From Bacillota bacterium (GTDB taxonomy: Bacteria; Bacillota; SHA-98; UBA4971): a stretch of DNA of 64,000 nucleotides. The DNA lies in assembly GCA_012842395.1 (NCBI GenBank), contig DUSX01000031.1, positions 1 to 64,000 of the forward strand, read 5' to 3'. The notes below the pieces were generated by a model. That model was given only the letters and a program-made list of their open reading frames with translations. It was not told the origin of the DNA and made no database searches. The translations under genes and the position numbers were made by a program. Below, piece after piece: positions 1-64,000 of this stretch (positions are counted from its first letter, which is position 1; every line of letters starts with the position of its first letter).

Positions 1-283
1 CGACGATGGACACCCTCACCAGCTTCTCGGGCTGGTCCCTGCGCGCGCGGCGCATGTGGCTTCCCCGCCCGGCTATGCACGGCAGTTCCACCTGCCCGGG
101 ACCCAGGCGAAGGAGTCCTCGCTGCAAGAACCGGTACGCGTCGAGCGTGATGAGGTACGCCTCATCGCCCGACACCTCCCTGCGGGCGCGGACCTCACTC
201 GCAATATGCGCAAGAAGGGATTTCGCCTGCACCGAGGCAGCCTGGCTCCGGATACGCTGTCGGTAGATGACCTTGCGCCCCAT
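1..283 (-). CDS. Uncharacterised protein, 5' part only (runs off window)
   Basis: The minus strand is open from an ATG at 283 to the window edge (94 codons, no stop). A GGAGG lies 8 bases upstream of the ATG, which fixes the start. The protein begins MGRKVIYRQRIRSQAASVQA and is rich in Arg, with a helical stretch that includes SLLAHIASEVRARREVSGDE and then ITLDAYRFLQRGLLRLGPGQ. It resembles from memory the DUF1670 family of unknown function, which cannot be checked here. No function is proposed. It points away from the rest of the window. Confidence 0.6.
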   Translation of the reverse strand, partial: MGRKVIYRQRIRSQAASVQAKSLLAHIASEVRARREVSGDEAYLITLDAYRFLQRGLLRLGPGQVELPCIAGRGSHMRRARRDQPEKLVRVSIV

Positions 284-633
284 ACTCCCCACCTCCGCAC
301 CAGCCTACCCTCCATTACAACGCCAGAATGCGATCCTCCTGCAGGCCCGGCCGCCTTCTTGATGAAAGCCCCTCGCTGCCGCATACACGCCGTCTTTGAG
401 TTATCAAGGTGCAATCCGACCAGCGAGCCCCAGCCCGCCCCCTCTGCGGGCCTCTACCCATCTACTTCTCTCGCGGGGCGGCCAGGCCGGGCGGGCTCCA
501 CGAATGGCCCGCCTCCGGCCTTGCCGCAGCGGTCGTTGCGTGCCACCTTAAAGACAGCTCCAATGCTGACCCGGTGACTCCTCCTTCGTGCGCTTCGCCT
601 TCATTACGGCATACCTGTCTTATAAGGACACCC
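284..633. other. Intergenic, no gene seen
   Basis: Short ORFs occur on both strands, but none has a ribosome site or a recognisable protein. The stretch lies downstream of a transposase remnant and may be decayed mobile DNA, though no continuation of the transposase is visible in any minus frame. Confidence 0.4.
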
Positions 634-894
634 CTACTTCCACCCGCGCAGCTTCCGGAAATATCCCTTCCCCTGCGCGCGACCGGATGCTTCCTCAACC
701 TCCGCGATCACCACCGGAGCTCTTTCCAACGGACGGTACTCCCTGACCAATTCGCGCACCGTCTCCACTGTCGCCTGATGGTCACACCGCCCCAAACTGA
801 GAAGCACCCTGTGCCTGCTTACCCCATCCTTCCTGTAACTTTCCACGATCCGCAGGTAACCAATACCTCTCGCCCAAGTCACCCGAACAAACAT
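634..894 (-). pseudogene. IS1634-like transposase, N-terminal remnant
   Basis: An 86-residue ORF starts MFVRVTWARGIGYLRIVESY and continues to LLSLGRCDH. This pattern (short basic strand, then IVESYR, then a SLGR turn) is what IS1634/IS4-group transposases show at their N-terminus. Full-length members are about 500-600 residues, so only a fragment is left: a stop follows residue 86 and no DDE catalytic core is found downstream. It is most likely the relic of an insertion sequence. Family recognition is from memory of the N-terminal motif; an unrelated small protein cannot be excluded. Confidence 0.5.
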
Positions 895-1005
895 GGCTTC
901 TTTACCATCATATCACGGTAGAAGAAGTCATAGTTTCCGTCTCACCATTCCAGGCCTTCCGGCTCCGTCTGCCACTCACGCCAGGCCACGGGCGAGGCAC
1001 CAACC

Positions 1006-1026
1006 AAAAGCGGAAATACCGCTTTT
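1006..1026. terminator. Hairpin AAAAGCGG/CCGCTTTT
   Basis: Eight paired bases (1006-1013 with 1019-1026) enclose a 5-base loop AAATA. The A-run on one side and T-run on the other make it a usable intrinsic terminator in both directions. It separates the transposase remnant from the LacI locus. Confidence 0.65.
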
Positions 1027-1103
1027 CAGAGGCTAGTAAGACCCCGGGATAAACTCGTTCCCCTTAATGAAGGAGTTCGGACAGCGGCGGCGAATTACTT
1101 AGC

Positions 1104-1119
1104 CTGGGACCGGTCCCAG
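1104..1119. repeat. Perfect palindrome CTGGGACCGGTCCCAG
   Basis: This 16-bp sequence equals its own reverse complement and lies 315 bases upstream of the LacI-family start. It may be an operator, but similar GGACCGGGTCC sequences occur in four other intergenic spots (about 6028, 8174, 42246 and 44531), so it may instead belong to a dispersed intergenic repeat. Confidence 0.5.
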
Positions 1120-1433
1120 AGCCGCTCGGGATCGTGCCTCTTTCGCACCAGAAGCCAAAGCTGACAGGACGCGGAACGCAACGCGGCACGCAACGCTTCT
1201 GCTTTTCGGGAAAGGCCCCTGATTTGTCGGTATGCCAGCGGGGCGAAGGGCCTGCCGCCGGCCTGCTGAGCGCGGCCACGTCGACCCGAGCTTGGGATCG
1301 CAGCTTCTCGGGGCGCGCGAGGCTACCGCGAGGGGTCGGCTCGGGAAGCCGGCGGGCGGCCCAGCAACCGCTTGATGGGCGGGGGGGGGGCGATGCGTTA
1401 CGCGGCCTCAGGCGATACGTAAGGATGGAGTGG

Positions 1434-2483
1434 ATGAAGTTGGGCCCAACAATCCGAGACGTGGCCAGGGTCGCTGGTGTCTCGAAGTCAACTGTGTCGC
1501 GTGTCCTGAATGCTGACCCAAACGTTGCTGAAGAGACCAGATCCGCGGTGTTTGCCGCGATAAAGGAGATAGGTTACTCCCGGAACGCGCTCGCCCGGGG
1601 GTTGAACACTCGGAAGACCGGGACCATCGGCCTCATCATATCGGACATAACCAACCCGTTCCACGCGGAGGTGGCGCGCGGCGTCGAAGACCTGGCTTCG
1701 GACTTCGACAGCAACGTGATCCTTTGCAACACCGACGGCAGACCGAAGAAGGAGGCCGCGTACATAGACCTTCTTGTCGAGAAGAGGGTGGACGGCATCA
1801 TTTTCACGTCGGTCAAGGCGGGGGAGAGCGATATGACGGTTCTACGCTCAAAGCAGATCCCCTTCGTCTTTGCCGGCCGTACTCTGCCTGATGTGGAGGC
1901 CGACAGCGTGGTTGTGGACAACGTTCTCGGCGGGTTCCAGGCTGCGACCCACCTCGTGCGGCTCGGCCATCAGAGAATCGCTTACTTGGCCGGTCCCTCC
2001 CACGTCTCCGCAAGCATGGACCGGTACGAAGGATACTGCCAGGCGCTCCGTCGGGCGGGCATCGAACCCGATCCCGAGCTCGTTGTAGAGGGCGATTTCA
2101 AGCAGGAGGGCGGGTACCGTGCCATGAGCGCGCTCCTGGACCGGGCTCTGGGCGTCACCGCGGTGTTTGCCGCGAACGACTATATGGCCATGGGAGCGCT
2201 CGAGGCGATATACGAGCGCGGCCTCAGGGTGCCAGAGGATATCGCTGTTGTCGGGTTCGACGACATCCCGTTCGCCCGCCTCCACCTGGTGCAGCTCACG
2301 ACCGTCGCCCAACCCAAGTACGATATCGGCGCCATAGCCGCGCGCATGTTGTTCGAGCGGATCGACGGCAAAGTTGGGGATGAGCCGGCACGCCGCGTGG
2401 TCCTTCCCCCGCGTCTGGTGGTCCGTCGGACTTGCGGGGAGTATCAAGGCCGGCGCGATGCGGCGGAGCCGGATAGGCCGTAG
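1434..2483 (+). CDS. LacI-family transcriptional regulator
   Basis: 349 residues, the usual LacI length. Residues 6-25 (TIRDVARVAGVSKSTVSRVL) are the helix-turn-helix, followed by the hinge (NALARGLNTRKTG) and a periplasmic-binding-protein-like effector domain with TIGLIISDITNPFH, AVFAANDYMAMGAL and DIAVVGFDD. I chose the ATG at 1434 because AAGG lies 9 bases upstream; an ATG at 1425 is the alternative. It is the first gene of the sugar/cyclitol cluster, 26 bases before the dehydrogenase, so it probably controls that operon and the ABC importer in response to the imported sugar or a catabolite. The effector is not evident from sequence. Confidence 0.93.
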   Translation: MKLGPTIRDVARVAGVSKSTVSRVLNADPNVAEETRSAVFAAIKEIGYSRNALARGLNTRKTGTIGLIISDITNPFHAEVARGVEDLASDFDSNVILCNTDGRPKKEAAYIDLLVEKRVDGIIFTSVKAGESDMTVLRSKQIPFVFAGRTLPDVEADSVVVDNVLGGFQAATHLVRLGHQRIAYLAGPSHVSASMDRYEGYCQALRRAGIEPDPELVVEGDFKQEGGYRAMSALLDRALGVTAVFAANDYMAMGALEAIYERGLRVPEDIAVVGFDDIPFARLHLVQLTTVAQPKYDIGAIAARMLFERIDGKVGDEPARRVVLPPRLVVRRTCGEYQGRRDAAEPDRP

Positions 2484-2509
2484 ACGTGTCGAAAATGGAG
2501 GTAAGAGAG

Positions 2510-3691
2510 ATGAAAGCGGTCGTTCTATCTTGTGACTGGCAGCCCAGGCCTGGTTTCAAGCTCGGTGCCAAGGACATCGATGGCAAGCTCACGTACCTAG
2601 GGAGCAAGGTGTGGCGGAATCCCAGACTCCAGGTGGTGGAGAAAGAAGTTCCCAAGCCCGGTCTCACCGAGGTGTTGATCAAGGTCAAGGCCTGCGGGAT
2701 CTGCGGAAGCGACGTCCACATGGCGCAGGCGGACGAAGAGGGCTACATCTTCTATCCGGGTCTCACCGCGTTCCCGTGCACGCTGGGCCACGAGTTCTCC
2801 GGCGTGGTCGTCGAGGCCGGCAAGAACGCCATAAACAAGCGGACGCGTAAACCCTTCGAACCCGGGGAGGCCGTGTGCTCCGAGGAGATGCTGTGGTGCG
2901 GTTCGTGCCGCCCGTGCGCTGACGGGTACCCGAACCAGTGCGAGGCCCTTCAGGAACTTGGGTTCAGCTGCGACGGGGCGTTCGCGGAATACATCACGGT
3001 GGACGCTAGGTACGTCTGGAGCATCGAGGAGCTCAAAGAGAGGTACTCCGGTGACGACGTGTTCGTGGCGGGAGCCCTGGTTGAGCCCACATCCGTGGCG
3101 TACACGGCCGTCATCGACGTCACAGGCGGAATCCGCCCCGGCGACAACGTCGTGATATGCGGCGGAGGGCCCATCGGGCTTGCGGCTGTGGCCATCATGA
3201 AGCGCGCGGGCGCGGCGAGGGTCATACTCTCGGAGCCGTCGAAGCGCCGCGCCGAGCTCGGCAAGAAGATGGGGGCCGACTACGTCATCAACCCTGTCGA
3301 GCAGGACTTCACCGAGGCGGTGCTGGAGCTCACCCGCGGCATGGGCGCGAACCTGTACCTCGAGGCCACCGGCCTTCCGGCCGCTGTATGGCCAGGCATC
3401 GAGCAGGCGATATGGGAAGGCAAGACCATTGAGGCCACGGTCTCCATCGTCGCCCGCGCGGATGCGAAGATCCCGGTCACCGGAGAGGTCTTCCAGGTGA
3501 GGCGAGCGCGCATAGTCGGCTCCCAGGGCCATTCGGGTCACGGGACGTTCCCGAGGGTGATAAGCTCGATCGCGTCGGGCATGGACGTCCTGCCGCTCGT
3601 CACAAAGAGGATCACCATGGACGAGGTGCCCGAGAACATCATAAGGCTGCAGACGGACAGGAGCGAGTGCAAGATCACCGCTCTCATCTAA
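2510..3691 (+). CDS. iolM: Zn-dependent dehydrogenase, scyllo-inosose 3-dehydrogenase (IolM) type
   Basis: 393-residue medium-chain dehydrogenase. Catalytic zinc ligands sit in ACGICGSD (Cys62) and GHE (His94-Glu95), structural zinc cysteines are at 130, 133, 136 and 144, and the NAD fold has GGGPIGLAA. Compared with ordinary 340-residue family members it has an extra N-terminal segment (about residues 11-40) and an insert after GHEFSG, as in the Thermotoga enzyme that oxidises 2-keto-myo-inositol to a diketo-inositol. GGAGG lies 8 bases before ATG 2510; the GTG at 2486 has no site. Downstream creatininase-family and epimerase genes match the next steps of that route. Substrate is inferred from family and context; another cyclic polyol is possible. 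Confidence 0.72.
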   Translation: MKAVVLSCDWQPRPGFKLGAKDIDGKLTYLGSKVWRNPRLQVVEKEVPKPGLTEVLIKVKACGICGSDVHMAQADEEGYIFYPGLTAFPCTLGHEFSGVVVEAGKNAINKRTRKPFEPGEAVCSEEMLWCGSCRPCADGYPNQCEALQELGFSCDGAFAEYITVDARYVWSIEELKERYSGDDVFVAGALVEPTSVAYTAVIDVTGGIRPGDNVVICGGGPIGLAAVAIMKRAGAARVILSEPSKRRAELGKKMGADYVINPVEQDFTEAVLELTRGMGANLYLEATGLPAAVWPGIEQAIWEGKTIEATVSIVARADAKIPVTGEVFQVRRARIVGSQGHSGHGTFPRVISSIASGMDVLPLVTKRITMDEVPENIIRLQTDRSECKITALI

Positions 3692-3717
3692 GGGGCGGGG
3701 GCTCGGGAGGGTTTTCG

Positions 3718-4746
3718 ATGGAAGACAGGACCATGCTGGCGGCGGTCTTCGAGGGCAATGGTAGGCTTGCTGTCAAGGAGGTCCCCGTGCCGGCACTCCA
3801 CAAGGAGGACGATGTCCTTCTCAAGGTCGACGCAGCCAGCATCTGCGGCACCGACGTGCACATCCTGGAGGTTCCGCCCGGCCACCCGGCCACGCCCGGC
3901 TCCATTCTCGGCCACGAATACGTTGGGACCGTTCTCAAGACAGGCCCGGGGGTGGAGGGCCTGCAGGAAGGCGACAGGGTCGTGATCGACCCCAACCTCA
4001 CGTGCGGCAGGTGCCGGTACTGCCGCATGGGGATGCCGAACATGTGCGAAAACATGACTACGCTCGGGATCTTCCTCAATGGAGGGTTCGCGAAATACAA
4101 CGTGGCGCCAGCGCGGGCTCTTCACAAGATCTCGAAAGCCGTTCCGCCCGACACGGCTGTTTTTGCGGAGCCTCTCTCTTGCGTGGTCAACGGCACCGAG
4201 AAAGTGCGGCTGCACCCGGGCGAGTCTGTGGTCGTGCTCGGGGCGGGGCCGATCGGGCTGCTGTTCATCCAGGTGTTCCGGGCGGCCGGCGCTGGCAAGA
4301 TAATCGTCTCCGAGATGGCCGAAGTGAGGGCGGAGGCAGCCAGGCGGAGCGGGGCCGACCTCGTGATCGACCCGCGCAGCACCGACGTCAAGGCAAGGGT
4401 GTTGGACGAGACGGGCATCGGCGCGGATGTCGTGGTGGACGCGGTCGGTGCGCTGCTCCCGGCGGCGTTGGATCTCGTGAGGCGCGGCGGCAAGGTGCTC
4501 CTCTTTGGGATGAACCAATCGGTCGCGCCCCCTGTGGCGCAGTACTACATCACCCGCCACGAGGTCGCCGTGCTCGGTACCTACATAGCGAAGTACACGT
4601 TCCCGCCCGCCATCAAAGTGTTGGAGAGCGGGGCCATCAAGACGGACGCTCTCATAACGCATCGGGTGAGCGTCGCCAACATAAGCGAGGGTTTCGAAGC
4701 GATGAGGTCCGGCAAGGCCGTCAAGGTGGTCGTTACGCCCGAGTAG
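3718..4746 (+). CDS. Zn-dependent medium-chain alcohol/polyol dehydrogenase
   Basis: 342 residues, threonine dehydrogenase/sorbitol dehydrogenase type. Visible are the catalytic zinc motif SICGTD (Cys43) and GHE (His66-Glu67), the four-cysteine structural zinc lobe CGRCRYCRMGMPNMC, and the Rossmann motif GAGPIGL. The ATG at 3718 has GGGAGG in front; an in-frame ATG lies 15 bases later. It follows the IolM-type gene by 26 bases. No GFO/IDH/MocA-type inositol 2-dehydrogenase (IolG) is present in the window, so this enzyme may provide the first oxidation step, or it may reduce a later keto-acid. That role is inference; the enzyme class is clear. Confidence 0.85.
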   Translation: MEDRTMLAAVFEGNGRLAVKEVPVPALHKEDDVLLKVDAASICGTDVHILEVPPGHPATPGSILGHEYVGTVLKTGPGVEGLQEGDRVVIDPNLTCGRCRYCRMGMPNMCENMTTLGIFLNGGFAKYNVAPARALHKISKAVPPDTAVFAEPLSCVVNGTEKVRLHPGESVVVLGAGPIGLLFIQVFRAAGAGKIIVSEMAEVRAEAARRSGADLVIDPRSTDVKARVLDETGIGADVVVDAVGALLPAALDLVRRGGKVLLFGMNQSVAPPVAQYYITRHEVAVLGTYIAKYTFPPAIKVLESGAIKTDALITHRVSVANISEGFEAMRSGKAVKVVVTPE

Positions 4747-4969
4747 CCGCCCGCTCCGGCCGTGGACCGGTCGAGCCGGAGGACGAACGGCGACCAGTCG
4801 CGCGCGGCGGGCGGCGTGCGGTGAACCGTGCGCAGCGGGCGTCAAGAGGTGGACTGCCGGCCCCCGAAGAGGCCGCCGGTTACTGCGCGACGGACGGGCG
4901 GCCCGCCTTGGACGGGCGACCGACCTTGCGCTGGTTTTTCGAAATCCTCGAAGGAAGGAGCATTGTCAC

Positions 4970-5941
4970 ATGGGCAACTGGGAACTGCCTCCAAAGAAGG
5001 GGCACATGGACGAACCATCTGGCGTTTACCTGCAAAACATGACGATGAGCCAGATCCAGGAGCGTCTCAAGAAAGACGACATCCTCATAGTTCCCGTGGG
5101 GTCCACGGAGAACCACGGGCCAAACGCGTGCATCGGCGAGGACACCTTCCTCGTGACGAGGATGGCCGAGGCGGTTGCTCTTAGGACCGGCTGCACCGTC
5201 GCCCAACCCGTGTGGTACGGTTCCCATCCGTTCCACCATATGGGGATGCCGGGCACTGTGATAGTGCCTGAGGAGATCTTCTGTGGGCTCCTCAAGTCCA
5301 TGATGGCCGGGTTCTGGAACATGGGGTTCCGCAAGATGATACTTCTCAACGGGCACGGCCAAGAGTACGTGATCCCCACGGCGATCCACCAGTTCGGCAA
5401 GACGTACCAGGTGCCGGCGATCATAATCAACGTCAACTGGTACCACGCCGTGCAGGACCATTTCAAGCTGAAAGATCAAGGCGGCGTGTACGAGACTCCT
5501 TTCATCCACGCCGACGAAGTGGAGACGTCGTGGAGCTTGGCTTTGTTCCCGGAGCTCATGGACCAGTCGAAGGCCGTGGATACGACGCCTAGGGGCTATC
5601 TACCCGAAGGGCACGTGGACAAGGCGGGCAACCTGCTTCACAGGCCGATAGCGTGGTACGGGCACATCGGTTGCGGTCCGGCTGAATATGCCGCTACGCC
5701 CGAGGGATGCGTCGGCAAGCCCACGCTCGCCGATCCCGAGAAGGCGAGGCCGGGTGTGGAAGCATTCCTGGACTACATGGTGAAGCTGCATGACGACATC
5801 CTCAAGGCGTTCCCGCCCGGCAAACTCCCGCCCATCGAGGACATGAGCCAGCGGCGCCGTGAGGACATCGAGGCGGTCTTGAAGGGGCCTCTTGCGCCTG
5901 GCGGGCGGAGCATCTACTCTCTCGTATATCCGCCGGCGTGA
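4970..5941 (+). CDS. Creatininase-family hydrolase (IolN-like position)
   Basis: 323 residues. The creatininase metal site is visible: GSTENHGP (Glu47, His49), acidic GED at 56-58, LNGHGQE in mid-protein, and HADEVETS for the last ligands. The family hydrolyses C-N or C-C bonds using two metal ions. In the Thermotoga inositol route a hydrolase called IolN opens the diketo-inositol ring to 5-keto-L-gluconate; position after the IolM-type gene suggests the same job, but I recall IolN's family only from memory. The start has AAGGAG 10 bases upstream. A second family member lies at 54930. Cytoplasmic, no signal peptide. Confidence 0.8.
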   Translation: MGNWELPPKKGHMDEPSGVYLQNMTMSQIQERLKKDDILIVPVGSTENHGPNACIGEDTFLVTRMAEAVALRTGCTVAQPVWYGSHPFHHMGMPGTVIVPEEIFCGLLKSMMAGFWNMGFRKMILLNGHGQEYVIPTAIHQFGKTYQVPAIIINVNWYHAVQDHFKLKDQGGVYETPFIHADEVETSWSLALFPELMDQSKAVDTTPRGYLPEGHVDKAGNLLHRPIAWYGHIGCGPAEYAATPEGCVGKPTLADPEKARPGVEAFLDYMVKLHDDILKAFPPGKLPPIEDMSQRRREDIEAVLKGPLAPGGRSIYSLVYPPA

Positions 5942-6027
5942 GCCCCGGCGAGACGGGGTTGAAACCGGCACCGGCAACCCTTGCGCTGTGGTGAAAGGAA
6001 ACGTGAATCCGTGGCGAGGCACCTAGG

Positions 6028-6045
6028 CCCAGGATCGGGTCCCGG
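6028..6045. repeat. Intergenic GGATCGGGTCC palindrome copy
   Basis: The sequence reads CCCAGGATCGGGTCCCGG and resembles the palindromes at 1104, 8174, 42246 and 44531. It lies between the creatininase-family and epimerase genes, in a 227-base gap with no coding sign. Confidence 0.4.
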
Positions 6046-6168
6046 ACGCCTCGAGCCGGCGCGGTGTAGGACCGGGCGGGAGGATGGCCGCAGGCACCAT
6101 GGGCACGGCATGATCATCGTGCAGGAATGGCCGAGGCGAGGCGCGAGGATGACCGAGGTGACGCTGAG

Positions 6169-6972
6169 ATGAAATTGAGCATTGTGGCGAACGCGACGCC
6201 GAAGGCGACGCCACTCGCGGCGGATATTCCGCTCGAAGAGGCGGTGAGGCTTGCCGCGGAGGTCGGGTTTGACGGAGTCGAGCTTGCGATAGGCGATCCC
6301 AAGGGCCTCGACCCTGCGTCAGTGAAGCGCCTGCTGGGGGCCCATGGCCTGGAGGTCCCCGCGCTCGGGACAGGAGCTGCATACGCTGAGGGGCTCAGCC
6401 TGTCCCATCCGGAGGCCGCACGACGCGAGGGTGCTGTGTCGCGGTTGAAAGCCCATGTGGACCTTGCGGCGGAGCTCGGCGCCTACGTGATAGTCGGGCT
6501 CATTCGCGGTCGGGCCAAGGACGGTCTCGGCCCGGAGCGCGCCACCGAGTGCGTGGTGGCGGGGATGCGGGAGGTCGCTCGGTATGCCGCTGGACGTGGT
6601 GTGAAGTTGCTCCTCGAGCCCTTGAACCGTTTTGAGACGGACCTCCTCAACACCGTCGCTGACGCGCTTGCGGTGGCCGAAGCCGCCGGTGACAACGTGG
6701 GCCTCCTTGTGGACACTTTCCACATGAACATCGAGGAGCCGTCGATCACGGGTTCACTCCGGGAGGCAGCGCGCAGGATATGGCACGTCCACGTAGCAGA
6801 CAGCAACCGTTGGGCGCCGGGGTGCGGGCACCTGGACTTCCGTGAGATCGTGGGGACGCTGCGCGACTCGGGATACCAAGGTTACCTTTCGGCGGAGATA
6901 CTTCACAAACCGGAAGCCCGCGCGGCATACGCTCAGACCCGCGAGCACCTGGCGCCTTTGCTCATTTCTTGA
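6169..6972 (+). CDS. iolO: Sugar-phosphate isomerase/epimerase-family TIM barrel (IolO-like)
   Basis: 267 residues of the AP-endonuclease-2-like xylose isomerase fold. Metal-binding strands are visible: LLLEPLNRFETDLLNT, GLLVDTFHMNIEE, HVADSNRWAPGCGHLDF and GYLSAEIL, the Glu/Asp/His/Glu set of keto-sugar 3-epimerases. 5-Keto-L-gluconate epimerase (IolO) of Thermotoga belongs here and makes D-tagaturonate; order after IolM- and IolN-type genes supports that. ATG 6169 has GAGGTGA 7 bases upstream; an upstream in-frame ATG at 6127 adds a non-conserved tail. A ketose 3-epimerase acting on tagatose or psicose is the main alternative. Confidence 0.7.
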   Translation: MKLSIVANATPKATPLAADIPLEEAVRLAAEVGFDGVELAIGDPKGLDPASVKRLLGAHGLEVPALGTGAAYAEGLSLSHPEAARREGAVSRLKAHVDLAAELGAYVIVGLIRGRAKDGLGPERATECVVAGMREVARYAAGRGVKLLLEPLNRFETDLLNTVADALAVAEAAGDNVGLLVDTFHMNIEEPSITGSLREAARRIWHVHVADSNRWAPGCGHLDFREIVGTLRDSGYQGYLSAEILHKPEARAAYAQTREHLAPLLIS

Positions 6973-7111
6973 CGGCGCTAGGGTTGCCGGTGCTTGCCCG
7001 ACGGGGCGTGGAGAATTCGGCTATCTCGCGCGGCGAATTCGAACGAGGCGCGCCGCAAGCGCGCCGTCCTAGACGCCCGTACCGCATCAGAGACCACGGG
7101 AGGTGCGATGA

Positions 7112-8161
7112 ATGACCGGCAGGTTTGGGTACTCAATCGAAGGATACGAGTTCCGGGCGCAGGATTTCCTGCCTGCCAGGATATGCGACAAGATCGTTGA
7201 CATTCGGGTGAACGAGCCAGGGCTTATAAGGGAGATCGCCCAAAGCCGCAAGAGACGGCGCACGCTCACACGTGACGGCAAGCTCACGATCCTCGCGACC
7301 GACCACCCTGCGCGCATGGTGACGAAGGTCGGCGACGACCCTGTGGCCATCGGCGACCGGTACGGCCTCCTTGCACGCCTGGCCAGGGTGCTGACTGACC
7401 CCAGGTTCGATGGGGTGATGGCGACGCCTGACATAATCGAGGAGCTGCTCGTCCTCGACTACCTCGTGCAGGAGGCTGGCGGACCTTCCTTCCTGGACGA
7501 GAAGGTAATCCTCGGGTGCATGAACCGGGGTGGGCTTGCGGGCGTCGTGTTCGAGATGGATGACAGGATGACCGCGTACACCGTGGATTCCATCGCCGAC
7601 ATGGGCCTTGACGGCGCCAAGATAATGTTCAGGCTCGATCCGGAGAACCCGGATTCCGGCAAGACGATCATGTATTGTGTGGAAGCCATCAACGAGCTGG
7701 TTGACTTGGGAATCCCCGTCTTCCTTGAGGCCCTTATGCTGCGGAAGGTCGAGGGGAAGCTCAAGACCCTGAAAGAGGCTGAGGCACTCATCAAGATCGT
7801 GGGGGTCGCTGCCGGGCTCGGAAAATCCAGTGCGTACACATGGTTGAAGATCCCGTACTGCGAGGGTTATGACAAGGTCGCGAGGGCCACGACTTGTCCC
7901 ATACTCATGCTGGGCGGGGAGTCAACTGGCGATCCCACCGGCATACTCGAGGAGTTCGCGGCGGGAATGCGCGCAGGGGCTACGGTCAGGGGCGCGCTCG
8001 TGGGGAGGAACGTGACATTCCCCGGCAAGGACGATCCACGGGCAGTGGCTGTGGCTGTGAGCGAGATAGTTCACAACGGCCTTGATGCGGAGGCGGCCAC
8101 GCGGGTCCTTATGGAGACGCGCGGGAAGGACATGGACGCGATAACGCGCTACTTTGTCTGA
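7112..8161 (+). CDS. Cgl0159-type (beta/alpha)8 aldolase
   Basis: 349 residues with the DeoC/LacD-like barrel pattern: a deep strand LTILATDHPARM near residue 65, DGVMATPDII, DGAKIMFRLDP at about 165-175 and ATVRGALVGRNVTFP near the phosphate-binding end. It matches the family named after Corynebacterium Cgl0159, which is found beside inositol and sugar-catabolism genes and is predicted to be a class I aldolase. GGGAGG lies 9 bases before the ATG. With the phosphofructokinase gene immediately downstream, cleavage of a ketose 1,6-bisphosphate to triose phosphates is a sensible inference. The Schiff-base lysine cannot be fixed by eye. Confidence 0.7.
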   Translation: MTGRFGYSIEGYEFRAQDFLPARICDKIVDIRVNEPGLIREIAQSRKRRRTLTRDGKLTILATDHPARMVTKVGDDPVAIGDRYGLLARLARVLTDPRFDGVMATPDIIEELLVLDYLVQEAGGPSFLDEKVILGCMNRGGLAGVVFEMDDRMTAYTVDSIADMGLDGAKIMFRLDPENPDSGKTIMYCVEAINELVDLGIPVFLEALMLRKVEGKLKTLKEAEALIKIVGVAAGLGKSSAYTWLKIPYCEGYDKVARATTCPILMLGGESTGDPTGILEEFAAGMRAGATVRGALVGRNVTFPGKDDPRAVAVAVSEIVHNGLDAEAATRVLMETRGKDMDAITRYFV

Positions 8162-8173
8162 GTGCCCCCAGTG

Positions 8174-8190
8174 CCCTGGGACCGGGTCCG
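8174..8190. repeat. Intergenic GGACCGGGTCC palindrome copy
   Basis: CCCTGGGACCGGGTCCG lies in the short gap between the aldolase and phosphofructokinase genes. It is close to the perfect palindrome at 1104-1119 and may be a repeat family or a mild transcript hairpin. Confidence 0.4.
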
Positions 8191-8225
8191 ATGGAGGGGC
8201 GAGAGCACATAGGAGGGTGGTTCTC

Positions 8226-9431
8226 ATGCCGCTTAGGGGCAACGCAGTCGTTGGACAATCCGGAGGGCCGACTGCCGTGATAAACGCAAGCCTCGCAGGG
8301 GTGGTCGAGGAAGCCCTCGAGCACGCAGAGATCCAGGGGGTCTACGGGGGGGTGCACGGCGTCCTCGGGATACTCAAAGAGGACTTTGTCGACCTTGGCA
8401 AGCAGGAGCCTTCCGTCATTCGAGGGCTTCGCGGGACTCCTTCGGCCGCCCTCGGATCGTGCCGCCACAAGGTGTCGCCGGAGGATTGCGCGAGGCTGGT
8501 GGAGGTCTTCAGGAAGTACAACATCCGTTACTTCTTCTACATTGGCGGGAACGACTCCGCCGATACCTCCAACAAGGTGAGTAAGGCAGCGAGAGACGCC
8601 GGCTACGAGCTCGCGGTTGTGGCCGTCCCCAAGACCATAGACAATGACCTTGCGGTGACGGATCACTCTCCGGGCTACGGGAGCGTCGCGCGCTGGGTCG
8701 CGATCGCGGTCAGGGATGCCGGGCTGGATACCGAAGCGATCGGGGTCGTGGACAACGTCAAGGTGATTGAGGTCATGGGCAGGAACGCGGGTTGGATCAC
8801 CGCCGCCACCGCGCTTGCTAGAGACCACGAAGACGCTGCCCCGCACCTCATCTACCTGCCGGAACGGCCCTTCAACCCCGACAAGTTCCTCGCGGACGTG
8901 AAGGCCGTGTACGACAGGCTCGGGCACTGTGTAGTGACGGTGTGCGAAGGGCTGAAGGATGAGGCGGGGAGGTACGTCACAGCCTCGTCCCGGTCCATCG
9001 ACACGGACAAGTTCGGCCACAAGCAGCTCGGCGGGGTCGGGGAGTTCCTTTGCGACCTCGTGGCGACGAACCTGAAGCTTAAGGCAAGGTGCGACAAGCC
9101 TGGCACGATCCAAAGGGTGTCGGCGGCATTGGCCTCGCCGGTGGACGTGGAGGAAGCGTACGAGGTCGGCCGGCACGCCGTGAGGTGCGCGACTCAGGGG
9201 ATCACCGACAAGATGGTGGTCATCACGCGGAAGCCCGGGCCGCGGTATGAGGTGGAGCTCGGGACATGTGATCTGGCGGTCGTGGCCAATGAAGAGAAGC
9301 TCGTGCCGGACGAGTTCATAAACGAAGCAGGCAACGATGTCACCGCGGCGTTTGTCCAATACGCGTCGCCTCTCATGGGAGGACCTCTCCAGCCGTACAC
9401 CAGGCTCGAGCGGATTCCCGTGAAGGCATGA
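8226..9431 (+). CDS. 6-phosphofructokinase, probably pyrophosphate-dependent
   Basis: 401 residues. The protein begins with the phosphate loop GQSGGPTAVIN; GGND (107-110) stands where ATP enzymes have GGDG, and PKTIDND (135-141) and VMGRNAGW are the substrate and catalytic motifs. GGND and a lysine in PKTIDND are typical of PPi-dependent or promiscuous enzymes, which can also act on sedoheptulose or tagatose phosphates. AGGAGG precedes the ATG. Placed after the Cgl0159-type aldolase, it probably makes the bisphosphate that this aldolase splits. The phosphoryl donor is inferred from motif, not shown. Confidence 0.85.
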   Translation: MPLRGNAVVGQSGGPTAVINASLAGVVEEALEHAEIQGVYGGVHGVLGILKEDFVDLGKQEPSVIRGLRGTPSAALGSCRHKVSPEDCARLVEVFRKYNIRYFFYIGGNDSADTSNKVSKAARDAGYELAVVAVPKTIDNDLAVTDHSPGYGSVARWVAIAVRDAGLDTEAIGVVDNVKVIEVMGRNAGWITAATALARDHEDAAPHLIYLPERPFNPDKFLADVKAVYDRLGHCVVTVCEGLKDEAGRYVTASSRSIDTDKFGHKQLGGVGEFLCDLVATNLKLKARCDKPGTIQRVSAALASPVDVEEAYEVGRHAVRCATQGITDKMVVITRKPGPRYEVELGTCDLAVVANEEKLVPDEFINEAGNDVTAAFVQYASPLMGGPLQPYTRLERIPVKA

Positions 9432-9594
9432 AGACCGGGGGTGTCTGCGAGTTGCCGGGCCAGCGCGAGCGCTATCGTAGGCCGCAGCTAAGTGTAGGAG
9501 GATGGCCGCGATGACCTGATGCCCGTGGGCGAAGGACGCTCGCCACGCTAGCCACCGACAAACCTAAATGCATTCACTGCCGTCAACTGACGAA

Positions 9595-9606
9595 GTTGCG
9601 CGAAAC
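9595..9606. promoter_or_regulatory. Possible LacI-family operator GTTGCGCGAAAC
   Basis: Ten of twelve bases match the reverse complement, with the central CG characteristic of LacI-family operators. It sits 213 bases before the binding-protein start. The regulator encoded at 1434 is the obvious candidate. No second clear copy was found near the first operon, which weakens the case. Confidence 0.35.
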
Positions 9607-9674
9607 CTTTGAAGCCAAAGCACCACGGACGGACAGGCTGGAAGCGACCCTTGGTGACTCGGGACTACCGTCCG

Positions 9675-9705
9675 GTCTCCCATCGTGAGGGGGGAGGTGG
9701 GAGAC
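9675..9705. other. Leader hairpin GTCTCCCA/TGGGAGAC
   Basis: Perfect 8-bp arms enclose a 15-base purine-rich loop. It lies 114 bases upstream of the importer's first gene; it could stabilise or attenuate the message. There is no T-run, so a simple terminator is unlikely. Confidence 0.4.
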
Positions 9706-9818
9706 TGTCGGTGTGCCACTTAGGGATCTCAAGGAGTTCGACGAAGGAAACCTCGAGAACGCGGAGTCTGACGCGAGTGGCTGTCACATTCCCGTGAGTG
9801 AAGAAGGAGGGTTTCCGC

Positions 9819-10784
9819 ATGAAAAGGCTTGTCGGGTTGATGCTGGTGTTGTGCTGCGCTCTTGTGCTGGGTGGGTTTGACTCCGCGACGTTGGCGGCGG
9901 ATGAGTTGACGTTCTACGTCATAGCCCATGCCGGCCCGGGTGACCCGTTCTGGGCAGTTGTGCAGCGCGGTGTGCAGGACGCCGGGAAGGCGCTCGGGGT
10001 GAGGGCGATCTTCCAGGGTCCGGCGGGGTACAACGTTCCCGAGCAGGTTGCCATGTTCCGGGCAGCCATAGAGGCGAAGGCCGGCGGGATCGCCACGACG
10101 ATAAGCGATGCGCGAGCCTGGGCTGAGCCGATCAAAGAGGCCAGGAAACGTGGCATCCCCGTCATCGCTATCAACTGCAAAGAGCCGGAGGAGCTTCGCG
10201 GAACCATCCCCTATATGGCGTACATCGGCATGGACGAGTATGAGGCCGGCAAGATGGCCGCGCGCCAGCTGTTGCCGAAGCTCAAGAAGGGCGCGCGGGT
10301 GGTCGTGGCGATCCACCAGGCAGGCCACGTGGGCCTTGAGGCGCGCGCGAAAGGCATCACCGAGGTGATCACCCAGGAGCTCGGCGGGAAGGTAGATAAG
10401 CTCGACATCACCCAGGACGCAACGCAGGCGATAGGTATCCTCCGAAGCTACCTTAAGGCCAACCCCGACACGGCAGCCATCTTCACCCTGGGCCCGCTGG
10501 GAGCGATCCCGACGATAAAGATGATCAGGGATGACGGCCTGAAGGGGAAGGTCCTCATGGTGTCCTTCGACCTTGACCCCACAGTTATCCAGGCCATCTC
10601 CGACGGGATCTGCGAGGGCACCGTGGATCAGCAGCAATACCTCCAGGGCTATATGGCCGTGGTGGAGCTCTATCTGTGTGCCAAGTATAAGCTGAACCCT
10701 GCTGACTATGATACGGGCCGGGGCTTCGTTACGGCGGAGACCGCGGACGCGGTCGCGTCTCTCGTAAAACAGGGCTACAGATGA
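9819..10784 (+). CDS. Sugar ABC transporter substrate-binding protein (CUT2 type)
   Basis: 321 residues, peripla_BP_4-type fold: DELTFYVIAHAGPGDPFWAVV, GIATTISDARAW and VLMVSFDLDPT resemble ribose/fructose/inositol binding proteins. A signal peptide spans residues 1-28, ending near LAADE; there is no lipobox with a Cys after the hydrophobic core (the CC pair is inside it), so the protein appears to be released rather than lipid-anchored. AAGGAGG is 8 bases before ATG 9819. Permease and ATPase follow. The substrate is probably the polyol or sugar handled by the upstream enzymes. Confidence 0.88.
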   Translation: MKRLVGLMLVLCCALVLGGFDSATLAADELTFYVIAHAGPGDPFWAVVQRGVQDAGKALGVRAIFQGPAGYNVPEQVAMFRAAIEAKAGGIATTISDARAWAEPIKEARKRGIPVIAINCKEPEELRGTIPYMAYIGMDEYEAGKMAARQLLPKLKKGARVVVAIHQAGHVGLEARAKGITEVITQELGGKVDKLDITQDATQAIGILRSYLKANPDTAAIFTLGPLGAIPTIKMIRDDGLKGKVLMVSFDLDPTVIQAISDGICEGTVDQQQYLQGYMAVVELYLCAKYKLNPADYDTGRGFVTAETADAVASLVKQGYR

Positions 10785-10806
10785 GCCGCGAGATAAGCCT
10801 CGCGAG

Positions 10807-10837
10807 AAATGCGGGGAGGGGCTCCTCCCCGCATTTT
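10807..10837 (+). terminator. Intra-operon terminator/attenuator
   Basis: A 13-bp perfect stem (10807-10819 with 10824-10836) with a 4-base loop GGCT ends in TTTT. It stands between the binding-protein and permease genes, only 18 bases before the permease start. Such hairpins allow partial read-through and protect the 5' message, giving more binding protein than membrane components. Confidence 0.8.
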
Positions 10838-10854
10838 GCCAAGGAGGGGTGGGC

Positions 10855-11817
10855 ATGCGGATAAAGGCGCTGCTTGGCCACAGGGAAGTCGGAGTGGCCG
10901 TGGCACTTATCGTGGTATATGCCGTCTTCATATCCATGAAGAGGGAGTTTCTCAGTGCTGGAACGCTCGGGGACATCGTCACGGTAGCGGCGGAGCTCGG
11001 CACCGTGGCCGTGGGCGTGAGCTTTCTCATGATAGCCGGGGAGATGGACCTATCGGTCGGGTCCAATTTCGCCCTCACGGGCATGCTCTTGGCCATGCTC
11101 GTCACCCGCTTGTCGTGGAATCCGTACCTTGCCTTCGCAGTGGTCCTGGCTTGCTCCGCCGGAATCGGCGCGCTGAACGGCCTCGTGACCTTGAGCGCGA
11201 GGATCCCATCGTTCATAACGACCCTCGGGGCGATGATGTTCTGGAGAGGCTTGGCGCTCTATCTCACGCAGGGCTGGCCGATCAGCGTGTTTACCGACGT
11301 CCCACTCCTGAGATGGTTGGGAGGAGCGAAGGTATACCACACGTTCCATATCTCCGCTGCGTGGTGGCTCGTGATCGGCGCCGTATTCTGGGTGGTCTTG
11401 CAAAAGACGGCATACGGAAACTGGGTGTTCGCGACCGGCGGAAAGAGGGCCGCCGCTCGTGCGCTCGGCGTTCCTGACACCAGGGTCAAACTCGTCAACT
11501 TCGTTCTCGCTGGCGTGATGGCCGGTCTCGCCGGATGCTTTCAGCTTGGCAGGATGGGCTCGATGTCCCCGGTTTGGGGACAGGATCTGCCGCTCGAGGC
11601 GATCGCTGCCGCGGTCGTCGGCGGCAACTCCCTCACGGGGGGTGTGGGCAGCATACTCGGGGCCATGTTGGGCGCGGTCACGATGGCGTCCATCAGGATC
11701 GGCCTCGTGATGGTGGGGGCGCCTGCGTACTGGTACATGGCGTTCGTCGGCTTCATCGTCGTGGCTGCGGTGGCGCTCAACGTGAGGCTGGGGGAGGTGA
11801 TATCGTGGCATCGGTGA
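10855..11817 (+). CDS. Sugar ABC transporter permease (CUT2 type)
   Basis: 320 residues, RbsC/FrcC-like, with about 8-10 hydrophobic segments. Family hallmarks are the N-terminal GEMDLSVGSNFALTGML-like loop, LNGLVTLSARIPSFITTLG and AIAAAVVGGNSLTGGVGSILGA, which contacts the ATPase. ATG 10855 has AAGGAGG 7 bases upstream. Its 3' end overlaps the ATPase gene by 13 bases, so the two are translationally coupled. Inner-membrane pore of the importer. Confidence 0.9.
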   Translation: MRIKALLGHREVGVAVALIVVYAVFISMKREFLSAGTLGDIVTVAAELGTVAVGVSFLMIAGEMDLSVGSNFALTGMLLAMLVTRLSWNPYLAFAVVLACSAGIGALNGLVTLSARIPSFITTLGAMMFWRGLALYLTQGWPISVFTDVPLLRWLGGAKVYHTFHISAAWWLVIGAVFWVVLQKTAYGNWVFATGGKRAAARALGVPDTRVKLVNFVLAGVMAGLAGCFQLGRMGSMSPVWGQDLPLEAIAAAVVGGNSLTGGVGSILGAMLGAVTMASIRIGLVMVGAPAYWYMAFVGFIVVAAVALNVRLGEVISWHR

Positions 11818-12632
11818 CCCAAGCGTCGGTAGCCTCGGACTACACCGATTGTGCGCCCGGCTCGGGCGCTCCGCCACTCATGGAGGGCATCGGACTCTGC
11901 AAGCGTTTCGGGAAGGTGACCGGTCTCGAGCGCGTCGACATAACCATACGGCGAGGTGAGGTGACGGGCCTCGTTGGTGACAATGGGGCCGGCAAGTCCA
12001 CGCTCATCAAGATCCTCACTGGGGTGTATCGGCCGGATGAAGGGGAGCTGCGCTTCGAGGGCCGGAAGGTGGAGTTCGCGTCCCCCAAGGACGCCCGGAG
12101 GCTCGGAATCGAGACGGTGTACCAGGACCTTGCGCTTATCGAGAGCATGAGCATCGCGCGGAACTTCTTCCTCGGTGCGGAGCCGCAGCGAAGAGTGGGA
12201 GTTTTCCGGCTGCTCGACGGGAAGAAGATGCGGGTGGTCACGGAGGAGGCTCTCAGAGACATCGGTATCCGGGTCAGGTCTGCGAACGACGAGGTCTCCG
12301 TTCTCTCCGGCGGGGAGCGCCAGGCGATAGCCATCGGGAGGACCATGCATTTCGGCGGCAAACTACTCATCCTGGATGAACCGACGTCTGCTCTTTCCGT
12401 ACATGAGACCAACAAAGTCCTCACTTACATCGACGAGGCTCGCAAGCGGGGGCTAGCGATAATATTCATCACTCACAATTTGTACCACGTGTACCCGGTG
12501 GCGGACAGAATAGTCGTTCTTGAGCATGGTAGAAAGGTGGGAGATTTCGGAAAGGACGAGATCTCCGTCGAAGAACTGGTTCAGATAGTTTCGTTTGGGG
12601 CGCGGCGGGTGGAATCAGGGGAACAGCGATAG
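11805..12632 (+). CDS. Sugar ABC transporter ATP-binding protein, single-domain
   Basis: 275 residues from a GTG start preceded by GGAGGTGA. Walker A GDNGAGKST (58-66), signature LSGGERQ, Walker B LLILDEPTSAL and the switch His in ITHNLYH are intact. Most CUT2 importers carry a fused double ATPase of about 500 residues; this one has one domain, as in fructose FrcA, and presumably works as a homodimer. It belongs to the operon with the binding protein and permease. Confidence 0.9.
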   Translation: MASVTQASVASDYTDCAPGSGAPPLMEGIGLCKRFGKVTGLERVDITIRRGEVTGLVGDNGAGKSTLIKILTGVYRPDEGELRFEGRKVEFASPKDARRLGIETVYQDLALIESMSIARNFFLGAEPQRRVGVFRLLDGKKMRVVTEEALRDIGIRVRSANDEVSVLSGGERQAIAIGRTMHFGGKLLILDEPTSALSVHETNKVLTYIDEARKRGLAIIFITHNLYHVYPVADRIVVLEHGRKVGDFGKDEISVEELVQIVSFGARRVESGEQR

Positions 12633-12703
12633 CACGACGGCGGCAAAGGCGACGGGCGCGAGAACAATGCAGCGAAGGTTTTGGGATGGGAGGTATTCGG
12701 ACG

Positions 12704-14002
12704 ATGCCGGGAATGGAACATTTGAAAGCTAGGGCGAAAGAACTGCTGAAAGGATTCAAGGGCGACAGGTACGCGTTTGGCCTCGGGGTCCTCGACAAGG
12801 TCGGCGAGTTTGCTTCCGAGTTCGGTAGGAGCGCGCTTGTGGTGGCGAACCGCGCCGACTGGTTCAAGCACGTGGTGGACCCGGTGGTGGAATCTCTTGC
12901 CAAGAGAGGCGTGAAGCTCGCGGGAGACCGGATCGTCCCGGACGCAGCCCCCAACGCGCCGAGGGAGGACGTGTACCGCATCACCACGTACGTGCTTCAG
13001 TTCAAGCCGGACTGCCTCGTCGCAGTGGGAGGTGGCAGCACCATCGATGCTGTCAAAGCGGCGAACGTGTTGGCGAATCTCGGCGCATACGAGCCGGAGA
13101 TCGACCCGTACTTCGGCACGGGGCAGGTCAGCGCGGCGCTGGCCAAGACAGGCAAGCGCCTCCTGCCGATGGTGGCTGTCCAGAGCGCGGCAAGTTCAGG
13201 AGCGCATCTCACGAAATACTCCAACGTGACTGACCCCGTGGCCGGGCAGAAGAAGCTCATCGTGGACGAGGCGATAGTGCCGTCGCGCGCGGTCTTCGAC
13301 TACGCGGTCACCAAGACCATGCCCAGGGGGATGACGCTTGACGGGGCTTTCGATGGGATAGCCCACTGCATCGAGGTCTTCTTCGGGATAGGCCCGCAGC
13401 AGTATGAGCTGGCGCGAGAGATAGCCGAGGTCGGCATCGAGCTTGCCGTGGCCAACATGGAGAAGGTCATCGAGGATCCGAAGAATGACGAGGTCCGCGA
13501 GGCGCTCGGGCTCGCCACTGACTTGGGCGGGTACGCGATCATGGTGGGAGGCACGAACGGCGCCCACCTCACGAGCTTCTCGCTGGTGGACATCGCAAGC
13601 CACGGGCGCGCGTGCGCCGTGATGAACCCTTACTACACTGTGTTCTTCGCGCCGGCCGTGGAGGACCAGCTTCGCGTGGTGGGCGAGATCTACAAGCGGC
13701 ACAGCTACATCTCGGCGGACCTCGGGAGGCTGAGCGGTCGCGACCTCGGCGTGGCGGTTGCGGAGGGGATGGTGAACCTCAGCAAGAAGGTCGGTTTCCC
13801 GACGACGCTCGCGGAGATCCCGGGGTTTACCGACGAGCACATCGAGCGAGCCATGGCGGCCGCCAAGGACCCGCAGCTCGACATGAAGCTGAAGAACATG
13901 CCCGTGCCGCTGTCTGCGTCCCTCGTGGAGGAGTACATGAGGCCGATTCTCCTTGCGGCCAAGACAGGGGATTTCGGCCTAATCAAAAACATGAAGAAGT
14001 AG
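12704..14002 (+). CDS. Iron-containing alcohol dehydrogenase family protein
   Basis: 432 residues, group III metal-dependent dehydrogenase. The NAD-binding VAVGGGSTIDAVKAAN and metal-binding region (LDGAFDGIAHCIEVFFG and ASHGRACAVMNPYY, with His ligands) are present. GGGAGG lies 10 bases before ATG 12704, after a 71-base gap from the ATPase gene. In this cluster it may reduce a keto-acid or aldehyde such as tagaturonate, or oxidise a polyol entering by the ABC importer; the sequence does not decide. Needs Fe or Zn and NAD(P). Confidence 0.85.
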   Translation: MPGMEHLKARAKELLKGFKGDRYAFGLGVLDKVGEFASEFGRSALVVANRADWFKHVVDPVVESLAKRGVKLAGDRIVPDAAPNAPREDVYRITTYVLQFKPDCLVAVGGGSTIDAVKAANVLANLGAYEPEIDPYFGTGQVSAALAKTGKRLLPMVAVQSAASSGAHLTKYSNVTDPVAGQKKLIVDEAIVPSRAVFDYAVTKTMPRGMTLDGAFDGIAHCIEVFFGIGPQQYELAREIAEVGIELAVANMEKVIEDPKNDEVREALGLATDLGGYAIMVGGTNGAHLTSFSLVDIASHGRACAVMNPYYTVFFAPAVEDQLRVVGEIYKRHSYISADLGRLSGRDLGVAVAEGMVNLSKKVGFPTTLAEIPGFTDEHIERAMAAAKDPQLDMKLKNMPVPLSASLVEEYMRPILLAAKTGDFGLIKNMKK

Positions 14003-14104
14003 GGAACGCAGAGGAAAGCGGAGTGCGCAGCAAGGCACGTACTCGGAGCAGCACGAGCCGAGTTTGAGCATTTCTTGAGCGTTCAGGATGGGCGGTGCAT
14101 CGAG

Positions 14105-15517
14105 ATGGCGAAGTTTTCGATGGTGTTCGGGGCGGAGTCGGTGGACGTCGAGCTCCCGGCTGAGACGGTCTGTCTTTCCATGTCAGAACCCGGGCCTCTC
14201 GGGGACCCTTCGCGGGTGATCCGGGAGGCTCTCGCGAGGCCCATAGGTTCGCCGGGCCTCGTGGAGCTAGTGCGGCGCAAATGCGAGGGAAGGCCGGGGG
14301 CGACTGCTGCCGTGGTCATCTCTGACAACACGAGACCAGTGCCGTACCGAGGCGAGGCGGGGATCCTCGCGCCCATCGTGGACACGCTCATTGAGACGGG
14401 GATCGAGCCGGACCGGATCACGGTGATAGCGGCCACCGGCACCCACAGGGTGCTCTCCAGGGACGAGCTGGAGAAGATGATCGACCCGTCGGTTCCCGCT
14501 CGCGGGGTCAGGATCGTCTGCCACGATTGCCGCGATCGCGCGAGCCTCGCTAGCCTGGGTACCACATCGCGCGGGACCCATGTGCTCATCAACAAGGCTT
14601 ATCTCGAATCCGACATCAAGATCCTAACGGGGCTCGTGGAAAGCCATTTCATGGCCGGGACGTCAGGAGGGCGCAAGTCCGTGTGCCCCGGGCTCATCGG
14701 GGAGGAGAGCACGTATGTCTTTCACGGTCCGGAGTTCCTCTCTTCGCCGAACGCGCGCGATCTAGTCCTCGAAGGCAACCCCTGCCACGAGGAATCCCTA
14801 GAGGTTGCAAAGATGGCGGGGGTCGACTTCATAGTCAACGTCACCTTGAACAGCAAGTTCGAGCTGACCGGGGTGTATGCGGGAGACCTTGAGGAGGCGC
14901 ACATCGCAGCCACGAAGAGACTTGCGGAATACGTGAGCATCCCGGTCGACAGGGAGTACGACATCGTCGTGACCCACGCAGGCTTTGTGGGGATCAACCA
15001 CTATCAGGCCGCGAAGGCGGCAGTCGTGGCCATACCCGTGCTCAGGCCGGGCGGAAGATTGATAATGGGGGCCAACAACGTCGATGCCGACCCTGTGGGG
15101 AGCCCGACTTACAGGACCGTCCTCCATCTTCTGACGCTGCATGGGCCCGAGGCGTACATGCGCCTCATCACCAGCCCAGACTGGAGGTTCGTGCCCGACC
15201 AGTGGCAGGTGCAGATGTGGGCAAAGGTCTTCGCAAAGATCCCGATGGAGAACTTCACATACTGCGCGCCGCACATCACGCCCAGGGACGCGGCTATCCT
15301 GCCCGGGCGTGACGGCAACTTGCTCCTGCCTCCCGAGAGGCGGTACTCGCGTTCGCTTGCGGACTTGGCGCGCATGGTCGAGCTCGCCGTGGGTGAGGCG
15401 ATGGAGGAGCTCAGGGCAAAGAGCGACCGTCCGAAGGTGGAGGGAGCCCATCCAACCCGTCCCACCATAGCCTACCTGAAGGACGGGCCATACGGCATCC
15501 CTGTGCGGCGCACCTGA
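14105..15517 (+). CDS. LarA-family (DUF2088) nickel-pincer racemase/epimerase
   Basis: 470 residues from ATG 14105 (an AGGATGGG lies upstream; a TTG at 14075 is a weaker alternative). Typical LarA motifs are ISDNTRPVPY, AATGTHRVLS (active-site His) and GTSGGRKSVCPGLIG, with the Lys that binds the nickel-pincer cofactor. LarA relatives racemise lactate or epimerise sugar acids at C2. In a sugar-acid cluster, an aldonate epimerase is more likely than lactate racemase. The cofactor-synthesis genes larB, larC and larE are not in this window, so they would have to be elsewhere. Confidence 0.83.
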   Translation: MAKFSMVFGAESVDVELPAETVCLSMSEPGPLGDPSRVIREALARPIGSPGLVELVRRKCEGRPGATAAVVISDNTRPVPYRGEAGILAPIVDTLIETGIEPDRITVIAATGTHRVLSRDELEKMIDPSVPARGVRIVCHDCRDRASLASLGTTSRGTHVLINKAYLESDIKILTGLVESHFMAGTSGGRKSVCPGLIGEESTYVFHGPEFLSSPNARDLVLEGNPCHEESLEVAKMAGVDFIVNVTLNSKFELTGVYAGDLEEAHIAATKRLAEYVSIPVDREYDIVVTHAGFVGINHYQAAKAAVVAIPVLRPGGRLIMGANNVDADPVGSPTYRTVLHLLTLHGPEAYMRLITSPDWRFVPDQWQVQMWAKVFAKIPMENFTYCAPHITPRDAAILPGRDGNLLLPPERRYSRSLADLARMVELAVGEAMEELRAKSDRPKVEGAHPTRPTIAYLKDGPYGIPVRRT

Positions 15518-15644
15518 GTGAACCCCTCTCTGGCAAGGACTGTGCTGATTTGCAGCAGGAGGGAAGCTTCCGAATCGCGACGAGCAAGAGATAAACTGGT
15601 TGTACAGCGGACCTGGATCAGCGGTCACCGCACAACGCAAAGCG

Positions 15645-15691
15645 GCAGGGCGGGAGAAGCCCCAGCCTCACACCTGCTGGGGCCCGCCTGC
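15645..15691. terminator. Two-stem hairpin between convergent genes
   Basis: The inner stem GCCCCAG/CTGGGGC (15659-15665 with 15677-15683) is extended by an outer GC-rich stem with one bulged G. It straddles the stop codon of the minus-strand phosphorylase and follows the racemase gene by 130 bases. No T-run follows, so efficiency is uncertain. Confidence 0.5.
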
Positions 15692-16417
15692 TGTCACGCG
15701 TAATGCCTCGAGGGCTGCCAGGATGGAGTTCCGCTCACCACGCCTTGTCATCTCTTCGCCCCGTTGGAACCGGGCTATGCCCTCATCGGTGTGTCCCTCC
15801 GCGGTGACCACCACATTCAGGATCGAGCCGGTCTTGAGCCCGCGAATGCGCCCGATGACGAAAAGCGCGCCGGTCTCCATGTCTGACGCGACAAGGCCGA
15901 GCCTCCTCCAGCGTTCGCGGATCTCTTGGTAGTCGTCCACATAGAAGGAGTCATGGGAGTGGACGGGGCCGACATGAAGGCGCGCGCCCGTCTTGCTCGC
16001 CGCGTCCGCGAGGGCGGCCGTCACATCCCAATCCGCCACCGCAGGAAAAGCAGGGTCTGCGTACAACGCGGTGGTGCCGTCGCAGCGGGCGGCTGCCGTT
16101 GCCACTACGAGATCCCCGAGGCCCATTCCCAGCTGCAAACCGCCGCAGCTTCCAACTCTGATCGCTACGCGCGCCCCCAGCCGGGCATGTTCCTCGAGGG
16201 CGATGCCCATCGAGGGCGCCCCACACCCGGTCGACGTCACCGTCACGGCAACCCCCTTATAGTCTCCCACCATCGTCAGGAACTCGCGATTGAACGCGAC
16301 CTCCCGCGCGTTCTCAAGCATCTCGGCGATCCGCCTCACCCTCGCGGGGTCCCCGGGGAGCAGCACATAAGGGGTTGTCTCTCCCGGCCCGCACTGAATG
16401 TGTGGCTGTTTTGACAT
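15668..16417 (-). CDS. Nucleoside phosphorylase (uridine/purine phosphorylase family)
   Basis: 249 residues. VLLPGDPARVRRIAE is the phosphate-binding loop; FNREFLTMVGDYKGV, STGCGAPSMGIALEE, RVGSCGGL and SDMETGALFVIG are the family motifs, the last holding the Glu that contacts ribose. It cleaves a nucleoside with phosphate to base plus (deoxy)ribose-1-phosphate in the cytoplasm. ATG 16417 has GGGAGGT 8 bases upstream. Last gene of the ECF transporter operon, so the ECF system probably imports its substrate. A paralogue is at 21202. Base specificity cannot be read here. Confidence 0.87.
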   Translation of the reverse strand: MSKQPHIQCGPGETTPYVLLPGDPARVRRIAEMLENAREVAFNREFLTMVGDYKGVAVTVTSTGCGAPSMGIALEEHARLGARVAIRVGSCGGLQLGMGLGDLVVATAAARCDGTTALYADPAFPAVADWDVTAALADAASKTGARLHVGPVHSHDSFYVDDYQEIRERWRRLGLVASDMETGALFVIGRIRGLKTGSILNVVVTAEGHTDEGIARFQRGEEMTRRGERNSILAALEALRVTAGGPQQV

Positions 16418-16437
16418 CGATCCGCACCTCCCAGCTG

Positions 16438-17349
16438 TCACAGCTCCTCCGGCCGTGCCGGCTGTCCAGCTTCATGTTCGTGCGAAGGCTTGAGAGCGGC
16501 AAGACGCCGCGAGAAGGCCTGTAGGAATTCCCCCTCATCGAGGACGCACTCACCGAGCTCGAGGAGCTGCCCGAGACGCGTGATCTGAGGGGGCTCGACA
16601 GCGGCCCTTTCGAGGACCGCCGGGCGTGAAAACACCTCGCGCGGCGTGCCGTCGAGGATGACCTTCCCGTCGGCCATGACGATGATGCGGGCGAAATGCG
16701 CCGCAGCGAACTCCATGTCGTGGGTTATGGCTATGACAGTCTTGCCCGCACCGCCCAGCCTGGCGACGAGCCTACCTAGCTTCTCCGTGCCAGGGTGATC
16801 CTGGCCGGTCGTGGGCTCGTCGAGGACGATGTAAGGCGTGTCCATCGCCACGATTGACGCGATGGCCACTAGTTTGCGCTGGGCGAGGCCCAGGTCATAC
16901 GGATGCCTTGGGAGCAGGTCCGAGATCTCAACCTGCTCGACCGCCCACTTTACGAGCTCCTCGACCCGCTCGGTGGGGTAACCGAGGTTGCGCGGGCCGA
17001 ACGCTACCTCGCGCGCGACCTGGTTCTGGAACAACTGGTCGTCTGGGTTCTGGAACACGAACCCCACGAGGCGCGCCATGGACGCTACCGTCTTCGAGCG
17101 GGTATCGATGCCGTCCACCGTGACCGAACCCGATGAGGGCTTCAACAGCCCGTTGAGGTGCTTGACGAGGGTGGTCTTGCCCGCGCCGTTTTCGCCTACG
17201 ATGGCCACGGTCTCTCCTCTGCCGATCTTCAGGGATACGCCGCGGAGCGCCACTACGCCTCCTGGATATTCGAAATGCACGTCGTCAAGGACGATGCACT
17301 TGCCAGTGTCGGTCCGATCCGCGTCGACGCGGGGGCTTTCCGTGCTCAA
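16438..17349 (-). CDS. ECF transporter ATP-binding subunit (EcfA2-like)
   Basis: 303 residues. Walker A GENGAGKTT (52-60), Q-loop FQNPDDQLF typical of ECF/CbiO ATPases, Walker B YIVLDEPTTGQ and switch His ITHDMEF are present. The C-loop reads LGLAQRK where LSGGQ is normal, so this subunit probably supplies the weaker site of a heterodimer with the neighbour EcfA. It overlaps the upstream ATPase gene by 4 bases and ends 20 bases before the phosphorylase. Confidence 0.88.
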   Translation of the reverse strand: MSTESPRVDADRTDTGKCIVLDDVHFEYPGGVVALRGVSLKIGRGETVAIVGENGAGKTTLVKHLNGLLKPSSGSVTVDGIDTRSKTVASMARLVGFVFQNPDDQLFQNQVAREVAFGPRNLGYPTERVEELVKWAVEQVEISDLLPRHPYDLGLAQRKLVAIASIVAMDTPYIVLDEPTTGQDHPGTEKLGRLVARLGGAGKTVIAITHDMEFAAAHFARIIVMADGKVILDGTPREVFSRPAVLERAAVEPPQITRLGQLLELGECVLDEGEFLQAFSRRLAALKPSHEHEAGQPARPEEL

Positions 17350-18191
17350 CTCTGTGCCACCTTCTTTAGCGCGGAGGCGGCGTCCTCAAGGGTCAAGGGC
17401 ATCTCACCCTGCCACAGCCCCTCTCGGGCGAGCCCGCTCATCAGCTCCATGAAGCGTGGCCTTCTCACGCCGAAGGCCGCAATGTCAGCTTTGCCGAACA
17501 CATCCCTCGGGCTACCGCAGGCAGCTATTCCCCCCTTGTAGAGAAGAACCACCTTCGATGCGTGGCGCGCCACGTATTCCATTTTGTGCTCTGCTACAAG
17601 GAGAGTCTTGCCGGAGGCGTGAAGCATCGCGATGATCTGCCAGATCTCGCGCGTCCCCGCGGGATCCAGTTGCGAGGTGGCCTCATCCAGCACGATTATG
17701 GGCGGATCCATCGCGAGCACGGATGCGATGGCGAGCCTCTGCTGCTGCCCGCCGGAGAGCTCGAGCGGCGAGCGCGTGCGTAGGTCCCACAGGTTGACCT
17801 TTCGGAGGGCGTCTTCAACGCGACGCATCGTCTCGTCCCTTGGAATGCCGAGATTCTCCAGACCGAACGCCACCTCGGCAAATACGGTGAGCGTGGCACC
17901 GGTGATTTGGTCAAATGGGTTCTGGAATACAATGCCCACGCGTCGCGCAAGGTTGCCGATGGAACTCTGGACGGTATCGAGCCCTCCTACCGTTACGGAG
18001 CCGTACATCTCGCCCTTGTAAAAGTGGGGCACGAACCCGGCGATGGCACAGCATAGCGTGGATTTGCCCGCTCCATTCGCGCCGATGAGGCAACACAATT
18101 CGCCCGACTGTATGCTGAGAGATATGTCCTTGAGTGCGGGTTGTGCCTGCCCTGGGTACGTATATGTCAGTGAATCGATGACGATATCCAA
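17346..18191 (-). CDS. ECF transporter ATP-binding subunit (EcfA1-like)
   Basis: About 281 residues from a TTG at 18191 that has GGAGG 8 bases upstream; an earlier in-frame start lacks a site. Walker A GANGAGKST, Q-loop FQNPFDQITG, intact signature LSGGQQQR, Walker B IIVLDEATSQLD and EHKMEYV switch region. With the following ATPase and EcfT it makes the energising module. Its start overlaps the end of ecfT. Confidence 0.88.
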   Translation of the reverse strand: MDIVIDSLTYTYPGQAQPALKDISLSIQSGELCCLIGANGAGKSTLCCAIAGFVPHFYKGEMYGSVTVGGLDTVQSSIGNLARRVGIVFQNPFDQITGATLTVFAEVAFGLENLGIPRDETMRRVEDALRKVNLWDLRTRSPLELSGGQQQRLAIASVLAMDPPIIVLDEATSQLDPAGTREIWQIIAMLHASGKTLLVAEHKMEYVARHASKVVLLYKGGIAACGSPRDVFGKADIAAFGVRRPRFMELMSGLAREGLWQGEMPLTLEDAASALKKVAQS

Positions 18192-18982
18192 GACACAAAC
18201 CTCCAAACAACGAATAGAGCGGTCAACGCGGCCGCAGCCCATCTCGATATTCTCTCTCCCCGGGAATCGGGTATCTCCTCCACGCGTACCCTTCGCGTGG
18301 GTGAACTGAAGCCCCTGGCTTCGATGGCTAGCGAGCGGGTCTCGAGCGAGATTATGGATCCAACCACAAGGGGACCAACAATGGGCACGTACGCCCTGAA
18401 CCGCTTCATGAGTCCTCCTTCGGTCTCGAGACCCCGCGACCGTTGGGCGTCGAGGATGGCTGTGGCTCGAGCCTGCATCTGGGGCACGATCTGCATCGTC
18501 ATCAGGACCACATACCCGAGCTTGCGTGACAGCCCGTGCGCCATCATCTCAGATACGAGGTCCTCGGCCTTGGTGGTTAGGATGAAGAGGACCGTGGCTG
18601 CGATTATGGTGATGAGCCGGGCCGATGTGAAAACCGCGAAATTCAGTCCCTCACGCCAGACCGTGACAGGCCCAATCCTCCAAAGCGCAGCCTTGGAGCC
18701 TGGATAGAAAAGTCCCTGAACCACGAAGATGAGGAAAACGATGAGAAAAGCTGATTTCAACACAAGGGTAGCCAGGTTTCGCGAGACCTCGGCGACGACC
18801 GCCGCGACCACGACCGCGCCGAGCAGAGACAGCACAATGCCCACGGACGGCGCGGTGAAGGCGACGACGACCACGCAACAGAAGAAGACACCTTTAGTAA
18901 GGGGGTTGAGTCTGTGAATCGCCGAATCTCGATGTACGTACGGAGTTGCCCTGCCCATTGTTACATCATCCCCGGACGGCAT
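18167..18982 (-). CDS. ECF transporter transmembrane subunit EcfT
   Basis: 271 residues of CbiQ/EcfT type: NPLTKGVFF near the N-terminus, five or so membrane helices, and coupling-helix Ala-Arg-Gly motifs (AQRSRGLE and EARGFSS) that bind the two ATPases. An in-frame ATG at 18958 is an alternative start. It is followed by both ATPases, so this is a dedicated (group I style) ECF system rather than a shared one. Confidence 0.88.
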   Translation of the reverse strand: MPSGDDVTMGRATPYVHRDSAIHRLNPLTKGVFFCCVVVVAFTAPSVGIVLSLLGAVVVAAVVAEVSRNLATLVLKSAFLIVFLIFVVQGLFYPGSKAALWRIGPVTVWREGLNFAVFTSARLITIIAATVLFILTTKAEDLVSEMMAHGLSRKLGYVVLMTMQIVPQMQARATAILDAQRSRGLETEGGLMKRFRAYVPIVGPLVVGSIISLETRSLAIEARGFSSPTRRVRVEEIPDSRGERISRWAAAALTALFVVWRFVSWISSSIH

Positions 18983-19335
18983 GTAGTTCCCGGCCGGCCA
19001 CCTGCTCCACCAAGTAGATCGCCACGGTAGATCGCCACGGGACCGTCGAGTTTTCCCGCATCATCCCACCTTGGACACATTGAAGCCCGCAAAGCCGTTG
19101 CCGCCGTCGCGTCCTCCAGCTACCGACGCGCCGGTCCGCGCCTGCCTTCACGTCCGGGGCGCGAGCGTCGTTCCCCAATCGCCTTCCTTGTTAATCTCGG
19201 TCATCCTAGTCTCGGTCTCGGTCGCCGCGACGCTCGCGCCCGCCGGGATAGTATACCTGCTAGAAGTGGTTTTGGAGCATTCGGGCGCCTGCCCAGCCTG
19301 AGTGGTTCCGGCTATTCACCGCTTCGCTTGACGTC
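18983..19335. other. Gap inside the ECF gene set
   Basis: 353 bases between the S-component and EcfT genes with no supported ORF. A 13-bp tandem duplication (GTAGATCGCCACG twice, 19014-19039) is the only structure noticed. A separate promoter for the EcfT module could lie here, but none was recognised. Confidence 0.4.
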
Positions 19336-19920
19336 CTACTTGAACTGCGAACGATATCTTTGCGGCACGCCTTTCACGATGAGGAATGCTATGATAGCGC
19401 TCAGGATCTTGTCAATTGGCTCCGTAATAGCGCTCGCGGTGATGGCCCCCTCGATGAGTGTCTTGCCCGTGGCGTACAGGTATGCCCTGATGAAGTCCTC
19501 CCCAGCCCCGGTCACCCCGCCGTAGACATACGCGGTTATGGGCGCGGACACGATCATGCCTATCACGGCGAGGATGAGGCCGCAGACGATCGTCTTGGGG
19601 ATGGTGGCATACCAGCCCTTTCTCGCAAGGAAGCCCGCGACTATGCCGAACACCACGTTTACCACGGCGTACCACAGCCAAGTCGGCGTGATGAGAAGGC
19701 CGGCTATGAGATTGGTGAGGAGCCCTACGAGTGCGCCGATCCACGGCCCTGCCAGGATGGCCGCAGTCACCGTGCCGATGGAGTCGAGGAACACGGGCAA
19801 TTTCAGGCTCACAGCGATGAAATTCCCGACGAGGTTAATGCCCACTGCGACGGGGACCAGTAGCCACGCCATCGTTCCAATGCCGGACTTTACCACCCTC
19901 GGTTGCGCGGTTTGCGCCAT
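19336..19920 (-). CDS. ECF transporter substrate-binding S component
   Basis: 194 residues with about six hydrophobic segments and an N-terminal basic stretch, the size of ECF S components. Small-residue helices such as GTVTAAILAGPWIGALVG and a GAITASAITEPIDKILSAI C-terminal section fit the family. GGAGGAGG lies 7-8 bases before the ATG. It is first in the minus-strand operon that ends with a nucleoside phosphorylase and is divergent from a HutC-type regulator, so a nucleoside or nucleobase is the likely substrate. That is inference from context. Confidence 0.82.
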   Translation of the reverse strand: MAQTAQPRVVKSGIGTMAWLLVPVAVGINLVGNFIAVSLKLPVFLDSIGTVTAAILAGPWIGALVGLLTNLIAGLLITPTWLWYAVVNVVFGIVAGFLARKGWYATIPKTIVCGLILAVIGMIVSAPITAYVYGGVTGAGEDFIRAYLYATGKTLIEGAITASAITEPIDKILSAIIAFLIVKGVPQRYRSQFK

Positions 19921-19993
19921 ACGATCGCCTCCTCCTTAGAAGTCTCCAACTTGCGTCTCCGGGTGTCGCGTCGTCTGCTCGATATCACCCCCC

Positions 19994-20011
19994 TTTGGCC
20001 AACTTGGCCAA
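19994..20011. repeat. TTGGCCAAC tandem repeat
   Basis: Two adjacent copies of TTGGCCAAC, each containing the palindrome TTGGCCAA, lie 74 bases upstream of the S-component start. A regulator site for the ECF operon is possible. Confidence 0.4.
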
Positions 20012-20149
20012 CCGGTTTGGACGGTCTGGACATGGGATCGACAGGTATTTTCTTCTATGCCGTGTCGCAAAATCCTTTCACCTGCGGCGCTCTCCGAGCA
20101 CAGCACGTCTTTCCCCGCATTGCTCTCCACGAAAGGGCTGCAAGGCATA

Positions 20150-20178
20150 TTGCACCCATCGACGAACCGTGGTATCCT
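20150..20178 (+). promoter_or_regulatory. Sigma-A promoter for the HutC-type regulator
   Basis: TTGCAC (20150-20155) and TATCCT (20173-20178) are separated by exactly 17 bases. Transcription would start near 20185, immediately before the first palindrome. Confidence 0.6.
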
Positions 20179-20185
20179 ATAAGCG

Positions 20186-20200
20186 AGATGTCCAACATCT
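20186..20200. promoter_or_regulatory. Candidate operator AGATGT-CCA-ACATCT
   Basis: Perfect 6-bp arms with a 3-base centre, at the predicted transcription start of the regulator gene. The position suits autorepression by the encoded HutC-type protein. Confidence 0.5.
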
Positions 20201-20227
20201 GATATACTACAACCACGCAAGACGCGA

Positions 20228-20245
20228 TCTTAACGTGTGTTAAGA
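20228..20245. promoter_or_regulatory. Candidate operator TCTTAAC-GTGT-GTTAAGA
   Basis: Perfect 7-bp arms with a 4-base centre, 27 bases before the regulator's start codon. It is a second candidate site for the regulator. Its sequence differs from the 20186 palindrome, so at most one of them may be the true operator. Confidence 0.5.
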
Positions 20246-20272
20246 GCAATGCCCTTAAGGGAGGAAGAGCCT

Positions 20273-21022
20273 GTGCGGGTGCAAAAGGGCTTCAAGCCAC
20301 TCAGGGTGCAGCTGTATGAGCGCCTTCTGCGTATGATAAGCGACGGCAGCCTTCCCGTCGGAAGCAAGTTGCCCTCTGAGCCCGAGCTTGCCAGCCTCCT
20401 GAAGGTGAGCAGGAATGTGCTTCGCGAGACCTTGCTCCTGATGGAGCAGGATGGAATCATCGTGAACCAGCGCGGGGTCGGGCGCACCGTGCTTGGCGTG
20501 GCACAGGCTCCCCCGAGCACAGACATATCGCGCTTTGTGGATACAGTGGACTTTCTCGGGGCGCGCGGGGGGCGCGTAGACTGCAGCGTGATAGCGGCTT
20601 ATGACCAGGAAGCGGGCTCCGTTGCAAGGAGCCGGTTGGCTCTTTCTGAAGGCGAAAGAGTGCTTGTGTTGGAGATCAGGGCCCAACTTTCGGGAATCCC
20701 GGTAGCGTACATGGTCGATTTCGTCCCTGTCAAGGTCGTTACGTTCGCGCTTGAGCGGGTGCGCCGCGACGCGCCACATTCGGCCATCCGTCTGCTGGAA
20801 TCCGTCGGTATAAGGGCGGTGCGCTCGGAGGTTGAGGCGAGCGCAGTCCACCTCGGGGAGGCGGACGCGAGAAATGCACGTGTGCCGTCTGACACGCCGG
20901 CTCTCTTGCTGGAACGTGTCGCGTACGACGCTTCTGGCAGGGCGTTGGTGTATTCCCGGCACTTTCTCCTGCCCCGAGCGCCAAAGCTCCGATTCGTGGC
21001 GACCTGGCAAAACAGCCCTTGA
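20273..21022 (+). CDS. GntR-family regulator, HutC/UTRA type
   Basis: 249 residues. A winged helix-turn-helix at residues 8-70 (LRVQLYERLLRMISDGSLPV, PSEPELASLLKVSRNVLRE) is followed by a UTRA effector domain with IPVAYMVDFVPV and ALVYSRHFLLP. The ribosome site AAGGGAGG fixes the GTG at 20273; the longer ORF from 20237 would place that site inside the coding sequence. It sits between two divergent nucleoside-related operons and probably represses both, with a nucleoside, base or ribose phosphate as effector. Confidence 0.9.
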   Translation: MRVQKGFKPLRVQLYERLLRMISDGSLPVGSKLPSEPELASLLKVSRNVLRETLLLMEQDGIIVNQRGVGRTVLGVAQAPPSTDISRFVDTVDFLGARGGRVDCSVIAAYDQEAGSVARSRLALSEGERVLVLEIRAQLSGIPVAYMVDFVPVKVVTFALERVRRDAPHSAIRLLESVGIRAVRSEVEASAVHLGEADARNARVPSDTPALLLERVAYDASGRALVYSRHFLLPRAPKLRFVATWQNSP

Positions 21023-21201
21023 AGCAAGCTGGACCTTGGCCGAGCGCTGCAAGACGTAGCGCTGCCGGACACAGCGGCGCCGGACACAACGGCCGAAGAC
21101 ATCACATATAGACATCTCTCATACGGAGAACGCATCGGACATTGATCGAACACGGAACGACCACAGCAACAACGTCAATCCGCTGAAGCGAGGGACGAGA
21201 C
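21023..21201. other. Gap with short tandem repeat
   Basis: Two near-identical 15-16-base units beginning GCCGGACACA lie head to tail at about 21064-21095. A minor promoter for the phosphorylase operon may be here, but none is clear. Confidence 0.3.
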
Positions 21202-21945
21202 ATGGCAGTAGCTACGGAAGTGCAGCATCACATCAAGTGTAAGCCGGGGGACATAGGGAAGACGGTCCTTCTGCCGGGCGACCCGGGGCGTGCGAAACTG
21301 ATAGCGAACTATTTCGAAGACGCGCGGCCCATCGCGGCAAACAGGGAGTTTCATACCTTCACCGGTAAGGTGGACGGTGTCACGGTCTCCACGATATCGA
21401 CCGGCGTCGGCGCTCCCTCGGCCTCGATCACTGTGGAAGAGGCCATAAACATCGGCGCGAGAAATCTTATCCGGGTAGGTACGTGTGGTGCGCTTCAGGA
21501 GGACATCGTTCCCGGGGAGCTCATCATCGCCACAGCCGCGGTCCGTGGAGATGGCACGACCCCCGAGTATATCCCCCTCTCATATCCCGCCGTCGCTGAT
21601 TTCACACTCTTGCGGGCACTGGTGGACGCCGCTGAAGAGCTTGGGATCGACTACAGACTGGGCATAGTCCGAACACACGACGCCTTCTACATCGAATCAC
21701 CATTCGCGCACGGAGATTATAGGCAACGCATCAAGGTTTGGAGCGACTCCAAGGTACTTGCAGTTGAAAATGAAGCCGCAGCCATATTCGTTGTATCCAG
21801 CCTTCGTGGATGCGCTGGAGCGGCGCTGCTGGTGCCCGCAGGCAACCTTGTGACCGGCCGCGAGATAAAGAGCCCCGATGAAATCGAGAAGGGCATAGAC
21901 GCCATGATCCGGGTTGCGCTGCGTGCTGCCGTGAAACTCGGATGA
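21202..21945 (+). CDS. Nucleoside phosphorylase (second paralogue)
   Basis: 247 residues, same family as the product of 15668-16417. VLLPGDPGRAKLIAN, ANREFHTFTGKVDGV, STGVGAPSASITVEE, RVGTCGAL and LAVENEAAAIFVV are conserved; here the ribose-contact Glu lies in VENEA where the paralogue has METG. That difference suggests different base or sugar preference. It overlaps the next gene by 4 bases (ATGA), so phosphorolysis and deamination are co-expressed. Confidence 0.87.
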   Translation: MAVATEVQHHIKCKPGDIGKTVLLPGDPGRAKLIANYFEDARPIAANREFHTFTGKVDGVTVSTISTGVGAPSASITVEEAINIGARNLIRVGTCGALQEDIVPGELIIATAAVRGDGTTPEYIPLSYPAVADFTLLRALVDAAEELGIDYRLGIVRTHDAFYIESPFAHGDYRQRIKVWSDSKVLAVENEAAAIFVVSSLRGCAGAALLVPAGNLVTGREIKSPDEIEKGIDAMIRVALRAAVKLG

Positions 21946-23441
21946 AGTGGGGGCGCGGCGCAGTGGGATCGGGACAGTGGAAGCCTACGGAGGTCCTCTT
22001 TAAGAACGCGCTGGTCTACAGACGGCAAGGCGACCCGTCCGAAGACCCGTTTGTGCGGGCGGACTTGCTTGTCGAGGGGAACCGAGTGCGCAGGATCGCC
22101 TATCGTCCTGAGCGTTTCGATCTTCCTTGTGACGGTCCGGGACGCGTTGTCATTGAGGGATCGAACCTCGCCTTGGTGCCCGGGTTCGTTGACGCACACA
22201 CCCATTTGCTGCAAACGTTCGGTCGCGGTCTCATGGACGGCCTGCCCCTGACCCCGTGGCTGAGGCTCATATGGGACTACAAGCTGTCCTGGGACGGTTA
22301 CTACTACAGCACTCTCCTCGGTGCCCTGGAAGCGCTGGCGTCTGGTACAACCTGCGTCTCCGAGATGATCACGGAATGCGCACATCCTGACGCCGTGGTG
22401 CAGGCCCTTGTGGACAGCGGCCTGAGGGCCTCTGTGGGCCTTGCCATCGCGGACTACATGGAGGGCGAGAATACCCCAGCGAGGGCCACGGATGCCGCGC
22501 TCAAACTGGCCGAGGACTTCGTCACGGCGTGGGACTGCAGGTCGGACGGCGGTGGGTCTGGCGCTGGCAAATCCCGCGTCGACAAGCCCGGCGCCAAGTC
22601 CGACGGCAACCCCTACAGCAAATCCGACCTCGGCGGCAGATTGCTCGCAAGAATCGCCCCGGTCGGCCTGCCGGCATGCACGAAGGAGCTGCTCCAGGGC
22701 GCAGTTGAGCTGTCGGGGGCGTATGGTGTGGGCATCCACATCCACGCTTGCGAGGGTCGCGCTGAGACCGAGTCAAGCTTCGCAAGGTTTGGCAAGAGTG
22801 AGATCGAGGTTCTCGATGAGTGTGAGGTGCTGTCCCCCGGTACCCAGCTGGTTCACGTGGTATGGGTGGATGACCACGACATCGACCTCATCGCGCGAAG
22901 TGGGTCCAGCGTGGTCCAATGCCCGTCCAGCAACGTGAGACTGCTTGATGGGGTGACCCCCGTCGTCAAAATGCAGAAGGCGGGCATCCCAGTAGCGCTC
23001 GGAGGGGACGGTGCGGCAAGCAGCGGAGCCTACGACATGTTGGTCGAGGGCAGGTTCGCTGCGATGTTGCAGAGGCTCACGATGGGCGACGCGTCCGTGC
23101 TCAGTCCGCACGATGTCATGGATATGCTCACGCGAAACGGCGCTCGGGCAGCCGGGTGGGTGGACCTTGGCGACCTGTCCGAGGGTTGTCTTGCCGACTT
23201 GGTCGGGTTCAATGTAGATTCCCCGCGCCTGGCAGCGACCGACTGTCACGCCTTGCTTTCCAACATAATCTTCGCCGCGTCTACACGAGACATTGAGCTT
23301 GTTATGGTTGATGGCAAGATCGTGGTCTCAAGGGGCAACCACACCGCGTTGAATGTTGGCGATGTAGTGGAGCGCGCGCGGGAGGTTCTTCGCCGCGAAC
23401 GGATCCCGCGTTCCCAGGTGTGGCGGGGGAGCGGGGCATGA
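21942..23441 (+). CDS. Amidohydrolase, nucleoside/base deaminase (SsnA/TrzN/MtaD-like)
   Basis: 499 residues. Metal ligands are in FVDAHTHLL (His86, His88), GIHIHACEG, LVHVVWVDD and ALGGDGAASSG (normally GTDG). These motifs place it with guanine/adenosine-type deaminases that hydrolyse an exocyclic amine and release ammonia. A Gly/Ser/Lys-rich segment at about residues 195-225 is extra relative to the family. The neighbouring phosphorylase and nucleoside importer point to a purine substrate, but which one is open. Confidence 0.82.
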   Translation: MKWGRGAVGSGQWKPTEVLFKNALVYRRQGDPSEDPFVRADLLVEGNRVRRIAYRPERFDLPCDGPGRVVIEGSNLALVPGFVDAHTHLLQTFGRGLMDGLPLTPWLRLIWDYKLSWDGYYYSTLLGALEALASGTTCVSEMITECAHPDAVVQALVDSGLRASVGLAIADYMEGENTPARATDAALKLAEDFVTAWDCRSDGGGSGAGKSRVDKPGAKSDGNPYSKSDLGGRLLARIAPVGLPACTKELLQGAVELSGAYGVGIHIHACEGRAETESSFARFGKSEIEVLDECEVLSPGTQLVHVVWVDDHDIDLIARSGSSVVQCPSSNVRLLDGVTPVVKMQKAGIPVALGGDGAASSGAYDMLVEGRFAAMLQRLTMGDASVLSPHDVMDMLTRNGARAAGWVDLGDLSEGCLADLVGFNVDSPRLAATDCHALLSNIIFAASTRDIELVMVDGKIVVSRGNHTALNVGDVVERAREVLRRERIPRSQVWRGSGA

Positions 23442-24019
23442 AACGGGCTGTGACGGTGGTGATTGTGTCTCAACCCGTCATCGGGCTCGGCGTTGCGATG
23501 ATAGTCAACGCCAAACTGGGTGTCGACCCGTGGACCGTTTTCATGCAGGGATGCCAAAACGTCACGGGCCTCAGCCTTGGGCGCATTTCCCAGCTGACAA
23601 CCGCCGTTCTCGTGGTAGTAAACTACCTTCTGGGCGGCGAGGTCCCGGGCCTTGGCACCCTCTTCAACGTGATCTTGGTGGGATGGTCCATTGACTTCTT
23701 CATGCCGCTTGTCGCCGTTCGGGGCGGCTCGCTGGCATTCAGGCTCGCGCTGCTACTGGGCGGCATAGTCCTCATGGCGGGCGGTATAGCGGCATACGCC
23801 CGGGCAAACATGGGGCGAGGACCGCTTGACGGGTGGGCGTTCACCGTCGGCAAGCTTCTGAAGATGGATATTGGGTCAGCGCGAATAGCCACGGACTTCC
23901 TATCGGTGTGTGTGGGATTTCTTCTAAAAGGGGAGGTAGGTATCGGAACACTGATAGCAGCAGTTCTAACAGGACCTCTTCTGCGCTTCTTCCTGACTTA
24001 TGAACCTTCGGGGGGATGA
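23438..24019 (+). CDS. YczE/YitT-type integral membrane protein
   Basis: 194 residues with five or six membrane helices; the LGVDPWTVFMQG and NMGRGPLDGWAF repeats are the paired motifs of the YczE family. ATG 23438 overlaps the deaminase stop, with a GGGGGAG ribosome site. Function of the family is not established; here co-transcription with deaminase and nucleoside importer suggests transport of a substrate or product such as a base. Confidence 0.82.
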   Translation: MKRAVTVVIVSQPVIGLGVAMIVNAKLGVDPWTVFMQGCQNVTGLSLGRISQLTTAVLVVVNYLLGGEVPGLGTLFNVILVGWSIDFFMPLVAVRGGSLAFRLALLLGGIVLMAGGIAAYARANMGRGPLDGWAFTVGKLLKMDIGSARIATDFLSVCVGFLLKGEVGIGTLIAAVLTGPLLRFFLTYEPSGG

Positions 24020-24022
24020 AAG

Positions 24023-25084
24023 ATGAGATCAAATCGAAGAGCCTGCGTGTGCCTCGTCGGTGTTCTGCTTCTGGCGGCGCTCGGCATCCCGCAAGGGGCC
24101 GGGGTCGATGTGTTGGCCGGTGCGGCAGCTGCAGCGGCGGCGCCTGCGAAGGCTGGTATGGTTACAGACCTGACCGGGCTTTCCGGACATGGATTCAACG
24201 ACATCGCCTGGGAGGGTTTCAAGAAGGCTCAGTCCTCACTGGGAGTCGACGTCACCCTCGTGGAATCGAGAGAGCAGGCGGATTATGAGGTCAATCTCAA
24301 GAAGCTGGCCAGCGAGGGACACAACGTAGTTGTGGGAGTAGGTTTCCTGCTGACCGATGCGATCGTCAAAGCGGCTTCTGAGTTCCCTGGCGCCAAGTTC
24401 GCTCTCATAGACTCAGTGCCGGACACGATACCCGGCAACTTGCGCTGTTACGTATTCCGGGAGGAGGAGGGCTCCTTCCTAGTCGGGTTCCTCGCGGGCA
24501 AGATGACCAAGACTGGGAAAGTAGGTTTCGTTGGCGGAATGGATTCGCCACTCATTAGGAAGTTTGAGGCCGGATTCCGGGCGGGCGTGATGACGGCTAG
24601 TCCCAAGGTCAAGGTAAGTGCGGCCTATGTTGGCTCGTTCACAGACCCCGCCAAGGGGAAACAGATCGCCGACATGATGTATAACAGTGGCGCGGATATA
24701 GTGTACCAGGCCGCCGGGGAGAGCGGTCTCGGAGTGATAGACGCTGTCAAGGCTCGGCCCGATGGGTTCTATGCCGTGGGCGTGGACATGGATCAGGACA
24801 GCCTGGCGCCGGGGAAGGTTCTCACGAGCATGGTAAAAAGAGTGGATACTGCGTGCTTCGCTGCCATCGAGGATACCGTGCGCGGCAGGTTCACTTCAGG
24901 AGTTGTTTCTCTTGGCATAAAGGAAGGCGGCATAGGGCTGAGCGAGATGAGGTACACGAAGTCCAAGGTGCCAGCCCAAGTTATGGCTGAGCTTGAGAAG
25001 TACAGCAACGCGCTGCGCGACGGGAAGTTCAAGGTGCCGACCAGCCTCGACGAACTGGCCAAGTTCAAAGCACCGGCCTTCTAG
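24023..25084 (+). CDS. Bmp/PnrA-family nucleoside-binding protein
   Basis: 353 residues. After the signal sequence comes AGMVTDLTGLSGHGFNDIAW, the ligand loop typical of basic membrane protein/PnrA nucleoside receptors, then VVGVGFLLTDAI and GFVGGMDSPLIRKFEAGF. The signal region carries Cys8 and Cys10 before the hydrophobic core but no lipobox at its end; a run of Ala follows. It is thus not an evident lipoprotein, unlike most family members of monoderm bacteria. Starts 4 bases after the YczE stop and feeds the Nup-type importer that follows. Confidence 0.88.
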   Translation: MRSNRRACVCLVGVLLLAALGIPQGAGVDVLAGAAAAAAAPAKAGMVTDLTGLSGHGFNDIAWEGFKKAQSSLGVDVTLVESREQADYEVNLKKLASEGHNVVVGVGFLLTDAIVKAASEFPGAKFALIDSVPDTIPGNLRCYVFREEEGSFLVGFLAGKMTKTGKVGFVGGMDSPLIRKFEAGFRAGVMTASPKVKVSAAYVGSFTDPAKGKQIADMMYNSGADIVYQAAGESGLGVIDAVKARPDGFYAVGVDMDQDSLAPGKVLTSMVKRVDTACFAAIEDTVRGRFTSGVVSLGIKEGGIGLSEMRYTKSKVPAQVMAELEKYSNALRDGKFKVPTSLDELAKFKAPAF

Positions 25085-25109
25085 CCGGTGTCTTGTGCGG
25101 TGCACGAGC

Positions 25110-26801
25110 ATGGAGCATGTCCTGGCAGCTATTGATATTACCAAGAGGTACCCCGGGGGCGTGGTGGCGAACGACCAAGTCTCGTTCGACCTCCTCCCCG
25201 GGGAGGTCCACGCGGTGGTGGGCGAAAACGGTGCCGGCAAGACCACGCTGATGAAGATCCTTGCGGGTCTCTTAGCTCCTGATTCAGGATCAATACTGGT
25301 CAGAGGTCAGGAGGTATCCATGCGGGGGCCGGTGGACGCATACAGGCTTGGGATCGGCATGGTTCACCAGCACCTCATGCTGATACCCAGGTTCACCGTG
25401 GCCGAGAACATAGCGCTCGGCGCAGAGCCGCGCCGGGGCCTGAACATCGACCGTGCGGCGATCCGCGCGTGGGTGAAGGATCTGTCGCACCAGTACGGGT
25501 TGGCTGTAGATCCCGACGCGATCGTGAAGAACCTATCCATCGGCGAGAAGCAGCGGGTTGAGATCATCAAGGTCATGTATAGAAAGGCTGACGTCATCAT
25601 CCTCGACGAGCCAACCGCCGTTCTGTCGCCGGGTGAGGTGGACAACCTTTTTAGTGTCATAAGGCTGCTCTGCCGCGCAGGCAAGTCCGTCGTGTTCGTG
25701 TCCCACAAACTGCCTGAGGTCATCGAGATAGCCGACCGGATAACCGTGCTCGCCAAGGGCAGGGTCGTGGGCACCGTAAGCCGGGGGCAAGTGGACGTGC
25801 AGGCTCTTGGCGAGATGATCACAGGGTCCGGATCACCCGATTTCGGCACGGCTCGCTCCGGGGCGGCACGCTCTGTAACAGCTGGGCCTGCAGTCGGTGG
25901 CTCTGGAGCGATTGGTTCAGCAGCAGCGGCTGGCTCGTCAGAGCGTGGCTCCGTCGCGCCTGGCTCCGCTGCGGCCGGTGGGGAAGCTAGCAGCGCTCGC
26001 CTATCCAGGCACGACCGGCAGGCTGGAGACGTGATCCTAAGGATCACGGGTCTGAGGGCCCGGGCCGCTAGCTCAGAGGCGGAGGTGCTCAAAGGAGCGA
26101 CACTTGAGTTGCGGTCGGGCGAGATCCTTGGCATCGCCGGTGTTGAGGGGAATGGCCAAGCGGAACTGGTCGACGTGATTCTAGGTCTCCTGCGTCCGAA
26201 TGCTGGCGAGGTAAGCATCCTCGGCCGAGATGTCACGCGGATGTCCCCCCGAAGCATAAGGGACCTGGGGGTTGCTTTAATCCCCGACGACAGGCACGAG
26301 AAGGGGTTACTGCTCGGCTTCCCCGCTTGGGAAAACATGATGCTCGGGTATGAGACGAGTGATACGCGAATCCAACGGGGCGGCGTCCTTAATATATCGG
26401 CCGCTCTGTCTAGGGCCAAGGAGTTGGCCCGCACGTTCAATCTCACACCTGCTAACGTGTATGCTCCCGCATCGTCCTTTTCCGGGGGCAACCAACAGAA
26501 AATGATCCTCGCCCGGGAGCTATCCTCGACGTTGCGGCTTGTTGTGGCAGCGCAGCCCACGCGAGGTTTGGACGTGGGATCCACCGCCTTCGTCCATTCA
26601 AAGATCGTTGAAAAGCGCGATGCCGGAGCGGGCGTCCTATTGATCTCTTTCGATTTGGACGAGATACTCAGCCTGAGTGACAGGATCGCAGTCATGTACG
26701 ACGGCAGGGTCGTTGCTACGATGTGCAACGACGGCAAGGTAACGAAGGAACGTCTGGGGCTGCTCATGACCGGATTGGGTGACCGGGAGGGCGTAGCATG
26801 A
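25110..26801 (+). CDS. Nucleoside ABC transporter ATPase, double domain (NupA/YufO-like)
   Basis: 563 residues from ATG 25110; the ribosome site is weak. Domain 1 has Walker A GENGAGKTT, signature LSIGEKQR and Walker B VIILDEPTAVL. Domain 2 has GVEGNGQAE, signature FSGGNQQK and VVAAQPTRGLD, the usual degenerate second half. Between them, about residues 247-305, lies an unusually long Ala/Gly/Ser linker. Drives purine nucleoside uptake with the two permeases downstream. Confidence 0.9.
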   Translation: MEHVLAAIDITKRYPGGVVANDQVSFDLLPGEVHAVVGENGAGKTTLMKILAGLLAPDSGSILVRGQEVSMRGPVDAYRLGIGMVHQHLMLIPRFTVAENIALGAEPRRGLNIDRAAIRAWVKDLSHQYGLAVDPDAIVKNLSIGEKQRVEIIKVMYRKADVIILDEPTAVLSPGEVDNLFSVIRLLCRAGKSVVFVSHKLPEVIEIADRITVLAKGRVVGTVSRGQVDVQALGEMITGSGSPDFGTARSGAARSVTAGPAVGGSGAIGSAAAAGSSERGSVAPGSAAAGGEASSARLSRHDRQAGDVILRITGLRARAASSEAEVLKGATLELRSGEILGIAGVEGNGQAELVDVILGLLRPNAGEVSILGRDVTRMSPRSIRDLGVALIPDDRHEKGLLLGFPAWENMMLGYETSDTRIQRGGVLNISAALSRAKELARTFNLTPANVYAPASSFSGGNQQKMILARELSSTLRLVVAAQPTRGLDVGSTAFVHSKIVEKRDAGAGVLLISFDLDEILSLSDRIAVMYDGRVVATMCNDGKVTKERLGLLMTGLGDREGVA

Positions 26802-27823
26802 GATTCTCGAGCAAGGTCGTGACTCCGGCGATTGCGGTGGGGGGATCCATCATCGTTGCCACTCTGATACTGTGGGCGATGGGGGAGCCGCCGGGCGCCT
26901 TCGGACGGGCTTTCGCGGCCGGATCCTTCGGCAGCTTCTCAAACTTCTCTGAGATGCTTGTAAAAGCAACGCCGCTTCTTGTCGCTGCGCTTGGAGTGTC
27001 GGTCGCGTTCAAGGCCGGCCTCTTCAACATCGGGGTCGAGGGGCAGATATACGCTGGCGGATTGGCCGCCGCGTATGTTGCCGCGGCCTGGCATCTGCCC
27101 GCCGGCCTCCACGCGCTGGTCGCGATGGGGGCGGGCGCGCTCATCGGCGGCATGCTCACATTGGTGCCAGCGTGGCTCAAGGTATCGAGGGGCGTAAACG
27201 AAGTCATCACTACCCTGATGGTCTATTACGTCGCGTCGTTAGCGGTTCATTATATGGTCGTCAATCCCCTGCGCGCGCCAGGGGTGGTTCCAGCCACCCG
27301 GCCAATCGCGGACACTGCCGTTCTCCCCGTGCTCGTGCGAGGCACCAGGTTGCACATGGGTGTGGTGATCGCAGTGGTACTCGGCGTGCTCCTGTGGTTC
27401 CTCATCTACCGCACGGTGTTCGGATTCCACGTGAGGTCTATTGGCGAGAACAGGATCGCAGCCGCGTATGCCGGCATCCCCGTGTCCCAGGTGGTGTATC
27501 TCTCCATGTTCTTGAGCGGAGCCGTGGCCGGCATGGCCGGGGCGATTCAGGTGCTGGGCGTGGACCACAGGTTCTTCGATCAATTCTCGCCCGGGCTTGG
27601 CTTTGACAGCATCGCGGTGGCATTGGTGGGCATGGCCCATCCCCTGGGCACGATCTTCGCAGGTTTCTTGTTTGGCGCCCTGCGGACGGGTGTGCTAGAG
27701 ATGACGGTGCGTTTCGGCACGCCGAAAGCCTTGGCACTTGTGGTTGAAGGTTTGACGGTGCTGTTCCTCGCATTCGAGAGGCTGTATCGCGTCAAGCTGC
27801 TGAGGGAGGGTCGAGTCCGATGA
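26798..27823 (+). CDS. Nucleoside ABC transporter permease (NupB/YufP-like)
   Basis: 341 residues, BPD_transp_2 family. ATPLLVAALGVSVAFKAGLFNIGVEGQ is the family hallmark (shown here only in part: FKAGLFNIGVEGQ), followed by many membrane helices and GAIQVLGVDHRFF. It overlaps the ATPase gene by 4 bases and the next permease by 4 bases. Confidence 0.92.
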   Translation: MRFSSKVVTPAIAVGGSIIVATLILWAMGEPPGAFGRAFAAGSFGSFSNFSEMLVKATPLLVAALGVSVAFKAGLFNIGVEGQIYAGGLAAAYVAAAWHLPAGLHALVAMGAGALIGGMLTLVPAWLKVSRGVNEVITTLMVYYVASLAVHYMVVNPLRAPGVVPATRPIADTAVLPVLVRGTRLHMGVVIAVVLGVLLWFLIYRTVFGFHVRSIGENRIAAAYAGIPVSQVVYLSMFLSGAVAGMAGAIQVLGVDHRFFDQFSPGLGFDSIAVALVGMAHPLGTIFAGFLFGALRTGVLEMTVRFGTPKALALVVEGLTVLFLAFERLYRVKLLREGRVR

Positions 27824-28737
27824 TATCCTGGGTGCTCGCTTCCGCCATTCAGGCGTCTGTGCCGTTGATACTCGCCGCAGAAGCGGGCCTCGTATCAGAA
27901 CGCTCCGGCGTGGTCAACCTCGCTTTGGAAGGAATGATGCTGTCCGGTGCGTTCGCGAGCATGATCGGCGCCAGCGTTTGCGGCAATGTCTGGTTGGGCC
28001 TGCTGTGGGGGGTGGCGGTGGGCGCGGTGCTCGGGCTCGTGCATGCGTATGCAAGCGTGACATGGGCGGCGGACCAAATCATCAGCGCGACTGGGATCAA
28101 CGTCGTGGCGGCTGGGGGCACGAGCTTTCTCTTGAAAGTGATCTTCCGGCATGCCGGCACATCGCCAGCCGTGCCAACCATTCCGAAGCTCTTCCCCGCC
28201 GGGATAGCTCAACTTCCAGGTGTCGGCCCGATCCTCATGAACATGACCGTGATAGACGTCTTTGCGCTAGCCCTTCCTTTTGCGCTGCTTTATTTCTACC
28301 AGCAGACCCCCATGGGGCTTCGCGTGCGGAGCGTCGGCGAGCGGCCCGATGCTGCGGAGAGCGTGGGGATTCCGGTGCATCGGGTGCGGTACGTGAGCGT
28401 TGTGGCCAGCGGCGCTCTGGCCGGTCTCGCTGGTGCCTATCTCGTGCTGGACGTATTGGGGTTCTTTCAGCAAGACATGAGCGCTGGCCGGGGATACCTC
28501 GGCCTTGTGGCGATGATATTCGGGAAGTGGAACCCGGTGGGTACCTTCCTGGCAGCGCTCTTCTTCGGGCTTGCGGACGCCGTTCAGATCGCGCTGCAGC
28601 TCAATCTCGCTGCTGCGATCCCGAAGGAGGCCTTCCTCGCGTTGCCGTACGTGCTTGCTCTCCTGGCGCTGGCAGGATTCGTTGGGAGGGCTGAGGCCCC
28701 GGAGGCCGACGGCAAGCCGTTTGTCTCGCAGAAATGA
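27820..28737 (+). CDS. Nucleoside ABC transporter permease (NupC/YufQ-like)
   Basis: 305 residues, second BPD_transp_2 permease. SERSGVVNLALEGMML is the matching N-terminal hallmark and GRGYLGLVAMIFGKWNP the C-terminal coupling loop. It pairs with the preceding permease to form the pore of the importer. Last gene of the nucleoside operon that begins at 21202. Confidence 0.92.
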   Translation: MISWVLASAIQASVPLILAAEAGLVSERSGVVNLALEGMMLSGAFASMIGASVCGNVWLGLLWGVAVGAVLGLVHAYASVTWAADQIISATGINVVAAGGTSFLLKVIFRHAGTSPAVPTIPKLFPAGIAQLPGVGPILMNMTVIDVFALALPFALLYFYQQTPMGLRVRSVGERPDAAESVGIPVHRVRYVSVVASGALAGLAGAYLVLDVLGFFQQDMSAGRGYLGLVAMIFGKWNPVGTFLAALFFGLADAVQIALQLNLAAAIPKEAFLALPYVLALLALAGFVGRAEAPEADGKPFVSQK

Positions 28738-29185
28738 CCTGCGGTGCGGGCAGGGCAACCTGGCCTCCGACCGCACGACCGCACGGCGGGGACAAAAACC
28801 GTCTCTCCTTGATCCTCTTCGGAAGGATTGCATCGACTCGTGGCGAAGATTACCGCTAACGTGGGTCGATTCATGTTAGCCGGCGCCGTCAGGACCCGTC
28901 GTGCTTCAGCGCTCTTCGACACCAAAAGCGCATGAACCCGGATCGTACGCTGCGATGCTCTACTGCCGTATCACCTCGCGCAAACCGGTGCAGTGGGTGT
29001 CCCGGGAAAGGGGGTAGTGCCTAAAAGGCTGTCAGGCGTTGACGCGGCATGTGTTCCACTCAAATCAAAGGCCGAAACATGGCTAGGCGCGGCAAGGAAC
29101 CTGGAGCCGCACGAGAAACAGGCACAGAGTCACGGACAGGCCAAGAGGACGAGCAGAGAACGCGACCAAGGGAAGACGCACGGTA
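28738..29185. other. Intergenic, no gene seen
   Basis: 448 bases with only unsupported short ORFs. A weak GTGCGG/CCGCAC inverted repeat follows the permease stop, without a T-run. Confidence 0.4.
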
Positions 29186-30076
29186 ATGACTGATACATTG
29201 ATGAAGGATGCAAGAAATACGGCGCTCGCCCAACTCACCGCAGAGATCGAGGAACTTCGCAAGGAACTCAATCGTGCCGTCCAGAGGAACCACCTGAATT
29301 TCCAGGCTGCGGCGGTTCAGGCCTTGAGCACAAGGCTCGACGTCCTCATCGCGGAATTCGTAGGGCGCCGCAAGAGCCCAGCCGGCGAGCGCTCGGGGCC
29401 GTTTCCGCCACAACTCTCCGCGGGGCTTTCCATTCAAGCCTACGGAAGTCCTGTTGTGGAAGCTTATCGAGGCTCCGCCAGATCCTTGCGGTATCGCCTG
29501 CAGGATGAGTTCAGGAGGTCCGGAGCCAATGCCATGAGGCTCCTTCCGTGGGGCATGCATCTTTGTCAGTTCTACTCTGGCAGTCAGGATCTCGTAGACG
29601 TTCTCGTCCCTTACTTCAGGGCAGGGCTGGAGCATAACGAGTTCTGCCTGTGGGTCACCTGTGAACCGTTTGGTCGGGTTATGGCAAGGGAGGCGCTGGC
29701 CCAGGCGGTTCCTGGGCTGGAAGGTTACCTCAAGAAGGGACAAATCGAGATTCTCTCCTCTTCAGAATGGTACATGAGAGGCGGCGCGTTCAACGCGGAC
29801 AGCGTCATAGAAGCGTGGGCAGGCAAGCTTAACCAGGCCCTGTCCAGGGGGTTCGATGGCATGAGGTTCTCTGGGGACACGGGTTGGCTCGAGCCCAAGG
29901 ACTGGGCGAGATTTGTGAGTTACGAGAACCGCGTGGACAACGTTTTACGCAGGTCCCGGATGAAGGCCATTTGCGCCTATCGTGCGGACAAATGCGGGCC
30001 GCGCGAGACCGCGGATGTGCTCCGTGAACATCGACTTGCGTTCATCAAGGACGTAGACGGATGGCGGCTTGTGTAG
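29186..30076 (+). CDS. Spo0E-like domain fused to MEDS sensor domain
   Basis: 296 residues in two parts. Residues about 12-60 (ALAQLTAEIEELRKELNRAV, then ALSTRLDVLIAEF) match the two-helix Spo0E aspartyl-phosphatase pattern, whose signature is SQxLDxLI; here it reads STRLDVLI. Residues about 105-290 (GMHLCQFYSGSQDLVDVLVP, CLWVTCEPFG, MRFSGDTGWLE) match the MEDS domain of DcmR-type sensors. Spo0E proteins dephosphorylate Spo0A, and MEDS is thought to bind small hydrophobic ligands. The fusion could make response-regulator phosphatase activity ligand-dependent. No DNA-binding or kinase domain is present. Confidence 0.75.
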   Translation: MTDTLMKDARNTALAQLTAEIEELRKELNRAVQRNHLNFQAAAVQALSTRLDVLIAEFVGRRKSPAGERSGPFPPQLSAGLSIQAYGSPVVEAYRGSARSLRYRLQDEFRRSGANAMRLLPWGMHLCQFYSGSQDLVDVLVPYFRAGLEHNEFCLWVTCEPFGRVMAREALAQAVPGLEGYLKKGQIEILSSSEWYMRGGAFNADSVIEAWAGKLNQALSRGFDGMRFSGDTGWLEPKDWARFVSYENRVDNVLRRSRMKAICAYRADKCGPRETADVLREHRLAFIKDVDGWRLV

Positions 30077-30203
30077 ACTTCGGGTTGGCGAAGTGCGAGT
30101 AGAACATGGGAGGCATGGAAGGGACCGCGCCGAATAGCGAGAAGACAGCACACGCGATCCCTCCGGGAATCGCGCGCGAGCATCACCTGAGGAGGGCTTG
30201 AGG

Positions 30204-31709
30204 ATGAGTGCGGACGGCGGTTCCAAAAACACGGGTGGCATCCGGAAAGACGATCGTCCGAATGATTGCGCGGCGAATGATGGCGTATCGAGTGGCGGCG
30301 CACTGAATGATAAGGATGGCGCAGCTGCTGGTCGAAACGATTCAGTGCGCATGGAGATTCTTCTGAGCCACGCCCTGTTGCCTGTTGGGGAGCCTGGTGT
30401 CTTTTGGGCGCTCGTGACGTTGACTGGCCTCAGCCCGAACGCCAAGGAGGCAGTTCACGGAGGCGGGGGCCGTGCGCGTCTGCCGCTCAACATCGGCCTG
30501 GTTTTGGACCGTAGCGGCTCCATGAGCGGGGAGCCCCTCGAATACGTGAAAGAGGCCGCCTGCTTTGTGGTCGACCAGCTAAGCGCGAGGGACAAGTTCT
30601 CCCTGGTGACCTTCGATAGCGATGTCGAGCTCCTCTGTCCTTCCCAGGAGGTTCAATTCAAGGACCAGCTCAAGGCCGCGATAAGGAACATCCAAAGCGG
30701 TTCGTCCACAAATCTCTCCGGAGGGCTCCTTCGCGGATATGAGGAAGTGCTGAAAGAAAACCGCGCCGGCCAGGTAAACCGCGTAGTGCTCCTGACCGAC
30801 GGCATGGCAAACGTCGGCGTCACCGACCCCACCCTCCTCGGCGCCAAAGTCCGCGCCATCGAGAAAAAAGGCATATCAGTCTCGGCGGTAGGGGTTGGTA
30901 GCGCATTCGATGAAGACCTCCTGATCGCGCTCGCCGAAGCTGGGCACGGCAATTTCTACTATGTCAAGAACATTGACGAGATCCCTAGCGTGTTCCGGCA
31001 AGAGCTCACGGGCCTGCTCTCAGTCGTGGCTCAAGCGGTGAAGGTAAAGGCAACGGTTGGATTCGGGTGCAAGCTCGCTGGCGTGCTCGGGTATGAGCCC
31101 GAGCCGGCCCCCGACGGCGCGGTCCTGCACCTGCCCGATATGTACGAGGACGAGGTCAAGCGCCTCGTGCTCGAGGTCTGGCATCCTCCGCTGCCGGAGG
31201 GCGAGCACGAGGTCTTGGAGGTGTCCCTGAAATATGTAGATGCTGGGCAGGCGCTGGCCGAAGTGAGCGTCTCGGTCAAGGCCCGGCTAAGTGCCGGCTA
31301 TGGTCCGCCTGAGGCGTACAAGCCCAGGTATGAAGTGGTGAAGCGGGTGGAACTCGTGAAAACCGCTCTGGCCAAAGACAAAGCTGTTGAGAAGTCCAGG
31401 GAAGGCGAGTTGAACGAAAGCAAGGCGATTCTGCAACATAGGCTGCAAGCTCTGGAGAACCTAACCCGCGACGGGCACGGCGCCGGCGATGCCGAGGTCA
31501 AAGAGGAGATCGAAAACCTCAGGAACTTGGTTCGACAAGTGGATGAGATTGAGGAGGAAAGGAAACGCCTCAAGACGCGCGGGACCCATGCCTCTCTATC
31601 GGACAATGCTGCGCCCACGCCGTCCCAAGCCACCTTTTTGAAGGAGCTACGGAGCCAGAGCTATATGACGCGCCGGGATAGGCGAGAGCCTAACACGCGT
31701 GGGGAATAG
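30204..31709 (+). CDS. VWA-domain protein
   Basis: 501 residues from ATG 30204, chosen because GGAGG is 9 bases upstream. A low-complexity Gly/Asn/Asp tail (1-50) is followed by a von Willebrand A domain starting near residue 95, with the metal site DRSGS (102-106) and VVLLTDGMANVG. A beta-rich region and a charged coiled coil (about 385-470, rich in Glu, Lys, Leu) follow. No signal peptide or membrane helix is seen, so it is probably cytoplasmic and a scaffold for protein contact. It follows the Spo0E-MEDS gene by 127 bases; a functional link is only suggested. Confidence 0.85.
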   Translation: MSADGGSKNTGGIRKDDRPNDCAANDGVSSGGALNDKDGAAAGRNDSVRMEILLSHALLPVGEPGVFWALVTLTGLSPNAKEAVHGGGGRARLPLNIGLVLDRSGSMSGEPLEYVKEAACFVVDQLSARDKFSLVTFDSDVELLCPSQEVQFKDQLKAAIRNIQSGSSTNLSGGLLRGYEEVLKENRAGQVNRVVLLTDGMANVGVTDPTLLGAKVRAIEKKGISVSAVGVGSAFDEDLLIALAEAGHGNFYYVKNIDEIPSVFRQELTGLLSVVAQAVKVKATVGFGCKLAGVLGYEPEPAPDGAVLHLPDMYEDEVKRLVLEVWHPPLPEGEHEVLEVSLKYVDAGQALAEVSVSVKARLSAGYGPPEAYKPRYEVVKRVELVKTALAKDKAVEKSREGELNESKAILQHRLQALENLTRDGHGAGDAEVKEEIENLRNLVRQVDEIEEERKRLKTRGTHASLSDNAAPTPSQATFLKELRSQSYMTRRDRREPNTRGE

Positions 31710-32371
31710 AGTCCTGACCCTCCGGCCCTCAAGACAACCTCAGGACAACGCGAGCCCTGTTGCAGGAGCCTGGGTACCCATCGAGGCTGCCTGCGCGAGC
31801 GTGCGCAAGGCCGTTGGGCTCTCCTCTGTACCCCCACTTAGTACCCCCACTTAGGAAGAGGCCGTGAGCTCGCGTCTTCTCTCACGACCATAGATGGCGC
31901 GCGCCCCGCGTTATTGCGGGATACGGCATGGGGCGGTTCGCGCTTCACAGCAAAGGTGACGCGCATCACCGGTTACGGCGCCGCGTGCGGCCCTACCCGT
32001 TCCGGACGTCGCGCGTGCAAGGGGACGGGCGACGCGCGTCACTCGTGAGGGGCATTCCGTTCTGGACCTTACGTATCAAGAGCCTATAGATGACGGACAT
32101 CATCCTTCCAGCCTTGCGCGTTCCCTCCGTCACACGTCCCTCCCGCCGAGTGCCACCCGTCATGCTTCCCGCCTAATCCGTGACCAGCGTCACCCCAGGC
32201 ACTCCATTCGTTACCTACGGCAACCGTCCCCCACGAAGTGTTCCGCACAGCACCTTACGACCCGGATCGGGTGACACACATCACGCGCCCGCCCTGACGC
32301 GTTCCGCAGAGCAACCTTGCGGCCGGTCGCATGACGCACATCACAAGTCCCCTCCTCATCCGTTCCCCACA
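31710..32371. repeat. Degenerate 60-bp repeat array between convergent genes
   Basis: Six copies of a 16-bp inverted-repeat core, GGTGACGCACATCACC-like, start at 31955, 32028, 32089, 32179, 32270 and 32330. Start-to-start spacings are 73, 61, 90, 91 and 60 bases. Several copies are preceded by a CGTTCCGCACAGCACC-like half, seen best in the last two, so the unit is about 60 bases with losses. An adjacent pair of GTACCCCCACTTA units lies at about 31829-31854. There is no ORF. Units are too diverged and too short in spacing for an active CRISPR array. Confidence 0.6.
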
Positions 32372-33745
32372 TCACCCGTCTTGCCGGCGTACCACGACGC
32401 GCCTCTTCCACAGGCCGGTTCGGTAGTATACGAAATTGATGACGGTCCCTGAGACTGGTCCTGCAACGATGGCGACCCACACACCTCGTAGCCCGAGGCC
32501 CGGGAGCCGAGACAGCATGGCGGCCGTGGGGACTCTCACAAGCCACAGAGAGATCAAGGTCGACAGCATGCTTGCAACTGTATCTCCAGCTCCCCGGAGC
32601 ACCCCGGACAGGGTGAACATGAGGGCATAGGGTATGTAGGACAAAGCTGCGTACCTGAGGTACTCTGCGCCTATCGAGATAACATCGGCGTTCTTCGTAA
32701 ACACCGAGATGAGGCTCGCGGAACCGGCCAGCACAGCGACGGACATCACCGCAGTGATGCCCCCACCGAGGATAACCCCCCAGCGCACGCTCTCGGATAC
32801 CCTGTCGTCCCGTCCCGCGCCGAGGTTCTGTCCCACCAGGGACGTCACCGCGATCCCGCTGCTCATGGCGGGCATGAACGCAAACTGGTCAAGTCTGAGC
32901 CCGGCTCCGTAGCCAGCCATGGCTATGCTTCCGAAGCGGTTTACTATTGAGTTGACCGCGAGGCCGCTCAGCGAGACTAGCGTCTGTTGGACCCCCGCAG
33001 GGAGGCCGATTCGAGTGACAAGGCCTAGAAGCGGCAAGTCCAATCGCCACCAATCATGTTCGATGCTCAGCAGCCCAGAGACCTTGTGCAAGTGAATGAG
33101 GGCGATAACCGCGGAAAAAGCCTGCGCAAGTATGGTTGCAAGCGCGGCGCCCGCCACTTCCATGCGCGGGATCGGACCCGCGCCCAGGATGAAGATCGGG
33201 TCCAGGATTATGTTCGTGACCGTAGCGTACGCGAGGAAACGGAGGGGCGTCCTCGAATCGCCCAGGCCCCTCAGTATGGCGCTCGCGGCATTGTACAGGA
33301 ACATACCCACCAGTCCTGCCAGGAAGATCACAATGTAGTCGGAGGCGGGCTTGAAGACGTCCGTGGGGACGTTTATGAGCCGCAAGAGGGCGTCCCTGCT
33401 AAGGACACCGATGATCGACAAGATTATCCCGATCTCTGTCAAGGATACCAGGGAATTCGTGACCACGTGGCGCATTCTCGCATGGTCGCCTGCTCCGTAA
33501 AGCTGCGCTACCAACACCGTGACCGCCACGGTGAGGCCGAGGACCAGTGAGATCAGGGAGAAAATGACGGGCGAACTTACCGATACGGCGGCGAGCGCCT
33601 GGGGACCAAGATACCTACCGACCCAAAAGCTGTCAACCGTGTTGTATGCCGCCTGGAGGAAGTTTCCAAGGAGTAACGGTATGGAGAACGTTATGAGGTG
33701 CCGCGGTATGCTGCCTTGAGTGAAATCGGTCGAGCCTGAATCCAT
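32372..33745 (-). CDS. MATE-family efflux transporter
   Basis: 457 residues from ATG 33745 (GAGGAG lies 13 bases upstream; a longer ORF reaches 33790). It has 12 hydrophobic segments with the two-fold MATE repeat: PLLLGNFLQAAYNTVDSFWVG in the first half and GLPAGVQQTLVSLSGLAVNS in the second. DinF/NorM-like proton- or sodium-driven exporter of drugs or metabolites. It stands alone on the minus strand next to the repeat array. Confidence 0.92.
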   Translation of the reverse strand: MDSGSTDFTQGSIPRHLITFSIPLLLGNFLQAAYNTVDSFWVGRYLGPQALAAVSVSSPVIFSLISLVLGLTVAVTVLVAQLYGAGDHARMRHVVTNSLVSLTEIGIILSIIGVLSRDALLRLINVPTDVFKPASDYIVIFLAGLVGMFLYNAASAILRGLGDSRTPLRFLAYATVTNIILDPIFILGAGPIPRMEVAGAALATILAQAFSAVIALIHLHKVSGLLSIEHDWWRLDLPLLGLVTRIGLPAGVQQTLVSLSGLAVNSIVNRFGSIAMAGYGAGLRLDQFAFMPAMSSGIAVTSLVGQNLGAGRDDRVSESVRWGVILGGGITAVMSVAVLAGSASLISVFTKNADVISIGAEYLRYAALSYIPYALMFTLSGVLRGAGDTVASMLSTLISLWLVRVPTAAMLSRLPGLGLRGVWVAIVAGPVSGTVINFVYYRTGLWKRRVVVRRQDG

Positions 33746-34516
33746 CGATCTACAGATTCTCCTCAATAGTAAGATAGGGAGCCCGGGCAAGCGCCAGGGG
33801 TCACGGGCTTGCCCAATGCTCAGCTTGGCATGGGACGCCGGGGCTAGGGGCCATGCTCGCCCCCTTCAAGGCTTTTGGCCTTGCTCTCCAGGGACGGGGC
33901 GTTTGCCGTGCGGCTCTTTCGAATCTGGCGTGCGAGAACGGCCAAAGCCTCCGCGCCGCGTCGTGCGGGCGCAGGCACCTTGACACCTTCGTTCGAAGGA
34001 ACAAATCAAAACCTATGGCGCCGCACCCAGATGACTCATATCTGGCAGCGCCATCGCCAGACTACAAAAACTTCTCCACAGATGCGCCTTTCCCTGCCGC
34101 GGGAGTGCCAATCTACCCACTTGATCAACCTCATCTCATCCTCATCCCATCTCATCGTATTCCGTTTCAGCTTGCCTTACTCTCGCCTCGTTCGACTCCG
34201 CTTGATCTGGCGCCCGGCGCTCCGGGCAGCCTGCACCCCGTTTCCAGAAATGCATCCGACCGAAACCACGGCAGCGTCTCACATGAGAGTGCGCCCGAGT
34301 TTGTCCCAGCCATACATAGGATGTCCACTACGGCCTTCCAGCCGAACCGCTCCTGTGGTATGCTCGAAGAGACGGCAGGATGTCAGCCGGGGCAACATGT
34401 TCCGGACGCTGGTTGTTCAAAAGAAGCGAGGCCCGGGGCGGCGCCAGGCTCTAGCCCAAGCGATGGTGCCGGCGATCCACCCACGAGGTTTGCCAGGCCA
34501 GGAAAGGTGACTAGGG
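33746..34516. other. Intergenic, no gene accepted
   Basis: 771 bases. An inverted repeat GGGCAAGC/GCTTGCCC spans 33785-33814, and a pyrimidine-rich CTCATC microsatellite lies near 34130-34160. Overlapping plus-strand ORFs here lack ribosome sites and family features. Confidence 0.4.
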
Positions 34517-35284
34517 TTGCTGTATTTCTTGCTGCCCGCTTACAACGAAGAAGGGAACATAGGCCCCCTATTGGACAAGATACGTGCGCTCAGTGGGCAG
34601 CTTCCCCGGTACCGGGTGTTAGTCGTGAACGACGGCAGCACTGATGCTACTATGGAAAGGATACGTGAAAGAGACGGCCTCATGCCTATCGACGTGGTCA
34701 CCCACGAGACCAACCAAGGGCTTCCGGCATCGCTTCGGGACGGGATCGCGGCTTTCCTGGCAGCGGCCTCCAACGAGACGGACGTCCTCGTGACAATGGA
34801 CGCAGACAACACGCATGAACCAGGCCTTGTCCCTCAAATGCTCGGTAACCTTCAGCCTCCTCATGATGCCGACATAGTCATCGCATCCCGCTATCAGAGG
34901 GGAGGGCAGGAGATCGGCCTCTCGTTGCCGAGGCGCGTCATGAGCCGGACCGTCAATCTAATGTTGAAGGCGTTCTTCGATATCCCGGGAGTCACTGACT
35001 ATACTTCCGGCTTCAGGGCGTACCGGGCCGAGGCCTTGCGACGCGTTGCTGGAGCGTACGGTCCGCGCCTCATTGAGTCCACCACGTTCAGCGCAACTGC
35101 GGAGCTGCTCTTGAAGCTTCGTAGCGTCGGGGTGAAGGCGCGGGAGGTGCCGCTGGTCCTTCGGTATGATCAAAAGCGCGGTCAAAGCAAGATGAGGGTC
35201 GCGCGAACGATCTTGGATTACTTCCGGATGATGGTTCGGGTGGCCGCCGCTCGGAGGCGTGCCCCAGGGGCGACCGGGAGATGA
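34517..35284 (+). CDS. Family 2 glycosyltransferase (polyprenyl-phosphate sugar synthase type)
   Basis: 255 residues from a TTG at 34517 with AGGTGA 7 bases upstream. PAYNEEGNI, VVNDGSTDAT, VTMDADNTHEP (metal-binding DAD-type motif) and the C-terminal QKRGQSKM match dolichyl-phosphate-mannose synthase-like enzymes. It lacks C-terminal membrane helices. It probably transfers a hexose from a nucleotide sugar to a polyprenyl phosphate, to be used by the transferase at 36560. Overlaps the next gene by 4 bases. Confidence 0.88.
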   Translation: MLYFLLPAYNEEGNIGPLLDKIRALSGQLPRYRVLVVNDGSTDATMERIRERDGLMPIDVVTHETNQGLPASLRDGIAAFLAAASNETDVLVTMDADNTHEPGLVPQMLGNLQPPHDADIVIASRYQRGGQEIGLSLPRRVMSRTVNLMLKAFFDIPGVTDYTSGFRAYRAEALRRVAGAYGPRLIESTTFSATAELLLKLRSVGVKAREVPLVLRYDQKRGQSKMRVARTILDYFRMMVRVAAARRRAPGATGR

Positions 35285-36318
35285 GGCGGAGAATGAGAAA
35301 CCCCACGCGTTACGCGCTGCACGCCATCGGGCTCGCGGCGCTCGTGTACTTCTTGATGACCCTAGACTGGCCGGCTTTACGGCAGGGCGTGGGGCGGGTC
35401 GACCTGTTCTTCCTCGTCGGGGCCGTGTCAGCCTCGCTTGTCAACATCGCTACGAAGGCCATACGCTGGCAGCGCTTGATTCGGTCCGCGACCTCCGTGC
35501 GGATATCGTTCATGCTGTCGGTGGGCTCGATCTACGCCGGGGTGGCGTCGTCAAGCCTAGTCCCGGGCAAGGCGATCGACGTGGCTAAACCTCTGATACT
35601 AAAGCGGTTCCACCATATCCCGCTCGCCCCGTCGACCACGGCTATGTTGGTCGAGCGAGCACTGGACATGCTGAGCGTCGCCATCATCTTCTTGATCGCC
35701 CTCGCCATCCGACCTCTTGCTGTTGGCCCGGCTGTTCGCGTGCTGGCCGGGTTGGCGACGGCGCTTCTGGTGTTTCTTGCCGCCGCCTTGGCATTTCCAG
35801 GTGCGTTCTTGCGCGGGGTCAAGCGCGTCGTGGAGGCATTGCCGATCCCGCCGCGTTTTGAGACTCCGATACAGAGTGTGATGGCGAGCTCTGGAACGAG
35901 CTTACTCGCGTGGTGTCGACGCGAGAACTTCTGGTCGCTCTTGGGCCTGTCCCTGCTTTCGCTTGGGGCTGAGGTAGTAAGGTTCTACTGCGTTTTCCGG
36001 AGTGTGGGTCTGACGGTGGCACCGTGGGGCCTCACGATAGGATATATGGCCTCGATCCTTGTGGCGGTCGCGTCCTTTATACCCGGCGGGATTGGTGTCA
36101 CAGAGTCCTTCCAAGCTGCTTTCGTTAGGCTTTTTGTCATTGGGGAGGCTGCGACGGGAGTGGAACGGGGGGCGGTGCTTCTGGATCGGGCGCTTTCGTA
36201 TTACCTCGTGGTCCTTATTGGTGCAGCCTTTCTCCTGTGGTGTCAGCACGGTCTTGAGCGACGGGAGCTTTCGGCGGTGAGCTCGGGTGCTGCGAGCGAC
36301 GGGAGCCTTCGGCGGTAG
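35281..36318 (+). CDS. LPG synthase TM/UPF0104-type membrane protein
   Basis: 345 residues with about 8 membrane helices and the family segments IRWQRLIRSA, SSSLVPGKAIDVAKP, TAMLVERALDMLSV and SFIPGGIGVTESFQAAF. Such proteins act as lipid flippases or lysyl transfer membrane domains. Between a polyprenyl-sugar synthase and a PMT-type transferase it may move the lipid-linked sugar across the membrane. The last 20 codons lie in a 38-bp tandem duplication that also supplies the stop. Confidence 0.82.
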   Translation: MRRRMRNPTRYALHAIGLAALVYFLMTLDWPALRQGVGRVDLFFLVGAVSASLVNIATKAIRWQRLIRSATSVRISFMLSVGSIYAGVASSSLVPGKAIDVAKPLILKRFHHIPLAPSTTAMLVERALDMLSVAIIFLIALAIRPLAVGPAVRVLAGLATALLVFLAAALAFPGAFLRGVKRVVEALPIPPRFETPIQSVMASSGTSLLAWCRRENFWSLLGLSLLSLGAEVVRFYCVFRSVGLTVAPWGLTIGYMASILVAVASFIPGGIGVTESFQAAFVRLFVIGEAATGVERGAVLLDRALSYYLVVLIGAAFLLWCQHGLERRELSAVSSGAASDGSLRR

Positions 36319-36331
36319 ACTCGGGCGCCGG
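36256..36331. repeat. 38-bp tandem duplication at a gene's 3' end
   Basis: Two copies (36256-36293, 36294-36331), about 31 of 38 bases identical, start GAGCGACGGGAGC. The stop codon TAG at 36316 lies in the second copy and arises from bases that differ from copy one, so the duplication set the present C-terminus. A third, partial copy begins AAGCGACG. Confidence 0.7.
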
Positions 36332-36559
36332 AAGCGACGCAGGCGGTTGCGCGGTCAATAGGTTCAAAAGGGTCATTGGCTACGTGCCAAACGGCCGGAA
36401 TCGATGCTTCGCCTCCACCCGCCTTCGTGTGCTTTCACTCGCCTTCACTCGTTGTCACTCGCTGTCGCTCGTTGTGGTCGACTATGACTCGTTTGTTGCT
36501 CACTGCTGCTCACTGTCGCTTACTATCACTCAGGCGAGGCGCGCAAGGGGTGGACGAAC
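36319..36559. repeat. Gap with degenerate CACTCGCTGTCGCTCG repeats
   Basis: From 36431 to 36532 the sequence is a run of variants of CACTCGYTGTC. It has no ORF and looks like a slippage-prone simple repeat ahead of the PMT-type gene. Confidence 0.5.
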
Positions 36560-38263
36560 ATGAACGGAAATTCGAGGAAGACCGCCGCCGCAGACATGCT
36601 CCTCGTACTAGCCTTTGGAGCGATCATGTACCTCCCGTGGCTCAACCTCCCGGTCACAGATGCGGATACGGCGTACTACACCGGTGCTGCGCGCGGTGTG
36701 GTTAACTCCGGGGACTGGATGACCATACGAGGCTCAGGAGGCGACCTGCTGGATAAGCCGCCGTTGTCAATATGGCCAATAGCCTTATCGTACCGTCTTT
36801 GGGGTGAATCCGACTGGTCGACGCGTTTGTGGCAGGTAGCATTGTCCATCGGGATCCTTGTCCTTACCTACTTGTCCGGACGGCGGTTTTTCGCTCGCGA
36901 GCAATGCCTGCTTGCCACATTGATCCTCGGCACGAGCTTGCTCTTCGCTTACTGCACGATGGTGGTGCAGCAGGACATCCTGAACCTGTTCACATATGCC
37001 CTCTTCTTCTATGCTTTCGCGCTCTTCTGGCAGACTCACAGTGCAGCCGCTTACTACCTTGCCTGGCTGGCTCTCTCGCTGTCGTTTATGAATCGATGGC
37101 ATATTGCCTTGGTCATCCCGGCGGGCGTGGTTCTGGCATGCGTGATTGCCGTCCGAATGCTCGGGAGGGACGACTTCCGGATCGCGACCCTATTCGGCTC
37201 ATGGCGGTCCGCGCTGTGGCGCACCTCATTTGGCTTAGCCATCTTCGCTGTCGTAGGCGGGACGTGGTATGTCTATGAGTACCTGCATCTAGGCCGTCCC
37301 TTCCTCGACCTTTTCTTCGGTAGACGCAACTTGGCATTCCTGCAGGCGCCGGGCGGGAGGCCGCTCTCATGGCTGAGCGTCACGTACCTGCCTCAATTGC
37401 TCCTCGCGACGGTTCCGTGGGTGGTATTCCTCCCGGACGCCGTGGCCACCGGCATAGACGGGCTACGGAGCGCCCGCCGGGCGCGGCGTACGCGCGAGGT
37501 GGACGGCCTTCTCTTCTCATCGCTATGGTGCCTCGTTGCCTTCTTTGTGCCCCACGTGAGCGCCTGGCGTGTGATCCGGTACCTTCTTCCCGTGCTGCCA
37601 CCATTATCCATGCTGACCGCTGTCAGTGTGACGCGCAAGTTGCAGGAGGGCAAACGCTTTGCGGTGTCAGCTGCGCTCGGCGCGGTGATAACCGCCGTGT
37701 TCGTTGCGATCGACGCGTATCTTCTTTTCGAGTCGCTGGACGCCACCATGAGACCATATAGAGGCCTCGTCCTACCGTTCCTGCTGATGTCCACCGTGGC
37801 TTTCGCCGCCTTCACTGTGGCCGCGCTATGGCGCCGTGAGCGCCTTGCCATCGTGGCGATGGTCATCCTTGCTGTGGCGAGCTATAGTACACTTTTCGCA
37901 AGCGTGAGCTATAAGTGGGACCAGGTCTCGCCGTGGCGTTCCTTCGGCCTCGCGACCAGGGCCATGCTTCAGCCGGACACGCAACTCGCATGGTACAGGA
38001 CCAGCGGCATGCTCCCGTACGGGGTCCCAGGCGAGGCCGAGAGGGTCGTTTACGAGCATTACGCGGGCCGATCCGTGCCCTTCCTCGGAGATCCGAGCGA
38101 ACTTCGCGACCTCGTGGCACAAGGGCCCGCGCTCATCGTGATGAGGGACGAGACACTCCTCAGCCTATTGGATACTTGTCCAGGGATCGATCTCAAGAAG
38201 ATACAAACCCATTCCACAGGATGGGTGCTTGTCCTCGCGAACTCAGAGGCGAGATCGCGCTAG
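36560..38263 (+). CDS. ArnT/PMT-type glycosyltransferase (GT39/GT83-like)
   Basis: 567 residues, about 11-12 membrane helices. The first outer loop has TDADTAYYTGAARG with the acidic pair expected of GT-C enzymes, and DKPPLSIWPIALSYRLWG is the ArnT/PMT hallmark. The C-terminal 120 residues form a soluble domain. Uses polyprenyl-phosphate sugar to glycosylate lipid or protein outside the membrane. AAGGGG lies before the ATG. Its end overlaps the convergent SDR gene by 4 bases. Confidence 0.88.
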   Translation: MNGNSRKTAAADMLLVLAFGAIMYLPWLNLPVTDADTAYYTGAARGVVNSGDWMTIRGSGGDLLDKPPLSIWPIALSYRLWGESDWSTRLWQVALSIGILVLTYLSGRRFFAREQCLLATLILGTSLLFAYCTMVVQQDILNLFTYALFFYAFALFWQTHSAAAYYLAWLALSLSFMNRWHIALVIPAGVVLACVIAVRMLGRDDFRIATLFGSWRSALWRTSFGLAIFAVVGGTWYVYEYLHLGRPFLDLFFGRRNLAFLQAPGGRPLSWLSVTYLPQLLLATVPWVVFLPDAVATGIDGLRSARRARRTREVDGLLFSSLWCLVAFFVPHVSAWRVIRYLLPVLPPLSMLTAVSVTRKLQEGKRFAVSAALGAVITAVFVAIDAYLLFESLDATMRPYRGLVLPFLLMSTVAFAAFTVAALWRRERLAIVAMVILAVASYSTLFASVSYKWDQVSPWRSFGLATRAMLQPDTQLAWYRTSGMLPYGVPGEAERVVYEHYAGRSVPFLGDPSELRDLVAQGPALIVMRDETLLSLLDTCPGIDLKKIQTHSTGWVLVLANSEARSR

Positions 38264-38991
38264 TCCATGAGAAAGCCCCCGTTCACGTCGATTATCTCAC
38301 CGGTGATGAAGTCGGCTCCGGGTGACAGGAGAAACCGTACCACTGCCGCGACTTCCTCGGGCTTTCCGAGTCGCCCCAGGGGAATGGCCTGGACGATGCT
38401 CTTCCTCTTTTCTTCTGACCACTCAGCGCTCATCTCCGTTGCGATGGCGTGCGGGGCCACGCCGTTGACGGTCACGCCGTATGGCGCCATTTCCCTTGCG
38501 AAGGTCTTCGTCAACGCATCGAGGGCGGCCTTGGATGGGCCGTAACCCGGCGCGGATGTGATGTCGCCCATCTTGCCTGCGACCGATGAGACGTTGACGA
38601 TCTTGCCCTTTCTCTGGCGCTTCATAACGTTCGCCACGTGTTTGCAGAAAAGGAAAGCGCCGCGCACGTTCACGGCAAAGACCGCGTCCCAATCAGCCGT
38701 CTTGATTTCCTCGCCCATTCGCCGCCTGATGATGCCAGCGTTGTTGACGAGCGCGTCTATCCTCTCGTATGCCGCGCAAGTGTCGCGCACGACCCGTTCC
38801 ACGTCACTCTCTTCAGCAACGTTACACCGCTGAAACGCCACCCGCCCCGGGCGCTCGGCTTCCAGAGCCCGCCCTCGCTCGACGTTAACGTCGCACGCCA
38901 CCACAAGATAGCCTTCTTCAGCCAAAGCCATAGTGATGGCGCGACCGATGCCGGCCACACCCCCGGTAACGATAGCTACACCCTTCTCCAT
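38260..38991 (-). CDS. Short-chain dehydrogenase/reductase
   Basis: 243 residues. TGGVAGIGRA is the NAD-binding turn, NNAG is present, and the catalytic Ser (VNVSSVAG), Tyr and Lys (YGPSKAA) are intact. GGAGGTAAG lies before the ATG. It is last in the minus-strand transketolase-TRAP operon, 30 bases after dctM, and probably oxidises the imported polyol or hydroxy acid. Substrate unknown. Confidence 0.88.
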   Translation of the reverse strand: MEKGVAIVTGGVAGIGRAITMALAEEGYLVVACDVNVERGRALEAERPGRVAFQRCNVAEESDVERVVRDTCAAYERIDALVNNAGIIRRRMGEEIKTADWDAVFAVNVRGAFLFCKHVANVMKRQRKGKIVNVSSVAGKMGDITSAPGYGPSKAALDALTKTFAREMAPYGVTVNGVAPHAIATEMSAEWSEEKRKSIVQAIPLGRLGKPEEVAAVVRFLLSPGADFITGEIIDVNGGFLMD

Positions 38992-39021
38992 CCTATCTTA
39001 CCTCCGCATCTTGTCTCGGTG

Positions 39022-40302
39022 CTAACCGAATATCGCGTTAGGGATGAACGTCACCAGCGGCGGAAAGAGGTACATGGCAAGTATCACCAGGAGCACCGCC
39101 AGTGCGAACGGCCATCCCTCCCTCACGAAGTCCTCCACGGAACACTCCATGATGGAGCATACGGAGTACATCGCCAAACCCACCGGCGGGGTGAGCAACC
39201 CGAAGGCGCAGCTTATCACCATGAGTACTCCGAAGTACACGGGATCGACGCCCACTCCCTTTATGACAGGCACGAGAATGGACGTGAGGAGCAGGATCAT
39301 GACGGTGGAGTCGACGAACATGCCGAGGAAAATCAGGAAAAGCGCGATGATGGCGATGATGATCTTCGGGTTGCGGCTGATGCCCAGTAAGAGCTGAGAG
39401 AGCGCCTGGGGCACCATCTCCCAGGTCATCGCGTAGCTGATGAGCGAAGAAAGCGCGATGAGGAACATCACCATGCCGACGTCCATGATGGTCAGCCTCA
39501 CCGCGCGCTTGAACCCTTCCCACGTCATCTCGCGGTACGCGACCAGCCCGACCACCATCGCGTACACGGCCGCCGCGGCCCCGGCCTCCGACGGGACAAG
39601 CAGCCCGAAGCGGAGAGTCACCAGAAGCAGGAACGGGAAGAGAATGGCCCATAGGGTATGCGCGAAAGTCGGCAGGATCTCGCCGAGGGGGGCCATTTTC
39701 GGCCTCTCGGGCATGTATTTCCTGCGGCGGGCGGTAATTGCCACCGCGGTGGCGAGAAAGACCGACATCAGAAGACCCGGTCCTATCCCGCCTGCGAGCA
39801 GGCGCCCGATGGAGACCTCTCCGATGGTCCCATAGAGCACCAGGCCGATGCTGGGCGGGATGGCGATCGTGATGAGCGCTGTGAAGCCGTGAACGGCCGC
39901 CGAATACGCCCGCGAGTAGCCCCGGCTCGTCATCGTCGGGCCGAGGATGCGGGCTTCCATGGAGGCGTCCGCGATGGCCGAGCCGCACACTCCGCCCATT
40001 AGCGTGCTCAACACCACGCTCACCTGCGCGAGGCTACCGTACATGTGTCCGGCCAACGTTGTGGCGAACTTGACCAGCCGTTTCGTGATGCCGGTCTCGT
40101 TCATGAGGTTGCCAGCGAAGATGAACATGGGAATGGCGAGCAGCGCGAAATTCTGCGTCTCGGAGAGGATACGCTGCACCGGCATTGTGAGAGGCAGGCT
40201 CGGCTGCTGGAGAAAGAAGATGAATCCGGAAATGCCTATGGCAAAGACCACGGGCATCCCTAGAATGAGTAATGCCACAAACACGATCAAGACCCACGTC
40301 AT
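39022..40302 (-). CDS. dctM: TRAP transporter large permease DctM
   Basis: 426 residues, about 12 helices. PVVFAIGISGFIFF, AIPMFIFAGNLMNETGITKRL and GGVCGSAIADASMEARILGP are classic DctM segments, the second near the sodium site. AAGGGGAGGG precedes the ATG. Forms the channel part of a sodium-dependent secondary importer together with DctQ; DctP delivers the substrate. Confidence 0.95.
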   Translation of the reverse strand: MTWVLIVFVALLILGMPVVFAIGISGFIFFLQQPSLPLTMPVQRILSETQNFALLAIPMFIFAGNLMNETGITKRLVKFATTLAGHMYGSLAQVSVVLSTLMGGVCGSAIADASMEARILGPTMTSRGYSRAYSAAVHGFTALITIAIPPSIGLVLYGTIGEVSIGRLLAGGIGPGLLMSVFLATAVAITARRRKYMPERPKMAPLGEILPTFAHTLWAILFPFLLLVTLRFGLLVPSEAGAAAAVYAMVVGLVAYREMTWEGFKRAVRLTIMDVGMVMFLIALSSLISYAMTWEMVPQALSQLLLGISRNPKIIIAIIALFLIFLGMFVDSTVMILLLTSILVPVIKGVGVDPVYFGVLMVISCAFGLLTPPVGLAMYSVCSIMECSVEDFVREGWPFALAVLLVILAMYLFPPLVTFIPNAIFG

Positions 40303-40326
40303 ATGTGTCCCTCCCCTTAGGCAGCG

Positions 40327-40863
40327 CTAAGCCTCAAGAGCGCGGGTGTCGTCCTCTCCGGAGCTTGCGGAGGCGGCCGTGCGGCGATGGTCTGCGACGA
40401 TTCGTCCGATCTTGAGTACCGTGGTGATGAGAAGCAGCGCGCTGCCCACAGGCACGCTTAGCGTGACCCAGGTGTAACTGAATCCCGGGATGCCCTGGAA
40501 TGTCCGGAACCTCGTCAGATAAGACATCCAAACCCCGTATACGATGAGAAAGATCAAGAACGCGGCGATGATGAGGTGGTTCAGGATGTTGATGTAGAAC
40601 TGGACCTTCTTCGGCAGCCGATTGACGAACAAGTCTACGCTAACATGGCGGTCTTCTCGCATGGCGGCGTCGGCACTGAAAAAGACCGCCCAAGCAAAAA
40701 GAAAGGTGGCCATGTCCATCCCCCAGGCGAGCGGGCGCCCGACACCCCTGGCCACCGCGGCCCCGAATATGAGGACGAGGATCGCCACGAGGAGAATTCC
40801 GGCAATGGCCTCCTCGGCCCGGCAAATGGCGTCGTAAACTCGTCTCACTCTGGACACACACAT
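40327..40863 (-). CDS. dctQ: TRAP transporter small permease DctQ
   Basis: 178 residues with four helices. GRPLAWGMDMATFLFAWAVF and REDRHVSVDLFVNRLP are the conserved DctQ stretches. A GAGGGGGG stands directly before ATG 40863; GTG 40857 has better spacing and is an equal candidate. A longer ORF up to 40968 is low-complexity and unlikely. Confidence 0.9.
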   Translation of the reverse strand: MCVSRVRRVYDAICRAEEAIAGILLVAILVLIFGAAVARGVGRPLAWGMDMATFLFAWAVFFSADAAMREDRHVSVDLFVNRLPKKVQFYINILNHLIIAAFLIFLIVYGVWMSYLTRFRTFQGIPGFSYTWVTLSVPVGSALLLITTVLKIGRIVADHRRTAASASSGEDDTRALEA

Positions 40864-40996
40864 CCCCCCTCGGCGAAGGCCGGGTCCTGCCCGGACGTTT
40901 CCCGTTATGCCGAGCCCCCGGCCCGCCACCGGCACGGGGCGCGGACCGGGGGCCGGTCGCCGGTTCAACCGGCCATTTGCTCCGCGGACCTCTTCC

Positions 40997-41983
40997 CTAC
41001 TTGCCGAGCTCCTTGTATATCGCGTCCCTGACTCCGACGAGATTCATCTTTTGATATGCGGCCTCGCCGGCCTTCTTGAAGGCGTTTATGTCCACGTCCT
41101 TAATGATGACCATACCTTTCTCCTGAACCTGTTTCCTGACCTTGTCAGTATTCTCCTGGATCAGGTAGGAGGTCTCGAGACCCGCCCTGTCGCACTCCTC
41201 GACGAGTATCTTCTGATACTCCTTGGGGAGCCTGTTGAACCAATCCGAGCTGACTACAATGAAGTTGATGAGCAGGAAATGCCCGGTCTCGTCTACATAC
41301 TTGAGAACCTCGTACAGGCTTCCGTCCATGATGTTGTCGTAAACCAGTTCCACCCCGTCGATGGCACCCTGCTGCAGGGCGGTGTACATCTCGCCGAAGG
41401 CCATGGCGGTAGGCGTCGCACCCAAAGCCCTGACCCCCTCCTGCCAGATCGGGGCCGGGGCGGTCCTTATTCGCAGGCCCTTCAGATCCTCGGGCTTCCG
41501 GATAGGTTTATTGGTCATGAAATGACGGAACCCCTGGACCCACTGGATCGAAAGCACCTGGAACCCGTACTTCTTCGCGAGCTCGTCGATCCACTTCTTG
41601 ACCGTGGGTAGCTGGCTGAGCTTGACCACATCCTCGATGCTGTTCACAAAGTAGGGGGCGTTCAGAACGGCGATGTCGGGAATGTAGTTGCCCATCCGGG
41701 CCGCGTCGGTATTCTGACCTACCGGAACGCCCTGGCGGATTTGCTCCAGGATGTCCTCTTCGACGCCCAACGCAGCGCTATGGAACACGAGGATCTGAAG
41801 GTCGCCCTTGGTCCGTTCGGCCACTCGCTGGGCCCACTTCTGGAATCCCGCGTGGTACGGATGGTTCGGGCCCAGGACATGGTTGAAGCGGAGAGTATAG
41901 GTTGGCTGGGCGGCGCGTGTAACCGGCGGGGACAAAGCTACAGCCAGCATAATGAGTATGCAGATGCCCAGAAGCCTTCTCAT
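40997..41983 (-). CDS. dctP: TRAP transporter substrate-binding protein DctP
   Basis: 328 residues from ATG 41983, which has GAGGAGG in front. Signal peptide 1-24 ends near TRAAQ with no lipobox. NHVLGPNHPYHAGFQKWA, the carboxylate-binding Arg in GLRIRTAPAP and FGEMYTALQQGAIDGVE are family hallmarks. The Arg suggests that the ligand carries a carboxylate or other acid group. First gene of the transporter part, after a 345-base gap from the transketolase genes. Confidence 0.93.
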   Translation of the reverse strand: MRRLLGICILIMLAVALSPPVTRAAQPTYTLRFNHVLGPNHPYHAGFQKWAQRVAERTKGDLQILVFHSAALGVEEDILEQIRQGVPVGQNTDAARMGNYIPDIAVLNAPYFVNSIEDVVKLSQLPTVKKWIDELAKKYGFQVLSIQWVQGFRHFMTNKPIRKPEDLKGLRIRTAPAPIWQEGVRALGATPTAMAFGEMYTALQQGAIDGVELVYDNIMDGSLYEVLKYVDETGHFLLINFIVVSSDWFNRLPKEYQKILVEECDRAGLETSYLIQENTDKVRKQVQEKGMVIIKDVDINAFKKAGEAAYQKMNLVGVRDAIYKELGK

Positions 41984-42328
41984 CGTTCGCAACCTCCTCG
42001 CTCGTCTATTAGCAGGCGTCCTCACGTGTTGACCCGACGACCGCGTCACGGTGAGACTGGCGACATCACCATGTCATGTGTGCTCTTGCGTTCTACGCTG
42101 CGACCACCTCCCGCACGAACATTTCCTACCTCCTCGTGTCGTCCCCTAAGTGAGCGCGCGTTAGTCTTTACCCTATTTCCGGCGGTTGCCGGATCGCCGG
42201 TGTTTGCGCTCGGGACGGCGCCCCAAGCGGAGCGGGGCACGCTTCGCCAGGATCCGGCCCGTCGGGCCAGTGGCCGGATCCTGGCACCCCTCGTGCAATC
42301 ACCGACAACCCATCCCAATGAGCGGACT
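41984..42328. other. Leader region upstream of dctP
   Basis: 345 bases in the minus-strand operon between the transketolase C-half and dctP. It holds a strong hairpin (42246-42285) and half of a duplicated element. No -24/-12 or good sigma-A promoter was found. Confidence 0.45.
42246..42285. terminator. 14-bp hairpin GCCAGGATCCGGCC/GGCCGGATCCTGGC
   Basis: Perfect 14-bp arms (42246-42259, 42272-42285) with a 12-base loop. It could lower read-through from transketolase into dctP or block exonucleases. There is no T-run, so it is not a classic terminator. Its left arm belongs to the GGATCCGG/GGACCGGG repeat family. Confidence 0.55.
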
Positions 42329-43381
42329 TCAGCTCGTCGTCGCCGTCGTCGACGCGGCCACCGCGCCGCGACTGCGACCGCAACCACGGCTCTCTTTTGC
42401 AGCGAGGGCCTCTAGACAGGCCTTGGCCACGTCATCGGCGGTGAGCCGATACTTGCGAGCGAGGTCTGCATCTGCCCCTGACTCGGCAAACACGTCGCGG
42501 ATGCCCACCCTTTTCAGCGGAACGGGGTACTTTTCGCCGAGCACTTCCGCGCACGCTCCACCGAGACCCCCGATAATGCTGTGGTTTTCGACGGTCACGA
42601 CCGCTCCCGTGTCCGTCGCGGCCTTGACAATGCCCTCTTCATCGATCGGTTTGAGGCAGGATACCGCGACAACCCTTGCAACCACGCCTCTTTCACGGAG
42701 CACCTCGCGTGCGGCTAGAGCGGTGTGAACCATCGTGCCCATCGCGATGATTGCCGCGTCGTGGCCATCCGCGAGGGTCCTGGCCCTCATAAACGGTGGA
42801 CGACCGTTCGCGTCGCCATCGCCTTCCCCCCAGGCGCCTGCCTGCCCCACCATATGGCTGGGGAGCACCGGGTAGGCGTCGCGCGCTATCCGGAGGTACA
42901 CGGGGCCCGGGATCTGCGCCGCGTACCTCGTGGCAAGCGCTGCTTCCCTCGCGTCAACGGGCTCGATCACGGTCATGTTTGGGAGCGCCCGCATGAGCGC
43001 CAGATCCTCGATGGCTTGATGCGTCGCGCCGGTCTTCCCCGTGAACAGGCCCGTATAGGCGCCGCACATTTTGACGTTGAGCCTCGGATACGCCACGGAG
43101 ATACTGACCTGGTCGTACACCCGCTTGCTAGCGAACACGCAAAACGTTGTGACGAAAGGAACAAATCCAGTAGTGGCGAGGCCTGCCGCCACCCCCACCA
43201 TGTTCTGCTCGGCGATCCCACACTCGATGAACCGTCCGGGAAACTCCCTTCCAAACCTGCTAGTCCGGGTCGGTTCCGCGAGGTCCGCATCCAGTACTAC
43301 GACCCGTGGGTCGCTTCTCCCGAGTTCGACAAGGGCACTGCCGAACGCGTCGCGGATGGACTCGCAAACGGCGCTGCTCAT
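42329..43381 (-). CDS. Transketolase, C-terminal half subunit
   Basis: 350 residues. The PYR domain has catalytic Glu58 in CGIAEQNMVGVAAGLA, which protonates thiamine diphosphate, then the transketolase C-terminal domain with GGLGGACAEVL. The C-terminal 20 residues are Ser/Ala/Thr-rich and not conserved. GGAGGTGA precedes ATG 43381 and the gene overlaps the N-half by 4 bases. Together they make a split transketolase, common in anaerobes for secondary sugar pathways. Confidence 0.9.
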   Translation of the reverse strand: MSSAVCESIRDAFGSALVELGRSDPRVVVLDADLAEPTRTSRFGREFPGRFIECGIAEQNMVGVAAGLATTGFVPFVTTFCVFASKRVYDQVSISVAYPRLNVKMCGAYTGLFTGKTGATHQAIEDLALMRALPNMTVIEPVDAREAALATRYAAQIPGPVYLRIARDAYPVLPSHMVGQAGAWGEGDGDANGRPPFMRARTLADGHDAAIIAMGTMVHTALAAREVLRERGVVARVVAVSCLKPIDEEGIVKAATDTGAVVTVENHSIIGGLGGACAEVLGEKYPVPLKRVGIRDVFAESGADADLARKYRLTADDVAKACLEALAAKESRGCGRSRGAVAASTTATTS

Positions 43382-44271
43382 CGTGCATCACCTCCGACTT
43401 CACCGCTGAGCAGGCTTGGGCCGCACGAGCCCTGTCCCCGCACGAAGCCGATCTCTCCAAGTGCCCGTTCGAATTCATCCTTGGCGATCGGCCTGGAATG
43501 CCATTTGGCCTGGCCTTCCATGAACGAGACGCCTTTGCCTTTCACCGTGTGGGCCACCAGCACGGTGGGCGCGCCGACGGTCTCCCGGGCGCGCCGAAAA
43601 CCGCTCGTGAGCTGCTCGAAATCGTGGCCATCCACCTCCACCACCGACCAACCGAAAGACCGCCATTTCTCAGTATAGGGCTCGAGCGGCATCACCTGGG
43701 CAACAGGCCCACAAAGCTGGACCTTGTTGTAATCGACGATGGCCGTGAGATTGTCGAGACCTTTGTTGCCGGCAAACATAGCCGCTTCCCACACCTGGCC
43801 TTCCTGCGTCTCGCCGTCCCCGAGGAGGCAGTACACGCGAAAGTCTTTGTGGCTGACCTTCGCTCCGAGCGCCATTCCACAGGCGGCCGAAAGCCCTTGA
43901 CCGAGCGAGCCAGTGGACATGTCTACCCCTGGCGTCTTTGTCATGTCCACGTGACCCTGGAGCCTGCTGTCGATGGCGTCGAAGGTGCGGAGTTCGTCCA
44001 CGGGAAAGAATCCTCTCTCGGCCAGGACGCTGTACAGGGCCGCGCTTGCGTGCCCCTTTGATAGTACGAAGCGGTCGCGCTCGGGCCAATGAGGGTTCCC
44101 GGGCGATATTCTCATCTCGCGGAAGTACAGGGTAACAAGGATCTCGACGCATGAGAGAGAGCCGCCTGGGTGGCCGGCTCCGGACGTGTGGATCATCGAG
44201 AGGATGTGGTGACGGACCCGTCTAGCGACATCAGGCAGTTGCGTGAGGGAAAGATGTGCGCATTGCTCCAC
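43378..44271 (-). CDS. Transketolase, N-terminal half subunit
   Basis: 297 residues. GAGHPGGSLS (32-41), GDGETQEGQ (151 on) and VDYNK (about 179-183) form the thiamine-diphosphate and Mg site. I chose GTG 44271: AGGTGG lies 6 bases upstream, and the sigma-54 promoter at 44303-44317 would start transcription near 44292, which excludes the longer ORF from 44295. First gene of the operon tkt-tkt-dctPQM-SDR. Transfers a two-carbon ketol unit; the specific substrate is not known. Confidence 0.9.
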   Translation of the reverse strand: MEQCAHLSLTQLPDVARRVRHHILSMIHTSGAGHPGGSLSCVEILVTLYFREMRISPGNPHWPERDRFVLSKGHASAALYSVLAERGFFPVDELRTFDAIDSRLQGHVDMTKTPGVDMSTGSLGQGLSAACGMALGAKVSHKDFRVYCLLGDGETQEGQVWEAAMFAGNKGLDNLTAIVDYNKVQLCGPVAQVMPLEPYTEKWRSFGWSVVEVDGHDFEQLTSGFRRARETVGAPTVLVAHTVKGKGVSFMEGQAKWHSRPIAKDEFERALGEIGFVRGQGSCGPSLLSGEVGGDAR

Positions 44272-44302
44272 TTCAACCCACCTCGCCGCCACCACGAAAC
44301 AT

Positions 44303-44317
44303 GCAAGTGCTGTGCCA
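44303..44317 (-). promoter_or_regulatory. Sigma-54 promoter of the transketolase operon
   Basis: Read on the minus strand the sequence is TGGCACAGCACTTGC, with GG at -24, GC at -12 and the exact 10-base step, matching the TGGCAC-N5-TTGC consensus. Start of transcription would fall near 44292, 20 bases before the GTG chosen for the first transketolase gene. The adjacent upstream gene encodes a sigma-54 activator. Confidence 0.75.
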
Positions 44318-44530
44318 CGTTTACCGCAGCATTCACGACGGGACGCTGCGGCTGCGGGATGCCTCTTACCTTAGCGTTCTGACGACTATGAACGGCGACA
44401 GCGGGCCGGTTACGACTCTCAGTTCTCGGCGGACCATTACGAGCGGCAGTGAGCTCCACAGAGCAAACGCGCGGTGAAAGGCCTCCGGTATCGCACTCGG
44501 AGTCGGCACCCCAAGCGCGGCCACGCTTCG

Positions 44531-44547
44531 CCAGGACCGGGTCCCTG
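44531..44547. repeat. Intergenic GGACCGGGTCC palindrome copy
   Basis: GCCAGGACCGGGTCCCT lies about 215 bases upstream of the sigma-54 promoter, in the range used by enhancer sites. It forms part of an element (CCCCAAGCG...ACGCTTCGCCAGGA) that is also found at about 42219-42254. Confidence 0.45.
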
Positions 44548-44595
44548 CGGTCAGCGGCCCGATACCAACTCCTCCGATTCTGATGATGTGTATCA

Positions 44596-46968
44596 TTATG
44601 AAGCACCACGTGGCACACTGTGCCGATTCGGGACTATGTTGTACTTCTTGAGCTTCCTGTGAAGAGTGCTCCGGCCGATGCCGAGCGTCGCGGCGGCCCT
44701 CGAGACGTTTCCGCTGCAATAGGCCAGGGCCTTGAGGATGGCGTCGCGTTCAATGCTCTGCATACTCTCTATGGGTTCTGCACGGCCGCCGCCGGGGATC
44801 GGGGAAATCGGGCGCTCCGCGAGCTCAGCGAGCTGAGCGACCTCCGGGGGCTCCGAGGGCTCCGCGGGCCTAGCGGCGGGCCCGACGGGCCCAGCGGACG
44901 CCGGCGGCGCCACCGCCGCCCATGCCGCGGATGGGGCCGGCGAAGTCGGAGGCCGCGAAACCGGGAGCGCCGCAGCCGCAGGCGTCGCGTGCGCCGACGG
45001 CCCGGTCAGTGCCCGTGGTGATGCGTGCCCCGGGAGCGGGAGCAGCTCCCCGCCCGCGAACACGTCCTTCGGCAGGCAGTCCGAGGTGATGACAATGACG
45101 TCCTCATCGGTAGGCCGGTCCCCTTGCTTCTCTATGGCGGCTATTGCCGCTCTCTCCAGCACGTTTTGAAGCTCGCGCACATTCCCCGGGAACTCATACT
45201 TCTTTAAGGCCTCCAGCGCGTCAGGGCTTATCGCGAACTTTGGATCTGTCCCGCCGCGGGCATGCGGCCCGCAAGACGCGCCGAAGCCGTGGCGATCAAG
45301 AAAGTGACGCACGAGCAAAGGTATATCCTCACGCCTTTGTCGAAGGGGTGGTATAGAGACGTTCACCACATTCAAGCGATAGTACAGGTCCTCTCTGAAC
45401 CTACCAGCCCGGACCTCGTCGGCAAGGTTGCGATTGGTCGCGCCGATTATCCGCACGTTTATCGGAATCATCTCCGTGCCACCTATTCTCATCACTTGGT
45501 CGTCCGCCAGCGCGCGAAGGAGCTTTACTTGCATCTCCAGGGGCATGCTCTCTACCTCGTCCAGGAAAAGCGTGCCTCCTTCGGCCAGCTCGAACTTGCC
45601 CGGCTTTCCTCCACGCCGCGCACCGGTGAAGGCGCCTTCCTCGTACCCGAACAGCTCGCTCTCGATAAGCTCGGTTGGCACAGCCCCGCAGTTTATGGCC
45701 ACGAACGGGCCGTCCTTCCTAGCGCTTGCGTTGTGGATCGCCTGGGCGAAGAGGTCCTTCCCCGTGCCGCTCTCTCCGCAGAGCAATACGCGCGAGTCTG
45801 TACGCGAGGCGGCTTTCGCCAGCCTCACAGCCTCTTGAAGAGAGGGGCTCTCCCCGACGATGTCGTCGAACGTGAACCTGGCCTGCGCCCCGACCATCCT
45901 ACGAACGAGGCTTCTCACGCGCTCCATCTTGTCGAAAACCGCGAGGGTGCCGATGGAATCCCCGCTTGCGTTGCGGAGCGTGCGGATGGTTGCAAGGCAC
46001 CTCGTGGTGCCGTGCCCGGTTCGTATTGAGATCTCGTGTTCCTTGAACTCGCGGTGCTTGGATTGTTTGAGAATCTGGACGACCGAGGGAAAAAGCCCGA
46101 ATGCTGCATCGATGGGCCTGCCCAGGGCGTCCTCCCGCTCTATGCCGAAGATGCGCAACGCGGCTTCGTTCACACGCATGATGGTGCCGTCCGACGATAC
46201 TGCCACGAGGCCGTCCCTTATGGAATCGAACACGGTGCCGAGAAACCGGTTCAGCGTGCGGATCTCGTGGAGGGAGCGCTCCAGGGCGAGCTCGCGTTCG
46301 ATGGCCTCCGACATGCTGGCGACGATCCCGATGGTGTGCTTGTGCACGAGCTCCCTCCTGCCGGTCATGTTCAGCACGCCGACTATCTTCCCGGTGTGAT
46401 CATGGATGGGCGCCGCGGAGCAAGTGACCCAGTGAATGTGGACGTTATAGTGCTCGGCCCCAACTACCTGAACAGGCTCATCCAGCATGAGCGCGAGGCC
46501 AATGGCGCATGTGCCGGCGCGTGACTCGTGTCGGCTCGCACCGGGCGCGAGGCGCACACGGCTCGTCTCTTGGAGGACCTGATCGTCCCCGATGCTTCTG
46601 AGCAGAAACCCTTCGCCGTCCGTTATGTCCACACGGAATCCCGAACCGGCCACGAGCTTGTAAAGCGTGCTCATGAAGGACCAGGCCGTGGAGATCAGCT
46701 GCTCGTTGGCGGATATACGCGCGCGCACCTCGTTTTCATCCGCGAGGTCGAAACATCTTGTGTCTTGGGGGTCGAGCCCGAGAGCCCGGCATCTCTTCCA
46801 CGATTCGGCGATCACGGGTCTCACGACGGTCGAGTCGATCTCCCCCGTCTGCACGAAGGTGCGCCATGCCGCCTCCAGCCGCGCGAAGTCTCTCTCAGAA
46901 GGAGGAGTATCAGGCTGCATCGCGAAGTCAAAGGCACCGGACGGGTTTCGGACGATGGCGTCCGCCAT
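44596..46968 (-). CDS. Sigma-54-dependent activator (AcoR/PrpR-like: GAF-PAS-AAA+-Fis)
   Basis: 790 residues from ATG 46968 (GGGGGTGA upstream; the ORF extends to 47070). A GAF-like sensor (about 85-225), PAS domain (about 245-350) and AAA+ domain with Walker A GESGTGKD (398-405), GAFTGA (445-450) and Walker B GGTLFLDE follow. GAFTGA is the sigma-54 contact loop. A long Ala/Pro/Ser linker (about 655-735) separates it from the C-terminal Fis-type HTH (SRAAATLGIGRSTLHRKL). No receiver domain, so a small molecule is the likely signal. Promoters at 44303 and 47127 flank it. Confidence 0.92.
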   Translation of the reverse strand: MADAIVRNPSGAFDFAMQPDTPPSERDFARLEAAWRTFVQTGEIDSTVVRPVIAESWKRCRALGLDPQDTRCFDLADENEVRARISANEQLISTAWSFMSTLYKLVAGSGFRVDITDGEGFLLRSIGDDQVLQETSRVRLAPGASRHESRAGTCAIGLALMLDEPVQVVGAEHYNVHIHWVTCSAAPIHDHTGKIVGVLNMTGRRELVHKHTIGIVASMSEAIERELALERSLHEIRTLNRFLGTVFDSIRDGLVAVSSDGTIMRVNEAALRIFGIEREDALGRPIDAAFGLFPSVVQILKQSKHREFKEHEISIRTGHGTTRCLATIRTLRNASGDSIGTLAVFDKMERVRSLVRRMVGAQARFTFDDIVGESPSLQEAVRLAKAASRTDSRVLLCGESGTGKDLFAQAIHNASARKDGPFVAINCGAVPTELIESELFGYEEGAFTGARRGGKPGKFELAEGGTLFLDEVESMPLEMQVKLLRALADDQVMRIGGTEMIPINVRIIGATNRNLADEVRAGRFREDLYYRLNVVNVSIPPLRQRREDIPLLVRHFLDRHGFGASCGPHARGGTDPKFAISPDALEALKKYEFPGNVRELQNVLERAAIAAIEKQGDRPTDEDVIVITSDCLPKDVFAGGELLPLPGHASPRALTGPSAHATPAAAALPVSRPPTSPAPSAAWAAVAPPASAGPVGPAARPAEPSEPPEVAQLAELAERPISPIPGGGRAEPIESMQSIERDAILKALAYCSGNVSRAAATLGIGRSTLHRKLKKYNIVPNRHSVPRGAS

Positions 46969-47258
46969 TGATGTCACCCCCGATGTTGTCTCGGCTTCGA
47001 AACTCGAGCAAGGGAACCGCCGCCTGCCATTGCTTTTCGGGCCTTCCTCACAATAGAAACACTTCGGCACGGGGGGCAGCCATCCTTCTTCTTGTTGGGG
47101 TGGGGCCGCGTGTCGCGCAGCTCCATAGGCACGTAACTTGCAAGGGTGCTACCGGAAGTTAGAAGTGGGAGCCGTCCGTTCGGACTGGGAGCCCCTTGCG
47201 CCTCGAGGCGCCTCGAGCGCCTTGTCGAGGGCACGTTCGGCTCCAAGGAGGCGTGGAC
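46969..47258. other. Divergent region before aldehyde oxidoreductase gene
   Basis: 290 bases between the divergent activator and oxidoreductase genes, holding the rightward sigma-54 promoter. No inverted repeat shared with the region near 44318-44595 was recognised as the activator's binding site. Confidence 0.45.
47127..47142 (+). promoter_or_regulatory. Sigma-54 promoter of the aldehyde oxidoreductase gene
   Basis: AGGCACGTAACTTGCA matches TGGCACG-N4-TTGCA at all fixed positions except the first base. GG (-24) is at 47128-47129 and GC (-12) at 47140-47141. Transcription would start near 47153, giving a leader of about 106 bases. Confidence 0.72.
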
Positions 47259-48968
47259 TTGCACATGGACACGTACGTTCTCAGGATCGATATGCCGGCC
47301 CGGCGCGTGACGCGCGCCGTAGCGGGGGAGTCCCTCGCAATGCTGGGAGGACGTGGCCTCATAGCGCGCGTTGTGCTCGACGAGGTGAAACCCGGCTGCG
47401 ATCCCCTCGGCCGTCACAACAAGCTCCTCATCGTGCCAGGGGTCTTGGGCGGCACGCCGGCACCGTGCGCTGGCAGGATCTCGGTGGGCGGCAAGAGCCC
47501 CCTTACCGGAGGGATCAAGGAGAGCAACGCGGGCGGGGTTGTCGGCCACAAGCTCGCCCGGCTCGGTGTAAAAGCACTCATCCTCGAGAACAAACCGGAT
47601 GACGCGCGAGGGCTGTTTACTCTCGTCCTCGCGAAGGACACGGTGGAGCTCGTTCCCTGCCCCGATCTTGCGGGCCTTGGCGTGTACGAGACTGCTGCAC
47701 GGCTTCAGGAAAGGTACGGGAAGCGAGTCGGAGTCATGGTCATCGGCCCGGCTGGCGAGATGGAGCTCACAGCTGCGGGGATAGCCATCACCGACCTAGA
47801 CGGGGAGCCCGGAAGGTACTGTGGCCGCGGGGGCATGGGGGCGCTCATGGGGTCCAAAGGCATCAAGGCCGTGGTGATCGACGATTCCGGCACCCGTGCT
47901 CCGGAGATCCGGGACAAGAAGAAGTTCCTCGAGGCCGCCAGGGCTGTCATCCAATTGATCAGGGACACTCCTCAGACCGCGGAGGTTTACCGCAACTGGG
48001 GCACCGCTGCCCTAGTGACGACCACCAACGCCCTCGGCGGACTGCCCACGCGCAACTTCAGCACCGGGCGTTTTGAGGGCGCGGACCGCATCTCTGCGGA
48101 AGCTCTCCGCGAGCTCATCCTGGCAAGAGGCGGGCTGGCCACTCACTTCTGCATGCCCGGGTGTCCCATAGGGTGCTCAAACCGGGTGCCGAGAGCGGAC
48201 GGCAGCGATCTCGTGAGCCCTCTTGAGTATGAGACCATCGGCTTGCTCGGCTCGAACTGCGGCATCGACGACCTCGATGCGATCGGTGAGATGAACCGGT
48301 TGTGTAACGACCTCGGCGTTGACACCATCGATGTCGGTGGAGCCGTGGGTGTGGCGATGGAGGCGGGTCTCGTCCGCTTTGGAGACGCCGCGGGCGCCCT
48401 TGAGCTCATACGTGAGATAGGCAAGGGCACGGTGCTTGGAAGGGTGATAGGCCATGGCGGTGCGCTGACCGCAAGGGTCCTGGGGGTGAGGCGCGTGCCG
48501 GCGGTGAAAGGCCAGGTCATGGCGGCCTACGACCCGCGGGGGCTCAAAGGGCTGGGGGTGACGTTCGCCACATCCCCGATGGGCGCCGACCATACTGCCG
48601 GGAATACCGTGCGCGTGCAGATAGATCATCATAGCCCGGCAGGTCAGGTTGAGGCGTCGAGGAACGCTCAGCTATCGGCCGCGATATACGACATGCTGGG
48701 GGTGTGCATGTTCGTCGGCCCGGCGGTCAGGGACCGGATAGACCTGCTCGGCGATCTCGTTTCGGCCCGGCTTGGTGTTCCCTGTTCCGCCGAGACCATC
48801 CGCGCTCTCGCAAGACAGACGATCATGGCAGAGAGGGAGTTCAACCGGCGGGCGGGTTTCACGAGCGTGCACGACAGGCTGCCAGAGCACTTTGTCGAGG
48901 AACCAAACCCCGCCACAGGCACGACCTTCGACGTGAGCGACGAAGAGATGGATGGGATGTGGGACTAG
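47259..48968 (+). CDS. Aldehyde:ferredoxin oxidoreductase family (tungsten) protein
   Basis: About 569 residues. I chose TTG 47259 because AAGGAGG is 7 bases upstream; ATG 47265 is only two codons later. N-terminal tungstopterin domain with RISVGGKSPLTGGIKESNAGG and YCGRGGMGALMGSKGIKA; cysteines at 298, 302, 306 and 483 (CMPGCPIGC and GVCMF) fit the 4Fe-4S site. Oxidises an aldehyde to the acid and reduces ferredoxin, in anaerobes. Its sigma-54 promoter and divergent activator link it to the transketolase-TRAP operon. Substrate class within the family is unclear. Confidence 0.88.
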   Translation: MHMDTYVLRIDMPARRVTRAVAGESLAMLGGRGLIARVVLDEVKPGCDPLGRHNKLLIVPGVLGGTPAPCAGRISVGGKSPLTGGIKESNAGGVVGHKLARLGVKALILENKPDDARGLFTLVLAKDTVELVPCPDLAGLGVYETAARLQERYGKRVGVMVIGPAGEMELTAAGIAITDLDGEPGRYCGRGGMGALMGSKGIKAVVIDDSGTRAPEIRDKKKFLEAARAVIQLIRDTPQTAEVYRNWGTAALVTTTNALGGLPTRNFSTGRFEGADRISAEALRELILARGGLATHFCMPGCPIGCSNRVPRADGSDLVSPLEYETIGLLGSNCGIDDLDAIGEMNRLCNDLGVDTIDVGGAVGVAMEAGLVRFGDAAGALELIREIGKGTVLGRVIGHGGALTARVLGVRRVPAVKGQVMAAYDPRGLKGLGVTFATSPMGADHTAGNTVRVQIDHHSPAGQVEASRNAQLSAAIYDMLGVCMFVGPAVRDRIDLLGDLVSARLGVPCSAETIRALARQTIMAEREFNRRAGFTSVHDRLPEHFVEEPNPATGTTFDVSDEEMDGMWD

Positions 48969-49203
48969 ACGTCATGCCGGGACAGCCGGGAGGCCTGGCC
49001 TTGGCTTGCGTGCGGCGCGCGGCCGGTCGACGAATCCGCTCAATCTCCGGAGAGGCCATTTCGAAGGACGTCCCGTCCTGATCGCGCATTTTCGCCATGG
49101 GGCTTGGGATTTCCTCCGTGCGGGTGACCCCGGTCTACAGGGTCAGCCCCGCCGCCCGGCCCGGTGGGGGTCCACCGGCACTGAGAGCATGGGAGAAGTT
49201 AAG

Positions 49204-49433
49204 ATGGCGGGCGAGGGCGAAGTGTTGTATGATTTGATCGTGACGATAGTCAACAAGGGCGATGCCGAGAAGGTGGTGGAGTCCTCAAAGAGGGCCGGGG
49301 CCGAAGGCGGCACGATAATGCACGGGCGTGGAATCGGCATTCACGAGCACGCGAGATTGCTCGGTATCACTATAGGCCTGAAAAGCAGATCGTGCTGACC
49401 CTCATCTGCGTGCGCGTTTGTGATTCGTCGTAA
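49204..49433 (+). pseudogene. P-II-like protein gene, frameshifted and truncated
   Basis: GGGAG 8 bases upstream sets ATG 49204. The frame gives YDLIVTIVNKGDAEKVVESS, then GAEGGTIMHGRGIGIHEHAR, the N-terminal half of a P-II/GlnB-like fold, and stops at 49398 after LGITIGLKSRSC. From about 49372, the next frame reads RPEKQIVLTLI, the expected continuation, and then stops at 49433 without the C-terminal half. One indel plus loss of about 35 residues is therefore visible. A sequencing error could explain the shift but not the missing end. Confidence 0.65.
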
Positions 49434-49439
49434 CGACGA
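49425..49439. promoter_or_regulatory. Palindrome TCGTCG-TAA-CGACGA
   Basis: A perfect 15-bp palindrome 29 bases upstream of the DUF169 gene start, overlapping the end of the P-II relic. It may be an operator or a small message hairpin. Confidence 0.4.
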
Positions 49440-49468
49440 GAAGAGAACGGGGAGAGGGGGACTTGTGA

Positions 49469-50233
49469 ATGGTATGCAGAGAAGTCTCAGATAAACTAGA
49501 GAGGATCCTAAGACTTGACACGCGACCTGTCGGCGTAAAACTCTACAAGAGCAAGGAGGAGCTGCCTCGGAAACCCCTGAACTTCAAACTGAACGTGTGC
49601 CAGCTGGTGTCGATGGCTAGGTGCCAAGGGAAAGTGAACACCGGGGTGCCAGAGATGATGGTGTGCTCCATGGGAGCGGCTTGCGTCGGCCTCATAAGGA
49701 CGCCTGAGGCTATCGCGTCGGGCAAAGCAGCCGTTGGCCCATATGTGAAGGATCTGGCGGCGGGCAAGGCTTTCATGGCGAACACGTTCAAGCTTGGAGA
49801 CACTGGCAAGAAGTTCGACGGGATCCTGGTCGGCGCCCTCGACAATCTCCAGGCAGACCCCGATGTTGTCGTCATTTATGCGAATCCGGCCCAAATCATG
49901 AGGCTTATCCACGCGTGCACCTACGAGACCGGGGAGAAGGTCACCGCGGACACCGTCGCCGAGGCGGCGCTCTGTTCGTCCATCGGTTTCGCGGTAGCAA
50001 CTGGCAAGCCCGTAGTCGGATTCCCATGCGCGGGTGACAGGATCTTCGGCGGCACTCAAAACAGCGAGCTTGTATTTGTTGCTCCGTATCCTCTGGTCCG
50101 GGACAAGCTCCTGGCCAACCTGGAACTTACGGCGCAGGGCGGCTTCTCCGTCTATCCCGTGCCGCCGAACATGTTCTGGACCCCGACTATGCCGCCGACC
50201 TACACAATCCACCCAGAAGATCTTGCTCGGTGA
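49469..50233 (+). CDS. DUF169-family protein
   Basis: 254 residues. The LDTRPVGVKLYKSKEELPR start, clustered cysteines (CQLVSMARC, MVCSMGAACVG), PVVGFPCAGDRIFGG and the C-terminal VYPVPPNMFW are typical of DUF169, a family of unknown function in anaerobes that may bind a metal or cluster. GGAGAGGGGG precedes the ATG. It follows the aldehyde oxidoreductase and P-II relic on the same strand and might be read with them. No function is proposed. Confidence 0.85.
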   Translation: MVCREVSDKLERILRLDTRPVGVKLYKSKEELPRKPLNFKLNVCQLVSMARCQGKVNTGVPEMMVCSMGAACVGLIRTPEAIASGKAAVGPYVKDLAAGKAFMANTFKLGDTGKKFDGILVGALDNLQADPDVVVIYANPAQIMRLIHACTYETGEKVTADTVAEAALCSSIGFAVATGKPVVGFPCAGDRIFGGTQNSELVFVAPYPLVRDKLLANLELTAQGGFSVYPVPPNMFWTPTMPPTYTIHPEDLAR

Positions 50234-50433
50234 GTGCCGGGCGAACCGCACCGGTTCGGGGGAGGAGGCTCTTGCTTGCCTTGTTTGCGCTTCCTCCCCT
50301 TGTTCTTGTTGGGCGGGTAAGCGGCTATTGGGCCTGCGGCGCCTGTTATGAACGGGCCCGCCGCCGCGATGCAGGCTCCAGCGATCAGCATCGCCAGAAT
50401 CGCGAGGGGTGTCGTGCGTCTCTTTGTTTTCAC
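50200..50433 (-). CDS. Small predicted secreted or membrane protein
   Basis: 77 residues from a GTG at 50433 with GGGAGG 11 bases upstream. The start MKTKRRTTPLAILAMLIAGA is a good signal or membrane segment, followed by a Pro-, Lys- and Arg-rich tail. Its 3' end overlaps the DUF169 gene by 34 bases on the other strand. No family recognised. Confidence 0.4.
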   Translation of the reverse strand: MKTKRRTTPLAILAMLIAGACIAAAGPFITGAAGPIAAYPPNKNKGRKRKQGKQEPPPPNRCGSPGTHRARSSGWIV

Positions 50434-50473
50434 CCAGACCCTTGCCTCCCAATCGCGACGTCTTGTGAAGTCA

Positions 50474-50791
50474 CTAGGTCTTCAAGAGATTCCTTGCCCA
50501 CGCTGTTGCTCGTTCAATCTCACCATGCTTCAGCGGGCCCTTGGTGGCCTCCACAAAGAAGCCTTCGGGCGGAGCCGCCAGGGCGCCTCCCTTTTTCTGG
50601 AGTCCGTCGGCTATTGGCTTGGCAGCGTAGCCGAACAGCCTCACCATCATCTTGAGGAGACGCGAGCGCACGTCGGCCATGGAAATCCTGGTGTCGAAGG
50701 CCGCTACCCTCAGCACCGCCTGCCGTACCACCTTCCTTGCGTTCGGGGTTCGCAACAAAAACCATAGGAGGCCTGAGGTCGGCGTGTTCAT
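50474..50791 (-). CDS. Hypothetical protein, doubtful
   Basis: 105 residues from ATG 50791. The composition is plausible for a folded helical protein (RTPNARKVVRQAVLRVAAFD, KMMVRLFGYAAKPIADGL), but there is no ribosome site. It would lie 40 bases before the small secreted ORF on the same strand. It may be chance in a G+C-rich gap. Confidence 0.3.
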   Translation of the reverse strand: MNTPTSGLLWFLLRTPNARKVVRQAVLRVAAFDTRISMADVRSRLLKMMVRLFGYAAKPIADGLQKKGGALAAPPEGFFVEATKGPLKHGEIERATAWARNLLKT

Positions 50792-51370
50792 CGTTGTCGG
50801 CGGATTCAGAAGCAGGCACCCCCTGGGCGCCCCAGCTGTGCGACGGGGTGCAGCGCGCTTCCCGGAGTCTACGCCAGCATTCACGAGAGTGCACGCGCCC
50901 TGTGACCGTGTCCGCATGTGACGGGACGTGGCACCGGATCCCGAACAAACCTTTGGCTCCCGTTCGGGCAGGAGGTTCGAGCGGTTATTACTGGATGAAG
51001 AAGGATTGTCGCGCACGGGAGCGAAGAACTATAATGAATTGCCGCGGTCGAAGAGCAGTTTGTTCCTTCGGCCCACTCGTGGACGCTTTAGAAGCGATCT
51101 CCGACGCCGATCGCCTGTTTGTTGGCTGCATCGCGCGGGTATGCAGCCCGAGAGAAGCGCCAAAACACCACCTGGCTCCGCAGGCGCAACGCGGCAGGGG
51201 ACCGGCAATCGTGGTGAGCCCGACTCCGAGACCGGGGCAGATACGGTGCGGTTCTCAGCTGGCGAGACACGGCGGTTCGGGCAGGAGACTTGTGACAGAG
51301 GCCGAAAAACGGACCGAAAAGCGGCCTTATCCCTCATAGAATTCATAAACACACCATGCAGGTGAACAGA
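50792..51370. other. Intergenic region upstream of FadR-type regulator
   Basis: 579 bases. ORFs here read as Arg/Pro-rich strings with no support. A CCGAAC/GTTCGG inverted repeat lies at 50941-50967. Confidence 0.35.
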
Positions 51371-52225
51371 ATGACAAGTCTTGGTTTAAAACCTGTTGAA
51401 ACCGTGAGCACGTCGACGCAGATCATCGAGCAATTCGTCGAGATGATTCGTACCGACAAGCTGAAACCCGGGAGCTGCCTCCCGTCAGAGGCGAGCCTCG
51501 CCAAGAGCTTGGGCACTAGCCGTGCGACGATCAGAGAGGCCTTGAGCGGGCTTAAGGTTTTGGGGTTACTGGAGTCCGTCCCGGGCAAGGGCAATTTCGT
51601 GAAGAAGCCAGCTGTAAATTACCAATTAGAGGGCATCATCGATACGATCAGGAGCCGCATGACCTTTCTCGAAGCGCTGGAGGCTAGAAGGGCTATCGAG
51701 GGTGAGGTCTGCTACCTGGCGGCCAAGAGGCGCACCAGTTCTTCACTGCGGGAGATCGAGAGCTCCCTGAGGAAATGCAAGGATGTCAAGTCGGTGGATG
51801 AGTTCATTGAGGCTGATTACGAGTTCCACCTTGCTTTGGCCAAGGCGTCAGACAACCGTCTGTTCATCCAATTCATCAAGGAAGCCTTGTTGAAGCTGGG
51901 TCAACCGTATTATAACGCCATCAAGCTGGCCGAAGCAGCGGATGATCGTTCGTCGGTAAAGAGGCTGTTTGGCAAATCGTATGATGATCATGAGGCCATC
52001 TATAGGGCGATCCTGGAGGGGGACTCTGCGGCAGCCCGCAAGAGCATGCTCAATCACCTCCAGGCTGCCAAACAGAAGTTTACAGGATACTATGAAACCG
52101 CAGAGGCAGAGGCCGAGGATGGCCATGGGTCCTCAGAAGACGAGGCGCTCGCCGACGACGGGACAGGCGGACATCCCGCCGGTTCGCGGGCAGAAGACGT
52201 CCGTCCGACGGCATCGGGGTCATGA
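51371..52225 (+). CDS. GntR-family regulator, FadR/FCD type
   Basis: 284 residues from ATG 51371, with AGGTGA 5 bases upstream. A winged HTH (IIEQFVEMIRTDKLKPGSCL, SLAKSLGTSRATIREAL) at about 12-75 precedes an all-helical FCD domain; DYEFHLALAKAS and the His in DDHEAIYRAI are its metal-ligand positions. The last 45 residues are acidic and disordered. FCD regulators respond to carboxylic or sugar acids. Followed after 487 bases by the operon at 52713-59185, its probable target. Confidence 0.9.
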   Translation: MTSLGLKPVETVSTSTQIIEQFVEMIRTDKLKPGSCLPSEASLAKSLGTSRATIREALSGLKVLGLLESVPGKGNFVKKPAVNYQLEGIIDTIRSRMTFLEALEARRAIEGEVCYLAAKRRTSSSLREIESSLRKCKDVKSVDEFIEADYEFHLALAKASDNRLFIQFIKEALLKLGQPYYNAIKLAEAADDRSSVKRLFGKSYDDHEAIYRAILEGDSAAARKSMLNHLQAAKQKFTGYYETAEAEAEDGHGSSEDEALADDGTGGHPAGSRAEDVRPTASGS

Positions 52226-52353
52226 CCCGGATAGAGAATCGCGGCCGTCGACATCGCTGCGGGGGCGACCTCGAATAGTATCCAGCAGTATTCGGACCCA
52301 CGCTGGGAAAAATCCCACGGTGTAAGGGGGAGCCGGTAAGGCAGCCTGACAGC

Positions 52354-52382
52354 TTGACAGGTTGGCATGTTTGGCTTATGAT
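52354..52382 (+). promoter_or_regulatory. Sigma-A promoter of the catabolic operon
   Basis: TTGACA (52354-52359), 17-base spacer and TATGAT (52377-52382): near-perfect consensus. The flanking TGACAG direct repeat overlaps the -35 box and could be an operator half-site. Start of transcription would be near 52389. Confidence 0.75.
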
Positions 52383-52534
52383 GTGTTTGCTGGGTTACGA
52401 ATGGGCATAGAATCTCATCGGGCCCGCGAGTGTAGATGTACAGGTTAGGGGCGCACATCGAGTCAAGCCAATGTCGGCTCGGGCTGAGCAAAGCAGAGCA
52501 AACAGAATACGAGAAGAAGGCCTTATATATTTTT

Positions 52535-52679
52535 CGTACTAGGTGTCAGACAGCAAGGCAGCAAGGGTGATTCCGCCGATTCTTTGGTCTTTTCACTACA
52601 GACTATTTGCTATTTGCCGATCGCGCGAGAAGGCGCACATGAGTCTGCAGGTATTCAAAGTCACCTCCGTACTAAGTGT
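52535..52679. repeat. Pair of CGTACTARGTGT repeats
   Basis: CGTACTAGGTGT at 52535-52546 and CGTACTAAGTGT at 52668-52679, 11 of 12 bases identical, lie 133 bases apart in the leader. They may be regulator half-sites or traces of a duplication. Confidence 0.35.
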
Positions 52680-52712
52680 TTGGGCAGACTAAGGAGGCCA
52701 CGCGTAACTGCA

Positions 52713-53975
52713 ATGGTCCCAACGATTCTTATAATCGCGACTTTGGATACGAAGGAGACAGAGGCCGACTACCTGAGGAGGGCCATCGAGGAAAACGGGT
52801 TCAGCACGCTCATAATGGATACCGGCATTCTCGCGGCTCCCAGGAGAGTCAAGCCCGACATTTCGCGAGAAGAAGTGGCGATCGCAGGTGGCATGCCGAT
52901 CAACGAGCTCTTGGCAACCGGAAACAAGGGCAAGTGCATTGAGGTGATGATCAAAGGGGCCGCGAAGGTCGCCCAACAGCGGTACGCCGAGGGGAGCTTC
53001 GCGGGAGTGATCGGGATTGGCGGCTCCCAGGGCACCAACATCGCTACGGCTGTGATGCAGAGCCTCCCGTTCGGGGTGCCCAAACTGATGGTCTCCACTG
53101 TGGCTTGCGGCACCGCGACTTTCGGACCGTTCGTCGGGACCAAGGACGTGGCCATCATGCATTCGGTGGTCGACGTGCAAGGTGTGAACGCTCTCACCAC
53201 TCGGGTGTTCAGGAACGCGGCCGGCGCCATTTGCGGAATGGTTAGGAGCGCCATGAATCAGGGCGGACGAGAGCAACGCGGAAAAGTCGTCGCCATGTCG
53301 ATGCTGGGGACCACGACGCCGGGGGCCTTGCGGGCCAAAGCCCTTCTGGAAGAGAAAGGTTTCGAGGTCGTGGCCTTTCACCAGAACGGGACCGGAGGCA
53401 TAGCAATGGAGGATCTGATCCAAGAGGGGTATTTCGCCGGAGTATTGGATATAAACCTGCATGAGTTGGCGGATAGGCTGGTCGGAGGACTCCACGGGGC
53501 GATCAAGGAGTATCGGTTGGAGTCAGCGTCTCAGGCCGGTTTGCCTCAGGTCATCGCTCCAGGGAGCATTGAGTACACTGTCCAGGGTCCGCTGGATTCC
53601 CTGACTCCGGAGATGAGGCGAAGAAAGTACATCGTACATAATCCGACGCTGACCCTCGTGCGGCTTTCCCATGAAGAACTGAGCGAAGTTGCAAAGTTAT
53701 TGGCAGACAAAATCAACAGGGCTCAAGGCCCGGTGAAAGTCTTTTTGCCGCTCAAGGGCTTCTCCTACCCGAACCGTGAGGGAGAGGAGTTGTGGGATCC
53801 ACAAGGCAATCTGGTGTTCATAGAGACCTTCAAAGAGCGGATTTCCCCCTCCATTCCTGTGGAGGAGGTGAATGCCCACATTAACGACCCTCAGTTTATC
53901 GACCTAGTCGTAGACAGTTTTCTCGAGATGATGTCGGAACAGGATGATGTCAAAGCAGGAAGGTGCACACAATGA
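52713..53975 (+). CDS. UPF0261/Tm-1-like protein
   Basis: 420 residues. TILIIATLDTKETEADYLRR is the hallmark start of the Tm-1-like (UPF0261) family, with GVIGIGGSQGTNIATAVMQSLP (nucleotide-binding Gly loop, given here in part) and VAFHQNGTGGIAMEDLI in the middle. AAGGAGG lies 15 bases before the ATG, which is long, but no other start fits. The family occurs in sugar-acid and aromatic catabolic operons; its chemistry is not settled. Overlaps the next gene by 4 bases. Confidence 0.82.
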   Translation: MVPTILIIATLDTKETEADYLRRAIEENGFSTLIMDTGILAAPRRVKPDISREEVAIAGGMPINELLATGNKGKCIEVMIKGAAKVAQQRYAEGSFAGVIGIGGSQGTNIATAVMQSLPFGVPKLMVSTVACGTATFGPFVGTKDVAIMHSVVDVQGVNALTTRVFRNAAGAICGMVRSAMNQGGREQRGKVVAMSMLGTTTPGALRAKALLEEKGFEVVAFHQNGTGGIAMEDLIQEGYFAGVLDINLHELADRLVGGLHGAIKEYRLESASQAGLPQVIAPGSIEYTVQGPLDSLTPEMRRRKYIVHNPTLTLVRLSHEELSEVAKLLADKINRAQGPVKVFLPLKGFSYPNREGEELWDPQGNLVFIETFKERISPSIPVEEVNAHINDPQFIDLVVDSFLEMMSEQDDVKAGRCTQ

Positions 53976-54871
53976 ACAGCACGGTTAAGGAGAAGCTATC
54001 TGGCGTTTTCACCCCGATGGTCACCCCCTTCAAGAATGATGAGATCCTGTATGAGGGGATAGTTAAGAACGTCAAGAGAATGAACGAGACCGGCCTCAGG
54101 GGGTATTTTGTCCTGGGGACCAACGGCGAGTTCAGATCCCTTTCGGTCGAGGAAAGGCTGTCTGTCCTGAAGACAGTGATCGACAACGCCGCTGACGATA
54201 AAGTGATCATGGCGGGAACGAGCGCCGAGAGCACAAAAGAGACGATCGACATCACCCTGGAGGCGGCCAAACTCGGTGCCTCTATGGTCAGCTTGCTGAT
54301 GCCTCATTTCTTCCGGAAACATCTTACCGATGACGCACTGGTGGACTACATAATCAGGGTCGCGGACGCGTCTCCCGTCCCGGTTCTGCTATACAACAAC
54401 CCGTCAGTGGCCGCTGATGTCTTGATAAGCCCTGAGGTGGTCCGGATAGTGGCCGAACACCCCAACGTAGTGGGGATGAAGGACAGCTCCAAAGGGAATT
54501 TCAAGAGCTACATCCAGGCGGCGAGGGGGAAGGAGTTCTACGTCTTGGCCGGATCAGCCGGGTTCTTCCTGGATTTGCTGCTTGAGGGCGGCGTAGGCGG
54601 GGTCCTTTCCCTGGCCAATGTTTTCCCCGAGGAGTGCGTCAAGCTGTATAACGCTTTCAAGGAAGGGAAACTCGACGAGGCCAAGAGGCTCAACGAGAGA
54701 ATCGTCGAGTTGAACAAGAGGGTATCCGGCTTCGGCGGCGTCGCCGCAGTCAAGAGCGCTATGGAGCTGGCTGGTTATGTCGGTGGAGACCCCAGGCACC
54801 CGTTGAGGCCGTTGACGCCGGAACAGAAACGCACCTTGGAAGCAAACATCAGAGAGCTTGGGTTCATCTAG
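53972..54871 (+). CDS. Dihydrodipicolinate synthase (DapA)-family aldolase
   Basis: 299 residues. Gly-Thr-Asn-Gly at 49-52 is the pyruvate carboxylate loop (GTNGEF), Tyr141 in LLYNNPSV and Schiff-base Lys170 in GMKDSS are intact. In a catabolic operon such enzymes usually split or dehydrate a 2-keto-3-deoxy acid to pyruvate and an aldehyde, rather than making lysine. ATG 53972 overlaps the upstream stop and has a GGAAGG site. Confidence 0.9.
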   Translation: MNSTVKEKLSGVFTPMVTPFKNDEILYEGIVKNVKRMNETGLRGYFVLGTNGEFRSLSVEERLSVLKTVIDNAADDKVIMAGTSAESTKETIDITLEAAKLGASMVSLLMPHFFRKHLTDDALVDYIIRVADASPVPVLLYNNPSVAADVLISPEVVRIVAEHPNVVGMKDSSKGNFKSYIQAARGKEFYVLAGSAGFFLDLLLEGGVGGVLSLANVFPEECVKLYNAFKEGKLDEAKRLNERIVELNKRVSGFGGVAAVKSAMELAGYVGGDPRHPLRPLTPEQKRTLEANIRELGFI

Positions 54872-54929
54872 TTCATATGAGGACGCGAGACATTAGGCAG
54901 TACGCAGTGCAAGAGGGAGGAAATGGACA

Positions 54930-55793
54930 ATGCCGCGCAAGGAGACCTGGAACATCTACGAAAAGGGCTACGACGAGGTAGCTGAATACTTGAAGCACAA
55001 TGACGTCATCATGATTCCCATGGGGTCGACCGAAAAACACGGCGCCCATTGCCCGCTGGGAACGGACAGCCTGACGACGATGGGAGTCGTGGAGAGAGCC
55101 GCTCGGATAGCGAAGACGTGCTACACCCCGCTGATCCCGGTCGGTTATTCCCCCCACCATATGGGCGAGGTCAATCAGGGAACGGGAACGCTCACTTTCT
55201 CAGGAGACACCTACCGGCGCGTCGTCTACGACCTGGCCATGAGCATGATCTATCATGGTTTCAACAAGATAGTGTTCGTGAGCCATCATGGTAGCAACTC
55301 GAAGGTTATCGATGACGTGCTGAGGAGGATTAGATACGAGACAGGGTGCTTCATATGCTGGTACAAGACCCCAACCGAGAGAACGTACTCCCTCATAGCG
55401 GACATCGTTGACGGACCGCCGGAGGAAACGCCGGGTTGGCATGCCGGGGAAATCGAGACTAGTACCGCCTGGGCGGCAGACGAAGGCACCGTCGACATGA
55501 GCAAGGCGAAGCCGGATCGAGCCCATGCCCCGCGGTGGATGGGCAGTGCCTTCAGCAAGCGTGACGGGTCGGGCTTCGTAACTTTCATGGGGGCGGAAAA
55601 CATCTGGGTTCCAATGGAGCACCACGAGTATTCGGACACGGCCACCATTGGAAATCCGTTAAGAGCCAGCAAAGAGAAAGGCGAGAAATACTTTGAGATC
55701 GCCGGGCAAGCTCTGGCCAAGTTCTTGGAAGAGGTTAAGAAGTTCAACATCGTTGTCCCGCTTGAGAAGAGGCTGTTCACCAATAGAGCCTAA
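54930..55793 (+). CDS. Creatininase-family hydrolase (second copy)
   Basis: 287 residues. MGSTEKHGAH (Glu35, His37), CPLGTD (Asp46), HHGSN and HAGEIETS carry the two-metal site. It is shorter than the 4970 paralogue and diverged from it. In both clusters this family stands with medium-chain dehydrogenases, which suggests hydrolytic opening of an oxidised ring or removal of an amide. GAGGGAGG precedes the ATG. Confidence 0.87.
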   Translation: MPRKETWNIYEKGYDEVAEYLKHNDVIMIPMGSTEKHGAHCPLGTDSLTTMGVVERAARIAKTCYTPLIPVGYSPHHMGEVNQGTGTLTFSGDTYRRVVYDLAMSMIYHGFNKIVFVSHHGSNSKVIDDVLRRIRYETGCFICWYKTPTERTYSLIADIVDGPPEETPGWHAGEIETSTAWAADEGTVDMSKAKPDRAHAPRWMGSAFSKRDGSGFVTFMGAENIWVPMEHHEYSDTATIGNPLRASKEKGEKYFEIAGQALAKFLEEVKKFNIVVPLEKRLFTNRA

Positions 55794-55840
55794 ACGACAA
55801 CCATAACGCGGAATTACGCGGAATTCGAGGGGCGTGCGAC

Positions 55841-56614
55841 ATGGGAAGACTGCAGGATCGAGTGGCGCTGGTCACGGGCTCTGCACAGGGGATGGGGTAT
55901 GCCATTGCCCGCTGCCTATTAAGAGAGGGCGCCAAGGTCATGATCAACGACATCAACCAAGAGGGTATTGATCGCGCTGTGGAGGAGCTCGGCAAGGACT
56001 TCCCCGGCCGGGTTGTGGGGAAAAAGGCGGATGTAACCAAGAAGCCAGAGGTCCAGGCAATGATCGAAGAGCTCTGCCGTAAGTGGGGCACGATCGATAT
56101 CCTGGTCAATAACGCGGGCGGCGCCCTGCACACCCCATACAAACTCGAGGAGATCGAAGAGAAGCACTGGGACCTCGTGCTAAACGTGAACCTGAAGGGG
56201 ACATTCTTTACCTGCCAGTGTGCGATCCCCATCATGGCGAAAGCGGGCAAAGGCGCCATCGTGAATATGGCGGCGCTGGCTGGTCACTGGCGAGCATCGT
56301 TAGCCGGTGTTCAGTACACGGCTGCTAAGGCAGGCGTGGAAGGGCTGACTCGTCAACTTGCGTATGACTGGGGCCCAGTGGGCATCAGGGTAAACGCGGT
56401 TGCTCCCACGGTGACGCTCACCGGTGAACGGGTCAAGTCGCTTTGGGACGACAAGCCTGAAGAGGAGAGAGACAGAATCGTCTCGCAGATACCGCTGAGG
56501 CGATTGAGTACTCCTGAAGAGATCGGTAATGCCGTAGTATTCCTGGCGTCAGACGAGGCTAGCTACATTACAGGCATTACCCTGGACGTATGCGGTGGGC
56601 GCTATCTGAGGTAA
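55841..56614 (+). CDS. Short-chain dehydrogenase-like protein lacking the catalytic Ser
   Basis: 257 residues. TGSAQGMG (12-19), NNAG (90-93), Tyr159 and Lys163 (YTAAK) are present. Where SDRs have the catalytic Ser (usually NISS or TIGS), this sequence reads VNMAALAG, so Ala145 takes the place. Ser153 is nearby but out of register. Activity may be altered, or it may use another hydroxyl. It lies in the catabolic operon, 47 bases after the creatininase-family gene. Confidence 0.85.
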   Translation: MGRLQDRVALVTGSAQGMGYAIARCLLREGAKVMINDINQEGIDRAVEELGKDFPGRVVGKKADVTKKPEVQAMIEELCRKWGTIDILVNNAGGALHTPYKLEEIEEKHWDLVLNVNLKGTFFTCQCAIPIMAKAGKGAIVNMAALAGHWRASLAGVQYTAAKAGVEGLTRQLAYDWGPVGIRVNAVAPTVTLTGERVKSLWDDKPEEERDRIVSQIPLRRLSTPEEIGNAVVFLASDEASYITGITLDVCGGRYLR

Positions 56615-57078
56615 AGGCCTCAGGTTCTGAGAGTGTGCCCGATTCGATGGCGGTGTCAATCCCGACGCGGATGGCGCGGATCTTGTCTCGGCATGGGTTT
56701 GCACATCCTCCGGGTGATAAGGCTTTGGGACACCTCCGGTAGCCCAGCGAAAGAGTGGGATTCATTGGGCAACTGGGAGAGACAACGGCAACAGCAGGTG
56801 TAGCAGTAGGAATCGGTGATGATGCATCTTGCCGGAGGCGTCCCAAAAGAGTAGTGGGGCACACGCCGAAACGTCTGAGCGGAGCCCCCCACGTACGTTT
56901 CGACACGCGCGGCACGCGGGCCGGCCGGCGTAGGCCAAGCTCGCATTGAGGGGTGTTGGTCTCCGGGTTACGGCGCGTCTTCAATCAGAGGCTGTCGGCT
57001 CGGACATGGCTGGCTTGAGGGTTTGAGGGCGCGACGAGGCCCATATTGCCAATCAGTAATCCGTAAGAGGGATGGGCG
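56615..57078. other. Gap inside the catabolic operon
   Basis: 464 bases between the SDR and 2-hydroxyacid dehydrogenase genes, with no supported ORF on either strand and no clear promoter. The two flanking halves may be separate transcripts. Confidence 0.4.
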
Positions 57079-58089
57079 ATGGATCGAAAGAAGGGCTACG
57101 TGCTTCTTCCCCAGCCGATCGAGGAAGAGGCGCGGCAGATGCTGGAGAATGAAGGGCTTGAGGTAGTCGTGGCGCCAGACGCGAGCCCGGCTACTGTAGC
57201 CCCGCTTATGAAGGACGCCAGGGCGATAGTCCTTCGGACAGGGATCTTCCTCAGCAGGGATCTGTTGGCATTGAGCGACGACCTATGGACCATATCTAGA
57301 ACGGGCGGCGGGGTGGATAACGTCGACCTGAAGGCTGCCACGGAAAAGGGCGTCATTGTTACATCGAGCCTTGGTGTGAATGCCAGTACCGTGGCTGAAC
57401 ACACCCTTTCCATGATACTCGCTCTGCTGAAGCATCTTTTCTTGATGGACCGAGAGATAAGAAAGGGCAATTTCAAGATACGGTTCAAGAACTACCCCCG
57501 TGACGTTCTAGGAAAGCGGCTGGGGATTGTAGGGTTCGGGAGAATTGGCCAGATCCTAGCCGGCTATTTCCATCCTCTATCGCAGACTAGGCTGTTGGCA
57601 TATGATCCTCTTCTGCCCGAGGCAGTCAAGGCTGGCTTCAGCGACATGGTTGACTTTGTGAGCTTGGACGAGCTGCTGAGGACTTCCGACGTGGTTTCCG
57701 TTCATGTCCCCCTAAACGAGCATACCAGGAACATGATCGCATGGGATCAACTGCGCTTGATGAAGCCGCAAGCTTATATTGTAAACGTGTCCCGCGGGGG
57801 GGTCGTAAATGAGCGGGACCTTGTGAGGGCGTTGAGAGAAGGAGTCATCAGCGGGGCTGCGCTCGACGTCTTCGAAAACGAGCCTGTCGAAGCCGGCAAC
57901 CCCTTGCTCGAAATGGACAATGTGATCCTCACTCCGCACACTGCCGCCCTCACCGAGGAGTGTGTGGTCAGGATGGCCACCGAGGCCGTAAGACGGGTGA
58001 TCGATCTCTTCAACGGCTACGAACCGGATAAGATCGCCAATCCCGAGGTGTTGCAGCTCGAGAAATGGCGGCATCTCAAGAAAAGATGA
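57079..58089 (+). CDS. D-isomer-specific 2-hydroxyacid dehydrogenase
   Basis: 336 residues. NAD motif GFGRIG (152-157) with Asp176, and catalytic Arg239, Glu268 and His287 (VNVSRGG, FENEP, TPHTAA) are all present. It interconverts a D-2-hydroxy acid and 2-keto acid. PHGDH-like length without a regulatory ACT domain. Followed after 19 bases by a Zn-dehydrogenase. Substrate unknown; glycerate or an aldonate derivative would fit. Confidence 0.9.
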   Translation: MDRKKGYVLLPQPIEEEARQMLENEGLEVVVAPDASPATVAPLMKDARAIVLRTGIFLSRDLLALSDDLWTISRTGGGVDNVDLKAATEKGVIVTSSLGVNASTVAEHTLSMILALLKHLFLMDREIRKGNFKIRFKNYPRDVLGKRLGIVGFGRIGQILAGYFHPLSQTRLLAYDPLLPEAVKAGFSDMVDFVSLDELLRTSDVVSVHVPLNEHTRNMIAWDQLRLMKPQAYIVNVSRGGVVNERDLVRALREGVISGAALDVFENEPVEAGNPLLEMDNVILTPHTAALTEECVVRMATEAVRRVIDLFNGYEPDKIANPEVLQLEKWRHLKKR

Positions 58090-58108
58090 GACATGAGAGG
58101 GAAGACAG

Positions 58109-59185
58109 ATGGATATCCCTAAGAAGATGCTCGCAGCTCACTTGGTTGCGCGCGGACGGATTGAAGTCCTGGAGACTGATGTCCCGGCTCCGGGTCCTGA
58201 TGAGGTGTTGCTTCGGGTGCAGGCCTGCGGGATATGTGGCACCGACGTTGAGATAAGGGACCACGGCATGCCTGGAGAGCCGCCCATGCCTTTCATAATG
58301 GGCCATGAGTACGCCGGTGTGGTGGCGCAGGTCGGCTCGACTGTGGATGAATTCAGGGTCGGAGACAGAGTCGCGGTGGAAGTCCACAAGGGGTGTGGAC
58401 GCTGTCACAACTGCATCATGGGAAAGTACACCGCCTGTTTGAATTTCGGCAACCGGAAGAAAGGACACGCTGCCAACGGGATGACCGCTAACGGCGGGTT
58501 TGCCGAGTACGCAGTAAACCACGTGAACACCCTCTACAAAATCCCAGATGAGATCTCGTTTGAAGAGGCTGCTTTGATTACCACGGCCGGTTCGGCCTTC
58601 TACGCTATCGACGCCATGGGGGGCTACATTGCCGGCGATACCGTGGCCGTCATTGGTCCGGGACCGATTGGCCTAGCCCTTGTTCAGGCAGCCAAAGCCC
58701 TCGGTGCGGAAAAGGTGATCCTTACAGGCACCCGTAAGGGTCGTCTTGAACTAGGTAAGCAAATGGGTGCCGATTACACCGTGAACATCAACGATGGGGA
58801 GGACCCGGTCGAAGTGGTTAAGGAACTTACTCACGGGGTGGGCGCCGACGTCGTTTTTGACGCAGCCGGGGTCTCCTCGTCGCTCGAGTCTGCACTCGAC
58901 CTAGCCAGGCCTGGAGGCGCCATCGTCATGGTGGCCTTCTACAAGGGCCCGGTTACCGTGAACATCTCCAAGGCCGTCGTCCGCAACATCAACTTGTATA
59001 CCGTGCGGGGCGAAGGGCGCCGTAACGTGAGACGGGCCCTCTCCATGGCCGCTCAGAGGAAGATAGATCTCAGGCCATTGATTACCCATCAGTTTGCGCT
59101 TAAGGACATTAACCAGGCTTTTGAGACGTATACGAAGCGGATTGATAACGCCATCAAGGTCATTGTCCATCCGCAGGAACACTGA
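58109..59185 (+). CDS. Zn-dependent medium-chain polyol dehydrogenase
   Basis: 358 residues. Catalytic Cys43 in CGICGTD, His66-Glu67 in GHE, structural zinc cysteines in CGRCHNCIMGKYTAC, and Rossmann GPGPIGLAL. It resembles sorbitol/threonine dehydrogenases and is distinct from the two enzymes at 2510 and 3718. GAGGGAAG precedes the ATG. Last gene of the operon; a hairpin follows at 59351. Confidence 0.88.
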   Translation: MDIPKKMLAAHLVARGRIEVLETDVPAPGPDEVLLRVQACGICGTDVEIRDHGMPGEPPMPFIMGHEYAGVVAQVGSTVDEFRVGDRVAVEVHKGCGRCHNCIMGKYTACLNFGNRKKGHAANGMTANGGFAEYAVNHVNTLYKIPDEISFEEAALITTAGSAFYAIDAMGGYIAGDTVAVIGPGPIGLALVQAAKALGAEKVILTGTRKGRLELGKQMGADYTVNINDGEDPVEVVKELTHGVGADVVFDAAGVSSSLESALDLARPGGAIVMVAFYKGPVTVNISKAVVRNINLYTVRGEGRRNVRRALSMAAQRKIDLRPLITHQFALKDINQAFETYTKRIDNAIKVIVHPQEH

Positions 59186-59350
59186 TGAAGATCCGGGGTG
59201 AGGTTAGGAAGACGGTTCTCCATATTAGGGGTCACTCATTCCGTGCGTGATTGAGACCCTAGATTCACTGTACAACTTGGACTGTCAAGAGTGACACCGG
59301 GCGACCCAAGAGGCCGGGCCACGCCGTTACGCGCGCTCAACTGGAACCCG

Positions 59351-59371
59351 ATTTCGCCATTGGGGCGAAAT
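59351..59371. terminator. Hairpin ATTTCGCC/GGCGAAAT
   Basis: Perfect 8-bp stem with a 5-base loop between convergent genes (stops at 59185 and 59401). It has only short T-runs, but its place suggests a two-way terminator. Confidence 0.5.
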
Positions 59372-59400
59372 GGAACTCGACATCCGGCGTCCCCCCTGAC

Positions 59401-60231
59401 CTAGTAATTCAACACCAAGGCTTCCGGGATGGCGCCCCGTCTGTCGCCCTTGCAGTTGATGTAACGCTTCGCCATCAGCGTTTTGATTCGAAATCCGCTG
59501 TAAAGATCATGGATGAGAGGGGAATCCGAATTACTAAGCATTACGTAGCAACCCTTTCTGTCGAGCTCCCGGAACACAGCTGCGAGGCGCCTCTGCTCCC
59601 CCTCATCGAACGCGCCAGCAGTGTAGCTGGTGAAGTTCGATGTATCGCTAATCGGCTGATACGGAGGATCGAAGTACACGAAGTCTCCTGGCTTGGCCTG
59701 GTCAAGCACTATCTCGAAATCTGCGACCCGCACGTCCGCATCTTGGAGCGCTTTGCTTGCCAAACGCAACTGGCATTCATCCGCGTATACGGGATTCTTG
59801 TAGCGGCCAAAAGGAACATTGAATCTGCCCTGCTTATTGACCCTGTACAGGCCATTGTAGCACGTCTTGTTGAGATAGATGAACCTTGATGCTCTTTCCA
59901 CCGGGTCTAAGCTCTCTGGGTCGAGCGCGCGGATTCGATAGTAGTACTCGGCGGTGTTCTCATGTCTCTTGAGGCTTCGTAGCAGGTTGTCGCAGTCGCT
60001 CTTGACGACGAGGAACGCGTTTATCAGTTCTTCGTTGAGATCAGATAGGTGAGCCCCCTTCGGACACACGTAAAAGAACAGTGCTCCTCCGCCGACAAAA
60101 GGCTCATGGTACGCTGAATACGTCTCGGGCATGTGAGCAGCCAACTGCTCCACCAGCTGTCCTTTGCCCCCCGCCCATTTCACAAAGGGTTTCGGCCGGA
60201 TGATCTCGTTTGTGTCAGTTGCACATATCAT
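59401..60231 (-). CDS. Dam-family DNA adenine-N6 methyltransferase
   Basis: 276 residues. PFVKWAGGKGQLVEQL is motif X/I (AdoMet binding), EPFVGGGALFF follows, and DPPYQP is the catalytic motif IV. The order is that of D12/alpha-class Dam enzymes, which include GATC methylases. GGAGTAATC precedes the ATG. No restriction endonuclease is recognised nearby, so it looks solitary, possibly carried in with the neighbouring zinc-ribbon ORF. Confidence 0.93.
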   Translation of the reverse strand: MICATDTNEIIRPKPFVKWAGGKGQLVEQLAAHMPETYSAYHEPFVGGGALFFYVCPKGAHLSDLNEELINAFLVVKSDCDNLLRSLKRHENTAEYYYRIRALDPESLDPVERASRFIYLNKTCYNGLYRVNKQGRFNVPFGRYKNPVYADECQLRLASKALQDADVRVADFEIVLDQAKPGDFVYFDPPYQPISDTSNFTSYTAGAFDEGEQRRLAAVFRELDRKGCYVMLSNSDSPLIHDLYSGFRIKTLMAKRYINCKGDRRGAIPEALVLNY

Positions 60232-60369
60232 GTCCGATTACTCCAGGCCGGGCCGCATTCCAGTTCAGCGCCCCCGGGGAAATGGAACCGCGATTCTCTC
60301 ATCGGACAGTGCTGATCACCGGAACTGCGTCCGCGCAATTCTCCGTTCCTATGTCTTACATTCTACATT

Positions 60370-60957
60370 GTGACCCGCCAACCTTCTCTCCTTGCATCAA
60401 TGCGTGAGCCTACAACCCGAGACGTGCCTGAGCCTGCCTTGCCCCAGACCGGTCCTCATGGCCGCCTCGCCCGTGCGAAAGCTGCTTGCGGCGATCTCTC
60501 ACGCACTGAGGAACTGCCTGCAATAATACTCGTGCAGCTCGGCGTCGGACCAAAACTTCGGAGGGTTACCCTCCACATCAGGTCTCACATTTCGGTCGCA
60601 CTTCAGCACTGTGAGCAGACGGAAGACAAAGGTCTCGTCTACGTTATGGCCTTCGAGGGCCTTGAACTTCCGGCGCCACACGAAGCCATCGGGAGTCTCT
60701 TCCTCCGGCTGGCCCCCCAAAGCATCGCTGCATACGGAGACGGCCTCTCCGTGGAGGTGCGGAAGAGCATTCACAGGGGAAGCCCTATTGTAGCGTGGCG
60801 GTGTAAAGCGTGCTGGTGTGTCACGTACGTTGAGGAATTCACGACGGGGGGCAGGAGCGCACCGGCCTTTTGTAGTGGGTGCGGAATGAAGGCGACGCCT
60901 GGAGGCCCGGTTCTACCGGAGAATTTGGTCTACGAGGGGCGTTATGAGGCGGCCTAA
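60370..60957 (+). CDS. Hypothetical zinc-ribbon protein
   Basis: Up to 195 residues from GTG 60370; the start is uncertain because no ribosome site is visible at it or at ATG 60400. The C-terminal part has CxxC (145, 148) and CxxC (168, 171) separated by 19 residues, a convincing zinc ribbon. The middle looks like a normal mixed domain (LFLRLAPQSIAAYGDGLSVE). An opposing minus-strand ORF (60499-60774) overlaps, but lacks any motif. Divergent from the Dam gene. Confidence 0.5.
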   Translation: MTRQPSLLASMREPTTRDVPEPALPQTGPHGRLARAKAACGDLSRTEELPAIILVQLGVGPKLRRVTLHIRSHISVALQHCEQTEDKGLVYVMAFEGLELPAPHEAIGSLFLRLAPQSIAAYGDGLSVEVRKSIHRGSPIVAWRCKACWCVTYVEEFTTGGRSAPAFCSGCGMKATPGGPVLPENLVYEGRYEAA

Positions 60958-61232
60958 CCCTGGGCAGAAACGGGCAGAAACGAAAAGAGGCCGGGGACGC
61001 CGGTAAACGAGGGGACGCCGGTGAACGGGAAAGGAGCATCACCACAAGACGCGATGCTGCCTATGAACACAACCCGGAAAGAAGGCGAGCCCGCGTGAGA
61101 GCGACCTGGCAGAACGAGAAGCCCCGGACCGATCGCCCGGGCCCGGGGCCTTACGTTTCCAGGTGCTTTTGCTGTCATTTTGCCGTCGAGAGGGACGCGT
61201 GCTGGTTCGCAATATCGAAACCTCAAAACAGC
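60958..61232. repeat. Short tandem repeats downstream of the tRNA gene
   Basis: GGGCAGAAAC occurs twice at 60962-60981, then two 18-bp units beginning GGGGACGCCGGT at about 60994-61030. A GCCCCGG/CCGGGGC hairpin near 61121-61152 can terminate the tRNA transcript. Confidence 0.45.
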
Positions 61233-61308
61233 TGGTGAGCCATCCGGGACTCGAACCCGGGACACCCGGATTAAAAGTCCGGTGCTCTACCACCTGAGCT
61301 AATGGCCC
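61233..61308 (-). tRNA. tRNA-Lys (UUU)
   Basis: 76 bases with encoded CCA. The acceptor stem pairs GGGCCAT with ATGGCTC (one G-U), D-loop TAGCTCAGGTGGTAGAGC, anticodon arm CCGGACTTTTAATCCGG with anticodon TTT, and T-arm GGGTTCGAGTCCC. All arms fold normally. Confidence 0.97.
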
Positions 61309-61961
61309 ACCTCAAGAATCGTGCTATACAATTCGCGTGATAGCGCGCGGACGCCCGTGCGACACACTACAATACTACCACAACCAAGCTGTGCTATCAA
61401 GGGCAGACCGCTGCCAGTACGTGTCAGGAACCGCGTGGCGGTCCCGCTCGGTTTGAGAGTCGCACTCCTAGGTAGTCGGGTCACCCGACACGAAGCATAC
61501 TGGTTCCGTGGTCCCGTCGCGTGTGGTTTGCAGCAGGCTGCAATGGGATCGGGGGCGCGTAGCGATTCTTGCGGCGGCGAAACGGCCGTGATGTCAGGGC
61601 CTCGGGCCAGCCCACTCCAGCCCACCCACCACTGCCAATCGATACAAACGGTCTTTGCTATAATGATGGTAGCGATGTGAGAAAACCTTCGCGCCGCCTA
61701 AATGGTGGGCTGCCACTAGCCGTCCCGGCACCGGGACGGCAACAACGACCGGAAAGTTCTTGTGACCAAGGGCGAGGTCCCGCGGCGAAGTCCGGAGCGA
61801 TTCTTCAAGGCCTGGGCTCCCAGGGTGTTGCGGCTTCTCATAGATACCCAAGCTCGAACTCAGAAACTGTGTCCGGTTTGAATGGTATACACGTGGAGTG
61901 CGCTCACAGTGCGCCTGGGCATCGTTTTGACTTCGGCATTGGTTATCCATAAGCGTGTATC
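61309..61961. other. Intergenic, no gene seen
   Basis: 653 bases. An extended -10 element TGCTATAAT lies at 61656-61664, without a matching -35 or a clear ORF just after it; it may serve the peptidase gene. ORFs on both strands look like chance. Confidence 0.4.
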
Positions 61962-63440
61962 TTGACAGGCTCCCCAAGGGAGGCGAGGAGAATCACACAC
62001 AAGGCTAGGCCAAGGGCGAGAGACATAGGGATCGACATCGGGGTGCTCCTCCCCGGGAAATTCAATGCCATCACGGACGTGGCGGGAGTCGGCGTCGGTC
62101 ACGTTACATTGACCAGCGGCGAGGGGAAACTGGTCCCGGGCAAAGGGCCGGTCCGCACTGGCGTCACTGTTGTAACGCCACACGCGGACAACTTGTTCGA
62201 GGAGAAGGTGCCGGCCGCTGCGTTCGCGCTCAATGCGTTCGGCAAGGCAATCGGGCTGGAGCAACTCACCGAGCTCGGAAACTTGGAAACGCCCATAGCC
62301 CTTACCAACACTTTGAATGCGCCCCTCGTGGCGGACGCGCTCATCGAGTGGGCTATTTCGCGGAACCCGGACATCGGGATTTCCACGAGCACAGTCAACC
62401 CCGTGGTGGGCGAGGTGAATGACGGCTATCTGAACGACATCCAGGGGCGCCATGTTCACAGGGAGCATGTCTTTGCGGCAATAGACCTCGCAGTGGAAAA
62501 CGCACGCGGCGCAGCAGGGAGGACGACAGGGTGGATAGTAGGAGAAGAGACGGCAGAAGGGGCGGCGTCCGAAGCCCACTGGGCGGCGCAGGGGGCGGAC
62601 AAGACAGCACGACGGACAGCGCCGGGAACGGACGGGATGGGAGCGGCGGTGCGAGCAGAGGAGACAGCGCCCGCAGTCGCATCGGCGCAGGAGCGAGTGG
62701 GCGATGTGCAGGCGGATGGCGCAGCCGGAGCTTGTGTCGCTGAGGGCTCCGTGGGAGCGGGGACGGGCGCGTGCTGCATGGGCTGGAAGGGTGGCATCGG
62801 CACGTCATCGCGGGTGCTGCCCGAGGCGCGGGGTGGATACACGCTCGGTGCTTTGGTCCTTACGAATTTCGGTGGAATACTCACTGTGAACGGCGCTCCT
62901 GTTGGACGCGAACTCGGACGGTACGCCTTCAGCGGCGACTTCCCTTACGGGCCTCAGCCCGGGCCTCGGAGGCAGACTGACGAGACGCGCTTGCTAGACG
63001 GAGAGAGGCCTTCTGCTGACGTCCAACACTTAGGCGGCTCTGTGATAGTGGTGCTTGCAACCGACGCGCCGCTTGACCATAGACAACTCGAGCGCCTCGC
63101 GAGAAGGGCGGGCCTGGGTCTTGCGCGCACCGGGTTTTTCAGCAGCAACGGCTCTGGTGACTTCTTCATCGCCTTCTCGACCGCTCGGCGCATTCCCCAC
63201 CGGGCGCCGTTAGCACAGGATCTAAAGGTGTTGAGCAACGACGCCATGTCCGCATTGTTCTTGGCAGCCGTCGAGGCCACCGAGGAAGCGGTCGTAAACT
63301 CCATACTTCGAGCTACGACGGTTGTAGGGCGAGATGGGCACGTCGCGGAGGCCATCGACATCGATGATCTCGTCGCTGTCCTGAAAAAGTACAATGCCCT
63401 CGGCTGGCACAGAAGACTCCCACCGTGGGGGTACCAATGA
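61962..63440 (+). CDS. P1/DmpA-family self-processing aminopeptidase (peptidase S58)
   Basis: 492 residues from a TTG with no clear ribosome site; the start is uncertain. FNAITDVAGVGVGHVT, GWKGGIGTSSR, LVLTNFGG and GGSVIVVLATDAPL are family motifs. Ser360 after Gly359 is the expected autocleavage site and nucleophile, giving a large alpha and small beta chain. An Ala/Gly/Thr-rich insert of about 70 residues (186-257) interrupts the usual region before GSVGAGTG. Family members are D-aminopeptidase, beta-peptidyl aminopeptidase or L-aminopeptidase. Confidence 0.85.
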   Translation: MTGSPREARRITHKARPRARDIGIDIGVLLPGKFNAITDVAGVGVGHVTLTSGEGKLVPGKGPVRTGVTVVTPHADNLFEEKVPAAAFALNAFGKAIGLEQLTELGNLETPIALTNTLNAPLVADALIEWAISRNPDIGISTSTVNPVVGEVNDGYLNDIQGRHVHREHVFAAIDLAVENARGAAGRTTGWIVGEETAEGAASEAHWAAQGADKTARRTAPGTDGMGAAVRAEETAPAVASAQERVGDVQADGAAGACVAEGSVGAGTGACCMGWKGGIGTSSRVLPEARGGYTLGALVLTNFGGILTVNGAPVGRELGRYAFSGDFPYGPQPGPRRQTDETRLLDGERPSADVQHLGGSVIVVLATDAPLDHRQLERLARRAGLGLARTGFFSSNGSGDFFIAFSTARRIPHRAPLAQDLKVLSNDAMSALFLAAVEATEEAVVNSILRATTVVGRDGHVAEAIDIDDLVAVLKKYNALGWHRRLPPWGYQ

Positions 63441-63611
63441 AGGAGGGAGACCTTGGGATAGCGAATTAGGAGTTCCGGCAGCCCAACGTTTACCTGCTCT
63501 ACATGTGAGGAGCCCGAGCCTCAGGTTCAGGGCTCCACGGCTCCAAGAAAGCGTCCGCATTTGACAGCGTGGGGGCACTCTAGGGTTTCGATCGATGGGA
63601 GGGCGCTGACG

Positions 63612-64000
63612 ATGTTGGGTGGCAAGATCACTCGGCCTGTCAGTGGGGTTGGGGCGCAAGCAGTGTGTCTATGCTCTGTGTTGCTGATTTTGTCCTGCCT
63701 CTTGACGCTTGAATTTGCCTCTGCTGCCTCTGCCTCTGCTTCCGCCTCTACCGCAGCAGTCGGGGCTGTTGCGAGTTCAACACCGCCCCCGCCTATTGGG
63801 GTCGTTCTCGTTCCTCTGTCTTCCGCTTTGGCGGAGGACGTAGGCTTGCCCCAAGACCGGCGCGGCCTGCTGGTGCTGGGCGTTTATAAGGGTTCGCCGG
63901 CTGAATCGTCGGGGCTTGCGCCGGGTGACGTCATAATCAAGGTCCGGAACTCCTCGGGAAAGACGGTTGAAACACCGGACCTCGAGAAGTTCAAAACGGC
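63612..64000 (+). CDS. Secreted PDZ-domain protein, 5' part only
   Basis: 130 codons to the window edge. GGAGG lies 9-10 bases before ATG 63612. A signal peptide (hydrophobic 17-37, then AlaSer repeats) is followed by a Pro-rich linker and the start of a PDZ domain, with GLLVLGVYKGSPAESSGLAP and GDVIIKVRN. Position of the fold suggests an envelope protease or a related PDZ protein; the rest is outside the window. Confidence 0.75.
   Translation, partial: MLGGKITRPVSGVGAQAVCLCSVLLILSCLLTLEFASAASASASASTAAVGAVASSTPPPPIGVVLVPLSSALAEDVGLPQDRRGLLVLGVYKGSPAESSGLAPGDVIIKVRNSSGKTVETPDLEKFKT

Follow-up and report, generated by a model that had tools for sequence, protein, structure and literature searches.

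The window analysed here, a stretch of DNA 64,000 nucleotides in length, carries on its forward strand a gene (29186–30076, stop included) for a protein of 296 amino acids in which a Spo0E-like domain and a MEDS sensory domain share one polypeptide. The Spo0E-like domain (residues 17–58; 29234–29359) matches PF09388 (SpoOE-like, profile positions 1–40 of 42) with 32.2 bits against a Pfam-A cut-off of 23 (E 1e-7), and with 35.7 bits in a genome-wide scan that returned the gene as a single open frame of 329 codons free of stops. The MEDS domain (residues 125–282; 29558–30031) matches PF14417 with 157.9 bits against a cut-off of 29.8 (E 2.4e-46). With both curated cut-offs exceeded, the fusion proposed in an earlier, sequence-only reading is genuine, its limits of 12–60 and 105–290 for the two domains being slightly wide. 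Two further Pfam families overlie the N-terminal hairpin below threshold; Pfam matches under the curated cut-off were left unused throughout, except those flagged as borderline. Between the domains lies a linker (residues 61–117; 29366–29536) that is less conserved than either and for which a helix at 89–111 is predicted with low confidence. Translation may start at M1 (29186) or at M6 (29201): in the sister gene of a second species of the genus (G005), an ATG just ahead of the hairpin opens the sequence MKDA, which by eye resembles M6 of the window protein and which the aligner places at residue 9 of that protein. The fusion gene is followed on the same strand by a vWA-domain gene (30198–31709).

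Control of the fusion gene through Spo0A boxes was considered and rejected as evidence on site statistics and on the sister's upstream region: upstream of the start lie one TGTCGAA, at 271 bases, and one looser TGGCGAA, at 345 bases, the ten TGTCGAA sites in the window compare with 6.95 expected (15 of 100 shuffles reach ten), and TGNCGAA is absent from the 564 bases before the sister gene. A search of 28700–30250 gave no sigma-70-like promoter and just two terminator-like sites (1.5 expected), both of them on the other strand. With Rfam gathering scores as the limit, the window yields a tRNA gene (61236–61308, reverse strand) and nothing else.

The SxxxD signature of the N-terminal domain, a motif defined in the excerpted text of PMC11115286 as one that Spo0E proteins carry, is S48-T-R-L-D52 (29327–29341), with D52 aligned to the Spo0E aspartate; the STRLDVLI signature noted in the sequence-only reading thus keeps its Ser and Asp and has Thr at the usual Gln position of SQxLD. 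Across 16 Spo0E modules that we chose and aligned, R25, L28, S48, L51 and D52 are invariant. A local Spo0E profile built from 25 seed sequences scored 27.3 bits on residues 1–62 of the window protein. Applied to 73 MEDS open reading frame (ORF) entries, duplicates included, it gave 11 scores above 8 bits, all of them copies of four true fusions, and matched one other MEDS ORF (L122) with a stray 5.9 bits inside the MEDS domain. The 16-module profile, which includes the window module, matches the structures 2bzb (E 5.8e-11) and 2c0s (E 6.8e-5), which we take to be Spo0E-like proteins of bacilli and whose database records bear only the title "conserved domain protein"; a search of the PDB with the window protein as single query returned no chain up to E 1. 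For this domain AlphaFold, given the N-terminal 67 residues alone as a single sequence, predicts helices at 2–34 and 41–63 with a mean pLDDT of 74, and the whole-protein model, with two relatives in the alignment, places them at 2–34 and 40–60 with low confidence. A fold search with the hairpin model alone gave three matches at E 3.4 and worse, with no Spo0E structure among them.

The MEDS part is modelled as an alpha/beta domain, its best stretches reaching a pLDDT of about 80 in a whole-protein model with an overall mean of 56.5. Foldseek and VIA-align place it with KaiC and other RecA-like ATPases, chains of which fill the match lists; the best match has Z 9.7 and an rmsd of 4.1 over 146 residues at 8% identity, and TM-scores range from 0.29 to 0.44. 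The Walker A pattern [GA]xxxxGK[ST] is absent from the window protein, and a KaiC-like fold without an intact P-loop, as modelled, agrees with the part of PMC5847659 consulted, where MEDS is listed under "iKaiC", meaning a KaiC-like ATPase domain that has been inactivated. MEDS is described in excerpts of PMC11507031 and PMC11784639 as a small-molecule sensor domain of regulators, and in the relatives found here it stands ahead of signalling outputs: PAS and histidine kinase (L004, L077), HisKA (L011), or PAS and HD (L005). Identity to a MEDS-PAS-histidine kinase from an Acidobacteria metagenome-assembled genome (MAG) is 51%, and to a MEDS-PAS-HD protein from a Chloroflexi MAG it is 37%; a Chloroflexi MEDS-PAS-HD protein (L005 826–2478) is also the sister of the window MEDS domain in our tree. 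Against the anti-sigma family NF041045 (RsbA) the window protein scores 33.9 bits, through its MEDS part alone, and so falls below the family cut-off of 210. Nine MEDS proteins of about 250 residues that resembled the fusion in length were set aside, having an N-terminal helix-turn-helix (HTH) domain instead (PF12728 in the four that were scanned; by eye in the other five).

The sequence-only reading would have been refuted by the lack of a Spo0E profile hit, or by the absence of spo0A and any sporulation phosphorelay, and it passes this test. In the host genome, which is 98% complete (3.14 Mb in 61 contigs), Spo0A_C is matched twice. Both matches belong to full response regulators that combine a receiver domain with Spo0A_C, the first on contig C34 (L064 5265–6044) beside the gene for the SpoIVB peptidase (spoIVB) and the second on contig C18 (L065 7615–8403). 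The suggested link to the Spo0A pathway is supported accordingly. Of the family's 13 genomes, 12 have the same pair of matches and the remaining one has a single match. In a wider base of 25 Spo0E-fusion genomes, which excludes the window genome and its congeners with the YflT fusion only and from which G557 and G415 were left out, Spo0A is present in 23 of 23, a count that covers fusion-carrying genomes only. The only other Spo0E match in the host genome (C34:251655) lies in a protein that also carries a YflT stress domain, 13.6 kb from the first spo0A.

The combination of Spo0E with MEDS is not confined to this genus. In a sample of the phylum, MEDS occurs in 66 of 398 genomes at 74 listed places, 59 of which were fetched (the other 15 being two contig-edge fragments and 13 matches below cut-off); one of the 59, in G375, is unmatched by the local MEDS profile. 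At four of the 59 (G000, which is the window genome, G005, G058 and G362) Spo0E and MEDS lie in one ORF, as Pfam confirms for all four. The fusions of G058 and G362 constitute a second form, which we call type 2, of about 245 amino acids with SQxLD and with Cys pairs on either side of the hairpin. The same CxxC flanks are seen in the type-2 proteins at L114, L116 and L159–L168; by eye such pairs resemble a metal pin, and they could possibly serve as one or as a redox switch. In the order to which G362 belongs, type-2 ORFs, called where both local profiles match one ORF (Spo0E above 8 bits, MEDS above 15 bits), number at least 17 in at least 15 of 225 genomes, a lower bound drawn from the 30 best loci plus 14 other places; MEDS exceeds 70 bits in 10 of these 15 genomes, and second copies in G418 and G429 fall below the local thresholds. 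The order of G058 consists of one genome, the sole one covered by its search. Phages gave no match for either type. On plasmids, the window protein is matched in 25 records, never across more than 80% of its length, and there is one full-length type-2 relative, from Peptoclostridium acidaminophilum (L211 4001–4726; WP_025436856.1, annotated only as a MEDS domain-containing protein). It keeps the Cys pairs and the hairpin length, has Glu for the signature Asp and reaches no Spo0E score; it is possibly a pseudo-phosphatase, and the substitution is evidence against a phosphatase role common to all such fusions.

A tree of 55 MEDS domains, in which the label "HK" was assigned by exclusion, separates types 1 and 2 by a branch with support of 98/99, and a single grouping of the four fusions is rejected (p-AU 2e-7). 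The two domains have therefore come together on at least two occasions, and such repetition points to a working link between them, not to an accident.

Nor is MEDS the only partner, and the statement in the sequence-only reading that Spo0E proteins normally stand alone needs to be corrected: besides the fusions to MEDS, of two origins, we find fusions to YflT, GGDEF and HD. A Spo0E-YflT protein is present in all six species of the genus (in the window genome at L001 859–1668, reverse strand, near C34:251655), that of G005 being borderline: against the cut-off of 23, its Spo0E part scores 20.5 bits when the protein is scanned and 24.2 when the genome is. The sister genus has a free-standing Spo0E of 72–89 amino acids in six of seven genomes, which suggests that the YflT fusion was gained in this genus; a YVKL tail is by eye common to both. 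In G318 the Spo0E domain precedes an HD domain (PF13487; L068 2630–3388). Eight places with a long Spo0E frame were fetched from the order of G362, and six of them, in G449, G505, G434, G598, G557 and G415, encode GGDEF-Spo0E proteins in which each domain exceeds its cut-off (by eye the GGDEF motif looks intact in G449, G557 and G415 but altered in G505, G434 and G598); in the other two (G597, G439) Spo0E follows a stretch without a Pfam match. The GGDEF-Spo0E loci are L189, L196, L197, L198, L199 and L201. Long Spo0E frames in G023 and G107 were rejected as fusions, the stretch ahead of the hairpin looking by eye like a read-through of high G+C.

We propose, with a probability of roughly 0.55, that the window protein is a soluble one-component regulator of entry into sporulation, in which MEDS gates a phosphatase or blocker of Spo0A~P. 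Going by what is known of the Spo0E family, the hairpin would dock on the Spo0A receiver domain with D52 extending into the active site, and the outcome would be either hydrolysis of Spo0A~P or a block on the phosphorylation of Spo0A. Such docking is seen in a model of the Clostridioides difficile proteins in which, according to the accessible sections of PMC11115286, the two Spo0E helices lie against the receiver of Spo0A, cover its phosphorylation site and bring the Asp to the interface; a TPR protein, RstA, sits in that model at the loop between the helices. The MEDS domain, KaiC-like and with its Walker A lost, may bind some small metabolite, or else a partner protein, and could thereby hide or expose the hairpin or alter the oligomeric state; MEDS would then play in cis the role that a partner protein may play in trans, that of gating the access of the hairpin to Spo0A. 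A chemical condition would in this way set the level of Spo0A~P directly, with no kinase in between, and the likely effect would be that sporulation is held off while the signal persists, because Spo0E proteins oppose Spo0A.

Part of this evidence would also fit a hairpin that binds a receiver without being a working phosphatase, or whose partner is not Spo0A, with MEDS tuning the binding; such a hairpin would sequester its partner, be that Spo0A, its second paralogue in this genome, a different response regulator or an RRNPP protein. The Thr in place of the usual Gln of SQxLD favours such a protein, as do the presence of two Spo0A_C matches in nearly all genomes of the family (12 of 13) and the C. 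difficile case, where Spo0E is described, in the accessible sections of PMC11115286, as binding RstA as well as Spo0A and as affecting motility and toxin in a way that the authors call Spo0A-independent. Both signature residues, S48 and D52, are nevertheless intact, and the residue that coordinates water in Spo0E has been suggested, from data cited in the consulted part of PMC3035606, to be acidic and not an amide. We hold this alternative as a whole to be unlikely, if still to be reckoned with.

The distribution within the genus raises a further question, namely whether the gene is a decaying accessory in which the hairpin is a mere helical or dimerising extension of a MEDS protein at a locus that is being lost. 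The fusion is intact in two of the six congeners, the window genome and G005 (58% identity). In G003 there is a MEDS remnant without Spo0E (L010 1426–1896, covering query residues 152–286) that adjoins the same convergent MATE gene as the window fusion, so that this species seems to be losing the gene. A MEDS match is absent in G001, G002 and G004, and a search of G002 at E 1e-100 gave no MATE gene. G004 has before its MATE gene a frame of 124 codons that resembles the C-terminal end of the vWA protein (54% identity over 108 residues, E 2e-32), so that the locus seems to decay piecewise. From this distribution among the six congeners it follows that the fusion is not needed for sporulation as such. 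The type-2 relative that lacks the signature Asp points the same way as these losses, but the comparison of the two intact frames argues against a hairpin that has become mere ballast: between the window genome and G005 the Spo0E part (residues 14–60) is as highly conserved, at 64% identity, as MEDS (residues 118–296), at 61%, with the linker at 48%, and the proportion of non-synonymous differences (pN) stays well below that of synonymous ones (pS; pN/pS 0.19/0.61 in Spo0E, 0.33/0.70 in the linker and 0.22/0.65 in MEDS). Judged from these substitutions, both domains are under purifying selection and the linker is less constrained, and we regard simple decay as quite improbable. A false fusion, whether a chance coiled-coil match or two genes joined in assembly, is very improbable indeed, for although short helical domains can give weak chance matches and two sub-threshold Pfam families overlie the hairpin, the best of 5,000 residue shuffles (4,373 scored) reached 11.2 bits against 27.3, the frame is open throughout, and the same join recurs in the genome of another species, G005.

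Viewed as a sensor-gated regulator of Spo0A~P, the window protein can be set beside several known systems. With the Spo0E-family phosphatases (Spo0E, YisI and YnzD of Bacillus subtilis; 2bzb and 2c0s) it shares the hairpin profile, SxxxD and a Spo0A in the same genome, but the described members are short and free-standing, whereas here the hairpin is the N-terminus of a 296-residue protein and has Thr for Gln. From MEDS sensor proteins, the histidine kinases and DcmR-type regulators with PF14417, it differs in that their output is a kinase, HD or HTH and its own is a Spo0E hairpin placed before MEDS. The type-2 proteins have the same domains in the same order, with 22–25% identity to the window protein, and differ in the CxxC...CxxC that flanks the hairpin, in SQxLD (in most of them), in a short linker and in a different MEDS branch. 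A work-alike may be seen in the Rap phosphatases such as RapH with their Phr peptides: according to the consulted part of PMC3035606, these sensor-gated phosphatases drain the phosphorelay that leads to sporulation. Their target, though, is Spo0F, on which they act by means of a TPR protein and a catalytic Gln, and the likeness to the fusion is functional only, with no sequence relation claimed.

Both domains are known, and what is new is their joint architecture and its repeated origin. In the literature searched we found no publication that names Spo0E together with MEDS or with GGDEF; subscription papers and domain databases may list the fusion. A 2024 survey of Spo0E proteins applied, according to its accessible sections (PMC11115286), a length filter of 40–100 amino acids, and the window protein, with 296 residues and a second domain, lies outside this usual free-standing form, length not being a Pfam criterion. 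This suggests that length-filtered surveys of Spo0E miss informative members.

More tentatively, Spo0E may be a transplantable output module that has been fused repeatedly in the Firmicutes, to MEDS at least twice and to YflT, GGDEF and HD, giving rise to one-component, signal-gated Spo0A phosphatases. If this is true, these proteins would represent an undescribed layer of sporulation inputs beside the histidine kinases and the Rap/Phr system, and the GGDEF-Spo0E fusions would tie cyclic-di-GMP to sporulation. As to the signals that reach Spo0A by routes other than the classical phosphorelay, a fusion of sensor and phosphatase offers a concrete, testable candidate, and, as MEDS and Spo0E have been joined at least twice, the ligand of MEDS would reveal what holds back sporulation in these organisms.
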